From the NCBI RefSeq assembly GCF_004634425.1, contig NZ_SBJL01000001.1:965001-1029000 (forward strand): a stretch of DNA of 64,000 nt, written 5' to 3'. Shown piece by piece: positions 1 to 64,000 of this stretch. A model generated the notes under the pieces. The model was not told where the DNA came from. It did not search any database and worked only from the letters and a program-made list of their open reading frames with translations. The position numbers and the translations under genes were made by a program. Positions within the stretch are counted from its first letter, which is position 1. Each line of letters begins with the position of its first letter. This stretch comes from Vitreimonas flagellata (GTDB lineage: Bacteria; Pseudomonadota; Alphaproteobacteria; Caulobacterales; Aquidulcibacteraceae).

Positions 1-364
1 TCATCTCGGTGCCGCCGGCGATGACGAGATCTTCCATGCCCGCCATCACTTGCGCCGCCGCGAGGTTGACGCTGGTGATGCCCGAGCCGCAGAAGCGATC
101 CAACGTCACAGCGCTCGACTTCACGTCATAGCCCGCATCGAGGGCTGCCATGCGCGCCAGGTCGCCGCCTTGCTTGCCGCGTTGGGACGAGGTGCCCCAG
201 ATGATGTCGTCGACTTCACCCGTCTTCAGATTGTTGCGTTCGGCGATCGCCTTCAGCACCGAGGAGGCGACTTGCTGCGGGTGAATGTCCGCCAGCGCGC
301 CCTTGCCCACTTTGCCGATGCCACGCGGCGTACGGCACGCGTCGATGATCCAAGCTTCCGGCAC
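1..364 (-). CDS. Acetyl-CoA acetyltransferase (thiolase), 5' part only
   Basis: Thiolases condense or cleave acyl-CoA units in the cytoplasm (beta-oxidation, acetoacetyl-CoA or polyhydroxyalkanoate synthesis). The reverse strand encodes about 121 residues beginning PEAWIIDACRTPRGIGK, followed by the thiolase signature LDRFCGSGITSVNLAA, whose Cys is the acyl-accepting nucleophile, and then AGGTEM. The gene runs off the left edge, so the C-terminal His and Cys motifs are not visible. I chose a GTG start at 364 because an AGGAGG ribosome site lies five bases upstream. No longer methionine-initiated reading frame fits. Which pathway it serves cannot be told from this fragment. It is divergent from the aminotransferase gene that follows. 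Confidence 0.85.
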   Translation of the reverse strand, partial: MPEAWIIDACRTPRGIGKVGKGALADIHPQQVASSVLKAIAERNNLKTGEVDDIIWGTSSQRGKQGGDLARMAALDAGYDVKSSAVTLDRFCGSGITSVNLAAAQVMAGMEDLVIAGGTEM

Positions 365-531
365 TCTGGCCTCCTCTCATTCTGGTTCGAAACCCAACAT
401 CGCGACGAACGCCAAGACTGAAAAGCCCTGTCGCGACGGCAACAAGCCGCAAGTCTGACAGCGCGGCCGCTCCTCAGGACGCTGCGATATGTGCTAGGAA
501 AAGCTTCCGCTTGACCGAAGGCGCCAAGATC

Positions 532-1809
532 ATGACCACCAACGCCGAACTCCTCGCCCGCCGCGCCAAAGCTGTGCCGCGCGGGGTTTCCACCGCGACA
601 CCCGTGTTCACCGCGCGCGCCGAGAATGCCCGCCTGTGGGACGTGGAGGGGCGCGAATATATCGACTTCGCCGGCGGCATCGCCGTGCTCAATACCGGCC
701 ATCGCCATCCCAAAGTGATCGAAGCAGTCCGCGCGCAGCTCGATTGCGTCACGCACACGGCGTTCCAGGTCAGCGCCTACGAGCCCTACATCGCGCTCGC
801 CGAAAAGCTCAACGCCCGCGCCCCGATCGCAGGCGACGCGAAGACCATCTTCTTCACCACGGGCGCCGAGGCGGTCGAGAACGCCGTGAAGATCGCGCGC
901 GCCGCAACCGGCCGCACTGGCATCATCTCGTTCACCGGCAGCTTCCACGGCCGCACCACGCTGACGATGGCGATGACTGGCAAGGTCGCGCCCTACAAAC
1001 AGCAATTCGGCCCCTCCGTGCCGGACGTCTTCCACGTGCCGTTCCCGCTCGCGCGCTACGGCGTCGATGTGGAGACCTCGCTGCTCGTGCTCAATCACAT
1101 TCTGCGCGCCGACGTGGAGCCCTCGCGCGTCGCCGCCATCGTGATCGAACCGGTCCAGGGCGAAGGCGGCTTCCACATGGTCCCGCCTGAACTCATGCGC
1201 GCGCTGCGTACGCTCTGCGACACGCACGGCATCCTGCTCATCGCCGACGAAGTGCAAACCGGCTTTGCCCGCACCGGCAAACTCTTCGCGATGGAGCATT
1301 ACGACGTAACGCCCGACCTGATCACGATGGCCAAATCCCTCGCGGGCGGCTTTCCGCTCTCGGGTTTGGTCGGCCGCGCCGACATTATGGACAAAACCGA
1401 TCCAGGCGGCCTTGGCGGCACTTATGGCGGCTCACCGATCGGCTGCGCGGCAGCCCTCGCCGTACTCGACGTGATCGACGGCGAAGGCCTGCTGGCGCGC
1501 GCGAATGCGCTGGGCGAACGCGCCAAAGCCAAGCTCAAGGAAATTCAATCACGCAACGACATGGCCCCGATCGACGACATCCGCGGGCCCGGCTCCATGA
1601 TCGCCTTCGACCTGATCACCGAGCGCGGCGCCAAAGCGCCCGACGGGGCCGCCGCCAAACGCGTCACCACGCGCGCGCTCGAAGAGGGGCTTATCCTGCT
1701 CTCCTGCGGAATCTCCGGCGAAACCATCCGCCTGCTCTATCCGCTCACCATCGAAGACGACCTGTTCGAGCAGGGCTTAAACAAACTGGCAGCGGCGCTG
1801 CGCGTTTGA
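532..1809 (+). CDS. gabT: 4-aminobutyrate aminotransferase (class III PLP enzyme)
   Basis: Transfers the amino group of 4-aminobutyrate (or 5-aminovalerate) to 2-oxoglutarate, giving succinate semialdehyde and glutamate in the cytoplasm. The 425-residue protein has the class III aminotransferase features FTTGAEAVENAVKIAR, SFHGRT, VIEPVQGEGG and IADEVQTGFARTG. The PLP lysine sits in the motif MAKSLAGGFPLSG. With the ATG at 532 that lysine is residue 268, the same number as in E. coli GabT, which supports this start over a TTG seven codons upstream. Length is typical of GabT. No succinate-semialdehyde dehydrogenase (gabD) is next to it. A related omega-aminotransferase cannot be fully excluded. 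Confidence 0.9.
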   Translation: MTTNAELLARRAKAVPRGVSTATPVFTARAENARLWDVEGREYIDFAGGIAVLNTGHRHPKVIEAVRAQLDCVTHTAFQVSAYEPYIALAEKLNARAPIAGDAKTIFFTTGAEAVENAVKIARAATGRTGIISFTGSFHGRTTLTMAMTGKVAPYKQQFGPSVPDVFHVPFPLARYGVDVETSLLVLNHILRADVEPSRVAAIVIEPVQGEGGFHMVPPELMRALRTLCDTHGILLIADEVQTGFARTGKLFAMEHYDVTPDLITMAKSLAGGFPLSGLVGRADIMDKTDPGGLGGTYGGSPIGCAAALAVLDVIDGEGLLARANALGERAKAKLKEIQSRNDMAPIDDIRGPGSMIAFDLITERGAKAPDGAAAKRVTTRALEEGLILLSCGISGETIRLLYPLTIEDDLFEQGLNKLAAALRV

Positions 1810-1844
1810 ATGCGGGGATAGAGCGGCGCTCTATCCCAAACTTC

Positions 1845-1939
1845 GGACCGCCGGCTTCCAGCCGGCATTGTCTGAAAGGCCAAGGCCTTCAACGGTGTTG
1901 CACGAGCAAACGAAGATGCCGGCTGAAAGCCGGCGGTCC
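1845..1939. repeat. Nested inverted repeat (REP-like palindromic element)
   Basis: The 24-base arms at 1845-1868 and 1916-1939 are inverted copies with one mismatch. Each arm is itself a near-palindrome around GCCGGCT. A short AAGGCC/GGCCTT palindrome lies between them. The layout (outer inverted arms, small inner hairpin, intergenic position) resembles REP/BIME-type elements. It could also act as a terminator after the aminotransferase, though no T-run follows. Confidence 0.75.
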
Positions 1940-1990
1940 AGGAAAAAGACTCTATCCGACCGACTTGTGCGCGCACTTACACTGCCGCGC

Positions 1991-2521
1991 ATGAAACACA
2001 CCGCGCCCACCATCACAGAGCACAGAAAGACCAGGCTGATCGCCTGGGCTCGCTTGCTTCTGTTCTGGGTGGGCGCGCTCATGTTTCGCGACAGCTTAGG
2101 CCGCATCAGCGAACGTCACCTGCTCGCACGCGGCTTCTACGCCAATCTCGACGCCGTCGCCCGCACCATCAACAACATCATCATCCTTCACGCGGCCGCC
2201 AAGCTTGGCATGGGCACAGGTCATCCGCCGAAGCTGCGCAATTACGCCGGCAGCGGCTTCTCACGTCGCACCCGCGTCCGCTCCATCACCCGCGCCGGTC
2301 GCGGTTCCTGTCTGCGCAAAAGCTTGCAGCATCACGATTTGCTGAGACGCTTCCTGCTGATCGTCAACGCGCTCAACAACGTCGATGCGCTGGCCGACCA
2401 CGCCGCGCGTCGCCTCGCGCGCGGCCTAACACGCCTCTTCGGCATCCGCCTCGTACGCCCACCGCACGAGCGCGTCAGCACGCTGGCTACTCCGCCAGTG
2501 TTTGCAGCGGATAGCTCCTAA
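1991..2521 (+). CDS. Hypothetical protein, basic, one possible membrane helix
   Basis: I do not recognise this 176-residue protein. The ATG at 1991 is chosen because the frame upstream of it runs through the palindromic repeat at 1845-1939 and is unlikely to be coding. Residues about 15-35 (RLIAWARLLLFWVGALMF) could form an amphipathic or membrane helix. The rest is rich in Arg, His and Leu, with no catalytic motif I can identify. It sits between two palindromic elements and has no operon partner. Similar small Arg-rich proteins are common in alphaproteobacterial genomes, but I cannot give a function. Confidence 0.5.
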   Translation: MKHTAPTITEHRKTRLIAWARLLLFWVGALMFRDSLGRISERHLLARGFYANLDAVARTINNIIILHAAAKLGMGTGHPPKLRNYAGSGFSRRTRVRSITRAGRGSCLRKSLQHHDLLRRFLLIVNALNNVDALADHAARRLARGLTRLFGIRLVRPPHERVSTLATPPVFAADSS

Positions 2522-2640
2522 CATGGAGCGCGGGCGTCCTCGCCCGCATCTTCCCGCCAGCACCAACCGTGCAGAGCTGAGCTCTGCGCGGCCAAAAGTG
2601 CTGCGTGTCTCAACGCGGGCGAGGACGCCCGCGCTCCATG
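2522..2640. repeat. Perfect 26-bp inverted repeat with inner palindrome (REP-like)
   Basis: The arms at 2522-2547 and 2615-2640 are exact reverse complements over 26 bases, starting CATGGAGCGCGGGCG. An inner perfect palindrome GCAGAGCTGAGCTCTGC lies near 2570-2586. The element fills the gap between two convergent genes. It shares its architecture, but not its sequence, with the element at 1845-1939. Bidirectional termination is a possible secondary role. Confidence 0.8.
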
Positions 2641-2644
2641 GCGC

Positions 2645-4432
2645 CTAGGCCTTCGCCTTCCGCTTCCGCCTAAACAGCCACACAATCCCACCAATCAGCA
2701 CAACCAACACCACGCCGCCGCCAATCAGGAATGGCAAATAGCGCGTGAACTGACGCGCATACGTGTTGGTCTCGATCTGGCCGTGGATGTTGTAGCCTTC
2801 GGGCATGGGCAGCACGCCCATCTCCTGCACGTATGCCTCATACTCGCGCTGCATCTGCGCGAAGAGATCGGGCATCTCAGTCGAAAGATCGCGCGTTTCA
2901 CCCGGATCAAGGCGCACATTGTAAAGCCGCCATTGCCCGTCGCCGTTCGGCCGCTGGTTGATCACGAGCTTGAAGTCGCCGCGAAACAAGGCCGCGTTGC
3001 CTGAGACTTCGAGGCCGACCGGTTCTTCCGGCCCATAAGCCGATTGCGCCTCGCCGCGCAGCACCGCCGAGAGTGAGCGGCCTGTCACCGGCACGCCGTC
3101 CGTCGCCGGCGCAACGCGCGCGAGTTCCAACAAGGTCGGCGCAATGTCGGTGACATACGCAAAACCATCCGCGCGCAAACCCGCACCGACGCCAGGCCCC
3201 GCGATAATCATCGGCACGCGCGTGCCACCTTCGGTCGTATAGAATTTGAACAACGCGCCGGGCGCGGCCGTCGCGTTCGCGAATTCGGGCCCAATCGCCA
3301 CCATCGAGCCGCGCTCGCCAAGATTATCGAGTTCGCGCGTGTAGCCGTTCAGATGCATCCATTGCTCGAACCCGCGCGCCGCCAGCGGATTGCTCGGCTC
3401 CGGCCCATTATCGGACGTGACCACGAACACCGTGTTCTCAAGCTCGCCGATCTCCTGCAGATGCGCGATCAGCCGGCCGATATTTTGATCCATCGAATCC
3501 AACATACCCGCATGCACTTCCATGCTGCGCGCCAACAACGCTCGCTCGCCCGGCTCCACGTCCTGCCAATTGCGCGCATTCGGCGGGCTCGCGCCCAGCG
3601 ACGCTTCCGCCGGCATAAGACCAAGCTCTTGCGCGCGACGGAAACGCTGCTCGCGCAACGCCGCCCAGCCTTGATCGTAACGCCCGCGATAGCGCGCGCT
3701 ATCCTCGCGCGGCGCCTGCACCGGGATGTGCACCGCCTGGAACGCTACATAGGCAAAGAACGGCCGCGCATCTGCACGTTCACTGTCGATGTAGTCGATC
3801 ATCTGATCGACGAGGAAACGCGATGAATAAAAGTCGCTCGGCAGCGTCGCCGGTTGCCCGTCCTCATACCAATCGGCATGCGCGTAATAGGGCATGTACG
3901 GCTTCTGCTCCCAATTGTCCGCGCCGGACGCTTCCAGCGCAAACGAGCGATCGAAGCCGTGCGAATTCGGCAGCTGACCAGGCCCATCACCCAAATGCCA
4001 TTTGCCCGTCATGTAGGTGCGATAGCCGCTCGCTTGCAGCCGCGACGCCACCGTGGTCACGCCCGGCTCCAAATGCAGCGAATAGCCTGGCTGCCCACGC
4101 TGCGACGGCGGGATGACTTCACCGATCGTCGCCACACCCGTGCGGTGATTATCGACGCCCGTCAGCAGCATCGCCCGCGAAGGGGAGCAGAGCGGCGAAG
4201 AATGATAGTTCGAGAAGCGCACGCCACGCTCAGCCAACGCGTCGATATTCGACGTCCGCGCTTCGCCGCCATAGGCGCCGAGATCCGTGAAACCCGCATC
4301 GTCGATCAAGATCAGCACGATGTTCGGCCGCTCAGTCGTCGCGCCCGCAGGCGGATCGTTCTGCGCGCCCGCAGAGGAAGCGACCGCCAGCACGGCCATA
4401 GCCGCCGCCAGCCCACGCCACGTTCCGCCCAT
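2645..4432 (-). CDS. Arylsulfatase-type sulfatase, exported, C-terminal anchor
   Basis: Predicted type I sulfatase (alkaline phosphatase superfamily) that hydrolyses sulfate esters outside the inner membrane. A signal peptide covers about residues 1-23. The metal-binding IDDAGFTDLG follows at 43-52. The signature CSPSR starts at Cys82, the residue converted to formylglycine in active sulfatases. A membrane helix at about 565-587 followed by RRKRK suggests anchoring with the catalytic domain in the periplasm. The start has a strong GGGGGA site upstream. The 595-residue length is normal for arylsulfatase A-like enzymes. No sulfatase-modifying enzyme is visible in the window. The substrate is unknown and a phosphonate or phosphate monoesterase is a less likely alternative. 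Confidence 0.88.
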   Translation of the reverse strand: MGGTWRGLAAAMAVLAVASSAGAQNDPPAGATTERPNIVLILIDDAGFTDLGAYGGEARTSNIDALAERGVRFSNYHSSPLCSPSRAMLLTGVDNHRTGVATIGEVIPPSQRGQPGYSLHLEPGVTTVASRLQASGYRTYMTGKWHLGDGPGQLPNSHGFDRSFALEASGADNWEQKPYMPYYAHADWYEDGQPATLPSDFYSSRFLVDQMIDYIDSERADARPFFAYVAFQAVHIPVQAPREDSARYRGRYDQGWAALREQRFRRAQELGLMPAEASLGASPPNARNWQDVEPGERALLARSMEVHAGMLDSMDQNIGRLIAHLQEIGELENTVFVVTSDNGPEPSNPLAARGFEQWMHLNGYTRELDNLGERGSMVAIGPEFANATAAPGALFKFYTTEGGTRVPMIIAGPGVGAGLRADGFAYVTDIAPTLLELARVAPATDGVPVTGRSLSAVLRGEAQSAYGPEEPVGLEVSGNAALFRGDFKLVINQRPNGDGQWRLYNVRLDPGETRDLSTEMPDLFAQMQREYEAYVQEMGVLPMPEGYNIHGQIETNTYARQFTRYLPFLIGGGVVLVVLIGGIVWLFRRKRKAKA

Positions 4433-4538
4433 TTCGTCCCCCTAAGGCTTTTTCGTTGCGTGCATCATGGCGCAAGGCCTTCGCGAACGCACGCGCGACC
4501 TAGGGGCAGCTCGTCGATTTTTCGGGACTGACCCGCGC

Positions 4539-5444
4539 CTAGCGCAGCATCAGATTAGCGGCCGCGACGTCCACACTTCGGCCAAGCTTCTTGTCCACAA
4601 TGCGTGACAAGCCTTCGACCAGCTTTTGACGCTCATCATATTCCGCGCTCGTGAGCACGCTCAACGTGTGCATCGCATCGATGTGCGTGCGCACCGTCTC
4701 TTCGTCCAGAACGCCGCCAGCGCCGACCGCCATGATGTAGCGCCCCAGCGAGCGCGACGCCGCGCCAAGCGCTTCGTCCCGCGATTCATCGGCCATGGAT
4801 TCCGTTTCCTTGACCGCGCTGTATATCTCGCGAAGCTTCTTGCGATCGCCCGGCGTCAGCCCGCTCACGTGCTCGCTGATCCGCTGCACGCATTTGCGCA
4901 CGGCTTGACGGTGCGTTTCGCTCTCCCAGAGCGGCGCACCCGGCATGTCGTCGGTCGGATCCATGAAGCGGCGCATCGGGCCGTTATATTCGTCACGCGC
5001 GCGGCGGCGACGGCAAGGCCCTACATATTCGACGCTGTCGACGAAATCGCGCTTGTGCTTCAGCACCGCCAGCATGCGCTCGATCACGGCTTCGCCCGTG
5101 AACGGACGCACCAGCATCTCATCCACACCGCTCGTCCGCGCCGCTTCCAGAAAGGTCTTCGTCGCCGAGTTGGTCATCACGATGATCGGCAGATCACGCG
5201 GCACGCTCTTGTAGCCGCCGCGGATCAGACGCGTGAATTCGAGCCCGGAGAATTCCGGCAAGCGCGACGTGGTGATGACTATGTCCGGCGAAAACTCGCT
5301 AACGTAATTCAGCAGATCGCGGCCATTGCGCGCAAAATGAATGCGCTCGACGCCCGCGCCACGCAGCACCTCCGACAAGAGGCGCAACACGCTTGGCGTC
5401 GCATCCGCGATAATAACGCGTATCGTCTTTCGCGCTTCCAGCAT
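4539..5444 (-). CDS. Degenerate response-regulator receiver protein (pseudo-receiver)
   Basis: The N-terminal 120 residues (IRVIIADATPSVLRLLSEVL onwards) have the CheY-like fold pattern. The phospho-acceptor position reads DIVITTSRLPEFSGLEF, with Thr where Asp is expected. The acidic pair is reduced to one Asp (IIADAT) and the conserved Lys of KPF is Arg (VRPF). Phosphorylation is therefore unlikely. The C-terminal 150 residues are helical and charged, with no DNA-binding motif I recognise. The ATG at 5444 is chosen because the receiver starts directly after it. A GTG at 5549 would add 35 residues that look unlike protein. No histidine kinase is adjacent. Confidence 0.7.
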   Translation of the reverse strand: MLEARKTIRVIIADATPSVLRLLSEVLRGAGVERIHFARNGRDLLNYVSEFSPDIVITTSRLPEFSGLEFTRLIRGGYKSVPRDLPIIVMTNSATKTFLEAARTSGVDEMLVRPFTGEAVIERMLAVLKHKRDFVDSVEYVGPCRRRRARDEYNGPMRRFMDPTDDMPGAPLWESETHRQAVRKCVQRISEHVSGLTPGDRKKLREIYSAVKETESMADESRDEALGAASRSLGRYIMAVGAGGVLDEETVRTHIDAMHTLSVLTSAEYDERQKLVEGLSRIVDKKLGRSVDVAAANLMLR

Positions 5445-5641
5445 CGGCTCGCATACCCACCCGAAGGCATGCACATACCATTCATATATTTCGGAACCGT
5501 GTATCAGAGCCGCAATTGGACGCAGCAAGAAGTCGTTAACCGAAGCCACACCGCGTCCCCCACGCGGCTAGGCGGCGCCACCGCCACGTTCCGTGTTCGG
5601 ACACCGCCGATTGAACCCACGCTTGGACCGGTCTAAGCCCC

Positions 5642-6943
5642 ATGCCCAAGGACCAAATCGGGGAAGCGCGGGTGCAATATTGGCAAGGGCTTGTCGGCAT
5701 TATCGCCATCCTGGCGATGGCGGTCTTGTTCTCCACGAACCGGCGCGCCATCCGGCTGCGGATCGTCACCGCGGCCCTCGCGCTGCAGGCCGCACTTGCA
5801 GCGCTTGTGCTTTATCTGCCCGCCGGCCGCGCGGCGCTGGCGGCGATGTCGGACGGCGTGCAGGCGCTGATCAATTTTTCCGGCGCCGGCATTGCCATGG
5901 TGTTTGGCCCGCTCGCGAGCGAAGTCGGTTTCAGCTTTGCGCTGAACGTGCTGCCCATCATCATCTTCTTTTCGGCGCTGATGTCGGTGCTCTACCATAT
6001 CGGCGTAATGCAGCCGATCGTCACTTGGGGCGGCGGCGCGTTGCGCTTCCTGCTTGGCACAGGGCGCGTTGAATCATTGACGGCGACGGCGAACGTCTTC
6101 GTCGGCCAGACCGAAGCGCCGCTGGTCGTGCGCCCGTATCTGCCGCACGTCACGCGGGCGCAATTGTTCGCGATCATGACGACGGGCATGGCGTCGGTCT
6201 CCGGCAGCGTATTGGCGGCCTATGCGCAGATGGGCATCGACATCAATTATCTCTTGGCGGCGAGCTTTATGTCCGCGCCCGGCGGCCTGCTCATGGCCAA
6301 GATCATCATGCCGGACGACAAACCAGCGCCGCGCACGCCCGCTACACTCGAAGCGACCGGTGATGGCCCGCAGGATAGCGTGGGCGAGAAAGCATCTGAC
6401 GCTGAGACTTTTGAACGCGCCAAGCAAAGCAATGTCATCATGGCCGCAGCTTCGGGCGCACAAGACGGCTTGATGCTGGCCGCTTCGATCGGCGCCATGC
6501 TGATCGCCTTCGTTTCGCTCATTGCGCTGGTCAATGGCGGGCTTGGCGCACTCGGCAATCTGGCCGGCGTGGAGAACCTGACGCTTCAAGGCCTGCTCGG
6601 CTACATCTTCGCGCCAGTGATGTGGCTCTTGAATATTCCTTGGTCGGAGGCGCAGCAAGCTGGCGGCGTGTTTGGCGAGAAGCTGATCCTCAACGAATTC
6701 GTCGCCTTCATGCATTTGGGCCAGATGGGTGACACGCTGTCGCCGCGCACGATGGCGATCACCACGTTCGCGCTTTGCGGCTTCGCCAATCTGAGTTCGA
6801 TCGGCATCTTGCTCGCGGCGTTGAACACCTTAGCGCCGTCACGTGCGCCCGAGATGGCGCGCTATGGCTTTCACGTCGTCGCCGCGGGCTCGCTCTCCAA
6901 CCTGATGAGTGCTGCGCTGGCGAGCCTCTTCATCACCGGATAA
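5642..6943 (+). CDS. Concentrative nucleoside transporter (CNT/NupC family)
   Basis: Inner-membrane cation-coupled importer of nucleosides, first gene of a salvage operon. The 433-residue protein has multiple hydrophobic helices and the CNT hallmark GQTEAPLVVRPYL, followed by a second conserved stretch LILNEFVAFMHLG. A charged loop of about 45 residues at 220-265 separates the two halves, as in other NupC-type proteins. The next gene, a nucleoside hydrolase, starts eight bases after the stop. The two are therefore very likely co-transcribed, coupling uptake to cleavage. Substrate preference (purine versus pyrimidine, ribo versus deoxy) cannot be read from sequence. Confidence 0.9.
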   Translation: MPKDQIGEARVQYWQGLVGIIAILAMAVLFSTNRRAIRLRIVTAALALQAALAALVLYLPAGRAALAAMSDGVQALINFSGAGIAMVFGPLASEVGFSFALNVLPIIIFFSALMSVLYHIGVMQPIVTWGGGALRFLLGTGRVESLTATANVFVGQTEAPLVVRPYLPHVTRAQLFAIMTTGMASVSGSVLAAYAQMGIDINYLLAASFMSAPGGLLMAKIIMPDDKPAPRTPATLEATGDGPQDSVGEKASDAETFERAKQSNVIMAAASGAQDGLMLAASIGAMLIAFVSLIALVNGGLGALGNLAGVENLTLQGLLGYIFAPVMWLLNIPWSEAQQAGGVFGEKLILNEFVAFMHLGQMGDTLSPRTMAITTFALCGFANLSSIGILLAALNTLAPSRAPEMARYGFHVVAAGSLSNLMSAALASLFITG

Positions 6944-6951
6944 GCCTGATC

Positions 6952-7881
6952 ATGCCGCCTCGCCCGCTCATCATTGATTGCGACCCCGGCGTTGACGATG
7001 CCGTGGCGCTGCTGCTCGCCTTCTCGGCGCCGGACACGTTTGATCTGCGCGGCATCACCACCGTCGCCGGCAATGTCAGCGGCGCGCTCACCGCGCACAA
7101 TGCGTGCGTGATCCGATCTTTGGCCGCGCGTGAAGACGTGCCCGTCTTCGTCGGCGCCAATCGCCCGCTCCTGGTTGCGCCCGTCGAGGCTGGTCACTTC
7201 CATGGCGCCAATGGGCTTGGCGATCTGACTTTCGCAGCGCCCACGAAAGGCCCCGAGAGCACACACGCCGTCGCTTTTCTCGCAGACACCTTGAGCAAAG
7301 CCGCGCCGCACTCCGTGAGCGTCGCCGTACTCGGCCCGCTCACCAATATTGCGCTGGCGCTACGCGCGAACGCGGCGGCCGCGCAAGGCGTGCGCGAGAT
7401 CGTCATCATGGGCGGCGCACGCAGCGAGGGCGGCAACATCACCGCGTCGGCCGAGTTCAACATCTATGCCGATCCGCATGCGGCCGCGATCGTGTTTTCC
7501 TCCGGCTTGCCCATCGTCGCGCTCGGCCTGGACGCGACGCACCAAGTCCGCACCAATCCCGCCCGCATGGCGCGGCTCGAGGCGTTGAGTTCAGCGCGCG
7601 CACGCGCGGCGTGTCAGTTGTTACGCTTCGGCGAACACGTGGAGCGCACGTTGGCGCACCGCGAAGGCGCGCCGCTGCACGATCCTGCCGTGATCGCTTA
7701 TTTGCTGGCGCCCGAATTGTTCGAAACCCAAGCCGCGCGTATCGACGTCGAGACGGATTCGCCGCTCACACGCGGTCACACCGCCGTCGAATTTCCCCTT
7801 GAGACACCAAGCGCTACATGCTGGGCGACGCGTGTGCATGCAGATGGCGTGTTCGATCTGCTGACGCGGAGGCTCGCATGA
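6952..7881 (+). CDS. Inosine/uridine-preferring nucleoside hydrolase
   Basis: Hydrolyses ribonucleosides to free base and ribose in the cytoplasm. The 309-residue protein begins with the calcium-binding N-terminal motif IIDCDPGVDDA (Asp11, Asp15, Asp16), diagnostic of the IunH/RihA family. It continues with VLGPLTNIALAL, VIMGGA and the AEFNIYADPHAA segment that binds the sugar. The ATG at 6952 directly precedes the motif, as in homologues. Its last four bases (ATGA) overlap the ribokinase start, implying translational coupling: released ribose is phosphorylated by the next product. Base specificity is not evident. Confidence 0.92.
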   Translation: MPPRPLIIDCDPGVDDAVALLLAFSAPDTFDLRGITTVAGNVSGALTAHNACVIRSLAAREDVPVFVGANRPLLVAPVEAGHFHGANGLGDLTFAAPTKGPESTHAVAFLADTLSKAAPHSVSVAVLGPLTNIALALRANAAAAQGVREIVIMGGARSEGGNITASAEFNIYADPHAAAIVFSSGLPIVALGLDATHQVRTNPARMARLEALSSARARAACQLLRFGEHVERTLAHREGAPLHDPAVIAYLLAPELFETQAARIDVETDSPLTRGHTAVEFPLETPSATCWATRVHADGVFDLLTRRLA

Positions 7882-8735
7882 GCGCCCCGCGCATTGCTGT
7901 CGTCGGCTCCATCAATCTGGATCTGGTCGTCCGCGCACCGCATCTGCCCGCGCCCGGCGAGACCGTCGGCGGCGCGACGTTCGCGCGCTATCCGGGCGGT
8001 AAGGGCGCAAACCAAGCGCTCGCCGCGCGACGCCTCGGCGCCGAGGTCGCGCTCTGGGGCTGCGTTGGCGCCGATGCGTTCGCGGGCGAAGCGCTGGCGC
8101 TACTCCGCGCGGATGGCGTCAATCTCGATCATTGCCGCGCGCGCGATGATGCACCCACCGGCGTTGCGCTGATCGCGGTGGCGGAGAGCAGTGAAAATCA
8201 GATCGTCGTCGCGCCCGGCGCCAATGCGCTGTTAGCCCCAAGCGATGTCGGCGCGATCGAAGCGGACGCCTTGCTCTGCCAATTGGAAGTGCCGGTCGAG
8301 ACGAATCTTGCGGCCGCGCAAAGCTTCCACGGCTTTTTCGCCATCAACCTCGCCCCCGCAGCACCCGTGCCGGATGCACTGATCGCGCGCGCAGATTTGG
8401 TGACCGTCAACGAAGGCGAAGCCGCGTGCTATGGCGATGCGCTGAGCGCGGCCAAGAGCATGGTCGCCATCACCTACGGGGCTGAAGGCGCGACGCTCTT
8501 CCGACAAGGCGAAGAGATTGCCCGCGCCCGACCGCCCAAGATCGTCGCGCGCGACACGACCGGCGCAGGCGATACGTTTAGCGCTGCCCTCACGCTGGCG
8601 CTGATTGAAGGTTCCGCGCCCGAAGCCGCGCTGACCTTCGCCTGCATCGCCGGCGCTCTCGCCGCCACACGCGAAGGTGCGCAACCGGCCATGCCCACAC
8701 GCGCGGAGGTCGACGCACTTCTTGCCCGCACCTGA
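7878..8735 (+). CDS. rbsK: Ribokinase (PfkB family)
   Basis: Phosphorylates ribose to ribose 5-phosphate with ATP. The 285-residue protein shows the PfkB N-terminal signature (GGATFARYPGGKGANQALAARRLG, quoted in part as PGGKGANQA at 39-47) and the C-terminal DTTGAGDTF with catalytic Asp232. The substrate-binding SINLDL is at 11-16. It overlaps the nucleoside hydrolase by four bases, so the pair converts imported nucleosides to base plus ribose 5-phosphate. Length is slightly below the usual 300-310. Another PfkB sugar or nucleoside kinase is possible, but the context favours ribose. Confidence 0.85.
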   Translation: MSAPRIAVVGSINLDLVVRAPHLPAPGETVGGATFARYPGGKGANQALAARRLGAEVALWGCVGADAFAGEALALLRADGVNLDHCRARDDAPTGVALIAVAESSENQIVVAPGANALLAPSDVGAIEADALLCQLEVPVETNLAAAQSFHGFFAINLAPAAPVPDALIARADLVTVNEGEAACYGDALSAAKSMVAITYGAEGATLFRQGEEIARARPPKIVARDTTGAGDTFSAALTLALIEGSAPEAALTFACIAGALAATREGAQPAMPTRAEVDALLART

Positions 8736-8748
8736 TCGGAGACTCGCA

Positions 8749-9675
8749 ATGCGCAAAGTGCCCGAACTCTCATTGCGCCAGTTCACACACGGCGATGCGA
8801 CCGCACGTACGGCCTTCTCCGAGGCCCTCTCCGCCGGCCTGCGCGAGTACGGCTTCATCGTGCTCGTCGATCACAACGTGTCGACCGCGCTCCTCAATGA
8901 CGCCTACACGCGCGCCGTTGAAGTCTTCGCTCTGCCTGATGCGGAGAAGCGCCAATACGCGGGTGGCTTGCGCGGCTATACGCCGTTCGGCACCGAGCAC
9001 GCCAAGGACAATCCGACGCCCGACCTCAAGGAATTCTGGCAGATCGGCCACGAACCCGAACCGGGCGCAGCGCCCAATCCATTCTCGGCGCCCAATGTCT
9101 GGCCGTCGCGCCCGAGCGATTTCAAACTCGTGTTCGAGCAGCTCTTCGCCGCACTCAACGACACCGGCTGTCTCTTACTCGAAGCGCTCGCGCCAAGCCT
9201 TGGCCTCGCGCCCGATCATTTCGAGCCGCTCGTGCGGCGCGGCGATTCCGTGTTGCGTGTTCTGCACTATCCGCCGATTGGCAAGGATGCCGATCCCAAC
9301 GCCGTGCGCTCGGCCGCGCACGAGGACATCAATCTGCTCACCATCCTGGTCGCCGCGCGTGGCGCCGGCCTCGAACTCTTGGATCGTGACGGCGCCTGGC
9401 TGCCGATCGTCACCGAAGCCAACGCGCTCGTGGTCGACAGCGGCGACATGATGGCTCGGCTCACCAACAATGTGATCCCGGCGACAACGCACAGGGTCGT
9501 CAATTCGGCCGACTCCCATTTGAGTCGTTATTCGATGCCCTTCTTCATGCACCCCACCGCCGACACCTCGCTTGCAGCGCTATCGTCCTGCGTCGGCAAA
9601 GGCGCGCTCTATCCGCCCACCACCGCTGGCGCGTTCCTCACCCAACGCCTCAAAGAAATCGGCCTCAAGGCCTAA
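8749..9675 (+). CDS. 2-oxoglutarate/Fe(II)-dependent oxygenase (IPNS-like) in nucleoside operon
   Basis: A 308-residue member of the isopenicillin-N-synthase-like dioxygenases. The iron facial triad is His191, Asp193 (HEDINLLT) and His248 (THRV). The 2-oxoglutarate-binding pair is Arg260 and Ser262 (SRYSMPFF). The N-terminal DIOX_N-like region includes REYGFIVLVDH. The ATG at 8749 has GGAGA eight bases upstream. It lies 13 bases after ribokinase and three bases before thymidine kinase, so it is an internal member of a nucleoside operon. Known eukaryotic relatives in this superfamily oxidise thymine and pyrimidine deoxynucleosides. A nucleoside or nucleobase substrate is therefore a reasonable inference, not shown by the sequence. 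Confidence 0.88.
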   Translation: MRKVPELSLRQFTHGDATARTAFSEALSAGLREYGFIVLVDHNVSTALLNDAYTRAVEVFALPDAEKRQYAGGLRGYTPFGTEHAKDNPTPDLKEFWQIGHEPEPGAAPNPFSAPNVWPSRPSDFKLVFEQLFAALNDTGCLLLEALAPSLGLAPDHFEPLVRRGDSVLRVLHYPPIGKDADPNAVRSAAHEDINLLTILVAARGAGLELLDRDGAWLPIVTEANALVVDSGDMMARLTNNVIPATTHRVVNSADSHLSRYSMPFFMHPTADTSLAALSSCVGKGALYPPTTAGAFLTQRLKEIGLKA

Positions 9676-9678
9676 GGC

Positions 9679-10260
9679 ATGGCGAAGCTCTATTTCTCTT
9701 ACGCCGCGATGAACGCCGGCAAATCCACGATCCTGCTGCAGGCGTCGTACAATTATCGCGAGCGCGGTATGCGCACGCTGCTCTTCACCTCCGCGCTCTA
9801 CGCGGAGATGGACGACGGCCAGATCAGCTCACGCATCGGCGTCCGCGCCGAAGCGGAATTGTTCAAAGCCGAAGACGATCTCTTTGCCTGGGTCGCGCGT
9901 GAGCATGAGGCGGCCAAGATCGATTGCGTTTTCGTGGACGAGGCGCAATTTCTGACGCGCGCCCAGGTCTGGCAGCTAGCTCGCGTTGCCGACCGGCTGA
10001 AAATCCCAGTGCTCTGCTATGGCCTGCGCACGGACTTCCGCGGCGCACTGTTCGAAGGTTCGGCCGAATTGCTCGCCATCGCCGACAGCCTGCGCGAGGT
10101 CCGCACCATCTGCCATTGCGGCGCCAAGGCGATCATGGTGCTCCGCCGCGACGCCTCCGGAAGCGCGGCCACCAGCGGCGAACAAGTCGAGATCGAGAAA
10201 GACGTATACGTCTCCCTCTGCCGCAAACATTGGGAAGATGAGATGGGTCGAGGGCCCTAG
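9679..10260 (+). CDS. tdk: Thymidine kinase (type II, prokaryotic)
   Basis: Phosphorylates thymidine to dTMP with ATP in pyrimidine salvage. The 193-residue protein has the P-loop SYAAMNAGKST (Lys15), the acidic pair VFVDEAQ with catalytic Glu88 (same number as in E. coli Tdk), and a structural zinc site formed by Cys145, Cys147, Cys181 and His184. Length and motif spacing are typical of the TK1/Tdk family. It is the last gene of the operon that begins with the nucleoside transporter, only three bases after the oxygenase stop. About 80 bases then separate it from the acyl-CoA synthetase. Confidence 0.95.
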   Translation: MAKLYFSYAAMNAGKSTILLQASYNYRERGMRTLLFTSALYAEMDDGQISSRIGVRAEAELFKAEDDLFAWVAREHEAAKIDCVFVDEAQFLTRAQVWQLARVADRLKIPVLCYGLRTDFRGALFEGSAELLAIADSLREVRTICHCGAKAIMVLRRDASGSAATSGEQVEIEKDVYVSLCRKHWEDEMGRGP

Positions 10261-10343
10261 TCAGGGCAACGTTACGTAAGCCCCGCAAAGTCCACTTGCA
10301 CGCGATCCCAGCCCCGGTGAGGGTGTCGGCCGGGAGAAAACGC

Positions 10344-12029
10344 ATGTATTATAAAGAGCTCAAAGAAGCCGCCGCCATGCTCACGGCGCCGGGGGCGCCG
10401 TTCGAGATCGAGCACGTGGCGGTGCGCGGCCAGCAGCTAAGAGCCTACAAAAATGCCCCGCCCAACCTGCGCGCTTTCTTCCAAGCCTCCGCCGCATTCG
10501 GCGACGCGGAATATCTGATCTTCGAGCGGGACCGCATCACCTACGCCGAAGCGCATGCGCAAGTCGCCGCCTTCGCGGCGTGGCTTTTCGCGCAAGGTGT
10601 GCGCCGCGGCGATCGCGTCGCCATCGCCATGCGCAATTATCCCGAATGGCTGCTGGCCTATTGGGCCTGCACCTCGATGGGCGTCGCCGCCGTTGGCTTC
10701 AATGCGTGGTGGATCGCCGAGGAGATGGCGTACGCCATCGCCGACAGTCAGCCCAAAGTGATCGTTTGCGATGAAGAACGCTTCGCGCGCTTGGCGCCGC
10801 AGCATTTTGAATCATGCAAGATCGTGCTCGTCCGCGCCTCGACCACGCCAGCCGGCATCGCAACATGGCAAGACACAATCGCCACCCGCGCAGCACTCCC
10901 GGACGCGACCATCGATCCCGACGACGACGCCTGCATCTTCTACACCTCCGGCACCACCGGCCACCCGAAGGGCGCGCAGCTCACGCATCGCGGCTGCATC
11001 AACAATCTGATGAGCGTGCTCTTCTCCGGCGCCGTGCAGGGTCTCGCCGTCCATCGCGGCGCCGGTGTTGAGCCGCCTGCGCCGCCCACGCCGATCGCCA
11101 TCGCGACCACGCCGCTCTTCCACGTCACCGCCAACAATTGCGTCGCCTATCCGATCACAGCGCAAGGCGGCAAGCTCGTACTGATGCACAAATGGGATGC
11201 GAGCGAAGCTTTGCGCTTGATCGAGCGCGAGCGCGCGACCGCGCTCTCCGGCGTACCCACCATGGCGCGCGAACTCGTCACCCATCCCGATTACGACAAG
11301 TACGACACGTCCAGCCTGATGACGATGGGCGGTGGCGGCGCGCCGTTGCAGCCTGATCTCGTCGCCAAGATCGAAACACGTCCCGGCGGGCGTCGCCCTA
11401 ATACCGGCTACGGTCTCACTGAGACCTGCGGCATCATCACGTCAGTCGCCGGCGACTTCTTCGTCGGCAAACCGGCGAGCTGCGGCATGATCATGCCGGA
11501 TTTCGAAGCCAAAGCCGTCGATGATAACGGAAACGTCGTGCCACTTGGCGAATTGGGCGAGCTTTGGGTGCGCGGCGCGCAGATCGTGAAAGGCTATCTC
11601 AATCGCCCCGAAGCCACCGCCGAAGCCATCACCGATGGCTGGTTTCACACCGGCGACATCGTGCGTATCGATGAAGACAATTTCGTCTTCATCGTCGATC
11701 GCAAGAAGGACATGGTGTTGCGCGGCGGCGAGAACGTCTATTGCGCCGAGGTGGAAGCCGCACTCTATCGTCATCCGGCCATCGCCGAATGTATCGTCTT
11801 CGGTGTGACTGACGCGCGTCTTGGCGAAGAAGTGGCCGCAGCCATCGTGCTACGCGAAGGCGCGCAAGCTGGCGCCGACGATTTCCGCGCCGAAGCCGCC
11901 CGCCACATCTCCAAACACAAAATCCCACGCTATATCTGGCTGCTTACCGAACCGCTACCGCGCAACGCCAACGGGAAGTTTCTGAAGCGACAAGTGCGAG
12001 AGCAGCTGAAGTTGGAAGACGCCGGCTAA
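10344..12029 (+). CDS. Class I adenylate-forming acyl-CoA synthetase
   Basis: Activates a carboxylic (probably fatty) acid as acyl-AMP and then acyl-CoA. The 561-residue protein has the AMP-binding P-loop YTSGTTGHPKG at 200-210, the GYGLTE motif, GWFHTGD, VDRKKDMVLRGGENV and the C-terminal catalytic lysine in LPRNANGKFLK. The ATG at 10344 follows a GGGAGA ribosome site; an in-frame ATG 16 codons upstream lacks one. A stretch after the P-loop, around 225-245, is Pro-rich and may be a lineage insertion. The substrate is unknown. It could be a medium- or long-chain fatty acid ligase. Confidence 0.88.
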   Translation: MYYKELKEAAAMLTAPGAPFEIEHVAVRGQQLRAYKNAPPNLRAFFQASAAFGDAEYLIFERDRITYAEAHAQVAAFAAWLFAQGVRRGDRVAIAMRNYPEWLLAYWACTSMGVAAVGFNAWWIAEEMAYAIADSQPKVIVCDEERFARLAPQHFESCKIVLVRASTTPAGIATWQDTIATRAALPDATIDPDDDACIFYTSGTTGHPKGAQLTHRGCINNLMSVLFSGAVQGLAVHRGAGVEPPAPPTPIAIATTPLFHVTANNCVAYPITAQGGKLVLMHKWDASEALRLIERERATALSGVPTMARELVTHPDYDKYDTSSLMTMGGGGAPLQPDLVAKIETRPGGRRPNTGYGLTETCGIITSVAGDFFVGKPASCGMIMPDFEAKAVDDNGNVVPLGELGELWVRGAQIVKGYLNRPEATAEAITDGWFHTGDIVRIDEDNFVFIVDRKKDMVLRGGENVYCAEVEAALYRHPAIAECIVFGVTDARLGEEVAAAIVLREGAQAGADDFRAEAARHISKHKIPRYIWLLTEPLPRNANGKFLKRQVREQLKLEDAG

Positions 12030-12060
12030 TAGGCGCCGCCCAAACATTTGCGCCAGGCGC

Positions 12061-13347
12061 TTATGCCGCCGCCCAACGCCCGACTTCGTCTTCTGCCGCG
12101 ATGAGCGCCAAGCCATACGCGATCGACACGAGCTGATCGCCGGTCTCGATCTTGGCGTCGCCGAAGCGGTGCGCAAACAGCGCCCGCACAGCGGGCACAA
12201 ACGATGTACCGCCGGTCAGGAACACGCGATCAATTTCCGCTTCGCGCAAATTGGCCTCGCGTAGAGCGCGATCAACGCAGGCATTAATCTCGGCGAGTTC
12301 AGGCGCGATCCATTTCTCGAAATCAGCACGTTTGATGGCGCGCTCAATGTCGACCCCCGCGACATGGAACGAGAACTGCGCCTCCTCGGCATGCGAAAGC
12401 GCCATCTTTGTCGCCGACACGGCGCGATACATTTCATACCCGGCGTCGGCATCCAGGAACGCCAAAAACGCGTGAATGCGCTCGGGATCGAGACTGGTGC
12501 GCGCCAATTGTTGCAGCTCGCGGTAGTCGCGCGAGTGGCGCATGATCGAGAGTTCATGCCAGCGGCTGAACTTGCTGAAATAGCCGTTAGGCACGGGCAG
12601 CACTTTGCCCCAGCTCGAATACTCGGACCCTTTACCGAAGGCCCGCGCCACGACCTGATCGATAATCCGATAGTCAAAGGCATCGCCAGCGACGCCGACG
12701 CCTGCATGCGCCAGCGGCTGGTACACAAGGCCGCGCTGGCCGCGCTCGAAGCGCACAACAGAAAAATCGCTCGTGCCGCCGCCGAAATCGGCGACGATAA
12801 TATTTGCATCTGCTTCAAGCCGCTGTGCGAAATAGTACGCAGCCGCGACGGGCTCATAGACGTGATAGACTTCGTCAAAGCCCACCATCCGCAATGCCGC
12901 TTCATAGCGCGTGCGCGCAAGCGCTTCATCCGGCGCCCCGCCGGCGAATTTGACCGGCCGCCCGATGACGACGCGCTTGGGAAAATCGAGGCCCGCGTGT
13001 GCGCGCACGCGCGTCAAGAAGTTCGAGAGCAGGTCTTCGAAGGCCATCCGCCGGCCATGGATCAACGTATCCGTAAAAAGCGGACTGGCGGCAAACGTCT
13101 TGAACGACTGAATGAAGCGACAATCGCCGGCCAATTCCAGGAATTGCTCGATTGCCCATGGCCCCGCCTCGACAAGATTGCGGCGCACCGACTCGTCCTG
13201 CGCTTGCCAGAAACAGAGGACGGAACGGAACGCATCAAAGGTCTCGTCCGCGTACGAAAAGTGAAACGCTTCGACACGTCCATCGGCGGTCACAGTCGTG
13301 GCGACTGTGTTCGTCGTGCCGAAGTCCAGACCGAGAGGGGTATTCAT
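12061..13347 (-). CDS. YegD-like Hsp70-family ATPase
   Basis: A 428-residue actin-fold protein made of the Hsp70 nucleotide-binding domain with no substrate-binding domain. It begins LGLDFGTTNT (phosphate 1), has VYEPVAAAYYFA, IIVADFGGGTSDFSV (phosphate 2) and VFLTGGTSFVPAVR (adenosine site). This is the YegD type of truncated chaperone. Its role is not established. The ATG at 13347 has GGAG six bases upstream and directly precedes the fold, so it is preferred to one six codons earlier. It converges with the acyl-CoA synthetase, with 31 bases between stops. Confidence 0.85.
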   Translation of the reverse strand: MNTPLGLDFGTTNTVATTVTADGRVEAFHFSYADETFDAFRSVLCFWQAQDESVRRNLVEAGPWAIEQFLELAGDCRFIQSFKTFAASPLFTDTLIHGRRMAFEDLLSNFLTRVRAHAGLDFPKRVVIGRPVKFAGGAPDEALARTRYEAALRMVGFDEVYHVYEPVAAAYYFAQRLEADANIIVADFGGGTSDFSVVRFERGQRGLVYQPLAHAGVGVAGDAFDYRIIDQVVARAFGKGSEYSSWGKVLPVPNGYFSKFSRWHELSIMRHSRDYRELQQLARTSLDPERIHAFLAFLDADAGYEMYRAVSATKMALSHAEEAQFSFHVAGVDIERAIKRADFEKWIAPELAEINACVDRALREANLREAEIDRVFLTGGTSFVPAVRALFAHRFGDAKIETGDQLVSIAYGLALIAAEDEVGRWAAA

Positions 13348-13468
13348 CGGCGGCTCCAACGGCAAACGCCCCGGCGCGGGACCAGGGCGTATTCAAGCGG
13401 GCGGCTTCAATAAACCGCGCGCAAATAGAGTCAAGCCTTAGGGAGAGACCCAAACTCCATGACGCCCC

Positions 13469-14860
13469 TTAGCAGGCGTTTGACCGATCACATTCTTCTT
13501 TCAGCTCATAGCCGACCAGTGCATCGACCACGCTCGCTTTCCAGTGAAGCTCTCGTCCAATGCGTGTGCGCAGCGCTTCAGATGCTGCGGGCTCACCGTG
13601 CACGATGAAGACACGCCGAGGCGCCCGGGTAAAGCCCGACAGCCATCGCATGATCTCGTCAGCGTCGGCGTGCGCGGAAAGCTGGGGCAGATTGGCGATC
13701 TCAGCACGGACTGGAATCCAGTCGCCGAACATTTTCAGCTCGGTCTCGCCAGCTAGCAAACGCGCACCGCGCGTGCCCACCGCCTGGTACCCTGCAAATA
13801 GAATAGTGTTGCGCGGGTCGGGCGCGAATGTGCGAATGTGGTGCACCACGCGACCGCCTGTGGCCATGCCGCTACCGGCGATGATGACCTTCGGCATTGG
13901 ATTTGCTGTTATGGCCATCGAGTCCGCGACGTCGCGCGTATAACGCGCGACCGCGCACGAGCCTTCAATGGCCGCCGAATCGAGCTTGTGATCGTCGGGA
14001 TGTGCGCGAAGCAATTCCGTCGCGCTGATCGCCATCGGGCTATCCAGATAGATCGGCGTTGCCGCGAGACGGCCAGTGCGTTTCAGCTGCCATAGGTGAT
14101 AGAGCAAAATCTGCACGCGGCCCACCGCGAACGCCGGAATAATCACCGTGCCGCCGCGCTGAATTGTGCGCTCAATGATGTCGCCCAACTCTGAGAGGAT
14201 GTCCGTTTTGGGGTGCGTGCGATCCCCGTAAGTGGATTCCACAATCACATAATCCGCGTGCGCGACCGCCTCAGGGCTCAGCATGACCGCATCGTCATAG
14301 CGGCCAAGATCACCGGAAAACACGAGGGTGCTTCCCGCGATCTTCACCTCTGCAGTCGCAGCGCCCAGAATGTGACCGGCGCGTCGAAAGGTTAGACCGC
14401 AATCGCGCGCGACCTCGAACTCCGCATTGAACGGAATCGGCTTCAAATGCTTCAGCGCGCGTTCAGCATCTCGCATCGTGTAGAGCGGCAAGGCGGGCTC
14501 GTGTTTCGAGAAGCCTTTGCGATTGGCATACTCTGCATCCTTCTCGGCGATCTGCGCGCTATCCTTGAGCAGGATTTCACAAAGCGACGCAGTCGCTTCA
14601 GTGCAATGCACGACACCGCGAAAGCCCTCTCGAACGAGTTTGGGCAGATACCCGCTATGATCAAGGTGCGCATGGGTGAGGACGACCGCATCGATCGAAT
14701 CCGGCGGCACGGCGAGCGGCGCCCAATTGCGCTCGCGCAGATGCTTTAGCCCCTGAAAGAGACCGCAATCGACCAGCACGCGCGTGCCGTCCGCATCCAG
14801 GAGATGCTTTGAGCCGGTGACGGTTTCAGCGCCGCCGAGGCTTTTTAATGTCAGCGTCAT
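13469..14860 (-). CDS. MBL-fold beta-CASP RNA-processing nuclease-like protein
   Basis: A 463-residue metallo-beta-lactamase-fold hydrolase of the beta-CASP RNA endo/exonuclease type (YSH1/CPSF-73-like). Metal ligands appear in LTHAHLDHSG, in RAGHILGAA and in FSGDLGRYDD. The beta-CASP part includes VIIPAFAVGRVQ and AGSGMATGGRV. The C-terminal RMMBL region has LSAHADADE and VHGEP. The ATG at 14860 has AGGTG seven bases upstream and begins with the conserved LKSLGGAETVTGS. RNA processing in the cytoplasm is likely from the family. The direct substrate is unknown. It is divergent from the ABC exporter operon. Confidence 0.9.
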   Translation of the reverse strand: MTLTLKSLGGAETVTGSKHLLDADGTRVLVDCGLFQGLKHLRERNWAPLAVPPDSIDAVVLTHAHLDHSGYLPKLVREGFRGVVHCTEATASLCEILLKDSAQIAEKDAEYANRKGFSKHEPALPLYTMRDAERALKHLKPIPFNAEFEVARDCGLTFRRAGHILGAATAEVKIAGSTLVFSGDLGRYDDAVMLSPEAVAHADYVIVESTYGDRTHPKTDILSELGDIIERTIQRGGTVIIPAFAVGRVQILLYHLWQLKRTGRLAATPIYLDSPMAISATELLRAHPDDHKLDSAAIEGSCAVARYTRDVADSMAITANPMPKVIIAGSGMATGGRVVHHIRTFAPDPRNTILFAGYQAVGTRGARLLAGETELKMFGDWIPVRAEIANLPQLSAHADADEIMRWLSGFTRAPRRVFIVHGEPAASEALRTRIGRELHWKASVVDALVGYELKEECDRSNAC

Positions 14861-14977
14861 GTGCGCACCTGCCAATGTCCGCTTACGTGAAATGGCTGGA
14901 CATATATTCATGCCTTGCCAGACAATCCCACTTGAGCCCGATCAAGGCTAGTCCGACTAGAATGGGCATGAAACGTC

Positions 14978-15709
14978 ATGACCAGCGCCGCGCCATCGGA
15001 TCTGCATGCGCCGCTCTTTGCTCTGCGCGGCATTTGCCGAACCTATGGCGAGGGCGAAACAGCCGTACGCGCGTTGATTGATGTCGATCTGGACATCGCC
15101 GCGGGAGAGCTGATTGTCCTGCTCGGGCCCTCCGGCTCGGGGAAATCGACGCTGCTGAACATTCTTGGAGCGTTGGATCGGCCCACCACGGGCGACATCG
15201 TCTTTCGCGGTGAGTCGCTGACGGGCATGAGCGATCACGCGCTTACCCAGTTTCGCCGCAAGCACGTGGGCTTCATCTTCCAATTCTACAATCTCATTCC
15301 CAGCCTGACTGCGCGGGAGAATGTCGAACTCGTTGGCGAGATCAGTGACGACCCGCTCGACGCCGCGGAGGCGCTTGAGCTTGTCGGCCTCGGCAATCGG
15401 ATCGACCATTTCCCGTCCCAACTCTCCGGCGGCGAGCAGCAACGTGTTGCAGTTGCGCGCGCGATCGCCAAGCGGCCGGCAGTGCTGTTGTGTGATGAGC
15501 CGACTGGTGCGCTCGATGTGAAAACCGGCGTGCGCGTGCTCGAGGCGCTGCAGGAGGTCAACGAACGCTACGGCTCGACCACTCTGATCGTCACCCACAA
15601 CGCAGACGTCGCCCGCATGGGGGCGCGTGTGATCCGCTTTAGTGACGGCCGCGTCCGCAGCGTTGAAGTGAACGCACAACGTACGCCACCATCGCAGTTG
15701 GTTTGGTGA
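14978..15709 (+). CDS. ABC transporter ATP-binding protein (MacB/LolD type)
   Basis: A 243-residue ATPase that powers the FtsX-type permease encoded just downstream. It shows Walker [10 protein letters not shown], the Q-loop in [10 protein letters not shown], signature [14 protein letters not shown], Walker [13 protein letters not shown] and the H-loop THN. This combination (PTGALD, MacB/LolD/FtsE-like) is typical of mechanotransmission ABC systems that act on periplasmic substrates. The ATG at 14978 is used. Three bases separate its stop from the permease start. The three-gene order ATPase, permease, adaptor indicates one exporter. Confidence 0.93.
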
Positions 15710-15712
15710 ACC

Positions 15713-18076
15713 ATGCGCACGCTCGACAAAAAGCTCCTTCGCGATGTCTGGCGCATGCGCCTGCACGCGGCAGGTGTGGCGCTCGTTCTCGGCTGCGGCC
15801 TCTCGGTTCTGGTGATGGCCGTCGGCATGCGCGGCTCGATGGAACGCACGCGCACGGCTTATTATGCCGAGCGGCACATGGCGGACATCGCCGTATCGCT
15901 CGTGCGCGCCCCCGAACGCATTGCACAGCGCTTGGCCGATGCGCCGGGCGTGCAGGCGGTGGAAACGCGCGTGAGCGGCATAGCGCTGTTGGATCTGGCC
16001 GGCGTGGACGAGCCGCCGTCAGCGCGCTTGGTCTCGCTGCCGCGCGACGGCCGGCCCCGCGTCAATGATCTCACTCTGACGCGCGGCCGATGGCCCGATC
16101 CCGCGCGCGCTGATGAAATCCTGCTCAGTCAGGCGTTCGCGGACGCCAATCACATTGAACCGGGCGATCGGCTCGCAGCGACGATGTATGGTCGCCGGCA
16201 AAATCTGCTTGTCGTCGGCGTCGCTAACTCACCGGAGTTTGTGTTCGTTGCGGCGCCTGGTGAATTGTTTCGTCAGGCGGACCGCTTCGGCGTGATCTGG
16301 ATGGGTCGAGAAGCATTGGCGCGCGCGTATGATCTTGATGGCGCCTTCAACGATGCCGTGTTCACGCTTGGGCGCAATGCGAACCCCGCCGAGACCATCG
16401 CCGCGATCGACCGCATTCTTGAGCCTTACGGCTCCACCGGCGCCTACGGCCGTGACCGCATGCTTTCGGACAGGTTCTTGAGCGAGGAATTGCGCCAGCT
16501 CTCGACTATGGCGGCGTTCATCCCGGCGCTCTTTCTCATCACCGCGGCGTTCCTGGTTAACATCGCGCTTGGCCGCGTGATTGCCACGGAGCGCTCCAAC
16601 ATCGGTTTGCTAAAGGCGTTCGGCTATTCCAATGCAGCTGTCGCTTGGCACTATGCTAAAAGCGCGCTCATCTTCGCGGCCATCGGCGCATTCCTAGGCT
16701 CGGCCGCTGGCATCGCCTTAGGCCGCGCCGTCGCCGACATTTATCGCGATTATTACCATTTCCCGCGCCTCGACTTCGCGGCGTCGCCCGCAAGCTTCAT
16801 CGGCGCATGGGCGGCAGGTTTTGCCGCGGCATTGGCGGGATGTCTGGGTTCAGTGCTGCGCGCCGCGCGTCTCGCGCCAGCCGCTGCTTTGACGCCGCCC
16901 CGCCCAACGGCCTTCTTTGCTGCTAGCAGCGGCCTTGCCGATTTTGCAGCGAAGCTCGATGCGAAATCACGTATCATCATGCGGCGGATCGTACGTTTCC
17001 CGCGCCGCGCCGGCACGACGGCGCTCGGCGTCGCCTTCGCCATCGCACTGCTCGTCGTCGCCCGCACCTTCCCAGCGGAGATGGATTATCTGCTCGACGT
17101 GAATTTCGGCGTCGCCAACCGCCAGGACGTCACACTGACTTTCGCCGAAGCCCGCGATCAGGGCGTGTTGCATCATGTCGAACGCCTTCCCGGCGTGCTC
17201 TACGCGGAACCCTTCCGCATCGACGACATCATCTTCCGGCACAACGGTCGCACGGTTCACGAAGCCGTCTTCGGCGTGTCACAGATCGCGCGCTTGAGTC
17301 GTGTCGTCGGCGCCAATCAGGAGCCGCTTCCGCCGCCCGTCGCCGGCATCGCGCTCGCCCGCGCCCTGGCCGACAAACTGGATGCGCGCCCGGGTGATGA
17401 AATCCGCATCGAACAAACGCGCGGCCAACGCCTTGCAGCCGAGGTACGCGTGAGCGCGATCGTAGAGCCCATGATCGGATCGTCCGCCTATATGGAGCTT
17501 GGCGCGCTCTCACGTCTCTTGCACGAGCCAGGACGCATCAGCGGCGCGCACCTGATGATGGACGCCACACAATTCGAGGCGTTCAATCATGCGATCAAGC
17601 GCATCCCCGCCATCGCGGGCGCCAGCTATATCGGTCAAGCTGAAGCCACGATGCGACGCGAGTTCGAGGAAGGCGTCGGCGTCATGAATTACATCTATGC
17701 CGCATTTGCCGCGATCATGGCCGGCGGCGTCGCCTTCTCAGCCGCGCGTATCACGCTTGCCGAGCAGGAACGCGATCTCGCTACCCTCCGCGTCCTAGGC
17801 TTCACGCGAACCGAGGTGTCTTACATTCTGATTGGCGAGCTTATGGCGTTGGCGCTTTTGGCCGTGCCTGCGGGCATAGCGTTCGGCACGCTCCTCGCGA
17901 TCTGGCTCATGCAGCTTTTCCAGACCGACATGTACGCCTTCCCGTTCGTCTTCAATCCGAGCGGCTATGCATTCGCGATTGGCTTTACGCTTGCTTGTGT
18001 CGCGGCGGCGGCGTTCGTGGTGCGGACAGGGATCGATAAGCTTGATATGATCGGCGTTCTCAAGGCCAGGGATTAG
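15713..18076 (+). CDS. ABC transporter permease with two FtsX domains
   Basis: A 787-residue inner-membrane permease. An N-terminal helix at about 20-42 is followed by a periplasmic MacB_PCD-like domain. A first three-helix FtsX unit lies at about 265-380, a second periplasmic domain follows a helix near 435, and a second FtsX unit lies at about 665-775 (ALLAVPAGIAFGTLLAIWLM). The double layout resembles LolCE/DevC-like exporters rather than the single-unit MacB. It starts three bases after the ATPase gene and ends two bases before the adaptor gene. The substrate is unknown; lipids, glycolipids or peptides are typical for the class. Confidence 0.88.
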   Translation: MRTLDKKLLRDVWRMRLHAAGVALVLGCGLSVLVMAVGMRGSMERTRTAYYAERHMADIAVSLVRAPERIAQRLADAPGVQAVETRVSGIALLDLAGVDEPPSARLVSLPRDGRPRVNDLTLTRGRWPDPARADEILLSQAFADANHIEPGDRLAATMYGRRQNLLVVGVANSPEFVFVAAPGELFRQADRFGVIWMGREALARAYDLDGAFNDAVFTLGRNANPAETIAAIDRILEPYGSTGAYGRDRMLSDRFLSEELRQLSTMAAFIPALFLITAAFLVNIALGRVIATERSNIGLLKAFGYSNAAVAWHYAKSALIFAAIGAFLGSAAGIALGRAVADIYRDYYHFPRLDFAASPASFIGAWAAGFAAALAGCLGSVLRAARLAPAAALTPPRPTAFFAASSGLADFAAKLDAKSRIIMRRIVRFPRRAGTTALGVAFAIALLVVARTFPAEMDYLLDVNFGVANRQDVTLTFAEARDQGVLHHVERLPGVLYAEPFRIDDIIFRHNGRTVHEAVFGVSQIARLSRVVGANQEPLPPPVAGIALARALADKLDARPGDEIRIEQTRGQRLAAEVRVSAIVEPMIGSSAYMELGALSRLLHEPGRISGAHLMMDATQFEAFNHAIKRIPAIAGASYIGQAEATMRREFEEGVGVMNYIYAAFAAIMAGGVAFSAARITLAEQERDLATLRVLGFTRTEVSYILIGELMALALLAVPAGIAFGTLLAIWLMQLFQTDMYAFPFVFNPSGYAFAIGFTLACVAAAAFVVRTGIDKLDMIGVLKARD

Positions 18077-18078
18077 AC

Positions 18079-19284
18079 ATGCGCCTGCCTTCACCCAGCG
18101 AACTGATGACGCTCGTACGTGAGCGCATCCCGACGAAGCCTCCCAAGCTCGCGCGGGCGCAATGGATCTGGATCGGCGCCGGCGCCGCTCTGGCGCTGCT
18201 ACTGGTTTGGCTGGCGTGGCCGCGCGCGCAAGCGGTTGACGTCGCCGTGGTTGATCGCGGGCCCGTCCGCACCGAGGTGGTGGACGAAGGCCGCACGCGC
18301 ATTCACGACGTCTTTGTGATCAGCGCGCCAGTCAGCGGCGAACTCCAGCGTGTGGAATTGGAGCCTGGTGATATGGTCGAGCCACGCCAGATCGTCGCCA
18401 CCATTTCACCTGCAGATCCGGCGTTGCTGGATGCGCGCGTCGCGGCGGAGGCCAATGCTGGGGTCAACGCAGCGCAGGCGGCGCTGGATGCAGCGCAAGC
18501 TGAGTATCGTCTCGCGCAAAACGATCTCGAACGAATAGCGGCGCTTCACGCCCGCGACTTCGCCTCCCAGGCCGCCCTTGACGCAGCCGATGCGTCGGCA
18601 AGCGCCGCGCGGGCAAACGTCAACGCCAGGCGCGCTGAGCTGGTGCGCGCCCGCGCAGCCGCGAACTCGAGTTCGTCACGCGCCCGGCGCGCGACACCAA
18701 TTTTCAGCCCAGCCGCAGGGCGCGTGCTGCGTGTTCTGCAGGAAAGCGAGACCATCGCCCTCGCCGGTTCACCGCTCATCGAGATCGGTGATCCGGCGCA
18801 AATCGAGATCGTGGCGGAATTCTTGTCGCAAGACGCCGTACGCATGCAGGCGGGCGCCGCAGCGCAAATTGAGAATTGGGGCGGCGATACGCCTATCGCG
18901 GCGCGCGTGTTCCGCATTGAGCCTTACGCACGCACGAAGATTTCCGCCCTCGGCGTGGAAGAGCAGCGCGTGAATGTCATCCTCCATCTTCAAGCGCCGG
19001 ACCAAGCGCTATCGCTCGGCCACGGCTTTCGCGTTGATGCGCGCGTGGTGATCGCCGAACAGACCGACGCTCTGCGCGTGCCGACGGACGCGCTTGTGCG
19101 CGACGGGCGCGGCTGGGCGGTGTTCGTCTTTGAAGGTGGGCGCGCCCGCTTGACGCCCATAAATGTCGGCGCGGGCGGCCAAGATTACCGCGCCGTCACG
19201 CAAGGACTTGAGCCCGGCCAGCGCGTGGTGCTGTTTCCGGGTGACAATCTGGCTGACGGCGCGCGTATTCGCACTGCGCGCTAA
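18079..19284 (+). CDS. HlyD/RND-family periplasmic adaptor subunit
   Basis: A 401-residue membrane-fusion protein. One transmembrane helix lies at about 30-48, followed by the beta-barrel and lipoyl half-motif VISAPVSGELQRVELEPGDMV. An Ala-rich alpha-hairpin with coiled-coil heptads spans about 125-205, and the second lipoyl half and barrel (FSPAAGRVLRVLQESE) follow. It completes the exporter with the two upstream genes, which are two to three bases apart, linking the inner-membrane permease to the outer envelope. No TolC gene is adjacent; one at 53500-54876 belongs to a separate type I system. Confidence 0.9.
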   Translation: MRLPSPSELMTLVRERIPTKPPKLARAQWIWIGAGAALALLLVWLAWPRAQAVDVAVVDRGPVRTEVVDEGRTRIHDVFVISAPVSGELQRVELEPGDMVEPRQIVATISPADPALLDARVAAEANAGVNAAQAALDAAQAEYRLAQNDLERIAALHARDFASQAALDAADASASAARANVNARRAELVRARAAANSSSSRARRATPIFSPAAGRVLRVLQESETIALAGSPLIEIGDPAQIEIVAEFLSQDAVRMQAGAAAQIENWGGDTPIAARVFRIEPYARTKISALGVEEQRVNVILHLQAPDQALSLGHGFRVDARVVIAEQTDALRVPTDALVRDGRGWAVFVFEGGRARLTPINVGAGGQDYRAVTQGLEPGQRVVLFPGDNLADGARIRTAR

Positions 19285-19363
19285 AGTCTGGGCACATGGC
19301 TTGATCGGGCGCAAAGTAAGATCGGCGCCGGCGTGAACACTGCGACCCGAGAGGAGTATCGTG

Positions 19364-19780
19364 ATGAGCCAGGCCGTTATCGATTTCTGCGAAGGTTTGA
19401 AATCCACACTGCTGACTTTGGAGGACCGCCTCGCCAAGGCAAAAAGCCACCTCGAAGTCGGCGCCACTGGCGCCAGCGCCGAAGCTAAAAAGCACCTTGA
19501 AGAAGCGAGCGAGCAATTGGCGCGCTTCAAGACCCACGCTGGTCTAATGGCTCAAGCCATCCGCGCCGATCTGCCGAACCAGACGGCGATCGCGCAGGAG
19601 AAGCTGAAGGAATTCGGCCAAGAGGCGCAGGTCGCGCTGCGGCACGCCGTGGTCTTCTTGGCTGAAAACACGGCTGAGGCGCTGCAGGTTGGCGCCAAGT
19701 CCGCGCAGCGCGTGGCCGAACATCTCAAGCACGACACGGCTGTGACTGCGATCGAAGACCAGGCGAAACCACCGGCGTGA
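19364..19780 (+). CDS. Small alpha-helical protein upstream of P-type ATPase
   Basis: A 138-residue protein, unrecognised by family. It is almost wholly helical and amphipathic, rich in Ala, Glu, Lys and Gln, with no signal peptide or catalytic motif. The pattern resembles phasin- or apolipoprotein-like surface-binding helices. The ATG at 19364 is favoured by AGGAG seven bases upstream; a GTG one codon earlier is possible. Its stop overlaps the start of the P-type ATPase by four bases (GTGA), so the two are translationally coupled. A role in assisting the ATPase or sensing membrane state is inference only. Confidence 0.7.
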   Translation: MSQAVIDFCEGLKSTLLTLEDRLAKAKSHLEVGATGASAEAKKHLEEASEQLARFKTHAGLMAQAIRADLPNQTAIAQEKLKEFGQEAQVALRHAVVFLAENTAEALQVGAKSAQRVAEHLKHDTAVTAIEDQAKPPA

Positions 19781-22698
19781 CAGCGAGGCCAAGCCTCACA
19801 GTCGATGTCGCCGATGTGACATACGACCATCGGCTGGAACCTCACGTCCGCGTGCACCATGCCTTGCCAGGGCGCACACGGCTGCGGCTTGATCCTCTGC
19901 GTGGCCGGCACGATCTGCTCGGCGCACTCGCACGACGGGTCGCGGCGCGTGAGGGCGTCGCGGATGTGCGCGAGAGCCCTTGCTCCGGCGCGCTTCTGAT
20001 CGAGCATGATCCGCGCCTCACGGCCGAAGAAATCGCCGCAATGGTCCGCAACCTATGGCGCAGCGGCCTGACCGCGCCCGTGGCGCCGGCGCCAGCGGAT
20101 GCTGAGACGCGCGCCTGGCACGCTATGCCTAGCGCGGCGGTGGCGTCAGCCTTCGCAAGTCCGAATGGACTCAGCGAAGGCGAGGCGTTGGAGCGTCTCT
20201 ACCGCATAGGTGAAAACCGTCTCGCGGAGCCGTCCCCGCCCTCGCCGCTCAATGTGTTCGTCGATCAATTCAAATCCGCGCCCGTCGCATTGCTTGGCGG
20301 GTCCGCGGCGCTCTCGATTGCAACAGGCGGCCTCATCGATGCAGCGTTGACGCTTGGCGTCATCACGCTCAACGCGGGCATTGGCGCTTCAACCGAAAGC
20401 TGGACGGCCAATCTTATCCGCCGCCTCGCACGACAAACCGATCCCGACGCGATTGTGGTGCGCAACGGCCAAGAGATGCGTGTGCCGACATCGCGCGTGG
20501 CGCCCGGTGACTGGATCGCCTTGAAGACGGGCGCGGCCGTACCTGCAGACGCGCGCTTGCTGCAATCGGAAGCCTTGCTTGTCGATGAATCTTCCCTCAC
20601 CGGCGAAAGCTTTCCCGTTGAGAAATCGGCGGACGCCTTTGTGCTTGAGGAGGCGCCGCTCGCGGCGCGCCGCACCATGGTGCATCGCGGCGGCATCGTC
20701 ACCAATGGCGCCGGATTGGCAATCGTCACCGCCACCGGCGCCGCGAGCGAAATTGGACGTGTACGCGGTCTGCTGCAAAGTACGCATCCGCCGAAGCCGC
20801 CGATGGACCAGGCGCTCGATCGACTTGGCGTTCGTTTGACGATCGCCTGCCTTGGCGCGTCGTCCATACTAGCACTGATGCTGCTTCTCCGCGGCGCACC
20901 CCTCGGCGCCGTCGCGCGAAGCGCTGTTGCGCTGGCTGTTTCCGCTATCCCAGAGGGTTTGCCGGCGTTGGCCGCTTCCACCAAAGCCATTGCTGCGCGC
21001 GCCATGTCGCGCGAGGGCGCATTCGTCCGCAATGTGAACGTGCTTGAAACCGCGGCAAACATCGATGTGCTCTGCTTGGACAAGACCGGCACATTGACGC
21101 AAAACCGCATGCAGGCCTCTGTGGTGCGGACGCTCGCGTCGCGTTACGACCTGGGCGAAGATGATCGTGCGCCCGTGGGCGCGCGACTGGTCGCGAAGTT
21201 CGCCGCGCTCTGCAACGACGCACAATTGTCGGACGCGGAGACCCCATCGGCGGGCTCAGGCACCGAATTAGCGCTGCTTCGCTTGGCGGCCGCCGCCGGC
21301 CTCGACCTCGACGAATTGCGTGCGACTCTGCCACGCACGGGCGTGCAGCTCCGGAGCGAACAACGCCTCTACATGGTCACCGCGCACCAGAATGGCGATG
21401 CAAGCCTGTTGGCCGTCAAGGGCGCGCCGCATCAAGTCTTGAACCTGTGCGCCAAGGTTCGATCAGGCGGCGCCACACGCGCGTTGTCGGACGCAGATCG
21501 CGCGCAGATCGCGCGTCAGAATGACGAACTCGCGCAGGAGGGCTTGCGCGTCCTGGCTGTTGCGCGCGGCGTCGGCTTGGGTCTTGGCGACGAGGCGCCC
21601 ACGCAGCTGGAATGGCTGGGGCTTGTCGGCTTGCGCGATCCGCTCCGCCCGGGCGCGGCCCAGATGGTGGCGACGCTTCAACGGGCTGGCTTGCGCACGC
21701 TTATTCTCACCGGCGATCAGGCCGGCACCGCACGCCGCCTGGCGCAAGACCTCGGCTTTTCCAATGATGGCGCGCTTGACGTGGTTGACGCCAGCGCGTT
21801 GCGCGACATGTCCGCTACGACGCTCCGCCAGACCATTCGCACCACCGAAGTGTTCGCGCGCGTGAGCCCGTCGGACAAACTCGCAATCATCCGCGCACTT
21901 CAGGCCGAGGGCCACGTGGTCGCGATGACAGGCGATGGCGTAAACGATGGTCCCGCATTGCGGGCCGCCGATGTCGGCATTGCCATGGGCAAATCCGGCG
22001 CCGACGTCGCGCGCGATATCGCCGACATCGTCATCGCCGACGATGATCTGGGCACGCTTGCGCGCGCGCTGGCGCGCGGCCGAACGGCGGATGAAAATCT
22101 TCGACGCGCCGTGCGGTTCTTGCTCGCCACCAACGCAAGCGAGGTGGCGCTACTCCTCGCCGAAGGCCTGCATGGGCCAAACGCGTTGGAGACACCGGCA
22201 CAGCTCTTCTGGCTGAATCTGATGACCGACGTGTTCCCCGCGCTCGGTCTCTCGATGGCGCGCCCTGCCGCCGATATTCTTGACCGACCGCCCCGCGCCG
22301 CGTCGCAGGACGTGTTTGGCCGCGACGAACTCCGCTCGATCGCAGGCGACGCGCTCCGAATGGCTATGCCGGCCATCATCACCCACGTCATCGGCACGGC
22401 GCGCCACGGTTCGGGGCCCCGCACACGCGGCCTCACGTTCCTGGCGCTTGCGAGCCACCAACTTGCACACGCTCTGCGCTTGCGTCCGGGGCGCCCCGTC
22501 AGCGATCTGTTTGATCGCCCGGTCGAACTCGGCGTCGCCGCCGCTTACGTGCTGCTTGCTGCGCCGTTTGCGTTCGCGCCACTGCGCAACATGCTGCGTA
22601 TTGCGCCGCCGCGTTTGGTCGAGACGGCGACCATTGTCGGCTTCTCCCTCCTGCCGATTGCAGCAAGACTCATGGCGCGCCGTTCGATTTCTCGCTGA
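19777..22698 (+). CDS. Cation-transporting P-type ATPase with N-terminal HMA-like domain
   Basis: A 973-residue P-type ATPase. The actuator loop has TGESFPVEK, the phosphorylation site is DKTGTLTQNRM with Asp435, and the hinge is AMTGDGVNDGPALRAADVGIAMG. Helix M4 carries IPEGLPA and M6 carries NLMTD, the signature of P2-type calcium or manganese pumps rather than the CPC of heavy-metal pumps. Residues about 25-95 (HALPGRTRLRL, then REGVADVRESP and LLIEHD) resemble an HMA ferredoxin fold but lack CxxC. The start is a GTG at 19777 overlapping the upstream stop. The transported ion is uncertain; calcium or manganese is most likely. Confidence 0.9.
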   Translation: MTARPSLTVDVADVTYDHRLEPHVRVHHALPGRTRLRLDPLRGRHDLLGALARRVAAREGVADVRESPCSGALLIEHDPRLTAEEIAAMVRNLWRSGLTAPVAPAPADAETRAWHAMPSAAVASAFASPNGLSEGEALERLYRIGENRLAEPSPPSPLNVFVDQFKSAPVALLGGSAALSIATGGLIDAALTLGVITLNAGIGASTESWTANLIRRLARQTDPDAIVVRNGQEMRVPTSRVAPGDWIALKTGAAVPADARLLQSEALLVDESSLTGESFPVEKSADAFVLEEAPLAARRTMVHRGGIVTNGAGLAIVTATGAASEIGRVRGLLQSTHPPKPPMDQALDRLGVRLTIACLGASSILALMLLLRGAPLGAVARSAVALAVSAIPEGLPALAASTKAIAARAMSREGAFVRNVNVLETAANIDVLCLDKTGTLTQNRMQASVVRTLASRYDLGEDDRAPVGARLVAKFAALCNDAQLSDAETPSAGSGTELALLRLAAAAGLDLDELRATLPRTGVQLRSEQRLYMVTAHQNGDASLLAVKGAPHQVLNLCAKVRSGGATRALSDADRAQIARQNDELAQEGLRVLAVARGVGLGLGDEAPTQLEWLGLVGLRDPLRPGAAQMVATLQRAGLRTLILTGDQAGTARRLAQDLGFSNDGALDVVDASALRDMSATTLRQTIRTTEVFARVSPSDKLAIIRALQAEGHVVAMTGDGVNDGPALRAADVGIAMGKSGADVARDIADIVIADDDLGTLARALARGRTADENLRRAVRFLLATNASEVALLLAEGLHGPNALETPAQLFWLNLMTDVFPALGLSMARPAADILDRPPRAASQDVFGRDELRSIAGDALRMAMPAIITHVIGTARHGSGPRTRGLTFLALASHQLAHALRLRPGRPVSDLFDRPVELGVAAAYVLLAAPFAFAPLRNMLRIAPPRLVETATIVGFSLLPIAARLMARRSISR

Positions 22699-22957
22699 CA
22701 GTGGGCGTTTCGGGTTTGGCCGTCAGATCGGCCTTCACCTCCGCCAGCAAATCTTCGACATCCTCCGCAAACTCCGCGGCGGACGCGCGTGCGCCCTCAT
22801 AGAATTTCACACCGCGCTTCAGCCCCTCACGCAGTAATGGGCGCGCGGTCTTCAGGATGTGCGGCGCGGCGGTCAACGCGGCGATGGCCACTGCGCCAAC
22901 GCCGACGAGAAGAACCGCACCCAGAATTCGGCTACCCAACGCCACCGCCGTCTCCAT
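22670..22957 (-). CDS. Small membrane protein, DUF5132-like
   Basis: A 95-residue protein with one N-terminal membrane helix (residues about 8-30, LGSRILGAVLLVGVGAVAIAAL in outline) followed by a charged helical tail rich in Ala and Glu. It resembles the DUF5132 group of small membrane proteins found beside P-type ATPases. Its 3' end overlaps the 3' end of the ATPase gene by 29 bases on the opposite strand. Position next to the pump suggests a shared theme, but the gene is convergent, so it is not in the same transcript. Function unknown. Confidence 0.65.
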   Translation of the reverse strand: METAVALGSRILGAVLLVGVGAVAIAALTAAPHILKTARPLLREGLKRGVKFYEGARASAAEFAEDVEDLLAEVKADLTAKPETPTVSEKSNGAP

Positions 22958-23049
22958 TCACAGATTTTCCTGGCACGCTAGAGCCTAGCCTGGACGACAG
23001 ACTTGCCTCAAATCAATCGCCCAGCGGTCTAATATGAGAGCTTCCGCGC

Positions 23050-24309
23050 ATGTCGCACGAATTTGCACACGAGCCAGCGCCAGTGGAGAAGGCGCGATCA
23101 CTCGCAACGATGCGACTGATCGCCGGCGGATTGCTGGTCTTGATGGCGTCCATTTTCGTGCTCGCGCTCTCACGGCAAGATCAGGCGCCCGTCTGGGGTT
23201 ATGTGCGCGCCTTCGCGGAAGCCGCTCTGGTGGGCGGACTTGCGGATTGGTTTGCCGTCACCGCGATCTTCCGCCGCCCCCTCGGCTTGCCGATCCCGCA
23301 CACAGCCGTCATCCCGCGCAGCAAGGAGCGCATCGCCCAAGCCCTTGGCGAATTCGTCGCGGTGAATTTCCTGGCCCCTGACGTGATCGGCGCGCGCCTC
23401 AGCAACCAAGACCTTGCAAGCGCCTTGGGCCGCCAATTGGCGGACCCAGCGACCGCGCGTCGGGTTTCCGATGGGATCATGGACGCGCTGCCGGCAATCG
23501 TCGATCTCCTCGATGATGAAGTGGTGAGCGAATTTATGCGCCGTCAGCTGACCGAGTTCAGCCGCGACGAACGGCTTTCATCTGCGCTCGGCCGCGGCAT
23601 CAAGCTGCTGACCGAGCATGGCCGCCATCAACCCGTGCTCGACGCGGCGCTCGCCGAAGGTTGGCGCGCGCTGGAGGAGCATGAGCCAGCGATACGCGCC
23701 CAAGTCCGCGCGCGCACCTCGTGGGTCTGGCGCATCATCTCGCTCGACGCGCGCGCCTCCGATGCGCTGATTGGCGCTATCGAAGACACATTGCATCAGG
23801 TCGCGGAGCAGCCGGACCATCCCGCGCGGCAACGCATCACTGCGCTGCTCCAAAAGTTTTCCGAGGACCTGCAGCACTCGCCCGAGCTGCGCGCGCAGAT
23901 GGAGCGCATGATCGGCGACATTCTCGCGCACCCGTCCGTGGCGACCTATCTGGCCGAAGTGTGGCAGGCGATGAAGCAATCGCTGAGCGATGTCGAAACA
24001 CAAATGGCCGCCCGCACAACCCTGGCCGCCGGCATCGAGCGCTTTGGCGCAGCCTTGCTCGAAGACCAGGCGGTGGTTGAGACGCTGAACCGGCGCCTCC
24101 GTGCGCTACTGACCGAAATCGCCGGGCGCCACAATCGCGACGTCGGCGCCCTGATCTCTGAGACGATCCGCAGCTGGGACACGGCCACCGTGGTCGAAAA
24201 GCTTGAACAGAACGTCGGCGCCGACCTCCAATACATCCGCATCAACGGCACGATCATCGGCGGCCTGATCGGCCTCGCCATCCATCAAACGACGCTGTGG
24301 CTCAAGTAG
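23050..24309 (+). CDS. DUF445 family membrane protein (YjiN-like)
   Basis: A 419-residue protein with an N-terminal membrane helix near 27-42, the conserved segment GGLADWFAVTAIFRRPLGLPIPHTAVIPR, and a long helical domain ending in a second hydrophobic segment (IIGGLIGLAIH) near the C terminus. This arrangement defines the DUF445 family, whose function is not established. The conserved PHTAVIPRSKERIA segment is intact. It stands alone, with about 90 bases upstream and 79 downstream. The ATG at 23050 is the only good start. Confidence 0.85.
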   Translation: MSHEFAHEPAPVEKARSLATMRLIAGGLLVLMASIFVLALSRQDQAPVWGYVRAFAEAALVGGLADWFAVTAIFRRPLGLPIPHTAVIPRSKERIAQALGEFVAVNFLAPDVIGARLSNQDLASALGRQLADPATARRVSDGIMDALPAIVDLLDDEVVSEFMRRQLTEFSRDERLSSALGRGIKLLTEHGRHQPVLDAALAEGWRALEEHEPAIRAQVRARTSWVWRIISLDARASDALIGAIEDTLHQVAEQPDHPARQRITALLQKFSEDLQHSPELRAQMERMIGDILAHPSVATYLAEVWQAMKQSLSDVETQMAARTTLAAGIERFGAALLEDQAVVETLNRRLRALLTEIAGRHNRDVGALISETIRSWDTATVVEKLEQNVGADLQYIRINGTIIGGLIGLAIHQTTLWLK

Positions 24310-24388
24310 CGCCTTTTCCGGTCGACCCACCGGACTTCTCAACAGTGATGAGGCCGAGCGTCACATGCATCAGCTACAGTGCCTGGCC

Positions 24389-25141
24389 TTATTGCGTTTC
24401 GCTCACCAACGCGGCCAAAGCTTCCAGCCTGCGCGCGTCAGCGGGGTGCGTGGACATCCACTCGATTGCATCCACGCCATCACCCGACATTCGACGCCAG
24501 AATGAAAGTGCGCCCTGGGGATCAAAACTAGCGTTGCGCATGAGGCCGAGGCCAAGCCGATCGGCTTCCAGTTCCTGCAAACGTGAATACGGCAAGACAA
24601 CCCCGTAGAGCACGCCCGCGCCCAGTGCACCCGCGATCGCCTCCGCATTCTGTCCGTACTCTTCCGATAACGCCGCCGCCGCCAGCGAGACGCCGATCTC
24701 CAGCGCCAATTGCTGACTCATGCGCTCGTTCGAATGGCGCGCTTCGATATGACCGATCTCGTGGCCCATCACCGCGGCAATCTCATCGTCGGATTGCGCA
24801 CTTTCCATCAAACCTCGAAAGAACCCAACCTTGCCGCCAGGAAGCACGAAGGCATTGACCTCTGCGCTGTCGAATACGGCAAATTCCCACTCCGCGGGCG
24901 CGCTCGACCGCGCCGCCATGGCTTGGCCAATTCGCTCCAATCGCGCATGCATGCCCCGATCATCAACACGGGGCATGCGCGCCAGCGCGTCCGCCCACGC
25001 CTCGCGTCCCAAGGCTGCCAGCGTCTCATCCGACACCAAACTCAATTGACGCCGCCCCGTTGCCGGGTTTTCGCTGCACGCACCGACAAGCACGCCAGCG
25101 CTCAGAACCTTGAGCAAATCACGGCGCGACCGCAGAACCAT
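24389..25141 (-). CDS. M48 family metallopeptidase, lipoprotein
   Basis: A 250-residue zinc metallopeptidase of the BepA/LoiP/Oma1-like M48 type. It has a lipoprotein signal with lipobox LVGAC (Cys22), then NPATGRRQ, which is typical of this group. The zinc motif HEIGH has ligands His127 and His131 with catalytic Glu128, and the third ligand lies in the ELEADRLGL segment. It is expected in the periplasm on the inner face of the outer membrane, in protein quality control or barrel assembly. Length is normal for the short form without a TPR domain. It is divergent from the LysR gene. Confidence 0.9.
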   Translation of the reverse strand: MVLRSRRDLLKVLSAGVLVGACSENPATGRRQLSLVSDETLAALGREAWADALARMPRVDDRGMHARLERIGQAMAARSSAPAEWEFAVFDSAEVNAFVLPGGKVGFFRGLMESAQSDDEIAAVMGHEIGHIEARHSNERMSQQLALEIGVSLAAAALSEEYGQNAEAIAGALGAGVLYGVVLPYSRLQELEADRLGLGLMRNASFDPQGALSFWRRMSGDGVDAIEWMSTHPADARRLEALAALVSETQ

Positions 25142-25257
25142 TGCTTAGAGCTCCCAAATTGCGCTCTTGATGTATGCGCGGCATGAGGTTCCGGCTAGGG
25201 TCGGAGCCTGGCGCCGTTTGCGGCGCACCCTTCTGACCACTCCTTGGCTCCGTATCG

Positions 25258-26163
25258 ATGCCCCAACAAAAGCCGCGCTTGGTGAATCTTGATCTCGACT
25301 TGGTGCGTGCGTTCGTCGCCGTCGCGGAGGCCCAAAGCTTTACGCGCGCCGGCGTGCGCCTCGGGCGGACGCAATCGACGATCTCGCTCCAGATCAAGCG
25401 TCTCGAGGAACAGCTTGACGCTGAATTGTTCAGCCGCGATCCTCGTAATGTCGTTCTAACCGCGCAAGGCGAGGCCCTGCTCGCGCAAGCGCGACGCCTG
25501 TTACGTCTCAACGACGAGATTGTTGGCGAAATTTTCGAGCACGCGCTCGAAGGCGAGGTGCGCTTCGGCGCGCCCGAAGACTTCGCGACGACGCACTTGC
25601 CTGGAATCCTGGGCGATTATGCGCGCGCCTATCCGCATGTGAGCCTCTCGGTAACCTGCGATCTCACCCTCAATCTCATGGATAAAATGGCGCAGGGCGA
25701 ACTTGACCTTGCGCTTATCAAGCGCGAGCCGATCGGTGCGAATGTGGGCCAATCGGTCTGGCAGGAGCATCTCGTCTGGGTGGGCGCTGGCGAGGATGTA
25801 TTGCCGAAGGACGGCGCGATCCCCCTGATCGCCGCGCCTGCGCCCTGCGTTTATCGTAAGCGCGCAATCTCCGCGCTCGATCAGGTGGGCCGGCCATGGC
25901 GTGTCGCCTACACGAGCCCGTCGCTCGCCGGCCAACACGCGGCGCTGCGCGCGGGGTTGGGCGTTACCGTCTTGCCGACAGAGATGGTCCCCAGCGACCT
26001 GATAATGTTCGGTTCCGACCAAGGCTTCCCGCCGCTGGCAGATGCCGAGATTGCGCTGGTCCGTGCCGGTAAATCATTAGCATTACCGGCTGAGCGGCTC
26101 GCCAATTTTATTCTGGCGTCCCTAGATAGCCGCCGCGCGAAAGCCGATGAGCAATCGCGATAG
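25258..26163 (+). CDS. LysR-family transcriptional regulator
   Basis: A 301-residue regulator. A winged helix-turn-helix spans about 10-70 (LVRAFVAVAEAQSFTRAGVRLGRTQSTIS), followed by the linker helix and a periplasmic-binding-protein-like effector domain from about 95. LysR proteins commonly regulate a divergent gene; here that is the M48 peptidase 116 bases away. No clear T-N11-A operator stood out. The effector is unknown. The next gene downstream is 226 bases away, a stretch in which I see only a short CCTTG/CAAGG inverted repeat close to the next start. Confidence 0.9.
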   Translation: MPQQKPRLVNLDLDLVRAFVAVAEAQSFTRAGVRLGRTQSTISLQIKRLEEQLDAELFSRDPRNVVLTAQGEALLAQARRLLRLNDEIVGEIFEHALEGEVRFGAPEDFATTHLPGILGDYARAYPHVSLSVTCDLTLNLMDKMAQGELDLALIKREPIGANVGQSVWQEHLVWVGAGEDVLPKDGAIPLIAAPAPCVYRKRAISALDQVGRPWRVAYTSPSLAGQHAALRAGLGVTVLPTEMVPSDLIMFGSDQGFPPLADAEIALVRAGKSLALPAERLANFILASLDSRRAKADEQSR

Positions 26164-26389
26164 CAGATATTGCGGTTTTAAATGATGCGCGGGCTTTTCT
26201 CGGCGCGCGCGGATACTACTTCTGTGGGGCCAGGCCGGGCCCCTCTGGCGGTGCGTAGCGCCGCGATGTCGGACTGGAGGATTGCGGCGGAGAGCGCATC
26301 GATCTCGCGTTCCCTCGCCCCCCAAGCCCCGCAAGCGGGATTGGCCCTCCGTCCGCGATCCAACCTTGAACGCTACAAGGACGGAAGAG

Positions 26390-27130
26390 ATGGCCTTTAA
26401 CGACTTTCAACGATCGACCAGAGCGGGCGCACGCGCGATCCCCGCGGACGCCCTCTATGATGCCGGGCTGCGCCAACACATGCTCGGCATCTACAATTAC
26501 ATGTTCGCCGGCTTAGGCCTCAGTGGCGCAACTGCCTTCCTGCTCATGCAATCCGGCGCAAGCGCGCTTTTCTATTCCAGCGCCGGACAATTCACGGCGC
26601 TGGGGTGGGTCGCCATGCTGGCCCCGCTTGGTCTGTTGCTCATCGCCTCTTTCATGGCGCAGCGACTCTCTACGGCGGCCACGCACGGGCTCTATTGGGG
26701 TTTGGCGGCGCTGCAGGGCGTGGGCCTGAGCATCCTGTTTCAGGCCTATACGAGCACCTCCATCGCTCAAGTATTTTTCGTGACCGCTGCGGCATTCGGC
26801 GCGTTGAGCCTCTTCGGCTACACAACGAAGCGCTCGCTCTCCGGCATGAGCACATTTTTGATGATCGGGTTGGTGGGCGTCGTCATCGCCTTCCTGGTCA
26901 ACATTTTCCTTCAGTCCAGCTTGCTGCAATTCGTCGCCTCGGTGCTCGGCGTCATCGTATTCGCCGGCCTGACCGCGTTCGACACGCAACGCCTCAAGCT
27001 GGAATATCTGGATGGCATGTCTGGCGACATCGCCAGCAAGACGCAGGTATGGGGCGCGCTGAGCCTCTATCTGAACTTTATCAACCTTTTCCAATTGCTG
27101 CTGTCGCTCTTCGGGCAGCGCGAAGAATAG
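26390..27130 (+). CDS. Bax inhibitor-1/YccA family membrane protein
   Basis: A 246-residue protein with seven predicted membrane helices and the BI-1 family end region (VIVFAGLTAFDTQRLKLEY in outline, then LYLNFINLFQLLLSLFG). Bacterial members such as YbhL and YccA act in the inner membrane, as FtsH modulators or pH-sensitive calcium leak channels. The pair of Asp residues that forms the pH sensor maps to this end region. The ATG at 26390 has AAGGA and GGAAGAG just upstream. A rho-independent terminator follows at 27143. It stands as a single-gene unit. Confidence 0.92.
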   Translation: MAFNDFQRSTRAGARAIPADALYDAGLRQHMLGIYNYMFAGLGLSGATAFLLMQSGASALFYSSAGQFTALGWVAMLAPLGLLLIASFMAQRLSTAATHGLYWGLAALQGVGLSILFQAYTSTSIAQVFFVTAAAFGALSLFGYTTKRSLSGMSTFLMIGLVGVVIAFLVNIFLQSSLLQFVASVLGVIVFAGLTAFDTQRLKLEYLDGMSGDIASKTQVWGALSLYLNFINLFQLLLSLFGQREE

Positions 27131-27142
27131 TTTCCCCACCTA

Positions 27143-27184
27143 TCGCGCCCGCGCGCCATACCGCGCGCGGGCGCGAGCTTTTTT
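27143..27184 (+). terminator. Rho-independent terminator after Bax-inhibitor gene
   Basis: Arms 27143-27156 and 27163-27176 are exact reverse complements over 14 GC-rich bases with a six-base loop. A run of six T follows at 27179-27184. It ends the Bax-inhibitor-like transcript just before terC. Confidence 0.93.
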
Positions 27185-27195
27185 GAGACAAGAAG

Positions 27196-28233
27196 ATGGA
27201 TTTTCTCACTGCGAGCTACGCAGGCCAGCCTATCTGGCTCTGGCTCGCATTCCTCTCTTTCATCGTATTCCTGCTCTGGGTGGACCTCGGTCTGCTCAAT
27301 CGCAAGGACAGCGTGATTTCGCCTAAGAAGAGCGCCATCATGTGGGCGAGCTTCGCGACGCTTGCGCTTCTGTTCGGGCTTTATGTTGGCTTCGTCTATC
27401 AGCCCGATCCGCAATATTATTCTTCGCCGGACAATTTGAACCAGCAGGCCGTAGTCCAGTACTTTACCGGATATCTGCTTGAGACCGCGCTCGCGTTCGA
27501 CAACATCTTCGTCATCTCGCTGATCTTTACGTATTTCGCAGTGCCGCGCGAATATCAGCACCGCGTGCTCTTCTGGGGCATCCTGGGCGCCATCTTCTTC
27601 CGCGCGATATTCATTTCTCTAGGCGCCACGGTGGTCAATTCGTGGACCTGGGTTCTCTACATCTTCGCCGCCTTCCTCATTTGGACGGGCTGGAAGATGG
27701 TCAGCGGCCACGGCCAGGAGATGAAGCTTGAAGACAACAAGCTGCTCGCCTTCGTGCGCGCCCGTATGCGAGTGACCGATCGCATCGAGAACCACAATTT
27801 CTTCGTGCGTCTCCCCGATCCGCAGACGGGCAAAGCGGTGCTCTACGCCACGCCGCTTTTCCTCGCGCTAATCATGGTGGAAGCGGCCGACATCGTTTTC
27901 GCGGTTGATTCGGTGCCGGCGATTTTTGCGGTCACGCGCGACCCCTTCATCGTTTACACATCCAACATCTTCGCCATTCTCGGCTTGCGGTCGATGTATT
28001 TCATGCTCGCGGCCGCGGTCGAGCGCTTCAAATATCTGAAGTACGGCCTCTCGCTCGTGCTGGTGCTGATCGGGGCAAAGATCATCTGGAACTTCGGGCT
28101 CTCGAAAGAGCTTGGCTGGGTTCCCTACCTGGAGCCGCACTGGGCGTTGCTCATGACGATCGCTCTGATCGGCGGCGCGATGCTCTACTCGCTCTACCGC
28201 ACGCGCGATGAGGCGCTCAGCAGCAGAGGCTAA
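27196..28233 (+). CDS. TerC/Alx family integral membrane protein
   Basis: A 345-residue protein with about nine membrane helices and the two TerC acidic motifs ETALAFDNIFVISL and EAADIVFAVDSVPAIFA. Members (TerC, Alx, MeeF) are linked to tellurite resistance and manganese export, and help metallate exported enzymes. The start follows a weak GAGACAAGAAG site. The upstream gap holds only the neighbouring terminator, so the yybP-ykoY manganese riboswitch often found ahead of such genes is not present. A hairpin at 28243 follows the stop. Confidence 0.92.
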   Translation: MDFLTASYAGQPIWLWLAFLSFIVFLLWVDLGLLNRKDSVISPKKSAIMWASFATLALLFGLYVGFVYQPDPQYYSSPDNLNQQAVVQYFTGYLLETALAFDNIFVISLIFTYFAVPREYQHRVLFWGILGAIFFRAIFISLGATVVNSWTWVLYIFAAFLIWTGWKMVSGHGQEMKLEDNKLLAFVRARMRVTDRIENHNFFVRLPDPQTGKAVLYATPLFLALIMVEAADIVFAVDSVPAIFAVTRDPFIVYTSNIFAILGLRSMYFMLAAAVERFKYLKYGLSLVLVLIGAKIIWNFGLSKELGWVPYLEPHWALLMTIALIGGAMLYSLYRTRDEALSSRG

Positions 28234-28242
28234 GCGTGCACT

Positions 28243-28278
28243 GAGGGCGAACCGCGAAAGAGCACGCGGTTCGCCCTC
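28243..28278 (+). terminator. Strong hairpin after terC, terminator-like
   Basis: Arms 28243-28256 and 28265-28278 pair perfectly over 14 bases (GAGGGCGAACCGCG) with an eight-base loop. No T-run follows, so it is either a weak terminator or an RNA-stabilising end. Confidence 0.65.
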
Positions 28279-28314
28279 ACCCCGTTCAAGCCGATTGCTA
28301 TGATGTGCGAAACT

Positions 28315-28347
28315 CATCGGCGGATGTGTTGCTTCACACCGCCGATG
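28315..28347 (+). promoter_or_regulatory. Inverted repeat upstream of sbtA
   Basis: CATCGGCGG(A)TGTG at 28315-28328 pairs with CACACCGCCGATG at 28335-28347, with one bulged A and a six-base loop. It lies 50 bases before the sbtA start. It could be a leader hairpin or a dimeric repressor/activator site. No regulator is identified. Confidence 0.45.
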
Positions 28348-28396
28348 CAGGGCACCTCCGCCGCCGCTCACCGATCCCAGGTGCGGAGTGGCTCTC

Positions 28397-29386
28397 GTGA
28401 TTGAATCCGGACTTAGCGCGGCGATCGTCAATCTCGCATCGCCGGCGATCCTCTTCTTCGCCCTCGGCGCGATCGCCGGCGCACTGCGCTCGGATCTCAC
28501 CATCCCGGACCAGGCGGCGAAGACGCTCGCCCTTTATCTGATGCTCTCAATTGGCTTCAAAGGCGGCGTTGAGGCGCACGCCGCCGGCTTCACGACAGAA
28601 TTGGTCGCGACGGGCGCACTGGGTGTGTTGTTCAGCTTCACCACACCGTTCGTCGCATTCTTCGTGTTACGGCATGTGTGCAAACTGGAGCGCATCACCG
28701 CCGCCGCCACCGCTGCGCATTATGGCAGTGTCTCACTCGTCACCTTCGCCGCCGGCGCAGAATATCTGCGCAGCATGGATGTCGCATTCAGCGGACACAT
28801 GGCCGCGGTGCTCGCGCTCATGGAGACCCCCGCCATCCTTGCCGCGCTTCTTGTGGTTGGCGAGCGGTCTCAGCCCGAAAACGGGCAGTATCGCGCCGGA
28901 CTCTGGCGGGAGGTCCTCTTGAACGGCGCCGCCGTGCTTCTGGTCGGCGCTTTTGTTGTCGGCCTCATCACGGGTGAGCGCGGCGCAAACCAACTGAGCG
29001 GCTTTGTCAGCGGACCGCTCTTCCAGGGCGCCTTGTGTCTCTTCCTGCTCGATATGGGCTTGTTGGCCTCGCGTCGTCTGGCGCAGAACTCGCAGCTCAA
29101 CGTCGCGAGTTTTGCCTTCGCTATCCTTTGGCCTGTATGCGCTGGCGGCGCCGGTGCGCTGGCAGCCTCATCCCTCGGACTTTCGATCGGAGACGCGACG
29201 CTCTTTGCTGTGTTGACGGCTTCCGCCTCTTACATCGCGGTGCCAGCGGCCATGCGTGTGGCGCTGCCGAAGGCCGACGCCGGCGTCTCATTGCCGATGG
29301 CGCTTGGCGTTACGTTCCCGTTCAATCTGATCGTCGGCATTCCCCTCTATCACGCCCTCTGCAGCGCACTTGGAGGTTTCCTATGA
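28397..29386 (+). CDS. sbtA: SbtA-like sodium-dependent bicarbonate transporter
   Basis: A 329-residue membrane protein with about ten helices in two inverted halves, matching the SbtA (DUF897) family, which imports bicarbonate with sodium. Typical segments are SPAILFFALGAIAGALRSDL, then LYLMLSIGFKGG, YGSVSLVTF and ASASYIAVPAAMRVALP. The GTG at 28397 is preferred because GGAG lies eight bases upstream; a GTG at 28388 would overlap that site. The stop overlaps the next start (ATGA), and the next product is a PII-like partner. This is the transporter-regulator pair known from cyanobacteria. No carboxysome or RuBisCO gene is in the window. Confidence 0.9.
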   Translation: MIESGLSAAIVNLASPAILFFALGAIAGALRSDLTIPDQAAKTLALYLMLSIGFKGGVEAHAAGFTTELVATGALGVLFSFTTPFVAFFVLRHVCKLERITAAATAAHYGSVSLVTFAAGAEYLRSMDVAFSGHMAAVLALMETPAILAALLVVGERSQPENGQYRAGLWREVLLNGAAVLLVGAFVVGLITGERGANQLSGFVSGPLFQGALCLFLLDMGLLASRRLAQNSQLNVASFAFAILWPVCAGGAGALAASSLGLSIGDATLFAVLTASASYIAVPAAMRVALPKADAGVSLPMALGVTFPFNLIVGIPLYHALCSALGGFL

Positions 29387-29688
29387 ACCTTGTTCCCAAA
29401 AAGCGGCTCGACATTTTCGTCGAACAGCACGGTCTCGCCGCCGTTGAAGACATGCTGGGCAAAAGCGGCTTCAAAGGATGGAGCGTGTTCCAGGGGATCG
29501 AAGGCGCCGGCGCTCACGGCATGTGGCGGCAGACAGGCGTCGGGGAACAAGCAGCCTTGCTCATTGTCGCCATTGGCAATGAAGACTCCGCGCAGGCGGC
29601 GCTCGTTTGGCTTGAGCAGTACTTCAAGACGTATTCCGGCGTGGCCACACTCGCTGACGTAAGTGTAATGCGTCCCGAGCGTTTCTGA
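29383..29688 (+). CDS. sbtB: SbtB-like PII regulatory protein
   Basis: A 101-residue ferredoxin-fold protein of the PII superfamily. It opens VPKKRLDIFVEQHGLAAVEDMLGKSGFKGWSV, has a short T-loop region (EGAGAHGMWRQTGVG) and ends with the core strands LLIVAIGNEDSAQ and ADVSVMRPERF. SbtB proteins bind adenine nucleotides, including cAMP or c-di-AMP in cyanobacteria, and gate SbtA at the inner membrane. It is coupled to sbtA by an ATGA overlap, and GGAGG lies upstream of its own start. The C-terminal CGPxGC redox tail of some SbtBs is absent. Confidence 0.85.
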   Translation: MNLVPKKRLDIFVEQHGLAAVEDMLGKSGFKGWSVFQGIEGAGAHGMWRQTGVGEQAALLIVAIGNEDSAQAALVWLEQYFKTYSGVATLADVSVMRPERF

Positions 29689-29692
29689 AGAC

Positions 29693-29718
29693 TCATCCGA
29701 TCCGCGTTCGCGCGCGTA
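29693..29718 (+). promoter_or_regulatory. Possible ECF11-type promoter before fasciclin gene
   Basis: TCATCCG at 29693-29699 is followed after 15 bases by CGTA at 29715-29718, 32 bases before the ATG. It differs at one base from the motif shared by the tspO and mipA promoters, with the same spacing and distance to the start. Weak on its own. Confidence 0.35.
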
Positions 29719-29749
29719 CACAGCGCATCACTTCCTAGGAGATCGATTG

Positions 29750-30328
29750 ATGAAAAGCACTCTTCGACTGACGCTGGCCTCATGCGCCGCGCTTGTGGCG
29801 CTCGCTGCCTGCGCGCAACAGACGCCCCCTGCTGCGGAAGAAACAGCTCAAGCAGCGGTAGAAGCGCCGGCCGCGTCGGGCACGATCGTCGATGCGGCCA
29901 TCGCGTCGCCCGATCACACGACGTTGGTGAGCGCTGTTCAGGCTGCGGGGCTTGTCGAGACGCTCTCCGGCGCCGGCCCCTTCACGGTGTTCGCGCCAAC
30001 CAACGCAGCGTTCGATAAACTTCCGCCCGGCGCGTTGCAAAGCCTGACGCAACCCGAGAACCGTGACGCGCTCTCGCGTATTCTCACTTACCATGTGGTC
30101 TCGGGCCGCGTGAGCGCGGCCGAACTCGGCGCTCAAATCGATGCCGGCGGCGGCAGCGCGACCTTGACGACGGTGCAAGGCGGCACGCTCACGGCAACGC
30201 GTGTGAACGGCGCCATTCGCCTCACCGATTCATCCGGCGCATATGCGACCGTTACGGCGGCCGACGTTGTCGGGTCCAACGGCGTGATCCACGTCATCGA
30301 TACGGTGGTCACCCCGCCAGCGGCCTAA
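29750..30328 (+). CDS. Fasciclin (FAS1) domain lipoprotein
   Basis: A 192-residue exported protein. The signal peptide ends in a lipobox-like LVALAAC, followed by a Pro/Ala/Glu-rich linker to about residue 45 and one complete FAS1 domain at about 46-190. It has the H1 motif GPFTVFAPTNAAFDKLP, the YH motif LTYHVVSG and the end strand GVIHVIDTVVTP. FAS1 domains mediate adhesion or bind small lipophilic molecules at the cell surface. AGGAG lies eight bases before the ATG. A near match to the motif before tspO and mipA lies upstream, and a hairpin terminator follows. Confidence 0.92.
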   Translation: MKSTLRLTLASCAALVALAACAQQTPPAAEETAQAAVEAPAASGTIVDAAIASPDHTTLVSAVQAAGLVETLSGAGPFTVFAPTNAAFDKLPPGALQSLTQPENRDALSRILTYHVVSGRVSAAELGAQIDAGGGSATLTTVQGGTLTATRVNGAIRLTDSSGAYATVTAADVVGSNGVIHVIDTVVTPPAA

Positions 30329-30350
30329 AGCGCGGCTAGTGAAGACCTGT

Positions 30351-30378
30351 GCGCCCGCCGCCTCAACGGCGGGCGCTT
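30351..30378 (+). terminator. Hairpin terminator after fasciclin gene
   Basis: GCGCCCGCCG at 30351-30360 pairs exactly with CGGCGGGCGC at 30367-30376 around a six-base loop, followed only by TT. The stem is strong but the T-run is poor. Confidence 0.65.
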
Positions 30379-30430
30379 CAGCGCTATGACGTCGATTGCC
30401 GCCAGCGTTCAACAGCCGCAAGAAAGCAGC

Positions 30431-30871
30431 ATGAAACGTCGCCTCGCATCGCTCCTCGCCGCGCTATTCTTTGCGCCAACCCTGGCGGCCGCGGAAACAG
30501 AGCTTAGGTTCTCGCGTCCGGGGGAAACGCAAGTCACCACGACAACCCTGCCCGATGGTGCGGAGATCATTACGTGCGACCGCGAGGCCATCCTCAATTT
30601 CTACTGCCTTCGCACAGATATCAATCGAGAAACAGGAGCGCTCGACGCCATCTCGGCGTCGCTGCTACACCAAGGCTGGGCGGTTCTTGGCGCCGACACC
30701 GACAGCCGCCCTTTCACTTTCATCTTCACCCGCCCTCAGGCCGGCACAGCCTGTCCCTTCCTGATCATGATGACGAGCGCGGACACAACACTTCCTGGGA
30801 GGCCTGCTCTGGAAGCAGGCATGGTCGAAATTCAGATCGCGCAAACAGTGGACGTGACCTGCCTCTTTTGA
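30431..30871 (+). CDS. Small secreted protein, unrecognised
   Basis: A 146-residue protein with a clear signal peptide (MKRRLASLLAALFFAPTLAAAE, in outline, cleaved near residue 22) and a mature domain of about 120 residues. The mature part has four cysteines (CDRE, FYCL, ACPF, VTCLF), enough for two disulfides. I do not recognise the family. The ATG at 30431 is used because the signal starts there; a start 45 bases earlier would bury it. It converges with the short-chain dehydrogenase gene, 19 bases between stops. A periplasmic location is likely. Confidence 0.65.
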   Translation: MKRRLASLLAALFFAPTLAAAETELRFSRPGETQVTTTTLPDGAEIITCDREAILNFYCLRTDINRETGALDAISASLLHQGWAVLGADTDSRPFTFIFTRPQAGTACPFLIMMTSADTTLPGRPALEAGMVEIQIAQTVDVTCLF

Positions 30872-30890
30872 ACACGGTCTGTCACTTCGA

Positions 30891-31622
30891 TTAGAACGGA
30901 ATCTTGGCTCCGTCCCACGCGAATGCGCAGCCGGAATCCGAAGACGCCAAGCGCTCCAATACATCGATCAGATGACGCGCGCTCTCTTCGGGCGAAAATA
31001 CGCCATGTGTTGCCGATCGCTGGAAAGGCTTCGACAGCGCACTATCCACAGTGCCCGGGTGCAGCGCCACACAAAGCGCCTTCGGGTTCCTTCGCGCCAA
31101 TTCGATCGCGCATGTCCGGATGATTTGATGCAACGCGGCCTTCGAGGCGCGATACGACGCCCATCCTCCTAAACGATTGTCCTCAATCGATCCAACGCGC
31201 GCCGACAGCGCGGCAAAAATACTGCGTCGTTCCTTGGAGAGAAGCGGCAGAAAATGTCTGGCGATGAGCGCGGGGCCCGTCGCGTTGATAGCGAACATCC
31301 GCTCAAACTGTGATGCGCTGAAGTGGCGCCACGTCTTTTCGGGCTGCATTGCATCACCGTGCAACGCGCCCGTGGCGACGAGCACGAAATCTACCGGGCC
31401 ATCCGCGCCGATCTGCGCCGCCGCTGCGGCGATGCTCGGTTCGTCAACCAGATCGAACGAAAATGGAAGACGCTTCGAACCCGCACGAGGCTCATGCCGC
31501 GCGCCGCAATACACTATTTCGATTCCCGGATTCTCAGCCAGACAATCCGCTAGGGCTCCGCCTATCGCGCCTTGGGCGCCGAATACGACCGCGCGCCCAA
31601 CGAGCGGTTGGCGATCTCCCAT
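30891..31622 (-). CDS. Short-chain dehydrogenase/reductase, C-factor-like
   Basis: A 243-residue Rossmann oxidoreductase. The nucleotide-binding Gly motif is GAQGAIGG near residue 16, the active-site Ser is in FAALSARVGSI and the catalytic pair is YRASK. The C-factor-like SDR subgroup often accompanies photolyase/TspO gene clusters, so a pterin or related carbonyl substrate is possible, but this is inference. The ATG at 31622 lies five bases after the mipA stop, so it is the second gene of a mipA-sdr unit. A TTG nine bases earlier would overlap the mipA end. Confidence 0.85.
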   Translation of the reverse strand: MGDRQPLVGRAVVFGAQGAIGGALADCLAENPGIEIVYCGARHEPRAGSKRLPFSFDLVDEPSIAAAAAQIGADGPVDFVLVATGALHGDAMQPEKTWRHFSASQFERMFAINATGPALIARHFLPLLSKERRSIFAALSARVGSIEDNRLGGWASYRASKAALHQIIRTCAIELARRNPKALCVALHPGTVDSALSKPFQRSATHGVFSPEESARHLIDVLERLASSDSGCAFAWDGAKIPF

Positions 31623-31627
31623 ACTAC

Positions 31628-32449
31628 TCAAAAGAGAGAACGTGAGAAGAAGACGCCGCCGCTGACTTGCGTGGCGTCGCCGCGCGTCTTTACGAGCGAA
31701 CTCTCGCCCGCATCACCGCTTAGTTGATCCATCGAAGCGAACGCACCGATAGACCATGGACTGGCGCCGTTTGGACGCCATAGGGCGTTGGCGCCGGCCC
31801 CGAACGAATACAAGCCGCCGTCCGCGTCGAACACCGCGAGGCCAGACGCCGCCGCTTGCGCCAGGTCCACATCGAAATATGCGCTGACGTAATCATCATC
31901 GACCAGACGAACGCGCGGCCCCAAGCCGTAACGAAGCGTCGATCCATCGAGCGCCACTTGTCCGCGCCATCTCAAGCCAATGTCGGCGACAAATCCCTCA
32001 TGGCCAGACACGCCCCGACGCGCCTCCGCCTCGACCAGCATCGGGCCCAAAGCATATTGCACAAACCCACCCAGTTCGAGGCTCGTATCGACATCGCCCA
32101 GCCCGACAAGATCGGCGCTGTCGTCGCCGCTCAACGCAAAGGCCTGCTCACCGCTCTCCTCACGGCCAAACTTCACGCGCGCGATCGGGCCTGCTTGCAG
32201 ATTGGGCGTGAGAACAGCGCGATAGCCGATCCCCTCCTGGACAGATGCAAAAAAGCGATCGCCATACGCCACGCGAATGTCGGGGACTATCGAAAGACGG
32301 ACCTCGTCGTCACCCTCGTACGATGGAGAAACGATAGCGCCGGCGCCAACGCTCAGACGCCAGCCGCTTGCATCACGCTCTTGCGCCGTCGCAACGCCCA
32401 CCGAAGCGCACAGCATCCCCAGTGTCAAACCTACAGTCGAAATGCGCAT
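31628..32449 (-). CDS. MipA/OmpV family outer-membrane protein
   Basis: A 273-residue outer-membrane beta-barrel. The signal peptide ends at VATAQ near residue 23, and the mature part begins SGWRLSVGAGAIVSPSYEGDDE, which is characteristic of the MipA/OmpV family (GLG-sYeGsd). Alternating strands run to a C-terminal phenylalanine (FFSRSLF), the usual BAM recognition end. Roles of the family include scaffold for murein enzymes or small-molecule passage. A TGATCCG-N15-CGTA motif lies 24 bases upstream of the ATG. The dehydrogenase gene follows after five bases. Confidence 0.88.
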   Translation of the reverse strand: MRISTVGLTLGMLCASVGVATAQERDASGWRLSVGAGAIVSPSYEGDDEVRLSIVPDIRVAYGDRFFASVQEGIGYRAVLTPNLQAGPIARVKFGREESGEQAFALSGDDSADLVGLGDVDTSLELGGFVQYALGPMLVEAEARRGVSGHEGFVADIGLRWRGQVALDGSTLRYGLGPRVRLVDDDYVSAYFDVDLAQAAASGLAVFDADGGLYSFGAGANALWRPNGASPWSIGAFASMDQLSGDAGESSLVKTRGDATQVSGGVFFSRSLF

Positions 32450-32472
32450 ACTACCCCCGCTAACGTCCTTGA

Positions 32473-32498
32473 TACGTCAATGGGGCAGACGCGGATCA
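32473..32498 (-). promoter_or_regulatory. Putative ECF11-type promoter of mipA-sdr
   Basis: On the minus strand TGATCCG occupies 32498-32492 and CGTA occupies 32476-32473, with 16 bases between TGATCC and CGTA. The CGTA lies 24 bases before the mipA ATG, a sensible -10 position. Sequence and spacing are the same as before tspO. They resemble RpoE/ChrR (ECF11) promoters as I remember them (TGATCC, then TA 18 bases on). Confidence 0.6.
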
Positions 32499-32529
32499 GG
32501 AGGTGTGGCGTGTTGCGCTCAACACAGCA

Positions 32530-32961
32530 TCAGGAGTCCGCACGCTGAACGATCGCGCCGCTGGCGAGCAATTCTTCGAGCAGAGCCATGGTCGCACGAC
32601 CGGACGCCGCCGTCGGGGCGAGCTTGGCGTGCTCGAAATACTTCAACAGCAGCCCCGGATTGATCTTGGCCAGTTCCACTTGCCCCATCGACCAAGATCC
32701 AAACGTGCGTTCGGTGATCTCCTCGAACGAAAGCAAGGTGACATGCGTATGTCTCGGATCACGAACGATGGCATTGTACAAAGCGCAAACCTGAGCGCGC
32801 CCGCCTTCGAGCACTTGGATAAATTGCGCATCAGACACGCACAGCAACCCGGTCACACCCCGCTCGGGATTCAGGCGTCGCGATTGCGCCATGATGTCTT
32901 CCAGCAGCTTTGAGCCACGCGGCTCGGCCATTTCGCTGCAATAGAGCAATCGCACCAGCAT
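32530..32961 (-). CDS. BLUF-domain blue-light sensor protein
   Basis: A 143-residue protein consisting of one BLUF (FAD-binding blue-light) domain plus a short helical cap. The photoactive Tyr7 is in LLYCSE, Asn31 is in NPERGVTG, Gln49 is in FIQVLEGG, and Trp90 and Met92 are in FGSWSMG. All residues needed for the flavin hydrogen-bond switch are present. There is no GGDEF, EAL or other output domain, so signalling should act through a partner protein. It starts four bases after the folE stop, implying co-transcription with folE and probably tspO. Confidence 0.92.
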   Translation of the reverse strand: MLVRLLYCSEMAEPRGSKLLEDIMAQSRRLNPERGVTGLLCVSDAQFIQVLEGGRAQVCALYNAIVRDPRHTHVTLLSFEEITERTFGSWSMGQVELAKINPGLLLKYFEHAKLAPTAASGRATMALLEELLASGAIVQRADS

Positions 32962-32965
32962 GGCG

Positions 32966-33676
32966 TCAGTCCTTAAGATTGATCAGAGACAAGAACTCAC
33001 GTCGAAGCGCAGGGTCCTTGAGAAAGACACCGCGCATGACGCTGTTGATCATTTTGGTGTTGTCGTCCTTCACGCCACGCCAATGCATACAATAATGATC
33101 CGCCTCCATGACGACGGCGAGGCCGTCGGGCCGAACCTTCTTGTTGAGCAAGTCAGCCAATTGCGTGATGGCCTCCTCCTGAATCTGCGGCCGCGACATG
33201 ATCCAGTGCGCCAAGCGCGCATATTTCGAGAGGCCGATCAGATTGGAATGCTGATTTGGCATGAGACCGATCCACACACGCCCCATGATCGGACAAAAAT
33301 GATGCGAACACGCGCTCCGAATAGTGACGGGGCCAACGATCATCAATTCATTCAGCGATTCCGCGTTGGGAAATTCCGTGACCTGCGGCGGCGGCGCATA
33401 GCGACCGGCGAACACCTCGGTGAGGTACATCTTGGCGACGCGACGCGCTGTGTCTTGCGTGTTGTGATCGCTTTTCGTGTCGATCACCAGGGCGTCGAGC
33501 ACCGTCTCGAACTTCTGCGCGACTTCTTCGAGAAGCGCATCCATATCGCCTGGTTCCAGCACGTCGGCGATGCAATCATTGGCGTGAAAGCGTCGCCCCT
33601 GGCTCTCCAGGCGCGCGCGAACACGCTGCGAAACACTCGCATCCGCCAAAGTCTCTGTCGATGGCCGCTTTGCCAT
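32966..33676 (-). CDS. folE: GTP cyclohydrolase I
   Basis: Converts GTP to 7,8-dihydroneopterin triphosphate, the first step of folate and biopterin synthesis. The 236-residue protein has the zinc ligands Cys123, His126 and Cys196 (ACSHHFCP and YCMHWRG) and the family segments SNLIGLSKYARL and EADHYC. Residue 124 is Ser where Glu is common (CEHH). The N-terminal 45 residues are longer than in minimal enzymes. Location between tspO and a BLUF gene rather than with fol genes suggests a dedicated pterin supply, for a cofactor or photo-antenna, rather than housekeeping folate. Confidence 0.92.
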   Translation of the reverse strand: MAKRPSTETLADASVSQRVRARLESQGRRFHANDCIADVLEPGDMDALLEEVAQKFETVLDALVIDTKSDHNTQDTARRVAKMYLTEVFAGRYAPPPQVTEFPNAESLNELMIVGPVTIRSACSHHFCPIMGRVWIGLMPNQHSNLIGLSKYARLAHWIMSRPQIQEEAITQLADLLNKKVRPDGLAVVMEADHYCMHWRGVKDDNTKMINSVMRGVFLKDPALRREFLSLINLKD

Positions 33677-33709
33677 ACCTACCCCACACGCATGAATTTT
33701 AGATAGCGC

Positions 33710-34465
33710 TTAGGCCTGACGTTGGCGACGTCTCGCGACGATGACAAGTACGGCCACGACCAGCAGCGCCAACGCCGCAGCCGCAGCAGCTTGCGCCACA
33801 AGCGTCTTTCGCGCCAGTTCCGCAGCATAGACGCCGCCCAGGCCCCAGGCGATCGGCAGGAGATAAAGCGCATTGCGCAAGCGCAAGGCCAACGCGCTCG
33901 CCAAAACAAGAGCAACGGCAATCGCGGCAAGCGCTGCAATTTGCGCATGCTCAGCGCCAATGAACCCTTCGATCGTCAGCGACGTCATGGCATTCACAAT
34001 CGCGGCAATCGTGAGCCAGCCGGCCAGCAGACTCATCGGCGCGCGCACCAACCACTGCTCCGGCGTCGATCCTGCTTCACCGGCGCGCGCAAGCGCAAAA
34101 ATAAGTGCCGCGGCGGCGACGCTCAGAATTCCAAGCGTCCACCAAACGCCATTCAGCGCCGCAGCAATAATCCAAAGCCCGCATCCACTCATCGCAAGCA
34201 CAGAACCCCAGACTAACATCGGTGGCGTGTCTGATCGTGGCCCCAGCACGACTTGGTAGCCGGCATGGGCGATCATGCCGATATAGAGCAGCCCCCAGAT
34301 CGAGAACGCGTAACCCGCCACGCGCAGCGTCGCATCGCCCTGGTAGGAAAATTCCCCAGCCGAAAGCCCGAACCCAAAGAGCGCCTGCGCAGTCGGAACC
34401 GCGACTGCGACAACAGCGGCCAATGCAGCCGCCAACACTCGAATTTGCACCAGCAAAGCGGCCAT
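33710..34465 (-). CDS. TspO/MBR-related membrane protein (long form)
   Basis: A 251-residue protein with about eight membrane helices and a short basic tail (RRRQRQ). The segments YAFSIWGLLYIGMIAHAGYQ and VRAPMSLLAGWLTIAAIVN match the long variant of tryptophan-rich sensory proteins. TspO proteins bind porphyrins and act in oxidative and light responses in the inner or outer membrane. It is the first gene of the tspO-folE-BLUF run, with 33 bases to folE. An ECF11-like promoter motif lies about 31 bases before the ATG. The family assignment is moderate because this long form is divergent from classical TspO. Confidence 0.65.
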   Translation of the reverse strand: MAALLVQIRVLAAALAAVVAVAVPTAQALFGFGLSAGEFSYQGDATLRVAGYAFSIWGLLYIGMIAHAGYQVVLGPRSDTPPMLVWGSVLAMSGCGLWIIAAALNGVWWTLGILSVAAAALIFALARAGEAGSTPEQWLVRAPMSLLAGWLTIAAIVNAMTSLTIEGFIGAEHAQIAALAAIAVALVLASALALRLRNALYLLPIAWGLGGVYAAELARKTLVAQAAAAAALALLVVAVLVIVARRRQRQA

Positions 34466-34495
34466 CCCAGATCGACCAAATCACGAAGGGGAAGG

Positions 34496-34521
34496 TACGC
34501 CGGCCGCGGCTAAACGGATCA
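34496..34521 (-). promoter_or_regulatory. Putative ECF11-type promoter of tspO-folE-BLUF
   Basis: On the minus strand TGATCCG lies at 34521-34515 and CGTA at 34499-34496, with 16 bases between TGATCC and CGTA. The CGTA is 31 bases before the tspO ATG. It is identical in core bases and spacing to the site before mipA, 2 kb away. The surrounding 34466-34670 gap holds nothing else I recognise. Confidence 0.6.
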
Positions 34522-34670
34522 GATCCGCTCCCGAACCTACGTCTGAACCTGAGCGCCGACCAAAAAGGAACGCATCTACGGACAGCCTGCCGGCGGAGGA
34601 TCCGCTTGGCCATTCAACAGAATGACACGCAAATCCTTTTCTTCACATCACCAAGGGACAAGGCCACTCC

Positions 34671-35306
34671 CTAGTGATCCACAGGTTGCGCCGCAAACTC
34701 CCGGAGCACCGTTCGCCAAGTCTGACCAGCTTGCGCCTCTGTCGTCGTCGCATCAGCAATCGGCGCAGAGACAAGTTGCTGCACGTACCATCCGTTACGT
34801 TCGCTCATTGCGAGACGCAGATACCGGTCCTCGCCGCCAATGTTGGATCGCAGTCTGTGAATACGATAGTGTGGCAGACCTTCCGGTGATGACTTGTCCG
34901 CAGCGCTGGGCTCACCTTCCCACGCCCGCGCGTTGGGATCGCCCTCATTTAATTGAGCAACTGCGCTCGCGAAGGCAATGTCGAGCGTTGTCGGTTCGCG
35001 AAACTGCACGGCGACCCACGCAACTAGCGTGTCGCCTGAAGTCGTTGAGCACTGCGCTCCGGCGTTCAATGCGCTCGCTGGAAAGACGTCAAACTCGAAT
35101 GCGCCCTCAGCCGGAAGCAGGCAAAGCATACCGCTGGGCACGTGTCGAATGGCTGGATACTCATGCGTGCTCGCGTCGGCAAAATCTGGAGCGCCGCGCT
35201 GCTCTAGTAAGCGACCGGCGATCTCACTGTGTTTGGCGAGCTCTGACTTCGCACATGCCGACAGCATTAGCGCGATGGCGACAAGCAGACGCAAATGATC
35301 CCCCAC
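34671..35306 (-). CDS. Lipoprotein of unknown function
   Basis: A 211-residue protein with a lipoprotein signal (LLVAIALMLSAC, Cys near residue 18) and a mature domain of about 190 residues with no motif I recognise. The GTG at 35306 is chosen because AAGG lies six bases upstream and because the signal peptide begins there. An earlier ATG would put 25 charged residues before it. It stands alone between tspO and the barrel gene. Base composition is slightly less GC-rich than its neighbours. A periplasmic, membrane-attached location is likely. Confidence 0.65.
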   Translation of the reverse strand: MGDHLRLLVAIALMLSACAKSELAKHSEIAGRLLEQRGAPDFADASTHEYPAIRHVPSGMLCLLPAEGAFEFDVFPASALNAGAQCSTTSGDTLVAWVAVQFREPTTLDIAFASAVAQLNEGDPNARAWEGEPSAADKSSPEGLPHYRIHRLRSNIGGEDRYLRLAMSERNGWYVQQLVSAPIADATTTEAQAGQTWRTVLREFAAQPVDH

Positions 35307-35510
35307 GATTAACCTTAACCCGCGTTTAGTGCAGGCCCGTGGGACGTATCTTCGCCAATTGCCTGACGCATGAGATGGCATTCCCTCCTCGCACGAAGCC
35401 GACCGCGCTCACTCGCGAGATCGAGACCTTGATCGCTTGAGTAGAGAATTACCGTGAAATCCCCCACTCCTCGTGTTCCCTAGATCAAATTATCTTCCGG
35501 GGAGCCGTTG

Positions 35511-36305
35511 ATGCACACGCGCGTGCGAGTGATCGCTGTTTCAGCTTTGGTCGCGCTTTGGTCCTTCGTTAACCCAGCCGAGGCGGAGACGCGGCTGAGC
35601 TTCTCCACTGGAGTTGATTACTCGAGTGGTAAATACGGCGCTGAAGAAGAGACCGAGGTCATCGCTGTTCCGTTCGGCGTTCGTCTCACCGTCGATGATT
35701 GGACCATTCGAGCCTCGAGCGCCTATCTCCATGTAGATGGCCCCGCCGATGTCAGCGAGGATGGCGAGACCGGAGACGGAACGGGCGCTGTCACACGCGT
35801 CGGCGCCGACAAAGGTCTTGGCGACACACATCTGTCGGTCGAACGGGCTTTTAGGCGCATTGGCGGCTCAAGCGCCTACGCGGAGATCTCTGCGCGCGCC
35901 AGACTACCTACTGGCGACGAGGAACGCGGCCTGGGCGTCGGTACTGTCGATTATGCGCTCGTTGCGGAAGTCGGCGTCGCCACAAACGCAGGCGGGGTTT
36001 ATGTCAGCGCGGGTCATCGCTGGTTGGGACAGCGGGACGAGGGTCCCGAACGGCAAGATGGCGCCCAAGCGAGCGTGGGCGCCTGGGTACCCGTCGGCGG
36101 TCGAACACGTGTTGGCGCATTCGCAAATTGGCGCGAGGCTTCGGTTGAAGGAAACGATGAGCCCGCTAATGCCGGTGCTTATGTTTCCTACCGCATGAGC
36201 GAGCGGCTCCGCATCACCCTCACCGCAAGCGGTGGATTGTCCGACGCAAGCCCTGACGCGATGGTTGGAATCCGGTTCAACTGGTTGCCAGGCGCTCTCA
36301 ACTGA
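35511..36305 (+). CDS. Predicted outer-membrane beta-barrel protein
   Basis: A 264-residue exported protein. The signal peptide is cleaved near AEAE (residue 26). The mature part is made of alternating amphipathic strands with loops rich in Gly, Asp and Glu (RLSFSTGVDYSSGKYG, then ARLPTGDEERGLGVGT and YVSYRMSERLRITLTASGG). This pattern is that of a 10- to 12-strand barrel such as the DUF3187/transporter-type proteins. It ends in FNWLPGALN rather than a terminal Phe. GGGGAG lies six bases before the ATG. It converges with the SCO-cytochrome gene, 15 bases apart. Confidence 0.7.
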   Translation: MHTRVRVIAVSALVALWSFVNPAEAETRLSFSTGVDYSSGKYGAEEETEVIAVPFGVRLTVDDWTIRASSAYLHVDGPADVSEDGETGDGTGAVTRVGADKGLGDTHLSVERAFRRIGGSSAYAEISARARLPTGDEERGLGVGTVDYALVAEVGVATNAGGVYVSAGHRWLGQRDEGPERQDGAQASVGAWVPVGGRTRVGAFANWREASVEGNDEPANAGAYVSYRMSERLRITLTASGGLSDASPDAMVGIRFNWLPGALN

Positions 36306-36320
36306 ACACGCTTTGCGGTT

Positions 36321-37265
36321 CTATTGTCGCCGTCGTGCGCGCGCCTCGTCTTGCTCGCGCAAATAGGTGATGACCGCATCCACTTCAGAGGGTGAGAGCC
36401 CCAAATTGGGCATAGGCAAATTGCGATAGCGGGGAAGCATCGCCGTCGCTGTTGGATCGCCCTCGGCTAACATCACGTCGGGCTCACGAATCCAACGCGA
36501 GAGCCAAGCGTTTGAACGCGCCTGCGTCACGCCGGCTAGGTCGGGTCCGAGCCGATCGCCCTCCCCGAGCGTGTGGCACGACCGACAACGGGTTCGATAC
36601 AAATATGCGCCGTTGGAGGTTTCCGTCACACGTCCCGCCACCGCATAAGTTTGCCGCGACTCACCGTCAGGCATGTGGTTTTGCAGACGGCTGCTTAGAA
36701 GGTTCGCGAGCAATTGCGGATTTTCGTACGCGGTACGTCGAATCCATTGTCCGGTGACTTCGTTGCCGACGATTATGTTCGTATCGTGCTCCGTGAGCGG
36801 TCTGCCAGGGTCAATCGGACGAACGCCAAGCCGGCGTTGAAGCAAGTCCACGTCTTCTCGCGATCCCGTCAAGAACGTCCATCCCGGCCCGACATCATAT
36901 GAGCGCATGAAGCGCCGCAACGATGCTGGCGTATCGCGCGCAGGATCCACCGAGATCGAATACATATGGACATCGCGCCCCACGCGATCGCCCAGGATTT
37001 GTTGGACACGCCGCAATTGGGCGGTGTCGAGCGGGCAGATGTCTGCGCACGACGTAAAGATGAAATTGATCGAGACAATCTTCCCGCGGATCAGATCATC
37101 ATAGAAACGCACCTGCCTCCCGTTGTGATCTGTGAGGACCACGTTCGGAAAATACTCGGCCCGCCAGCGCGTCTGCTGTGACATCGCCGATTGCGGCATC
37201 AAGGTGAGCGCCGTGATCGTGAGCGCCGATGCGATGCGCGCCCAGAGTCGCCACTTTCGCATCAT
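36321..37265 (-). CDS. SCO1/SenC-cytochrome c fusion protein
   Basis: A 314-residue exported protein joining two domains. Residues about 35-195 form a SCO thioredoxin fold with copper ligands Cys73 and Cys77 (CADIC) and His160 (EHDTNIIVG). Residues about 215-305 form a class I c-type cytochrome with haem motif CRSCH (Cys227, Cys230, His231) and a downstream Met-rich stretch (MLPRYRNLPMPNL) likely to hold the axial Met. It is coupled by an ATGA overlap to the multicopper oxidase gene upstream. A role in copper delivery to, or electron transfer from, that oxidase in the periplasm is inferred. Confidence 0.88.
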   Translation of the reverse strand: MMRKWRLWARIASALTITALTLMPQSAMSQQTRWRAEYFPNVVLTDHNGRQVRFYDDLIRGKIVSINFIFTSCADICPLDTAQLRRVQQILGDRVGRDVHMYSISVDPARDTPASLRRFMRSYDVGPGWTFLTGSREDVDLLQRRLGVRPIDPGRPLTEHDTNIIVGNEVTGQWIRRTAYENPQLLANLLSSRLQNHMPDGESRQTYAVAGRVTETSNGAYLYRTRCRSCHTLGEGDRLGPDLAGVTQARSNAWLSRWIREPDVMLAEGDPTATAMLPRYRNLPMPNLGLSPSEVDAVITYLREQDEARARRRQ

Positions 37266-39541
37266 TGCGCCGTCGGCAGATCGAGAGATGGCTCGTAATA
37301 CACGCCCTCCCAGTCTGCGATGGGCGTCGGGATCGCCACCGCCTGGCCGGGATTACGGTTGTCCCACCTGAGCAGCATCGAATGATCCTCGTGCATCGTG
37401 TTGTGACAATGCTCCATGTAGGTTCCGAGGAATTCGCGGAAGCGCAGAAGCACCTGCACGCGGCTTGTGGTGTGCGGGCCAGCCCCCACGCGGAACACAT
37501 CTTTCCGCGCACCGCGCTCCCAACTCGGCGGCGGGGCGCCGTCACGGCTCAAAATGCGCCCCTCTTCGAAGTGGACATGGACCGGATGCGCCCAGCCGTC
37601 GCCTGACTCAAACTCCCAGACTTCCCAGCGATTGTTAGTGGTGGCGACGGAGACGCGATGAGGATCCATGCCGAGGCCAACGTCCCCATCTACACGAATC
37701 GTCCACGGCATTTCGTCCGTGTTTCCAGTGCGGCCAAATTCAAATGTCCGCCGACGTGCATTGTTGATCTCGGTCTGCGATACTTGTGGCAGCGGCACCA
37801 TCTGACGGCCGCCCTCCTCGTACATTGCGGGATCCATACTCCGATCCACGCCACCATAAGCCTGCACGCGGAATTCCATGATGCGGCCAACGCCCGGATC
37901 GCCTTGGTAGCGACCGCTGAAGGCGTCCGCGATCGGCACCGTTTCGCGCGGGCGACGACCGTCACGGTGCTCAAGCAGATTCACGAGATAGAGCCGCGCG
38001 CCCGGTGTGAATTGGCTGAAATCGACAACGATGTCGTAGCGCTCAGCGATCGCTTGCTCCGGCAGCGACTGCGATTCCGAATTCGGGAAACGCACAGTGT
38101 GCTGCATGATGTTGCCATCATTGGCGATCATATGGAACGGCACTGGTTGCCCAAGCTGATTGACCAAGGCGAGTTGGAAATTTCGCGACACGCTGCCGTT
38201 CAGAATACGGAAGCGATAACGGCGCGCGCGAACATCCAAGTATGGCCGCCAGGTCCAATTCACCAACACTTGGTCGCCCAGGAAGCCATCGAGATTGAAG
38301 ATATTAAACCAGAGCTGGCCAGCGGAATCCCAGGCCTTATCGGCAATGACAAGATTCACATCGTAGTCGCGATTGCCCCAATCAAGCGCGGTGCCACTCG
38401 GGAAGCAAAGGTTTGGATTATTCGCGTTAGCGTAATTGCAGCGCAAACCTTCACGACCACGATCAATGGCGCTGTAGATATTCATCATCGCCGCATTGCC
38501 CTTGTACACGTTCTGCGCCGTGTAATCGAGCATGTGGTCGTGGAACCAAAGTGTGCTTTGCGTTTCGCGCCAATCGCCGCGGATGCGGGTGATGCCGCCA
38601 TTTCCGTCCGGATACCCTGCGCGATTGTCCGTGGCGCTGGTGTTGATCGTGTCGTGCCCCGCCAACACCATCGGCCAATGATAATCGTAGAATTGCCCAG
38701 GGAAGAAGAACGCGGCCGCAAACCCATCACTTTCAGCGGGATTGTGCCCGTTGTGTTGGTGGGTGGTGATCGTGTTGGCCCCGAAACCGTTGTTGGCGGA
38801 GGGATCAATTGGAAGCGTGTTGAAGTGACGGAAAAGAACCGGCTCGCCAATGCGGGCCATCAGCAGCTTAGGCGGCATCGTGCCGTCGAAGGTCCACACC
38901 GAATTACGATTTTGAATCGGAAAGTTGGGGTGAAAACGAACCTCGGTGCCGCGCGTCGTGCCGCCCCTGTAATAGAGGCCGCCATTACGACGGAACTCAC
39001 CGACGGCATAACCATGGCGCTGCCATGCATCGCGCAAACCGCGGTTCGCACGCGCGCCCGCTTGCGCCGATTGAAAATAGACGCGCGGATAAAACTCATC
39101 CCAGCGCTGGTGAGCAAACCATTCGCCCGGCGGCCGCCCCTCGACGGAACTCGTCGCGAGCGGGCGTACGCAAGACCCAACCAGCGTGGCCCAGTAAGAG
39201 CCACGCGTTTGGTTCGCCTCGCGCGTCGGTAAGGGCGACAAGGGTTGGCGCAAGAACGTATCAAGCGCTGCGCTGTTGGGCGTGCCAGCGCATCCATTCG
39301 CTGAAGGCAATGGCGTACACGTGGGGCAAGGCGCTGTCGGCACCGCCTGGGTGCCGAATTCCTCAAACAACATCAGCGGCTGACTGAAGGGCGTCGCCCC
39401 AAAGGTTGGGCTACGCGGCCCGCCAGTGGGAACATCGAAATCTTCTGCTTTTGCAGTCGGCGTGGTCAGAAGCGTCAAGGCGAGGGCGCCACCGACGATC
39501 AATTTTGCCGAATACCGACCAATCCCAAAAAGCGCGCCCAT
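37262..39541 (-). CDS. Large periplasmic multicopper oxidase
   Basis: A 759-residue exported multicopper oxidase (signal peptide to about residue 30, ending TAKA). All four copper-binding blocks are visible: THQHNGHNP, WFHDHM, HPVHVH and the type 1/type 3 block HCHNTMHEDHSM, which has Cys and a Met ligand. The protein is larger than laccase or CueO (about 500), with an N-terminal addition of roughly 150 residues. This resembles the big oxidases linked to metal or phenol oxidation. The ATG at 39541 is preferred (GGGGA upstream) over one 14 codons earlier. It is the first gene of a two-gene operon with the SCO-cytochrome fusion. Confidence 0.9.
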   Translation of the reverse strand: MGALFGIGRYSAKLIVGGALALTLLTTPTAKAEDFDVPTGGPRSPTFGATPFSQPLMLFEEFGTQAVPTAPCPTCTPLPSANGCAGTPNSAALDTFLRQPLSPLPTREANQTRGSYWATLVGSCVRPLATSSVEGRPPGEWFAHQRWDEFYPRVYFQSAQAGARANRGLRDAWQRHGYAVGEFRRNGGLYYRGGTTRGTEVRFHPNFPIQNRNSVWTFDGTMPPKLLMARIGEPVLFRHFNTLPIDPSANNGFGANTITTHQHNGHNPAESDGFAAAFFFPGQFYDYHWPMVLAGHDTINTSATDNRAGYPDGNGGITRIRGDWRETQSTLWFHDHMLDYTAQNVYKGNAAMMNIYSAIDRGREGLRCNYANANNPNLCFPSGTALDWGNRDYDVNLVIADKAWDSAGQLWFNIFNLDGFLGDQVLVNWTWRPYLDVRARRYRFRILNGSVSRNFQLALVNQLGQPVPFHMIANDGNIMQHTVRFPNSESQSLPEQAIAERYDIVVDFSQFTPGARLYLVNLLEHRDGRRPRETVPIADAFSGRYQGDPGVGRIMEFRVQAYGGVDRSMDPAMYEEGGRQMVPLPQVSQTEINNARRRTFEFGRTGNTDEMPWTIRVDGDVGLGMDPHRVSVATTNNRWEVWEFESGDGWAHPVHVHFEEGRILSRDGAPPPSWERGARKDVFRVGAGPHTTSRVQVLLRFREFLGTYMEHCHNTMHEDHSMLLRWDNRNPGQAVAIPTPIADWEGVYYEPSLDLPTAQ

Positions 39542-39690
39542 TCTGAATCCCCAGATTCCCACGACAGACCGCAGCGTCCGCACATGGAAACCAAGTAATT
39601 CTGGAACAATTTACCATGAAGCGAACGTAATTCGCCCATTAAGGGAATGGCTTATTTATCAATACATTGACGACTGTAATTGCAACCACT

Positions 39691-40371
39691 CTAAGGCGCC
39701 TCAGCGCCGTTTTGTGCAAGTGCGGCGCGTTCTTGGCTCACATCGAGCACCTCGACCCGCCCCAAATTCGCAATGGCGACATCAAGCGGTGAATGCGCCC
39801 CTGCCGGCGTATAGGCTTCATCGTCAGCAGCGACCGCACTGGCCACCATCCGCCAGGCGCCACCCTCATGGCGACATGCCAGCACGTCAGTACTGTGTTG
39901 GTCCCGCGTCAGCCTGAATTGTCGGCAAAATTCGCCCGCCTCGCTTTGTAATGACAGTACAACTTCGAATATTCCGAAGTCGCTTTCGTATACACGACCA
40001 CTGGACAATGTATTGAGCAAACGCGCTTGGTCTGCGGGTATCTCGTAAACAGCGTGCATTGGCGCGGCTTCGTCAACAATCCGGCCAATAAGGACGCCCA
40101 GCACCAACGCAGCAGCAACTGCCGCAACACGTGCGCCCCAATTGCGCCAAGCACGCTTTTGTTCACCGCGCAATATCATCGCGGCAATCGCGTCGGGCTC
40201 GCTTTGCACTTCCGGCGCTAGTCCACGTTTCAACAAAGCATCCGCCGCTTGCATGCGCCTCAAGCGCGTCGCAGCGCCGTTGTCGCGACGCAGCTTATCT
40301 TCCACATCAGCGCGCTGATCAGCGTCTAGCTCGCCATCGAGAAACGCACCGATCAACTCGTCATTGAGCAT
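39691..40371 (-). CDS. Anti-sigma factor, membrane-anchored
   Basis: A 226-residue protein. The cytoplasmic N-terminal helical part (LNDELIGAFLDGELDADQRADVEDKL) is typical of anti-sigma zinc-finger-like domains, but the HxxxCxxC metal motif is absent. One membrane helix lies at about 82-102 (VAAVAAALVLGVLIGRIV), followed by a periplasmic sensor domain of about 120 residues. The ATG at 40371 has GGAGAGG nearby and overlaps the upstream sigma-factor gene by 11 bases. It should bind and inhibit that sigma factor until a periplasmic signal is received. Confidence 0.85.
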   Translation of the reverse strand: MLNDELIGAFLDGELDADQRADVEDKLRRDNGAATRLRRMQAADALLKRGLAPEVQSEPDAIAAMILRGEQKRAWRNWGARVAAVAAALVLGVLIGRIVDEAAPMHAVYEIPADQARLLNTLSSGRVYESDFGIFEVVLSLQSEAGEFCRQFRLTRDQHSTDVLACRHEGGAWRMVASAVAADDEAYTPAGAHSPLDVAIANLGRVEVLDVSQERAALAQNGAEAP

Positions 40372-40891
40372 TTTTGCCTCTCCGTATTGGCACGACATCG
40401 CCGCGCTGCAGCGCGGTCGATAGCGCGGCACGGGCGCGCGACAACCGGCTCATAATCGTCCCAATTGGCACACCGAGCGTTTCGGCTGCCTCCGAATAGG
40501 AAAGCCCCTCAAGCACAACTAGAGTAAGCACCGCCCGTTGATCGGCATGCAATGCACCGAAGGCTGCACGGACCACGCGCATCTCGTCTCGCATCTCAAC
40601 GATCTCGCGTCCGTCTTCGCCCGCGACATCCATGTCGTCGAGCGTCTGAAACGGCGCATGCCTTTGCGCCCGCCGCATATCGATCCACCGGTTTTGGATA
40701 ATCTTGAACATCCATGAATCGAGGCGTCGCCCCGCCTCGAACGCCGCCCAATTGCGTAGCGCACGCTCCACGGCAGAATGTAGCAGGTCTTCCGCTGCTT
40801 CCTGTTGCCCCGCCAGCGCAAGCGCGAAACGTCTCAGCCGCGGCAGCAGCGACACGAGCTCCGTCCGGAAGGCGAGGCTGTCCTTTTTCAT
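40361..40891 (-). CDS. ECF RNA polymerase sigma factor
   Basis: A 176-residue group 4 sigma factor. Region 2 runs from about 10 to 85 (AEDLLHSAVERALRNWAAF, then LDSWMFKIIQNRWIDMRR) and region 4 from about 120 to 165, with LTLVVLEGLSYSEAAETLGVPIGTIMSRLSRAR as the -35-binding helix-turn-helix. It overlaps the anti-sigma gene and is divergent from an exported subtilase 97 bases away. The subtilase may be one of its targets. No convincing autoregulatory promoter was found. The subgroup is not assigned. Confidence 0.92.
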   Translation of the reverse strand: MKKDSLAFRTELVSLLPRLRRFALALAGQQEAAEDLLHSAVERALRNWAAFEAGRRLDSWMFKIIQNRWIDMRRAQRHAPFQTLDDMDVAGEDGREIVEMRDEMRVVRAAFGALHADQRAVLTLVVLEGLSYSEAAETLGVPIGTIMSRLSRARAALSTALQRGDVVPIRRGKNAQ

Positions 40892-40988
40892 CCCTCAGGG
40901 CGACTACGCTTGACGAGTATTTCTATTCCCGCACGGTATTATTCGCCTGATCTCCTGGCGTGGTGCATCAAGACGCGCGGTGGGTGAA

Positions 40989-42374
40989 ATGACGCGGCTT
41001 GTCTCTCTTGCGACGTGTGCACTTATCGTCACAGCGCTCAGCTTTGGATGGCCAGGAGCGGGGAACTCCTTCCTCGATGGCTCGTCCGCCTGGGCGTCGG
41101 GTCGCGATGACGCTGACGATGGCCCCGATCTGGACGACTATGACAATTCCGGCCCTGGGAATGGCGATTGGGAGCCGGGCGACGATGACGACTACGATTC
41201 AAGCGGCCATGGCGGCGGCGATGATTTCGACGACCAGCCCGATGACGACTCGAACTCCGGCCCGGGTGGTGGTGGGGATGACGGTCGTGACGAGCATGAA
41301 GCCTCCCGCAACATCCGTGGCGCAGATTATGATCAAGCTCAGCTCATCGAACACGTCCTCTATTCGATCGAATACGACGAGCACTGGGGCGAGTATCTAC
41401 CACACGAGGTCGTGCTCGTAGGCCACGCCGAAGACGTACGAACCGCACGCCGACTTGGCTTCCGACGCCTCAGCACACGGCGACTTACGTCCGGCGGCGT
41501 GATGGTGCGCCTGCGCATTCCTTCACGAACGCCTATTCCAGAGGCGCTCGCAATCCTCAGACACGCGGCGCCACAGGCGCTCGTGACGCACAACAGCATC
41601 TATCGCAGCTCCCAATCCTCGAGCGCGACGTTTGCATCCAGGCGATCGCGCGCGCCTGCGCGGCTCCAAGGCGCACTTGGCATTATCGACACGGGCGTCG
41701 ACCCCAACGCTCTACCCGTATCCAACGCCCTGCTGAGCCAGCGTGCGTTTGCCGGCCCGCGCAGCGTTGCGCGCACTCACGGCTCTGCTGTCGCCGCCAT
41801 TGCGGTGCAGAACGGCGCACACGTCCACGTGGCGGACGTCTTCGGTGAAAGCACCGACGGCGCTTTGGCCGCCTCTGCCGAGCGCATCGCCGCAGCCCTC
41901 GACTGGATGATCGCTAATCGTGTGGCGGTGGTGAATATCAGCGTGCAGGGACCTAGCAACGCCATCCTGGAAGAGATGGTTCGACGCGCGGTCGATCGCG
42001 GTCACATCATTGTCGCTGCCGCGGGCAATCGCGGCCCTGCCGCTCGTCCCACCTTCCCCGGCGCCTTTGACGGCGTGCTCGCCATCACAGCGATCGACGC
42101 CGAGGGCCAGCCCTACATCCGCGCCAATCGCGGCGACTATATCGATTTCGCTGCGTTTGGCGTCGACGTACCCGTGCAGCTGCAGAACGACGCAATGCAC
42201 GTCACCGGCACATCGTTCGCGGCGCCTGTCATTGCCGCACGCGTTGCAAAAGATCTGCACGAACCCTCGCCGACGCGCGCAATCGCCATCATCGCTGACT
42301 TGCAGCGGCGCGCCCACGACCTCGGAGACCCAGGACACGACAACATTTTTGGCTGGGGTGCTTTGCGCGACTAG
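40989..42374 (+). CDS. Exported S8 (subtilisin-like) serine peptidase with Asp-rich region
   Basis: A 461-residue peptidase. A signal peptide covers about 1-35, followed by an Asp/Gly-rich low-complexity segment at about 38-105, then a propeptide-like domain and the S8 catalytic domain from about 225. The catalytic Asp is in GIIDTGVDP, the His in RTHGSAVAAIA and the Ser in GTSFAAPV, with the oxyanion Asn in AAAGNRGPA. The Asp-rich stretch is likely disordered and may bind calcium. The ATG at 40989 is used. It is divergent from an ECF sigma gene, and its stop overlaps the stop of gspD by four bases. It may be a type II secretion substrate. Confidence 0.85.
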   Translation: MTRLVSLATCALIVTALSFGWPGAGNSFLDGSSAWASGRDDADDGPDLDDYDNSGPGNGDWEPGDDDDYDSSGHGGGDDFDDQPDDDSNSGPGGGGDDGRDEHEASRNIRGADYDQAQLIEHVLYSIEYDEHWGEYLPHEVVLVGHAEDVRTARRLGFRRLSTRRLTSGGVMVRLRIPSRTPIPEALAILRHAAPQALVTHNSIYRSSQSSSATFASRRSRAPARLQGALGIIDTGVDPNALPVSNALLSQRAFAGPRSVARTHGSAVAAIAVQNGAHVHVADVFGESTDGALAASAERIAAALDWMIANRVAVVNISVQGPSNAILEEMVRRAVDRGHIIVAAAGNRGPAARPTFPGAFDGVLAITAIDAEGQPYIRANRGDYIDFAAFGVDVPVQLQNDAMHVTGTSFAAPVIAARVAKDLHEPSPTRAIAIIADLQRRAHDLGDPGHDNIFGWGALRD

Positions 42375-44560
42375 TTGAGCGCAGGCGGTCGCGGCGTGAG
42401 ACGATCATGCGTCCGGTCGGATGAGAAAGGCGTTCGCCAGGGATAGAGCGTATACACTTGTGCGCCCCGCCGGCGAAGCGAACTGTTGACCGAGCGCGTC
42501 AAGGCATCGGTCATCGCCTGCACATCGTCATCGTCGCGGACGATGTAGGGCGTCAGCAGAATGACGAGTTCCACCTTGTCGCCTGTGACCTCTTCACTCC
42601 GGAACGCTGCACCGATAACGGGCAGGTCCTTGAGGCCCGGAATACCGCGTTGGTCGCGCGTGTAAGTGTCCTGCATCAATCCGCCAATGACAGCGGTCAT
42701 GCCCTCTTGCAGCGAGATCTGTGTCGAGACGCTACGATTGAGGATGAGCGGACTATTGATCGCGGCACTCGTATTCGGTTGTTGGCTCGAGACCTCTTGG
42801 TAGAGCGAGATATCGATGCGATCGTCTCCATACACTATCGGCCGCACGTTGAGAATGATGCCGGTCTGACGATATTGCACCGTCTGCAGCACATCCGTAT
42901 CCCCGCTGCTTTGACTGTCTGAGGCGCGTTGCGACGTAATGATTGGCACATCGATACCAACCAAGATTTCGGCCTCATTACCGGAGCGCGTGAACACACG
43001 CGGCGTTGAGAGAATGTTCAAATTTCGGTTTGAGGCAAACGCGTTCAGAGCGGCCTCCACGCGCCCCCGCGAAAACACATGCGACGCCACCACGCCGAGC
43101 CCACCTGGTTGTCGCGTAGTTCCACCTTCTGTGGTCGCCGTGAGCGTACCGTCTGTAATCGTCTGATCCAAAAACCACTCGATGCCGAACCGCGTCTCGT
43201 CAGTTAGCGTCACTTCCGCGATCGTCAACTCCACGAGCACTTGCCGTGGCGGCTGATCCAATTGCACGAGTGTGTCGCGCAATCTCTGATACTCACTCGA
43301 CGTGCCGCGAAAGATTAGCCGATTGCCGATCGCGTCCACAGTGATACCGCCGGCGCCTCGTGCAACCGGCTGAACGGTACGCCCTCCGCCGCTGTTTCCA
43401 TTTCGCCGCACCGCAATTTCCGGAGGCGTGACGCTAGCGGCGGATTCGCTCGCGGCTGAGCCTGGTCCGACCAACGCAGCCAATTCCTCGGCGCTCACAT
43501 TCTGCGCCGTATAAATGAACAGCCCCTCGCCATTGCCCAGGGCGGAGGCGCTATCGAGCGTCCGGATCCAGTGGAGCGCACGGTCGAACATGCGCGTATC
43601 GCTTGCGAAGAGCAGGACCTGATTGGCATTGGGCAAGGGCAGCAGCACAAGCGATCCACCTCGTGCCTCCAATGGGTTCTGCACCCGATATCCCTCGGCC
43701 CGCAGCGCTAACGTCACCTCTTCCGCCAATTGTTCGACCGACAGAAACACAGGCTCAATGCGCGCGATCTGTCCACTTGAAAAGTGCGGTTGATCGAGCT
43801 CACGCAACACCGCAGCCGCAGCCGCCACATCGCGCGCGCCACCACTGATCAACAGCGTGTTCGTATCTTCGTTTGCGGTGAAGCGCACTGACCCGCGATT
43901 TGGATAAGCCTGTTCCAGAACTGGGAGTATCGACGCAACGTCGAGCGTCGAGATCGGGAAGAATTGCATCACAGGGCGCGACGGCCCCGGTGTCTCCGGT
44001 CCGGTGCGCGCGCGGATGAAGCTTGGGGCGCGACCGCTCAAGACAGTGTCGTCAAGGATGTGCACGCCGCCTTCGTCGATGACGACCGCGAGTCCGTATT
44101 GCGCCAATGACATTTGCGCCATGGTGAACAGACGTGTGGTTGTCATCACGTCCGGCCCCCGGAGCGCGATGATCTCGCGACGCTCGGCGACACCCGGCCC
44201 CATCGCGTAGGGCACGCGCAGCAATTCACCAAAAACCGTATCGAGAAATTGAGGCAGAGGCTGCGGTGGCAAACTCACCTGAAGGTCCCGCGCATCGACG
44301 AGCGCTGAGATTTGTTCTTGCGTGGGCGCCGTCCGTTGCACCTCTGCGATCGCAGGAGTCTCTGCCGGCGATGGTGCTATGATTTCGATAGCACTTGAAG
44401 CCGCATCTTCACGGGGACCCGCAATGGTCGCGGCGCCGTCCGGCAACCCAACACCCGGCGTCGCCTGAAGTCGCGGAAACGACGCGCAGCCCGACAAGGC
44501 CAGCACATAGGCCGCCAATATGAGCGCGCGTTGTCGCAATGTCCCCGGGGCCCTGGCCAC
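42371..44560 (-). CDS. gspD: Type II secretion secretin GspD
   Basis: Forms the outer-membrane pore of the type II system. The 729-residue protein has a lipoprotein signal with Cys25 (ALSGCAS), then N0 to N3 domains and the secretin domain from about 470 (VLVELTIAEVTLTDETRFGIEW, later VSTQISLQEGMTAVIGGLM). The GTG at 44560 has GGAG six bases upstream and places the signal peptide at the N terminus. An earlier ATG would overlap the gspC gene. It is the last gene of the D-C-M-L-K-J-G unit, read toward decreasing coordinates. Confidence 0.93.
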   Translation of the reverse strand: MARAPGTLRQRALILAAYVLALSGCASFPRLQATPGVGLPDGAATIAGPREDAASSAIEIIAPSPAETPAIAEVQRTAPTQEQISALVDARDLQVSLPPQPLPQFLDTVFGELLRVPYAMGPGVAERREIIALRGPDVMTTTRLFTMAQMSLAQYGLAVVIDEGGVHILDDTVLSGRAPSFIRARTGPETPGPSRPVMQFFPISTLDVASILPVLEQAYPNRGSVRFTANEDTNTLLISGGARDVAAAAAVLRELDQPHFSSGQIARIEPVFLSVEQLAEEVTLALRAEGYRVQNPLEARGGSLVLLPLPNANQVLLFASDTRMFDRALHWIRTLDSASALGNGEGLFIYTAQNVSAEELAALVGPGSAASESAASVTPPEIAVRRNGNSGGGRTVQPVARGAGGITVDAIGNRLIFRGTSSEYQRLRDTLVQLDQPPRQVLVELTIAEVTLTDETRFGIEWFLDQTITDGTLTATTEGGTTRQPGGLGVVASHVFSRGRVEAALNAFASNRNLNILSTPRVFTRSGNEAEILVGIDVPIITSQRASDSQSSGDTDVLQTVQYRQTGIILNVRPIVYGDDRIDISLYQEVSSQQPNTSAAINSPLILNRSVSTQISLQEGMTAVIGGLMQDTYTRDQRGIPGLKDLPVIGAAFRSEEVTGDKVELVILLTPYIVRDDDDVQAMTDALTRSVNSSLRRRGAQVYTLYPWRTPFSSDRTHDRLTPRPPALN

Positions 44561-44603
44561 GCATTTCTCCGCTAATGACCGCCTAGCACGTTTGGGGCCA
44601 CGC

Positions 44604-45050
44604 TCACGGTGCAATCCCCGAGGACGCGAACACATCGATCGTTCGCACCTCGCGGCGACGGCGCAGCTCAACCGATTGCGGTCCAATTCGTGCAACACGC
44701 CAGCGATCCTGGTAAACATCGCCCACACGGAGTGCGCGTCTCTGCGTTGTTTGGTTAAAGTCCACGATCCAAACCACATGGCCGTCATCGCGCTCTTCAA
44801 TTGCCGTGAGATCACGGCGAAAAAGAAGTGCGATATCCGGCGGCGGAGGCCCCTCATCAATCACGAGGGGCGGCCTCAATCCCAGCGCCACCAGCCGCGC
44901 CCTCGCTTCTGCGGCCTCAGCGCTCGGATGCGCCAATGTGGGAATCTCAATCGCCGCTTCATTGGCAGGCGCAGGCCTCGGCGCCGTTAACCATCCAAGC
45001 CCCAAGCCGCCGAGCACACCGCCAAGGATGATCCACATCTGCGCATTCAT
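44604..45050 (-). CDS. Short GspC-like type II secretion protein
   Basis: A 148-residue protein with one N-terminal membrane helix (about 5-22) and a periplasmic HR-like domain (VIWIVDFNQ-type region, then RRALRVGDVYQDRWRVARIGPQSVEL). GspC links the inner-membrane platform to the secretin. No PDZ or coiled-coil domain follows the HR domain, so it is about half the usual length. The ATG overlaps the gspM stop (ATGA), and gspD starts 43 bases downstream. The position between gspM and gspD and the HR-like features support the call, but similarity to GspC is modest. Confidence 0.65.
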   Translation of the reverse strand: MNAQMWIILGGVLGGLGLGWLTAPRPAPANEAAIEIPTLAHPSAEAAEARARLVALGLRPPLVIDEGPPPPDIALLFRRDLTAIEERDDGHVVWIVDFNQTTQRRALRVGDVYQDRWRVARIGPQSVELRRRREVRTIDVFASSGIAP

Positions 45051-45616
45051 GGCGAACCAATCTCTCGCAGGAGCGGCACGGCGACCACCAGCGTAAGCTG
45101 CTGCGCCCCCTCCTCGCCAACGACATCAATTGATTGCACCGCGTAACTGCGTTCAGTGGATTCCAGGGCCTCCAGCAATGCAATCATGCTGCCCCAATCA
45201 AACGCCGCGCTTATGGTCACGGGCTGCAGCGTCACACGCCCTTCGCCGCCGCTTGGTTCCAGCAGGGTTATCTGCACATCGGAGAAGCCCGCTTGCTGGG
45301 CGTAGGTCTCCAATTCCACCAACATCTCTTCGCCGGATAGTTCGTCGGTCGCCAACCCTGAGCGCCAGGCGTTTCCAACGCCTAAAGCCACGCGATTGCG
45401 AAATTCCTCGTTCGAGAACACGCTCAACAGCGTTGCACGCTCTGCAGCTTGCTGAGTGGCCCGCGCCGCCTCTCGACCACTCGCGCTTGCCCACTCAAGC
45501 GCGTAGAATGCAGCCGTGACGGCCGCCACTGCTGCAAGAAGCGCAAGCCCTGCGCGCTCGCGCGGCGTCGATCCACTCACTGTCCGAGCGATGGCCTGAA
45601 CCGTCGATGCGATCAC
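45047..45616 (-). CDS. Type II secretion protein GspM-like
   Basis: A 189-residue bitopic protein with a single membrane helix (about 20-38, GLALLAAVAAVTAAFYALEWA in outline) and a periplasmic ferredoxin-like fold, matching GspM. The GTG at 45616 overlaps the gspL stop (GTGA) and has a strong GGAGGAG site five bases upstream, better than an ATG at 45649. GspM pairs with GspL in the inner-membrane platform. The conserved order L-M-C-D supports the assignment more than sequence similarity does. Confidence 0.75.
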   Translation of the reverse strand: MIASTVQAIARTVSGSTPRERAGLALLAAVAAVTAAFYALEWASASGREAARATQQAAERATLLSVFSNEEFRNRVALGVGNAWRSGLATDELSGEEMLVELETYAQQAGFSDVQITLLEPSGGEGRVTLQPVTISAAFDWGSMIALLEALESTERSYAVQSIDVVGEEGAQQLTLVVAVPLLREIGSP

Positions 45617-46686
45617 CCGCGCTCCTCCGGCCCTGCCATAGCCGGACATGGCGCGTCCGGTTCTGTTACGTTGGCCCTGATCTCGAAGCGGCCAGCGCCG
45701 GCAATCTCCGGCATCGCCGCGCAAAGATGGTCGGCTTCGTCGATGCCGCGCACTACATCCCGCACCGGCGTTTCGCCAAGCACACCGTTTACGAGCAGGC
45801 TCATCTGTCCGTCGCTGATGCGCCAAGTATCGGCCTGCAGACCGAACCGAGCCAGCACCTCTTGCGCCTCTGTCGCCGCGATCAACACGTGCCGCGGTCG
45901 GGTCGCCCGCGCATATTCAGTCAGAAATCGATGCTGCTCAATCGCCTCGGCAACAGGCGCATCTTCGCGCAATGTCTGCTCGACGGCTTCGATGCGCGCC
46001 TCTTCGCGCTGTGCAATAGCGCTCGACTTGATCGCCTGGCCACTCAGGAACGCACCAATCGCGGCCGCGCATATCGCCATTGTTACGCTTGCGCGCTCCG
46101 CATCGCGCCAAGAAGGCGGCGGGCCAATTACGCGCCACCGCCAAGCTATGCTGCTCAGCGGCAGCTTTATCGGAGGCGGCGGATCAGCCGGCGCCGCAAT
46201 AGCTGGGCTCGCCACACTCAACACGAAAGTGCGCCATTGCTCAGCGGTAAAGTCTTGTCGCCGCCACATCGAGGCTTGCAGGCATCCCGCCTCCCAATAT
46301 TCCCCCGCCACGCCTTCTGCGCATGCCACGATACGCCAACCTTCACCTGCGGCGCCCCATACGCTTTCGGGAGACACCCGTCCAAGCGGCTCCAAAGCCG
46401 CGAGTTTATTGCGATCCCAATACCAGATGGCGGCGCCGATAGTCGTGCGCAGAATGAGCGTCCCCGGATTGTCGAATGGTGCATGAGCCTCAGCGAACAC
46501 GCGCGCCGCCTGCGCACGCTGAAAGAAGTTCAGCGAAGGTGGCGCGCGATAGACGCGAAACCGCGTCAAGGCGCGGCTCAGAATCACATCGCGCGCACCG
46601 CCACGGTGCGGCGTCGCCACATCCGAAACAGCGCCGCTCTCAAGGAGCAGGCGGTGCGAGCGAGAGGGAGGTGATTGCTTGGTCAT
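45613..46686 (-). CDS. Type II secretion protein GspL-like
   Basis: A 357-residue protein with an actin-like cytoplasmic domain (about 1-195), one membrane helix (about 203-222, VTMAICAAAIGAFLSGQAI) and a periplasmic ferredoxin-like domain that would bind GspM. GspL recruits the GspE ATPase to the membrane. Its 5' end overlaps gspK by 47 bases and its 3' end overlaps gspM (GTGA). Sequence similarity to enterobacterial GspL is low, so the call rests on order, size and topology. Confidence 0.75.
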   Translation of the reverse strand: MTKQSPPSRSHRLLLESGAVSDVATPHRGGARDVILSRALTRFRVYRAPPSLNFFQRAQAARVFAEAHAPFDNPGTLILRTTIGAAIWYWDRNKLAALEPLGRVSPESVWGAAGEGWRIVACAEGVAGEYWEAGCLQASMWRRQDFTAEQWRTFVLSVASPAIAAPADPPPPIKLPLSSIAWRWRVIGPPPSWRDAERASVTMAICAAAIGAFLSGQAIKSSAIAQREEARIEAVEQTLREDAPVAEAIEQHRFLTEYARATRPRHVLIAATEAQEVLARFGLQADTWRISDGQMSLLVNGVLGETPVRDVVRGIDEADHLCAAMPEIAGAGRFEIRANVTEPDAPCPAMAGPEERG

Positions 46687-47623
46687 CCCGTATCGGCGCT
46701 AACCTGAGTTCGCGTTGCTCCACCCACCTGAAGGGTTGCGTGGCGTCCTCGCCGCCCAACTCCATCCGTCTTTCAATCCCATGCCGAGGGCCGCGAGAAC
46801 CGAAAACGGCTCGGACGCGAAATTCCCGCCCAGGGACGAGGCTAAAGTCGCCGCGCGCGACGCGCCCGGCGCCGATAAGACCTTCAAGCTCCGCGAAATC
46901 AGTCAACGCCGATGCCTCGCGGCGCACGATGAGCGCTGCTGCACTACGCGCATCATCGAGCATCGCCTCCAGCACCGGCCGCGGCGCCGTGTTGATGTTG
47001 ATCCCGGGGCCCGGTGCGCTCGCCGTTAACCAATCCCAGACGTCGCTGCGATCCATGCCCTGCGCACGCCAACCCATAATTTCCAACGCCTCCCAACGCG
47101 CTACCAGCGGCCGATCGGCGGGCGCCGGCATTCCGGCCCGCGTGTACTCCGCGCGCTCCGCGCCGCGATCGCGCACAAGATCGTCGCCATCGACATAATC
47201 CGCCAACGCGGCCGCGAGCGCAGGCGCGGCCTCCCCGGCGCCGCCGCGCTGAAGCAACGACGCGAGCCCGCTTTGGTCTGGATTGTTTAACTCAAAAAGC
47301 CCCGCTTCGTCCTGCACCGCGACATGGAGCCCCGGCGCACTTTCGACCGCATACCAACGCCCATCGAGCGCAAGCTCAGTCCCATCCCAACGCGCCGCGT
47401 CGCCAATTCGGAGCGCCCGCCCGTCCGCGTCATGCGTGAGCAACAGAAACGCCACCCGCGTCGCCGCATTTTCCGCGGCGAGCAAATCCCCACTTTCGCG
47501 CAACCGCATAGATGAAGCGTTCACATCACCGGCGACACGTGCGGCGGCCAGCACCGAAAATGCCAGCACGGCGACCACGACAATGGCCAACAACAGCGCA
47601 TATCCCCGCTCGGCCGGCCTCAT
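46640..47623 (-). CDS. gspK: Type II secretion minor pseudopilin GspK
   Basis: A 327-residue minor pseudopilin. The prepilin leader and hydrophobic helix ERGYALLLAIVVVAVLAFSVLAAAR lack Glu5, as is typical of GspK at the tip of the pseudopilus. The large globular part contains NINTAPRPVLEAML, a helix-hairpin-helix-like segment characteristic of GspK. The ATG at 47623 overlaps the gspJ stop (ATGA). It should cap the tip together with GspI and GspJ. Confidence 0.9.
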   Translation of the reverse strand: MRPAERGYALLLAIVVVAVLAFSVLAAARVAGDVNASSMRLRESGDLLAAENAATRVAFLLLTHDADGRALRIGDAARWDGTELALDGRWYAVESAPGLHVAVQDEAGLFELNNPDQSGLASLLQRGGAGEAAPALAAALADYVDGDDLVRDRGAERAEYTRAGMPAPADRPLVARWEALEIMGWRAQGMDRSDVWDWLTASAPGPGININTAPRPVLEAMLDDARSAAALIVRREASALTDFAELEGLIGAGRVARGDFSLVPGREFRVRAVFGSRGPRHGIERRMELGGEDATQPFRWVEQRELRLAPIRDDQAITSLSLAPPAP

Positions 47624-48174
47624 GAGGCACCATTTGACGCGCGCTCGATCCATATAACACGCGCGCGTGTCCCCTGGCGCAACTCAAACCGGACAAAAGG
47701 CGCATTTTCGGCGTCGCGCCAAGTTTCCTGCCACGAAACGCCATCGGCGCTGTAGGCAAAAGCCCCCACCGCACCGCCATTCCACGCCAGTATCTCGCGT
47801 TCGCGTCCATCGCTGATGCAATTCAATGCCTGGTCGCCAATCGAAAGCACCACCGCCGGCGCGCCTGCATCGGCGCACGCGGCAATCGTCGGTAAGCTTG
47901 GGTGCAACACGATACGCGTGGTGTCGCCCACAATCACCGCTTCCGGCTCGCCCTCACGCTCGCGGCGCGACACGGCGCGCACGAGTGTTCTGAACTCACG
48001 CTCGGCGCGCATCTCATCGACCGTATCGACAGCGCGCTCTGCGATTGCAGTGTTGTTGATCGCGCCGCGTGTCAGCAATGGCAGGATCAAGAGGGCCAAT
48101 AGCGCCGTGATTGTCGTAACGACGATGGCCTCGATAATCGTCAGACCCCGTTCGCCGTCCCGCCGCTGGCTCAC
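47620..48174 (-). CDS. gspJ: Type II secretion minor pseudopilin GspJ
   Basis: A 184-residue pseudopilin with the prepilin peptidase site ERG/LTIIEAIVV and a hydrophobic N-terminal helix to about residue 37. The mature domain is beta-rich and ends VRFELRQGTRARVIWIERA, as in GspJ. The ATG at 48174 overlaps the gspG stop, and its own stop overlaps gspK. Position between gspG and gspK fits the usual G-(H-I)-J-K order; gspI is instead in the divergent operon and no gspH was seen. Confidence 0.85.
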   Translation of the reverse strand: MSQRRDGERGLTIIEAIVVTTITALLALLILPLLTRGAINNTAIAERAVDTVDEMRAEREFRTLVRAVSRREREGEPEAVIVGDTTRIVLHPSLPTIAACADAGAPAVVLSIGDQALNCISDGREREILAWNGGAVGAFAYSADGVSWQETWRDAENAPFVRFELRQGTRARVIWIERASNGAS

Positions 48175-48653
48175 GGATCATCGCCATAGGCGATATCGCC
48201 CGCCAAACCTTCGCCGCCCTCCGCGCGGTCCGCACCAAGGCTCACAATACGCGGCCGCCCGAAATCAGTCGTCGGCGCCGCATACACGTACGCGGCGCCC
48301 CAAGGGTCGAGTGGCGTGTCCGCATCGAGATACGGCCCACGCCACAGCACCGCATCGTCCCCACGCGGCGGCGTGTTCAAAAGGGCGATGCCTTCCTCGT
48401 CACTTGGATAGCGGCCAAGATCCATCCGCATCGTTTCGATCGCCGCGCCCAGCGCACGCACCTGAACGCGCGCGGCCGTCACTTTCGAGCGATCCAATTG
48501 CGCCATGAGGCGCGGTCCCACCAGGGCCGCGATGAGCGCGATAATGGTCAGCACAATGAGCACTTCGAGCAGGCTATAGCCCCGCTCGCGTCGCCGATTT
48601 CGTTTCAAGTGCTCAGGCTTTCTCACGCGTGCAGTATCGGCCCGGCGGCGCAT
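48171..48653 (-). CDS. gspG: Type II secretion major pseudopilin GspG
   Basis: The main subunit of the pseudopilus. After a basic leader comes RGYSLLEVLIVLTIIALIAALVGPRL, with the prepilin cleavage after Gly and Glu5 present. Diagnostic GspG segments follow: RYPSDEEGIALLNTPP, GPYLDADTPLDPWGAAY and the calcium-site end region. The start is uncertain: the ATG at 48653 gives a 29-residue leader, while a GTG at 48626 or TTG at 48608 would shorten it. First gene of the minus-strand operon, 147 bases from the divergent gspE. Confidence 0.9.
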   Translation of the reverse strand: MRRRADTARVRKPEHLKRNRRRERGYSLLEVLIVLTIIALIAALVGPRLMAQLDRSKVTAARVQVRALGAAIETMRMDLGRYPSDEEGIALLNTPPRGDDAVLWRGPYLDADTPLDPWGAAYVYAAPTTDFGRPRIVSLGADRAEGGEGLAGDIAYGDDP

Positions 48654-48799
48654 CCCGCATACCAGATTAGCTTGTCGCGACGCGCGCCACCAGCGATCTG
48701 CCGAATTCGCGAAAAACACGCGCCACGCGCGCCAATATTGGCTCCCGCGCAGCCGCACCTATAGCTTAATCTCCCACCCATATCGGGACCGGTGAGGTC

Positions 48800-50452
48800 A
48801 TGCACCAATTAGGGGAAATTCTGGTTGAGCGTGGGCTTGCGCCGGCGGACGCTGTGGCGATCGCGGCAAAGCAAGGCGAACCCCACGAACTCTTCTCAAC
48901 GCTGATGCGAATTGGCGTGATCTCCGAAGATGCGCTGCTTGATTTCCTCAGCGATCAATTCCGCTTGCCCGTCTTGCCGCTCGAAGGGGGCCCGAGTCTT
49001 GAGGCCGTGCGAGAGACGCTTGCGACAACCGACGCACCGATCAGATGGTTCATCGAGCACGACCTGGTCCTCTGGCGCGACGCTGAGGGGCGCATGCACG
49101 CCGCTGGACCGCGGGCGCACGAAGCCCCGATCCAAGAAGCGCTAGAGCAATGGGTGGCCGGGGGCTACACGCTTCATCTCGCCAAGGCAATCATGGTCGA
49201 TCCCATTCTGATGGCGCTGCGTGGGGAACATCAGCGGAGCCGGCACTTGGATCCGCGTCGCCTTGCCGAGTTGGCGGAAGAGGCGCCGGTCATCGACTTT
49301 GTGAACTCGGTGCTCTCCGAAGCACTCTCACGCAGCGCCAGCGACATTCATTTCGAGCCGTTTGAGGACAAGCTCATTGTCCGCATGCGCGTCGATGGCG
49401 TCCTCACGCAACGCCGCGTCGTCAGCATCGACATGTTCGACGCAGTGTCATCACGCCTCAAGCTATTGTCCGGCATGAACATCGCCGAACGACGCCTGCC
49501 GCAAGATGGCCGCCAGAGCATCAATGTCGTCGGCCAAGACGTCGATCTTCGGGTCTCATCTCTGCCCACGACCTGGGGCGAATCCATCGTGCTGCGCCTT
49601 CTCGGCGCGACGCATCGCATTCCAGAACTGAGCGAACTTGGCCTCACGGACGACCAGTGCAGCATCATTCTTGAGGCGATCCACCAACCGCACGGTCTCG
49701 TTCTCATTACCGGCCCCACGGGCTCCGGCAAGACCACCACCGTCTATCGCCTGCTCTCGGAGCTGAACGACGGCGTGCGTAAGATCGTCACCATCGAGGA
49801 CCCAGTTGAACTCAATCTGCCGGGCGTGCTGCAGATGGGCGTGCGCGCGGACATCGAACTCGATTTCGCTGCGGGCCTGCGCTCCATCCTCCGCCAGGAT
49901 CCAGACATTATATTCGTCGGCGAAATCCGCGACGCCGAGACGGCGCAAACGGCAGTGCAAGCTGCGCTAACCGGCCACCTCGTCATCTCCACGGTTCACA
50001 CCAATTCTGCGCTCGCGGCCGCGGCGCGCCTGAATGATCTCGGCGTCGAGCCATTCCTACTCGCCGATGTGCTTCGCATGGTCATCGGCCAACGCCTCGT
50101 GCGCTGTGTCTGCACACAATGTGGGGCGCCCGAGCCCGAGGCCGACATCGAGCAAAAGGCCGAGCGCTTGCTTCCCGGCCCATTGCGCACAGGCGACGCG
50201 CGTTGGCGGCATGGAATTGGCTGCAGCACATGCGGTCGGTCTGGCTATCAGGGCCGCATCGGCGTCTTCGAAGCCGCGCGCGTCACGCCTGCACTTCAGC
50301 ACGCAATCCGCAACCGCGAACCCGAGACTGTCTTGACAGCGCTGGCGCGGGAAGATGGCTTCTCGTCACTTCTCGAAAACGCTCTCGTAACGGCGCGCAA
50401 GGGGCAAACTACTTTTGTTGAGGCTCTGCGCGTCCTAGGGGGCGGCGCATGA
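48800..50452 (+). CDS. gspE: Type II secretion ATPase GspE
   Basis: A 550-residue hexameric ATPase that drives pseudopilus assembly at the cytoplasmic face. An N1E/N2E domain covers about 1-150, then the Walker A motif GPTGSGKTTT, Asp box (TIEDPVE), Walker B (FVGEIRDAETA) and His box (GHLVISTVHTNSA). The zinc-binding tetracysteine motif is present as CVCTQC and CSTCG. The stop overlaps the gspF start (ATGA). It is divergent from gspG and should form an operon with gspF, gspO and gspI. Confidence 0.95.
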   Translation: MHQLGEILVERGLAPADAVAIAAKQGEPHELFSTLMRIGVISEDALLDFLSDQFRLPVLPLEGGPSLEAVRETLATTDAPIRWFIEHDLVLWRDAEGRMHAAGPRAHEAPIQEALEQWVAGGYTLHLAKAIMVDPILMALRGEHQRSRHLDPRRLAELAEEAPVIDFVNSVLSEALSRSASDIHFEPFEDKLIVRMRVDGVLTQRRVVSIDMFDAVSSRLKLLSGMNIAERRLPQDGRQSINVVGQDVDLRVSSLPTTWGESIVLRLLGATHRIPELSELGLTDDQCSIILEAIHQPHGLVLITGPTGSGKTTTVYRLLSELNDGVRKIVTIEDPVELNLPGVLQMGVRADIELDFAAGLRSILRQDPDIIFVGEIRDAETAQTAVQAALTGHLVISTVHTNSALAAAARLNDLGVEPFLLADVLRMVIGQRLVRCVCTQCGAPEPEADIEQKAERLLPGPLRTGDARWRHGIGCSTCGRSGYQGRIGVFEAARVTPALQHAIRNREPETVLTALAREDGFSSLLENALVTARKGQTTFVEALRVLGGGA

Positions 50453-51648
50453 GCGCGCGCCGCTTCGTCATTCGCGCAGTGGGCGCCAACGGCCGGGTGA
50501 CAACGCAAGCCGTTGAAGCCCCCACGCGAGCCGATGCAATGCGCGATGCAATGCAAACTGGCCACACGATCCTTGATTTGCGCGAAGAAGCGCAAAGCAC
50601 GCCCCGCCGCCGGCCGGTGACGCGCGAGCACGCCATTCTGATCCTAAAACAACTATCCGTTATGACTGGCGCCGGTGTTCGCTTACTCGACGCGATGGAA
50701 ACACTTGCGGACTCGCTTACGGGTTCCGAGGCGGCAGCGCGCCTTAACGCGATCAACCAATCGCTGCGCCGCGGCGATCGGTTCGGCGACGCGTTGGAAC
50801 AATCGCTGCCTATCTATCCGGCCTATGTGTACGGCCTCGTGCGCGCCGGTGAATCCAGCGGCAAACTCCCACGCGTCCTGACAGAGGCAGCACAACAGCT
50901 CGCCTTCGAACAACGCGTTGAGCGCGACATTCTGAACGCACTCACGTACCCCGTCTTCCTAGTGGTCAGCGGCGTCGCAAGCGTTGCATTTCTGCTTTAC
51001 GCGGTCGTACCACGCTTCGCGACCATGCTGGAAAACTCGCGATCGATGCCAAATGGCCTTTCGCGGTTCGTACTAGATGCTGGCGTCGCCTTTCATGCAA
51101 ATGCGGCAGCGATCCTGTTAAGCCTCGTGGGCCTGGCACTGGCGATCTCTGCGCTATCGCGCACGCAATCCTTCCGCGCGAACTTGCGCAGCCTCGCGCA
51201 TGCCACGCCTGGTCTGCGCGCGTTGCTCGCAGCCCGCCAGGGCGCCACCTGGACCCGCGTGGCTGCACTCAGCCTCGATGCGGGCGTAGGAATTCTCGAC
51301 GCCACATCACTTGCCGCCGGCGCACTTCCGGCTGGCACACATCGCCAAGCTGTACTGGCTGCGATCCCCGCGCTGCGCGCCGGCTCGGAGATCGACACCG
51401 CGTTTCGGGGCGCAGGGGCTATCGCCGAGATTGATGCGAGCTTGTTGCGGGCGGGGCAGCGTTCCGGCGCGCTTGCCCAAATGTTTCACACGATCGCCAA
51501 TCGCCAGGAGGAGGCGCTTCGGGACGTGCTGAAGCGCCTGACGCTGATCGTCGAACCTGCGGCGATCGCCACCGTTGCGCTGATGGTGGGCGGCGTCGTA
51601 CTCGCGCTCGCCTCGGCGCTGGTGGGCGTTTACGAAGCGATCGGCTAA
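50449..51648 (+). CDS. gspF: Type II secretion inner-membrane protein GspF
   Basis: A 399-residue polytopic platform protein. Two helical cytoplasmic repeats (LLDAMETLADSLTGSEAAARL at about 82-102 and a second near 280) flank three membrane helices near 165-190, 215-235 and 370-395. The conserved LTYPVFL and GESSGKLP segments are present. It overlaps gspE by four bases (ATGA), and gspO follows three bases after its stop. GspF contacts GspE and GspL. Confidence 0.93.
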   Translation: MSARRFVIRAVGANGRVTTQAVEAPTRADAMRDAMQTGHTILDLREEAQSTPRRRPVTREHAILILKQLSVMTGAGVRLLDAMETLADSLTGSEAAARLNAINQSLRRGDRFGDALEQSLPIYPAYVYGLVRAGESSGKLPRVLTEAAQQLAFEQRVERDILNALTYPVFLVVSGVASVAFLLYAVVPRFATMLENSRSMPNGLSRFVLDAGVAFHANAAAILLSLVGLALAISALSRTQSFRANLRSLAHATPGLRALLAARQGATWTRVAALSLDAGVGILDATSLAAGALPAGTHRQAVLAAIPALRAGSEIDTAFRGAGAIAEIDASLLRAGQRSGALAQMFHTIANRQEEALRDVLKRLTLIVEPAAIATVALMVGGVVLALASALVGVYEAIG

Positions 51649-51651
51649 CGC

Positions 51652-52236
51652 ATGATCGACACTCTGTCCGTCATCATACTCACGGTCGTAACGCTCCTGA
51701 CTGCATGGGGCGCGCGGCGCGACCTTCGGATACCGCTCTGGACCACACTCAGCGCCTTTGCCGTAGCCCTGAGCTTGAGCATTCACGCGATCGGACCGGC
51801 GTTCGCCTCGCTCGGCGTGCTCATCTTGATCTGCTTGATGATCATCGAAACGGACAGACGTCACCACCTCATCCCCGACACATTCACGATTGCGCTCTTT
51901 GCGCTTGCCTTGGTCATGCCGTTTGATGATGACCTTCAAGCCCAAACACTCGGTGCAGTTGTCCTGGGCGCCCTCTTCTTGGCCACACGCTACGCATTCG
52001 CGGCGCGCGGCAGCGCCGAAGCGCTTGGCCTTGGCGACGTGAAGCTTGCGGCGGCCATCGGCGCGGTGCTCGGTCCTGTGCATGCCTTTTACGCGGTTTT
52101 CATCGCGGGGCTGGCGACGATTTTGGTTGTGGCGGTTCGAAACCGCGGCGGCGTGGTCTCTGTGGGCGCGCCGTTTGGCGTAGGCCTGGCCGCGGCGACC
52201 GCGGCTATCGCCGTCTTGCGTGCGCTCACCCTATGA
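51652..52236 (+). CDS. A24 prepilin peptidase without methyltransferase domain
   Basis: A 194-residue membrane aspartic peptidase that should cleave the GspG-K leaders. It has the A24 Asp residues Asp68 (ETDRRHHLIPD) and Asp129 (GLGDVKL), and about six hydrophobic helices. The N-terminal Zn-binding methyltransferase domain of full PilD/GspO (about 290 residues) is missing. Either another enzyme methylates the mature N terminus or that step is absent. It is three bases after gspF and overlaps gspI (ATGA). Confidence 0.88.
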   Translation: MIDTLSVIILTVVTLLTAWGARRDLRIPLWTTLSAFAVALSLSIHAIGPAFASLGVLILICLMIIETDRRHHLIPDTFTIALFALALVMPFDDDLQAQTLGAVVLGALFLATRYAFAARGSAEALGLGDVKLAAAIGAVLGPVHAFYAVFIAGLATILVVAVRNRGGVVSVGAPFGVGLAAATAAIAVLRALTL

Positions 52237-52634
52237 CGCGCCGTCGAGAATCCGGCTTCAGCACCCTGGAGGTAATTGCGGCTGTGGCGATCATCGCCGT
52301 AGCGCTCTTCCCGATCATGATGTTGCAGACGCAGCTTGCACGCAGCCAAGCGCGCTTGGACGCATCGCACGAACAATCCACGAGCGCCCAAAATGCACTG
52401 GCGCTACTCCGCGACCTCAACCCGATGTCCACGCCAGCCGGACGGCGGCGGCTCGATGCGCGCACGGAGCTCGCTTGGTCCAGCACACCGATCTCGGGCG
52501 TGAGCCAGACGGTCAATCCGACAGGGTTTGAGGTTCAACTCTATCGCGTGACTGGCGCAATAGAACGGGACAGTCTCCCGCTAACGACGGTTGAGATTGA
52601 CCTTATTGGCTGGCGCGCGGCGCGAGACCCATAA
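52233..52634 (+). CDS. gspI: Type II secretion minor pseudopilin GspI
   Basis: A 133-residue pseudopilin with leader MTRRRESG and hydrophobic helix FSTLEVIAAVAIIAVALFPIMML, cleavage after Gly8 and Glu5 present. A short beta-rich C-terminal domain (GFEVQLYRVTG) fits GspI. The ATG overlaps the peptidase stop. It is placed with gspE-F-O instead of with gspJ-K, splitting the usual pseudopilin block. It is the last gene of the plus-strand operon. Confidence 0.85.
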   Translation: MTRRRESGFSTLEVIAAVAIIAVALFPIMMLQTQLARSQARLDASHEQSTSAQNALALLRDLNPMSTPAGRRRLDARTELAWSSTPISGVSQTVNPTGFEVQLYRVTGAIERDSLPLTTVEIDLIGWRAARDP

Positions 52635-52732
52635 TGGGCCAAAACACAATGAGGCGGCGGAATAATACTTTGGCCAGATCGTAGTCTCTCACCGTCGAGA
52701 TTGAGTCATCGGCGCAACAGGCGGAGGCGCAC

Positions 52733-52930
52733 GTGCCGCGTGCCAACACGACGCGCAAACTGTCCGCGCGGCCTATTATAGCACGTCCTGTCGTCGGGAC
52801 CCGCCCGGATCCACCACCCCAGCGTGCATCGCCAGCTGCATCCGCATTAAGCGCGGTCATCGCGTCGTTGCTGCTGTGGGCCGGCTTGATTTGGACAGCC
52901 GAGAAAATCCTCGGGATGATTATTGGCTGA
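52733..52930 (+). CDS. Small membrane protein, hypothetical
   Basis: A 65-residue protein with a basic, Pro-rich N-terminal half and one C-terminal membrane helix (about 40-62, ALSAVIASLLLWAGLIWTAEKIL). The GTG at 52733 has a GGAGGCG site upstream. Its end overlaps the end of the convergent SCO gene by 11 bases. It could belong to the end of the type II operon, 98 bases after gspI. Function unknown; coding status is moderate because the frame is short. Confidence 0.5.
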   Translation: MPRANTTRKLSARPIIARPVVGTRPDPPPQRASPAASALSAVIASLLLWAGLIWTAEKILGMIIG

Positions 52931-53516
52931 CGAGCGCCCGGAGGCGTTCGTCAATCACGCCCTGATCGGCGCCATAGGCAATGACATCCGCCACACGCGC
53001 ATCCCGACCGACCAGGAAAACGGTCGCCGTGTGATCCATTGTGTAATCCCCAGATTCCAACGGCACACGCGCGGCAGATACATCAAACGCCTCGCGTAGC
53101 CTCGCGAGCGCTTCCTGACTACCCGTGAAGCCCGTCACCTTTGGTCCAAAGCCAGCGAAATATTGCGCCATGCGTTCGGGTGTATCGCGATCAGGGTCCA
53201 CGGTGACAAAGTCGATCCTGAGATCGGCGACGGGCTCGCCGATACGATCAGCCGAAGCTGTCAGCTCGTAGATCGTCACCGGGCATATGACGGGACACCG
53301 CGTGAAGCCGAAAAACAAAGCGCGCGGCGCGCCGGCCAGTTCACCCCAACGAACGGAAGCGCCTGCGGAACTTGTCAGCGTCACATCATCAAGGCCCCGG
53401 CCAAGGTTGGCGAACTCATTCGGCGCCGCAGGGGCGCACGCGGATACGCCAACGAGGCTTGCCGCGCCGCTTGCCAACACAAGTCGACGCGTGAAGCGTT
53501 CACCACCAATCGTCAT
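52920..53516 (-). CDS. SCO1/SenC family copper chaperone
   Basis: A 198-residue thioredoxin-fold protein with copper ligands Cys74 and Cys78 (CPVIC) and a His in MDHTATVFLVG. The N terminus has a twin-arginine-like TRRLVLASG and a lipobox-like SAC at Cys27, so it is probably a periplasmic lipoprotein. SCO proteins deliver copper to cytochrome oxidase or act in thiol redox. It differs from the SCO-cytochrome fusion at 36321-37265 in lacking a haem domain. The ATG at 53516 overlaps the 3' end of the tolC-like gene by 17 bases, so it is likely co-transcribed with the type I system. Confidence 0.88.
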   Translation of the reverse strand: MTIGGERFTRRLVLASGAASLVGVSACAPAAPNEFANLGRGLDDVTLTSSAGASVRWGELAGAPRALFFGFTRCPVICPVTIYELTASADRIGEPVADLRIDFVTVDPDRDTPERMAQYFAGFGPKVTGFTGSQEALARLREAFDVSAARVPLESGDYTMDHTATVFLVGRDARVADVIAYGADQGVIDERLRALVSQ

Positions 53517-54876
53517 TGTCCACAATCACCGGTTCGCGCCGACGCTCACGACGCGGATGCGCCACCGCCTCAACGCCGAGCAATGGCGCAATAGTGCCCA
53601 CTGCCGCAGCGAGCGCACGCTCTGAGATCGCGAGATCGCGTTCTGCTTCCGCCATGGAAACGCGCGCGCTCAAACGCTCCTGCTCCTGGTTCAAGACATC
53701 AATCATGGACCGTTGACCAAATTGCTGCTCGCGACGCGCGCCACGGCTTGCAAGGTCCGCCGCATCAAGCCTTATACGCGACGCCTCCACCCGCGCGCGC
53801 GCCGCCTCCACGTCGGACCAGGCCACATTCACGCGTTCATTCACGCGCCGTTGGGTCTCGAGCAACCCATAGCGCGCGGCGTCACGCACGTGTCGTTGCT
53901 GCCGCTCGCGCGAACGATTGGCGCCGCCCGAGAAGAGCGGCACCTGTACGCGCACAGACACCGTACTTTCGAACTCTTGATTGAAGTCGGTGGAGCCGCC
54001 AATCGCATCGAAGGTCGAGTTCGACGATTCCAGGAACAACCTCAGCCGTCCATTTGCCGCGGCGAGATCCACCGCCGCGTTGGCGGCGGTTACTTCCGCG
54101 GCCGCAGCCACCAACGCCGGGTGATCATCCTCAGCACGTGCGAGCGCATCAGACAAACTCTCCGGCAACCCCGCCAACGGCGGCGGCGGCGCAAGCTCCC
54201 GGGGGAGATGCCCGACAACGCGGGCATAGAATTGTGTGGCCTCGATCATCCGCGCACGCGCACGCGAGATATCGGCGCGCGCCTGCGCCGCACGCGCTTC
54301 CGCTTGTGCGACATCTGTCCGCGTCAAGAAACCTTCTCGCTGGTTGGCGCGGGCAAAGCGCACCTGCTCTTCAAGGTTCGTCAGCAGCTCTTCCTGCGCG
54401 AGCAGCGCTTCACGCGTGAAGATCGTCTGCGCATAGGCTTGAGTGAACTCAAGCGCCGCACCTTGAATAGCTTCCTGATAAAGCGCCACTGCCGATGCGA
54501 TTTGCGCCCGCGCCTGGCGCGTCGACGCCAACACACGCCCGGACCCGAACAGCAACGTCGAGGCGCGCACCGATGCGATCCAATATTCCGGTTGCTCTCG
54601 GATCGTGAAGGCCGGCGTGAATTCGTCCTCCGTGCTATCCTGCTCGATGGCGCTCGCATCGACCGAAACTTGCGGCAATATTTCTGACCACGCCTGGGGC
54701 AGCGCCTCACGCACGGCGCGGACGCGCGCGCGCTCGGCGGCCAATGTCGGACTCGTGGAAATCGCGATCATCGCCTCGGATTCGAACGTCGCCCGCTCGG
54801 TCTCCTGCGCCGCCGCGTCAAACGAGGCAGTGGCGATCAGCATAACAATACCAACAGACGCAGCAGACAAACGCAT
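53500..54876 (-). CDS. TolC-family outer-membrane protein
   Basis: A 458-residue outer-membrane efflux protein with a signal peptide to about residue 24 (DAAAQ) and two repeats of the OEP family, rich in Ala, Arg and Gln helices and heptads. Characteristic segments are STLLFGSGRVLASTRQA, REGFLTRTDVAQAEARAAQARAD (in outline) and VPLFSGGANRSRERQQ. It starts three bases after the HlyD-like adaptor stop and should form the outer-membrane channel of the type I exporter. A C-terminal tail of Arg/Glu ends in DNDDWW. Confidence 0.93.
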   Translation of the reverse strand: MRLSAASVGIVMLIATASFDAAAQETERATFESEAMIAISTSPTLAAERARVRAVREALPQAWSEILPQVSVDASAIEQDSTEDEFTPAFTIREQPEYWIASVRASTLLFGSGRVLASTRQARAQIASAVALYQEAIQGAALEFTQAYAQTIFTREALLAQEELLTNLEEQVRFARANQREGFLTRTDVAQAEARAAQARADISRARARMIEATQFYARVVGHLPRELAPPPPLAGLPESLSDALARAEDDHPALVAAAAEVTAANAAVDLAAANGRLRLFLESSNSTFDAIGGSTDFNQEFESTVSVRVQVPLFSGGANRSRERQQRHVRDAARYGLLETQRRVNERVNVAWSDVEAARARVEASRIRLDAADLASRGARREQQFGQRSMIDVLNQEQERLSARVSMAEAERDLAISERALAAAVGTIAPLLGVEAVAHPRRERRREPVIVDNDDWW

Positions 54877-54879
54877 CGA

Positions 54880-56226
54880 TTAATTCTCTCGGAAGGACCG
54901 CCACACGGTCTGACTGAGCGGCTCCAGTAGATATTGCAGTGCTGTGCGTTTGCGCAGCGGAATCATGACCTCGACGGGCAGACCAGGCGAAAGTCGCAGA
55001 TCGTCGCCGCCCATCGCCGCCGTGAGCCGCTCGAGTTCAGAACTCGGTGCGCGGATTTCGGTGACGAAGTACGGCGCGCCGCTGCGCTCATCTTCGAACC
55101 TGTCGGCCGAGACGCGGCTTACCTCGCCTCGCAGATAGGGCATTTGCCGGCCTTCGAATGCGGCAAGGCGCACATTGACCGGCTGGCCCACTGCGACATT
55201 GTCGGCGTCGATCGGTCTGATGCGCACACTCATGATCATATCTTGTTCGTCAGGAACGATCTCCAGAATGCGCTCCCCCGGGCCCACGACCGCGCCTTCA
55301 TTGAAGAAAGAAAGTCCCACCACCACGCCAGAGGTTGGCGCGCGAACCCGAGAAGATTCCAATTGTGTGCGCACGGCATGGAGACGCGGAATCACTTCCG
55401 CGAGCTGTGTTTCGGTCACACGCAGCTCTTGGGCGATCAATTGCGCGCGATCCTCTCGGATGGAGAGAGATTGCATTTGCGCCTCGCCGATGCCTTCGCG
55501 CGATTGCTCAATCAATCCCTGCAATTCCGCTCTACGCCCAGCGAGTTCGGACTGCGTGCGTTCGACACTGCGCACGCGCGTCTCCGCAGCGAACCCTTCC
55601 GCCGCCAAAGTGCGCAAGCCCTGCAGCTCCTCGCTGATCAGCGCGTGCTGCTGATCGATGGCGGCAACCTGCTCGCGGTAACCGGCAATACGTGCGCTCA
55701 ATTGTGATTGGCGTTGCCCTTGGACGCCCGTCTGTGCGCGAACGGCGGATCGTCTGGCGCGTAGCTCATCTTGATGGCGCGCCAACACGGCATCGGCCAA
55801 CGAGACATATTCCGACGGCAAATTCGCCCAACTTGCAGGCCGTTGCACTCGTGTCGCGCGCGCCGCCTCCGCCAACAAGCGCTCCCGAGACGCCTCCAGT
55901 TCAATCGCTTGCCCGGCGAGCGCGCGCTCCTGTGCGCGCAGTTCCACCGCAGAGAGTTCGATAAGAATCTGATCTTCTTCGACGTGATCCCCTTCACGCA
56001 CAGCAACGCTTGAGATCACGCCGCCCTCGCGATGCTGCACGACCTGGCGATTGCCCGAAACGATCACTTCGCCCACCGCCACGACGCCGGCATCCAGCGG
56101 TGCAAAGGCCGCCCAAAGTCCGAACACGCCGAAGAACACCGCAAGCACGACCACACCAAGGCGCCCCTCTCGCCACGGATTGTCGTTGAGCGCCTCAAAT
56201 TCGGTAGGTGGCGGCTCCATCTTCAT
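54880..56226 (-). CDS. Type I secretion membrane-fusion protein (HlyD/PrtE family)
   Basis: A 448-residue inner-membrane adaptor. A membrane helix at about 25-45 follows a short cytoplasmic N terminus, then the lipoyl half VVQHREGGVISSVAVREGDHV, a long coiled-coil hairpin at about 95-290, the second lipoyl half SGVVVGLSFFNEGAVVGPGERILEIVP and a beta-barrel. The ending region resembles PrtE/AprE (LPVEVMIPLRKRTALQYLLEPL). The ATG overlaps the PrtD stop (ATGA), and the TolC gene follows. It bridges PrtD and TolC. Confidence 0.93.
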   Translation of the reverse strand: MKMEPPPTEFEALNDNPWREGRLGVVVLAVFFGVFGLWAAFAPLDAGVVAVGEVIVSGNRQVVQHREGGVISSVAVREGDHVEEDQILIELSAVELRAQERALAGQAIELEASRERLLAEAARATRVQRPASWANLPSEYVSLADAVLARHQDELRARRSAVRAQTGVQGQRQSQLSARIAGYREQVAAIDQQHALISEELQGLRTLAAEGFAAETRVRSVERTQSELAGRRAELQGLIEQSREGIGEAQMQSLSIREDRAQLIAQELRVTETQLAEVIPRLHAVRTQLESSRVRAPTSGVVVGLSFFNEGAVVGPGERILEIVPDEQDMIMSVRIRPIDADNVAVGQPVNVRLAAFEGRQMPYLRGEVSRVSADRFEDERSGAPYFVTEIRAPSSELERLTAAMGGDDLRLSPGLPVEVMIPLRKRTALQYLLEPLSQTVWRSFREN

Positions 56227-58199
56227 GAACGCGCCCCAACAGGTGCAGACTTAGGCGCGGCCGCTGCTTGGATCTTGGCAAGCACGGATTGTCGCGGTCC
56301 ATACTCGATGACACGCCCGTCTCGAAGCACCAGCAATTTGTCAACGATACCGATGATGCCGGCTCGATGGGCCACCACCACAACAACGCCGCCACGTGCG
56401 CGTACGCGCTGGATCGCTACGGCCAACGCGGCCTCGCCCTCTTGGTCCAAGTGCGAATTCGGCTCATCCAGCACGAGCACGCAGGGCTGGCCGAAAAGCG
56501 CGCGCGCCAGCGCTATACGTTGCGCCTGACCGGGTGAAATGCCCGAGCCTGACGGCCCCAGTTCGGTTTCGTAGCCGCGCGGCAAGCGCAAGATGAGATC
56601 GTGCGCGCCAGCCTCGATCGCAGCCGCCACGACACTTTCGCCGATCGCTTCGCTTGTCTCAGGCGTTCTCGGCACGAAGGACGAGATGTTGTCAGCGATC
56701 GTGCCGTCGAACAAATCGATGCGCTGCGGCAGATAACCGATGTGGCGAGACAGAGCCTCTTCATCCCAGTCCGCATACCGTGCGCCATCCAATCGCACCG
56801 CGCCCATTCGGGGCGTCGCCGCATTCGCAAGCACGCGCGCAAGCGCTGTCTTGCCGGCGCCGCTGGGACCGATGACGCCAACAACCTCACCCGGCTCGAT
56901 CTGCAAGGACACGCCTTGCAGCGCCAATGTGCGTCCATCCGGGGCGGTCGCTGAGATTTGCTCAAGCTCGAGTCGCCCTTCCGGGGTCGGCAACGGCGTA
57001 CGCGCCATTGACGTCGGCATGGCTGCAAACAATTTCCGCAATGCGAGATAGGAGGTGTGCGCCATACCCAATTGTCGCCAGCCGCCCACGATCTGTTCAA
57101 CCGGCGCGAACGCGCGCGCCGTCAGGATGGTCGCCGCGATAATGGCCCCAGGTGAGATTTCCCGCTGTACCGCCAAAAAGGCGCCCAGTCCCAACGCGGC
57201 GGATTGCAGCAGCATGCGCGTCGCCTTCGTGATCGACGAGTATCCCGCACCCGTTATGGCGACATCGGTTTGAGCGCCGACGAAATCGGCGCGCGCCTTT
57301 CCACGACGATGGCGAAAGCGAGAATTGGCGCCCAGCGCATGGATAGTCTCAGCGGCGTTCAAGTCTGCATCGCTTGCCGAATAGAAACGCGCAGCCAGGC
57401 TCGACAAACGAGAGATCGAGTCACGTGAGCTTCGCTCGTTCGCCAGCGCCAGCAGCAAAATGATAACGGCGCCAACGATGGCGAGCACGCCGATCCAAAA
57501 ATGGATCACAAAACAGATAATGATGAAGAGCGGCGTCCAGGGCAGATCCAGCAAACCCGCGGCCGCGGGGCTTGTGATGCCCGTGCGCAGATTGTCCAGA
57601 TCACGGCTTGTGGCTTCCGGCTGTGCGCCCGCGCGGCGCGCGCGCATCCCCTCTTCAATCACGGCGTCCGCCGCGAGACGTTCGACGCGAACCGAAGCAC
57701 GCGCCAAGAGTCGCGATCGAATAGAATCAAGCAGCGCCAAAACCGCTAAACTTGCGATTAGCACCACGCTTAGCAAAACAAGCGTTAGCACCCCGCTCGT
57801 TGGGATTACGCGATCATAGACCTGCAGCATGTAGAGCGATGGCGCCAAATACAGCAGATTGATCGCCGCGCTAAAGCCCACGATCAACATCACATGCGTA
57901 CGCAGACTCTGCGGTCCGCGGCTCATCATCTGCGCGGCGGAAAATGTTTCGAGCTGCTCAGGCGGCAGATTAAAGAACCGGTCAATTGACGCACGCAGCG
58001 CACCGATACGCGTGCGCACGAAGTCGGCCGCGCGCGACAGCAAGGCCTGTCCCCGTGCCCACAACTCAACCAATGAAAGACGTGGAAATCTTATGCCCAG
58101 CCCAGCCACGGCCCATACTCTCGCGTAACGCTCATAACCCTTGCGTACAGGTTCCCCGAGCGACAGCCGTTTCCCCAACCGGCTTAGCGCGCACACCAT
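56223..58199 (-). CDS. Type I secretion ABC permease/ATPase (PrtD family)
   Basis: A protein of up to 658 residues fusing a six-helix membrane domain with an ATPase. Walker A is GPSGAGKT, the signature reads SPGQAQR and Walker B is VLVLDEPNSHLD. The first membrane helix (VGFSAAINLLYLAPSLYMLQVYDRV in outline) is preceded by about 100 residues, about 80 more than in RsaD/PrtD relatives. A 15-bp hairpin abuts the ATG at 58199, so it has no ribosome site. The true start may be further in (for example ATG at 57929). It exports the neighbouring RTX protein. Confidence 0.88.
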   Translation of the reverse strand: MVCALSRLGKRLSLGEPVRKGYERYARVWAVAGLGIRFPRLSLVELWARGQALLSRAADFVRTRIGALRASIDRFFNLPPEQLETFSAAQMMSRGPQSLRTHVMLIVGFSAAINLLYLAPSLYMLQVYDRVIPTSGVLTLVLLSVVLIASLAVLALLDSIRSRLLARASVRVERLAADAVIEEGMRARRAGAQPEATSRDLDNLRTGITSPAAAGLLDLPWTPLFIIICFVIHFWIGVLAIVGAVIILLLALANERSSRDSISRLSSLAARFYSASDADLNAAETIHALGANSRFRHRRGKARADFVGAQTDVAITGAGYSSITKATRMLLQSAALGLGAFLAVQREISPGAIIAATILTARAFAPVEQIVGGWRQLGMAHTSYLALRKLFAAMPTSMARTPLPTPEGRLELEQISATAPDGRTLALQGVSLQIEPGEVVGVIGPSGAGKTALARVLANAATPRMGAVRLDGARYADWDEEALSRHIGYLPQRIDLFDGTIADNISSFVPRTPETSEAIGESVVAAAIEAGAHDLILRLPRGYETELGPSGSGISPGQAQRIALARALFGQPCVLVLDEPNSHLDQEGEAALAVAIQRVRARGGVVVVVAHRAGIIGIVDKLLVLRDGRVIEYGPRQSVLAKIQAAAAPKSAPVGARS

Positions 58200-58237
58200 C
58201 TGCGCGCGGTCGCTTGGTTAAGAGCGACCGCGCGCAG
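58200..58237 (-). terminator. Strong hairpin between RTX gene and prtD-like gene
   Basis: Arms 58200-58214 and 58223-58237 pair perfectly over 15 bases (CTGCGCGCGGTCGCT) with an eight-base loop. It lies five bases after the RTX stop. No T-run follows. It could partly end the RTX transcript and limit exporter expression, as intergenic hairpins do in other type I operons. Confidence 0.75.
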
Positions 58238-58242
58238 AGATT

Positions 58243-61200
58243 TTACGGCGCGAGCAAGAAATCCGAAGCCGTAATGTTGGCTACGGTCTCTCCCAGCAGC
58301 GTAATGGTTTGGCCGTTGATCGTGACAAGAACGTCCGCCCCTTGCTGGACGATCGTCACCGAGGCAGCGAAATTCGCCGCGGTGACGCCCAAGGCGCTGA
58401 TGTCCAACAGATCCTGACCACCAGTTGGATTTTCGTCGAACCCGGTGATCCGATCGGCTCCGAACGCGCCGCTGAAGACGAACGTATCGTTGCCAGCGCC
58501 GCCATTCAGATCGTCGTTGCCCAAACCGCCAATGAGCGTATCGCTGCCGCCACCGCCATTGAGGTTGTCGTTGCCGCCGCCGCCATTCAAGGTATCCGAA
58601 CCGCCGGCGCCATCGAGGTCGTTGGCGCCGCCGTCGCCCAGAATTGAGTCGTTCCCGGCGCCGCCGGTTACGTTCTCAATGCCGGCAATGGCGCTGAAGC
58701 CGGAGGCCGAACCGGCGCCCAGATCGACCGTGACGCCGTTGCCAGCGCCCGTGCCGGTGTAGTCGAGGCGATCGACCCCGCCGAGCAGATCGGCATTTAC
58801 CGCTTCGATATTGATCAGCGTCGTGCCGTTGGCGTTGGTGAGACGTGCGCCATTCCACACGGCCGTCAGCGTATTCGCAGCGGTCGTGCCGTTTATGCGC
58901 AATGTATCTACATCGGCGCCGCCATCGTACGAGCTGTCTGTCCCATCACCGAAATTGTAGATGATGAGATCGTTGCCCGCGCCGCCATTGACGACATCGC
59001 CGTTGCCTGCACCGCCCGAGAGCGTGTCATTGCCTGCGCCGCCATTGATGACATCGGCAGAATCGCCGCCATCGATGATGTTCGCATTGGTGTCCCCGGT
59101 AATGTTATCGGCGCCGAATGAGCCGATAATGCCCTCAATGCCCGACAGCGAGTCCGTGCCTGTCTGCGCACTCGTCGCCGAGCCGGTCGACACGTTAACC
59201 ACCGCGCCGGCTGTCGTGTTCGCTAGGCTGTAGAAGTCAACGCCAAGGCCGCCAACATAGGTGTCATTGCCGTCACCCGTTGAGGCAACGAGAATGTCAT
59301 CACCGCCGGCGCCATCGATCGTGTCGGCCCCATTGAGACCGGTAAGGATGTTCGCTCCAGCGTTGCCGACAATGTTGTCGTTACCCAACCCGCCGGTCAC
59401 GTTCTCAATGCCAGCGATTGTGGTGAAACCGGACGCCACGCCAGTTGTCAGATTGACCGCAACAGCCACAGCCGCGAGCGTTGTTGAATAATTCAACGTA
59501 TCGCTGCCCGCGAGCAGATTGGCGTTGACCACCTCGACGTTGGTGACGTTGCCGTCCTCAACGGTGACAAGACGCGTGCCATTGAAGCGGACGTCGAGCA
59601 CGTCGTCGCCGGTCGTGCCGGTGATCGCCAATGTATCGTTGCCTGCCGCGCCGTTCACGGTGTCTGTGCCGTCGCCAATCGTGTACTGGATCAGGTCGTC
59701 GCCGCCGCCGCCATTGATGTTGTCATTGCCGGCGCCGCCATTGAGCGTGTCGTTATCAGCGTCGCCGTTGAGCGAGTCGCCGCCGGCTTCTCCCAGGAGA
59801 ACGTCCGCACCCGCGCCGCCGTTCAGAATGTCGCCGCCAGCGCCGCCTTCAAGCACATCCCCACCAGCTGCGCCGTTGAGTGTGTCAGCGCCGTTTAGAC
59901 CGAGGATACGATCGGCGAACGCCGTACCCGTGATGACATTGGCGCCATTGGTGCCGGTGATGAAATCGCCGACGGCGTCGGTTGCCGCCGAGGTCACCGT
60001 TTCTGTCGTGCCGAAATCATCAGTGTAGGTAACGATGGCGCGCAACGGGCGACCAATCTGCGCCGCCGCAACAAGGAATTGCTGCAGATTGGCGCCGGCG
60101 ATGTCTTGCCATGTGCCATTCGCCAATTGCTGTTGCCACTGGAACGTGAATACCGCGCCGTCCGTGCCGTCCGGATCGATAAACGCCACATTGGCCGTGA
60201 GGATATCTCCCTCTGTCGGCGTCGTATCGCTGATCACCAGCGCCCCCACCGGTGCGTCATTGAGCGGCGTCACCGACGCCGTCGGCGCCGAGAACACCGT
60301 CTCCAGCACGCCGTTCTCGTCGATGTAGTTGAAGCGGACGCGCAGTTGCGCGCCAGCTTCCAATTGGGTCACGCGGAACGTCGGCCCGGTTGCCGGCACT
60401 GGGCCTTCATTGCCGTTGGCGCCGCCAACAACCATGATGTCTTGCCAGGCGCCATCGCCGCCATCGGCCTGCCAGGTGATCGAGGAGAGCCCCGTGATCA
60501 CGCCTCCGGTCGCGATATTGTCCGGATCCGTGACGCCCGAAACATCAACTGTCAGCAATTGGCCTTCAGCAGGCGTTGTGTCGTTGATCAGCGGTACGCC
60601 AACGGGACCCTCATTTGCAATATCGCCCAGTTGAACGACGGTGTCGTTGAACTGCATGCGCTCGATGTTGCGCAGGTAGTCGAAGCCATCAATGCCCACG
60701 GCGCCCGGTACGATGACACCCGCGCCGTCACGCTGCAGATGGATCACTTGAATGAAACCATCGCCGTCTTGATCGCTGATCCCCTCGAAGGTGTCTTGGC
60801 CTTCGATAAAATAGTCCGCGCGATTGCCCGTGAACACAGCCGTGTCGATGTCGGGTGTCGCTGAGGTCAATATCTCACGCACGATCCCAAGCTGGCTCAC
60901 CTTGAGCGTACCGGCGAGCATCTCATTTTGGATCGTCTTCATGCTCGTGACGCGCTCGTTTGCGTCATTGAAGTCGCCATCATTGTTGCGATCGACACCG
61001 ATGGCCACCTGCAAGTAGGCGTCGCCATCCAGAACGTCGTTGCCGCCGCGGCCCTCGATCATATCCGATCCGCCGCCGCCCAGGATGATGTTGCCGCCGG
61101 TGAACATGTCGTCGGCGTCGCCCACTACTCCGTTCGCGCCAGCGCCAAGTTGACCAAGCAATTCAGCCAAACCATCAATACGCGCGATGCCCTCTGCATT

Positions 61201-64000
61201 GAGTTCATGGCCGGTCAGCGTGAGCTCAGGTTCGGTGAGCGGGTCGGCTACACGATCATCGCCACGAAGTACGTCGTCGAGTTGCGATCCTGACAACGCT
61301 TCAACCATGTCGAAGCGATCGAGCGTGGCGCCCGGATCGCCCGGCAATGGCGGCTGGCCAAACACACGGATTTCCATGTCAGCGACAGCGCCAAACTCGG
61401 TGTTGTTCTGATAGCTGACCCAATCGAACCCGATGAAGCCTTCGAGGCGGTCAGTGCCGAGGCCGGACACCATGATGTCATCGCCGCCGAACGAGTCGAA
61501 ATCGTTGGGCGCGCCGCCGCCGATGATCACATCGTGGCCGCCATTGACATCCTCACCCGCGAAGTTCAACGCGGCGCCGTCCACGTCGGCGTTATCGCCA
61601 GCGAGCGTGCCGATGCCGAAGGCGGATTCCACCCAATCGTCGCCGAAGCCGCCGACCAAGCCCACAAGCGTGCCGTCGCCGGTGATGAAGTCGTTACCCA
61701 GACCGGCGAACACTTCATCGCCTTCACCGGTGCCGAGGTTCACGAAATCATTGCCGCGACCGCCGATGACCAAGTCGATGCCGTCGCCGGCGTGAATGAC
61801 GTCATCACCATCGCCGCCTTTGATATTACCATCAAAGGCATTGTCGGTGATGATGTCATTGCCGTCGCCGCCATTCAGAATGTCGAAGCCGCCGCCGCCT
61901 TCGATCCGGTCGTCGCCACCGTCACCCCAGGCGGTGTCGTCGCCAATGCCGCCGATTAGGATGTCATTATTCTCAGTGCCGCCGAGCACAACGTGGCCGC
62001 CGCCATTGTAGCGGAGGTAGTTCGTATCGGCGCCAAGTGTATCCGGGTTGTTGCGTGAGACGAGCGGTGTGAACAGATTATTGGGCTCACCTTCGTCGGC
62101 CCAAGTCGGGTCGGCATTGCCATTTGGCCCAAGGCCCGTGTGTTGTTGCGATTGGTCGACCTCAAGCGTCCAATCCGGGGTGGCAAACACGTCGCCCGGC
62201 AAGTGCTTCAGGTCAGTGTTGCGCATAATGAGGGAGGCAAACGAATTGCCTTCCAGCTCGGAGAGGAAGTTGAGGCCCGAGAAGCGCGCCAGATAATAGA
62301 AGCGGTCGCCGTTCTGGAGCATCTCCATCTGCGTTTCAAAGATAAACGCAAACGTCGTACCGAGCATGCTGCCGAAGGGCGGCGGCATTTCGGCGAGACC
62401 GCCGATCCACAGATCGACATCTTCCAGACCGCCAAGAGAGCCACCCGCATAGGCGCCGGTGGCATTCAAGAACGCCAACGCGTCGGTGGGCGCCGCAATC
62501 ACGCGTCCGTCCGCCAACACCTGATCCACTCCAGTGACGATCGCCATCGCCGCCGCACGGCGGCCTTCCATCGTCGTTTCCGCCGTGATCAGCGCGTGGG
62601 TGCCGTACGCCGCGATGAAATTGATCACCGACGCCGGGTGCTTCACGTTCTGCGCAAAGTCGATCCAGCTCGTATACGGCGTCAGCGCAGAATCGCCGTT
62701 CATCGCGTAAATCTGGCGACGCGCTTCGTTCAGCCCGGGAACGCCGGTGTCACGACCGCGCGCTAGATTGAGGGCCGCAAGGTCCAGCGGCAAGCCGACC
62801 AGATTGTTGCGCAACGCTTCGGTGATGAATTCATCGATGGCGTTGCCCGATTGACGGGTCATGCCCCGGATGATGGCGGCTGACGCTTCGGCCGCATCAA
62901 CACCGCTCGCCACGAACTCCACCGGATTGAGGAACGCGGCGATCAGCCCGATCTGTTGTTCTTCAGGGCCAGCGACACCACCCGCGCCGATGACGTTGAA
63001 ATCCGCATCGAAGCGATCGACCGTCTCAGTCAACATAGAGTGACCGAAGCGATACACGACGTGGGCGAACTCGGCGAAGATCGCCGGGTTAATCGTCATA
63101 TCGATATTGATGAAGATATCGATGCCCGGGTGGACCTTACGCGCGAACTCTTCGAAGACGAGGTGCTGATACTGCATCTCAGTGAAGACACGTGCGGCTT
63201 GGAATACACGTTCGCCGTTGAACTCTTCGTCGCTGATGCCGTCCAGGATGCGCGCATCGAACGCCGCATCGCTCTCACCTGGCAGGCGCGAGACCCAGCC
63301 GCGCACAAAGTCGGAAATGCCGTCGGTCGCCAGGATCGCGCGCACCTCGTCGTGGATCGCGCCCACCAGGCGATTGTGCTCGGAGTGGAAGATGGTGTGA
63401 ACGGCGGTGAGGCCGATGTTCTCGTTGCCGCGACCGTCACCCGTAATGAAGTGCGCTTCGAGCAATTCATCGTCATAGGTGCCCGGCAGACCATCATTGT
63501 TGCCAACCAGATCGTCGGCGTCCGCAGTCTGGTTGATCCGCGGTGTGGCCGGACTTCCGTCATGGTCAAACACGCCCGGCGCGGCGCCATGCGCAATGTC
63601 ATCCAGGAACGCGTGATTGATGCGAACCACGGAGCCTGACGTGAACGACGAACCAGCCGCCGCAAGCGCTGCCGAGATCGCCGCCGGGTCGTTGATGTCC
63701 AAGCCGCCCGCGACGCCTTCGACGTAAACAATCTCGTCGTCGGCGGTGCCGCTGATCCCATCGGCGCCATTGCCGACGCGAACACCGATCTGCGCGTACC
63801 CATTGGCGCCGGGAATGAAGCGCCCGTAGGCGTCGGTCATGACGAGCGGGATGTTGTGCACGTCATGATCGCTGAACAGCACGCCCAGCATGTCGCGCGC
63901 CTGGTTCTTGATGTCCGCCCACGTCGCCAATCCGCCGTGCGCACCATCCAAGAAGCGCCCCGTCGACACCGCGTCGCCGTTATCGTTGAGCCGGTATTCG
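58243..64000 (-). CDS. Giant RTX haem peroxidase, type I secretion substrate (5' end beyond window)
   Basis: At least 1,919 residues are visible; the start lies beyond the right edge. The N-terminal 550 residues are an animal-type haem peroxidase: distal DHD with His codon 63865-63867, catalytic Arg and haem-linked Glu in RGNE, then HTIFHSEHNRL, and proximal His in YRFGHSML (codon 63040-63042). Then come RTX blocks (GGxGxDxL) and two repeats of about 115 residues with NDTTPAEGQ/SDTTPTEGD. Further RTX blocks follow, and the end TASDFLLAP fits a type I secretion signal. It is expected outside the cell, oxidising halides or phenols with peroxide. Confidence 0.92.
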   Translation of the reverse strand, partial: EYRLNDNGDAVSTGRFLDGAHGGLATWADIKNQARDMLGVLFSDHDVHNIPLVMTDAYGRFIPGANGYAQIGVRVGNGADGISGTADDEIVYVEGVAGGLDINDPAAISAALAAAGSSFTSGSVVRINHAFLDDIAHGAAPGVFDHDGSPATPRINQTADADDLVGNNDGLPGTYDDELLEAHFITGDGRGNENIGLTAVHTIFHSEHNRLVGAIHDEVRAILATDGISDFVRGWVSRLPGESDAAFDARILDGISDEEFNGERVFQAARVFTEMQYQHLVFEEFARKVHPGIDIFINIDMTINPAIFAEFAHVVYRFGHSMLTETVDRFDADFNVIGAGGVAGPEEQQIGLIAAFLNPVEFVASGVDAAEASAAIIRGMTRQSGNAIDEFITEALRNNLVGLPLDLAALNLARGRDTGVPGLNEARRQIYAMNGDSALTPYTSWIDFAQNVKHPASVINFIAAYGTHALITAETTMEGRRAAAMAIVTGVDQVLADGRVIAAPTDALAFLNATGAYAGGSLGGLEDVDLWIGGLAEMPPPFGSMLGTTFAFIFETQMEMLQNGDRFYYLARFSGLNFLSELEGNSFASLIMRNTDLKHLPGDVFATPDWTLEVDQSQQHTGLGPNGNADPTWADEGEPNNLFTPLVSRNNPDTLGADTNYLRYNGGGHVVLGGTENNDILIGGIGDDTAWGDGGDDRIEGGGGFDILNGGDGNDIITDNAFDGNIKGGDGDDVIHAGDGIDLVIGGRGNDFVNLGTGEGDEVFAGLGNDFITGDGTLVGLVGGFGDDWVESAFGIGTLAGDNADVDGAALNFAGEDVNGGHDVIIGGGAPNDFDSFGGDDIMVSGLGTDRLEGFIGFDWVSYQNNTEFGAVADMEIRVFGQPPLPGDPGATLDRFDMVEALSGSQLDDVLRGDDRVADPLTEPELTLTGHELNAEGIARIDGLAELLGQLGAGANGVVGDADDMFTGGNIILGGGGSDMIEGRGGNDVLDGDAYLQVAIGVDRNNDGDFNDANERVTSMKTIQNEMLAGTLKVSQLGIVREILTSATPDIDTAVFTGNRADYFIEGQDTFEGISDQDGDGFIQVIHLQRDGAGVIVPGAVGIDGFDYLRNIERMQFNDTVVQLGDIANEGPVGVPLINDTTPAEGQLLTVDVSGVTDPDNIATGGVITGLSSITWQADGGDGAWQDIMVVGGANGNEGPVPATGPTFRVTQLEAGAQLRVRFNYIDENGVLETVFSAPTASVTPLNDAPVGALVISDTTPTEGDILTANVAFIDPDGTDGAVFTFQWQQQLANGTWQDIAGANLQQFLVAAAQIGRPLRAIVTYTDDFGTTETVTSAATDAVGDFITGTNGANVITGTAFADRILGLNGADTLNGAAGGDVLEGGAGGDILNGGAGADVLLGEAGGDSLNGDADNDTLNGGAGNDNINGGGGDDLIQYTIGDGTDTVNGAAGNDTLAITGTTGDDVLDVRFNGTRLVTVEDGNVTNVEVVNANLLAGSDTLNYSTTLAAVAVAVNLTTGVASGFTTIAGIENVTGGLGNDNIVGNAGANILTGLNGADTIDGAGGDDILVASTGDGNDTYVGGLGVDFYSLANTTAGAVVNVSTGSATSAQTGTDSLSGIEGIIGSFGADNITGDTNANIIDGGDSADVINGGAGNDTLSGGAGNGDVVNGGAGNDLIIYNFGDGTDSSYDGGADVDTLRINGTTAANTLTAVWNGARLTNANGTTLINIEAVNADLLGGVDRLDYTGTGAGNGVTVDLGAGSASGFSAIAGIENVTGGAGNDSILGDGGANDLDGAGGSDTLNGGGGNDNLNGGGGSDTLIGGLGNDDLNGGAGNDTFVFSGAFGADRITGFDENPTGGQDLLDISALGVTAANFAASVTIVQQGADVLVTINGQTITLLGETVANITASDFLLAP
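58480..59960 (-). repeat. RTX nonapeptide repeat region, C-terminal part
   Basis: Within the giant peroxidase, clusters of GGAGNDxLN-like nonapeptides occur at about 58480-58660, 58970-59110, 59270-59400 and 59640-59960. Each cluster would fold into a calcium-bound parallel beta-roll after export. The stretches between clusters contain the repeated LxYxxTxAAVxVxLxxG-type segments. Confidence 0.85.
61640..61995 (-). repeat. RTX nonapeptide repeat region after peroxidase domain
   Basis: About ten nonapeptide units (for example GGDGNDIIT and GGRGNDFVN) directly follow the peroxidase domain, coding near 61640-61995. A shorter cluster lies at about 61020-61110. They separate the enzyme from the Ig-like repeats. 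Confidence 0.85.

Follow-up and report, generated by a model that had tools for sequence, protein, structure and literature searches.

Why would a bacterium keep a second, divergent GTP cyclohydrolase I (FolE) directly beside a stand-alone blue-light sensor, and what turns the two genes on? The locus that raises this question lies in Vitreimonas flagellata, in a stretch of 64,000 nucleotides (the window), where five minus-strand genes form two units, each behind the same bipartite motif (Table 1). An earlier note, made from the letters of this DNA, had read the two units as a light or singlet-oxygen regulon behind twin ECF11-like promoters; the analysis presented here confirms its observation of the twin sites and partly supports its interpretation. 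Two further features had escaped it, namely the pairing of FolE with BLUF across genomes and the site at the nearby fasciclin gene.

Building on promoter matches, a sigma/anti-sigma pair, FolE-BLUF linkage and conserved residues, all established at the level of sequence, we propose that the region 29693-34521 gathers targets of RpoE, the ECF11 sigma factor encoded in the same genome, with ChrR as the partner that would keep this factor inactive until photo-oxidative stress. Freed RpoE would then drive transcripts of the membrane protein-folE-BLUF unit, of mipA-sdr, of its own rpoE-chrR operon and of an outer-membrane barrel gene, and probably also of the fasciclin gene. The folE-BLUF pair would constitute a widespread two-gene unit of a dedicated GTP cyclohydrolase I and a PixD-type blue-light sensor in which, once transcription is on, blue light may adjust pterin or folate synthesis through the action of BLUF on FolE. 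The regulon and functional coupling of FolE to BLUF, taken together and not counting direct contact between the two proteins, have in our estimate a probability of about 0.6.

Table 1. Genes and candidate promoters of the proposed target cluster (window coordinates)
Feature	Position	Strand	Basis
Possible third ECF11 promoter	29693..29718	+	TCATCC-N16-CGTA, 9 of 10 bases, just 5' of fasciclin gene
Fasciclin-domain protein	29750..30328	+	PF02469, 119.5 bits (ORF from TTG 29747)
Hypothetical protein, 161 aa	30386..30871	+	ORF only
Short-chain dehydrogenase (SDR)	30891..31622	-	PF00106, 63.6 bits; ATG 5 nt past mipA stop
MipA/OmpV-type outer-membrane protein	31628..32449	-	PF06629, 138.6 bits
Predicted ECF11 promoter 2	32473..32498	-	Exact TGATCC-N16-CGTA
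Stand-alone BLUF photosensor, PixD type	32530..32961	-	PF04940, 100.1 bits
folE, second divergent GTP cyclohydrolase I	32966..33676	-	PF01227, 149.1 bits (cut-off 27)
Membrane protein, 251 aa, first gene of unit 1	33710..34465	-	ORF, structure model
Predicted ECF11 (RpoE-ChrR) promoter 1	34496..34521	-	Exact TGATCC-N16-CGTA

A divergent FolE and a PixD-type BLUF protein

The FolE, BLUF, MipA and dehydrogenase assignments made earlier all stand, with matches to PF01227, PF04940, PF06629 and PF00106, respectively. The window FolE reaches the curated cut-off of none of the four listed NCBIfam FolE models and shares 29% identity with the other FolE of the same genome (C3:400845); its C123, H125, H126, H194 and C196, which we take to be the zinc and active-site residues, are at least 98% invariant in an alignment of 83 rows. 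The BLUF gene starts 4 nt past the folE stop, and Y7, N31, Q49, W90 and M92 of its product are at least 98% invariant over 82 rows; roles in the flavin network are described for the BLUF Tyr, Gln, Asn and Met in PMC5899715. Tll0078 and PixD are the closest solved structures, their entries filling Foldseek ranks 1-24 for the BLUF model (TM 0.82-0.91, 33-37% identity), and the phmmer alignment, which stops at residue 96 against BlrB, extends to 123 against PixD and to 131 against Tll0078: the window BLUF has a PixD-like C-terminal part.

FolE and BLUF are paired across genomes

A BLUF gene lies directly 3' of folE in 79 of the best 80 of 324 FolE relatives, the contig of the 80th ending there. 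These loci were retained by similarity to the window FolE, many of them on short contigs, and at least L185 (identical to G034) and apparently L156 (G051, same BLUF row) duplicate genomes of the family. Of 76 gaps measured between the two genes, 46 are 7-8 nt long, and the extremes are -1 and 25. The titles of the genomes with the pair name Alpha-, Beta- and Gammaproteobacteria; no FolE-BLUF fusion appeared among the 80 loci, where no ORF longer than 360 aa had FolE as its best match. FolE and BLUF distances are correlated over 81 pairs (r = 0.65, a value reached in none of 2000 permutations), for which shared ancestry alone may be the cause. Among the 22 FolE-clade genes, besides the window's own, from a sample of 398 Pseudomonadota genomes, 13 are followed by BLUF and 9 have no BLUF within ~1.5 kb, so that FolE of this clade can function without it. 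Cupriavidus metallidurans CH34 carries one folE-BLUF pair (NC_007974.2, 558041-559167). A functional link between the two proteins appears highly probable; among the matches listed in the open-access literature on BLUF or blue light together with folE or GTP cyclohydrolase, no title or abstract names the pair.

Considered as a possible mark of dependence on BLUF, FolE residue 143 is His in 38 of 39 BLUF-paired rows vs. 1 of 11 unpaired ones, and in 95 of 96 paired rows of a larger set in which L190 is counted twice. On the tree, its relation to BLUF presence reduces to only three independent contrasts, two for and one against. The 39 paired and 11 unpaired rows, with at least 3 changes against a shuffled mean of 10.2, comprise 22 of the 80 loci, the window, G034, G051, the 22 clade genes and three rows from a plasmid collection, with the duplicate L185 and L162, whose contig ends after folE, left out; a previous tree had drawn on 24 of the 80 loci with L162 marked as paired.

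Upstream of folE in 78 loci (in the other two the upstream DNA is too short), the best sites are exact in 3 and nine-of-ten in 4, vs. 0 and 3 in 780 permuted-motif controls; since 71 of the 78 have no upstream site at 9/10 or better, nor has the G051 pair one, folE-BLUF is no ECF11 hallmark. In L185/G034, rpoE, chrR, folE and BLUF form a single run with a 9/10 site 5' of rpoE. The spacing variant TGATCC-N15-CGTA was rejected: of the eight sites it has across the 80 loci, seven fall on the minus strand within folE, and such sites are thus no promoters of these genes.

What the BLUF sensor may act on

Regulators near folE-BLUF differ between loci with FolE remaining constant, and within 6 kb of the 80 loci the families sought include no constant partner other than BLUF itself (BLUF 79, DCC 18, SDR 13, MerR 13, ChrR 1). 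For many loci the remaining reference genes, a set without photolyase, gave no match, and in a clustering of the selected ORFs the largest cluster besides folE and BLUF spans 17 loci. The neighbor counts tell against the most serious rival reading, to which we nevertheless give close to even odds: that the two genes form only a co-regulated cassette, with FolE merely supplying pterins, such as antenna folate for photolyase, and BLUF signaling elsewhere, be it to a transcription regulator, to ChrR or to a second-messenger enzyme. Clade FolE genes do occur without BLUF in a light-type setting, such as MerR-folE-SDR in Caballeronia; some of the pairs, though not most, have MerR, SDR, DCC or lipocalin genes nearby; a light-inducible folE of Pseudomonas shares its region with MerR-type LitR and short LOV genes (PMC9758184); and known BLUF proteins have diverse partners (PMC5899715), all of which would fit such a cassette.

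Returning to the functional unit proposed above, FolE is the likeliest single partner of the sensor. That BLUF acts directly on FolE is a tentative reading, somewhat short of an even chance. FolE is a decamer with five-fold symmetry. In a more specific and rather unlikely version, BLUF would be a light counterpart of the regulator GFRP, its pentameric rings capping the FolE decamer and blue light loosening or tightening the cap, thereby gating pterin synthesis; this arrangement is geometrically plausible because PixD-type BLUF proteins and FolE are both five-fold, the PixD crystal containing two stacked pentamer rings (PMC5899715).

A candidate RpoE-ChrR regulon

The window contains exactly two TGATCCG-N15-CGTA sites, at the positions and on the strand given in the earlier note, against 0.05 expected, and none of 100 dinucleotide shuffles holds two or more, in line with the rarity it had claimed; TGATCC-N16-CGTA returns the identical two matches with identical expectation. 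The predicted promoters end 30 bases 5' of the ATG at 34465 in unit 1 and 23 bases 5' of the ATG at 32449 in unit 2. The twin window sites are real and beyond chance. Moreover, the ECF11-like pattern equals the consensus in print for Pseudomonas syringae (PMC5507510), and in Shewanella PMC4336711 places mapped transcription starts at promoters of the TGATCC/CGTA type; a check of PMC3597554 did not turn up the motif.

Neither rpoE-chrR nor photolyase had been found in the window, with the suggestion that the functional core may be new or may lie elsewhere; both are present elsewhere in the genome. An ECF sigma gene with regions 2 and 4 (PF04542, PF04545 and PF08281) adjoins chrR in the genome; ChrR scores 151.7 bits with TIGR02451, above cut-off, its cupin part 48.9 bits with PF12973 (cut-off 27), and its zinc anti-sigma part 19.7 bits with zf-HC2, below the cut-off of 22.2, with HVDGCAQC present in the sequence. 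An exact TGATCC-N16-CGTA stands at the start of this rpoE, where it shares bases with the 5' end of the longest ORF that can be read there, so a later rpoE start must be assumed. Thirty ChrR loci of the family gave 27 rpoE genes, at which the site is exact in 19, 9/10 in 4 and 7/10 in 4. Usual ECF11 targets include an amine oxidase/DUF1365 locus and photolyase. Here, amine oxidase-DUF1365 genes lie divergent from rpoE with a 9/10 site; the photolyase gene scores at best 7/10 upstream, which gives no clear sign that it belongs to the regulon. The exact site nearest to it (C1:537845) falls inside an upstream ORF that by eye resembles a glycosyltransferase, and offers no link.

The genome-wide search that had been suggested as a check cuts both ways. 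Nine exact TGATCC-N16-CGTA sites occur in 3.91 Mb vs. ~3 expected from scaled-up window shuffles; four mark gene starts (both window units, rpoE-chrR and the outer-membrane barrel gene) and five lie within ORFs, one of them antisense, so that position carries more signal than site count. Transcription of the predicted targets by RpoE is, in our reading, very probable. Another ECF sigma factor reading both sites, or an architecture that the two units share for reasons other than singlet oxygen, is improbable, as the sites are the exact published consensus (PMC5507510) and equal those at the ChrR-linked sigma gene itself and at most family homologs examined. That the twin motif is chance, picked after the fact, is very hard to credit: it was indeed set after being seen and five genome sites lie within ORFs, but it was already in print (PMC5507510, PMC4336711), and its presence at 19 of the 27 family rpoE genes speaks strongly against chance.

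Further candidate members of the cluster

Sites with up to one mismatch are no rarity (7 in the window vs. 2.73 expected, a number reached in 3 of 100 shuffles, and 228 in the whole genome), and the 9/10 site at the fasciclin gene therefore leans on homologous fasciclin genes rather than on its own score. A congener (G033/L033) has a 78% identical fasciclin gene with an exact site just 5' of its likely ATG; exact sites also precede fasciclin genes in L124 and L140, and in L137 one sits 90 nt into the longest fasciclin ORF. The 161-aa hypothetical gene, with no Pfam match, is possibly co-transcribed with the fasciclin gene. For the outer-membrane barrel gene, a 65% identical OMP of L185 likewise has an exact site. 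The SDR of unit 2 has PRK09009 as best NCBIfam model, under cut-off.

The first gene of unit 1 loses its earlier TspO-like label, since at E 10 neither its Pfam matches nor its 34 Foldseek matches include TspO. This membrane protein has no Pfam or NCBIfam match at 1e-3; its model (nine helices, mean pLDDT 90.3) has no Foldseek match at E ≤ 0.001, and relatives occur in 11 of 60 family genomes, its own counted.

Implications

The regulon would carry a well-studied singlet-oxygen response into a little-studied lineage. The FolE-BLUF pair is the weightier of the two proposals: many short BLUF proteins have, to our knowledge, no known target, and a tightly linked enzyme makes for a directly testable one. 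The pair would also suggest a reason why a spare GTP cyclohydrolase is kept in light-response clusters. Should light gate FolE directly, the pair would represent a new kind of photo-enzyme control and might serve as an optogenetic part; if the GFRP-like version is true, the outcome would be a metabolic enzyme that is both gated by light and widespread.

Comparison with known systems

A close parallel is the ECF11 RpoE-ChrR regulon of Rhodobacter sphaeroides, alike in its sigma/ChrR pair and in its kinds of targets, with fasciclin RSP_1409, GTP cyclohydrolase RSP_1852 (folE2) and SDR RSP_1087 listed in PMC7074977 (reviewed in PMC6852236). The window differs in that its FolE is of type I and BLUF-paired, that MipA and the membrane protein are added, and that the genome's own photolyase has no site. 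The ECF11 factor of Pseudomonas syringae (PSPTO_1043) shares the consensus TGATCC-N16-CGTA, and 'folE' and 'cyclohydrolase' are absent from the main text of that paper (PMC5507510). In the RpoE2 regulon of Shewanella oneidensis, a CsgA-type SDR and a photolyase-related gene belong to one unit (PMC4336711). In the Pseudomonas LitR/PplR system (PMC9758184), folE and an SDR are light-induced, together with an FAD oxidoreductase and a furan fatty-acid synthase, and the folE region likewise holds a flavin blue-light sensor gene, in Pseudomonas a short LOV; unlike the window, it combines LOV with a MerR-type regulator rather than BLUF with ECF11, and the LOV partner is the regulator PmlR2.

Among short BLUF proteins, PixD and Tll0078 resemble the window BLUF, the known partner of PixD being PixE in phototaxis and not FolE. 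In animals, the small protein GFRP regulates decameric GTP cyclohydrolase I; it is no BLUF protein and answers metabolites, not light. Its likeness to the pair described here, proposed by analogy, would lie in a small regulator sitting on a FolE-type enzyme.

A predicted ECF11-type promoter at both units

The window holds two exact matches to TGATCC-N16-CGTA where 0.05 are expected, a number reached by none of 100 shuffles, and both lie exactly where the earlier note had placed them, one ahead of the unit encoding a membrane protein, FolE (GTP cyclohydrolase I) and the PixD-type blue-light sensor BLUF (unit 1) and one ahead of mipA-sdr (unit 2). Their likeness to promoters of the singlet-oxygen-responsive RpoE-ChrR (ECF11) type, which the earlier note had proposed, is borne out: TGATCC-N16-CGTA is the published P. 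syringae consensus (PMC5507510), these promoter elements are also the ones at which transcription starts were mapped in Shewanella (PMC4336711), and the site is found again at the genome's own ChrR-linked sigma gene. That rpoE-chrR may lie outside the window also proved correct, with a single ChrR match in the genome (TIGR02451, 151.7 bits, above cut-off) preceded by an ECF sigma gene that carries an exact site. Since this site extends into the very start of rpoE when its ORF is drawn at maximal length, a later start codon was assumed. Divergent from rpoE lie genes for an amine oxidase and a DUF1365 protein, accompanied by a 9 of 10 site (one mismatch to the ten fixed bases).

Across the GTDB family (60 genomes including the own one), ChrR is matched in 48 at E<=0.001 and above the cut-off in 42. 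Among those listed, 30 ChrR loci (own included) were examined and rpoE was recovered by BLAST in 27, of which 19 carry an exact site, 4 match at 9 of 10 bases and the remaining 4 at no more than 7; permuted motifs gave 0 exact matches in 780 controls, drawn from comparable stretches upstream of folE, not of rpoE. Because the site recurs at the own and family rpoE genes and equals the printed consensus, both window sites are predicted to be ECF11 promoters, and the promoter finding of the earlier note is judged right on sequence.

Location of sites and genes discussed in the text
Feature	Location	Remark
Exact site, unit 1	window 34521-34496 (-)	
Exact site, unit 2	window 32498-32473 (-)	
Exact site, own rpoE-chrR	C1:1518899-1518924	ChrR-linked sigma gene
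Exact site, outer-membrane beta-barrel gene	G000:C3:235931-235956 (L009 1501-1526)	own genome; upstream of gene for 271 aa
rpoE-chrR-folE-BLUF, one run	L185 6388-10615 (= G034:C7)	family genome

Extent of the predicted regulon

The whole-genome motif search that the earlier note had proposed returns 9 exact sites against about 3 expected from window shuffles scaled up. Four stand where a gene or unit begins (both window units, rpoE-chrR and the barrel gene); the other five fall inside ORFs, one of them antisense, which counts against a regulon. Sites with at most one mismatch number 228, so that 9 of 10 says little when taken by itself. A 65% identical homologue of the barrel protein in L185 (15346+) likewise has an exact site, making the barrel gene a likely conserved member. 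Ahead of the fasciclin gene in the window, 9 of 10 bases match; its 78% identical counterpart in the congener G033 has an exact site directly ahead of the likely ATG, and exact sites also stand in front of the fasciclin genes of loci L124 and L140. In L137 an exact site falls within the fasciclin ORF, 90 nt in when this is taken at its longest.

The folE-BLUF pair

The FolE of the window differs from the common type: it shares 29% identity with the second FolE of the genome, and its own type occurs in just 2 of the 59 other family genomes (G034 and G051, 74 and 77%), in both with BLUF directly after folE. The G034 contig (100,245 bases) is that of L185, with an identical FolE row, hence one locus under two handles; its rpoE-chrR-folE-BLUF run has a 9 of 10 site ahead of rpoE. 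Beyond the run lies an ORF resembling by eye a response regulator and, on the opposite strand, a Rossmann-type oxidoreductase ORF behind an exact ECF11 site.

From a scan of named genomes, the best 80 of 324 FolE relatives were kept by likeness to the window FolE, and in 79 of them the next gene downstream, in the same orientation, is BLUF, the contig of the 80th (L162) ending just past folE. Of 76 gaps measured, 46 span 7-8 nt, and all fall between -1 and 25. As these loci had been kept for likeness, 398 evenly drawn Pseudomonadota genomes were searched too; at E<=1e-60 the FolE clade is represented in 22 of them (own included) by 23 genes. With the window's own left out, BLUF is directly downstream of 13 of 22 and was not found within about 1.5 kb at 9. 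One sampled genome, G396, has two clade genes (loci L200 and L215), one with BLUF downstream and one without. A tree of 50 FolE rows, of which 22 come from the 80 loci, requires at least 3 changes in BLUF presence against a shuffled mean of 10.2. A pair is also present in Cupriavidus metallidurans CH34, a strain grown in the laboratory (NC_007974.2 558041-559167), where the record's gene table has no genes. The parts are known; the pairing itself did not turn up in searches of the open-access literature by title and abstract.

BLUF photocycle residues are at least 98% invariant (82 rows), as are FolE residues (83 rows) that we take to be zinc and catalytic ligands. FolE forms a five-fold symmetric decamer, which in animals is under the control of the pentameric GFRP. 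Among solved structures, the nearest to the window BLUF model are Tll0078 and PixD; crystals of PixD contain two stacked pentamer rings (PMC5899715).

Since FolE is the only constant partner of BLUF found (80 loci), we place an action of BLUF on FolE first, at about the same likelihood as co-regulation of the two without contact. Distances of FolE and BLUF correlate (r 0.65, 81 pairs), which may be ancestry alone, and residue H143 of FolE, set against BLUF presence on the tree, gives two contrasts for and one against, too small a test. The 9 of 22 clade genes without BLUF count against the reading as a whole, as do the 71 of 78 pairs in which an ECF11-like site of at least 9 of 10 is absent ahead of folE (7 of 78 have one vs 3 of 780 controls). 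The pair has varying surroundings: MerR proteins lie within 6 kb of it in 13 and ChrR in 1 of the 80 loci, lower bounds because many of these are on short contigs.

Gene names and a reassorting neighbourhood

Four of the five gene names proposed earlier stand by profile (FolE, BLUF, MipA and SDR), and the TspO-like label falls, as neither profile nor fold searches relate the protein of 33710-34465 to TspO. Pfam yields no match to it, and a fold comparison with the PDB no significant one; its nine-helix structure model is confident (mean pLDDT 90.3), which suggests a genuine membrane protein without a recognised family. Relatives, sharing invariant Trp, Tyr and Asn residues, occur in 11 of the 60 family genomes (own included). 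In the congeners G033 and G052 (L033, L031), sdr, a gene for this membrane-protein type and mipA cluster again without folE-BLUF; the neighbourhood thus reassorts. Upstream of sdr there, genes resemble by eye those for a SOUL heme-binding protein and DUF2256. Two minus-strand genes adjoin each other at 36321-39583 of the window, one for a protein with SCO1/SenC and cytochrome c domains, the other a 773-aa ORF whose product by eye resembles a multicopper oxidase.

Comparison with known regulons

By its genes and sites, the regulon would be a further case of an already known kind. The R. sphaeroides RpoE regulon includes fasciclin, a GTP cyclohydrolase and an SDR (PMC7074977), three kinds of target also present in the window.
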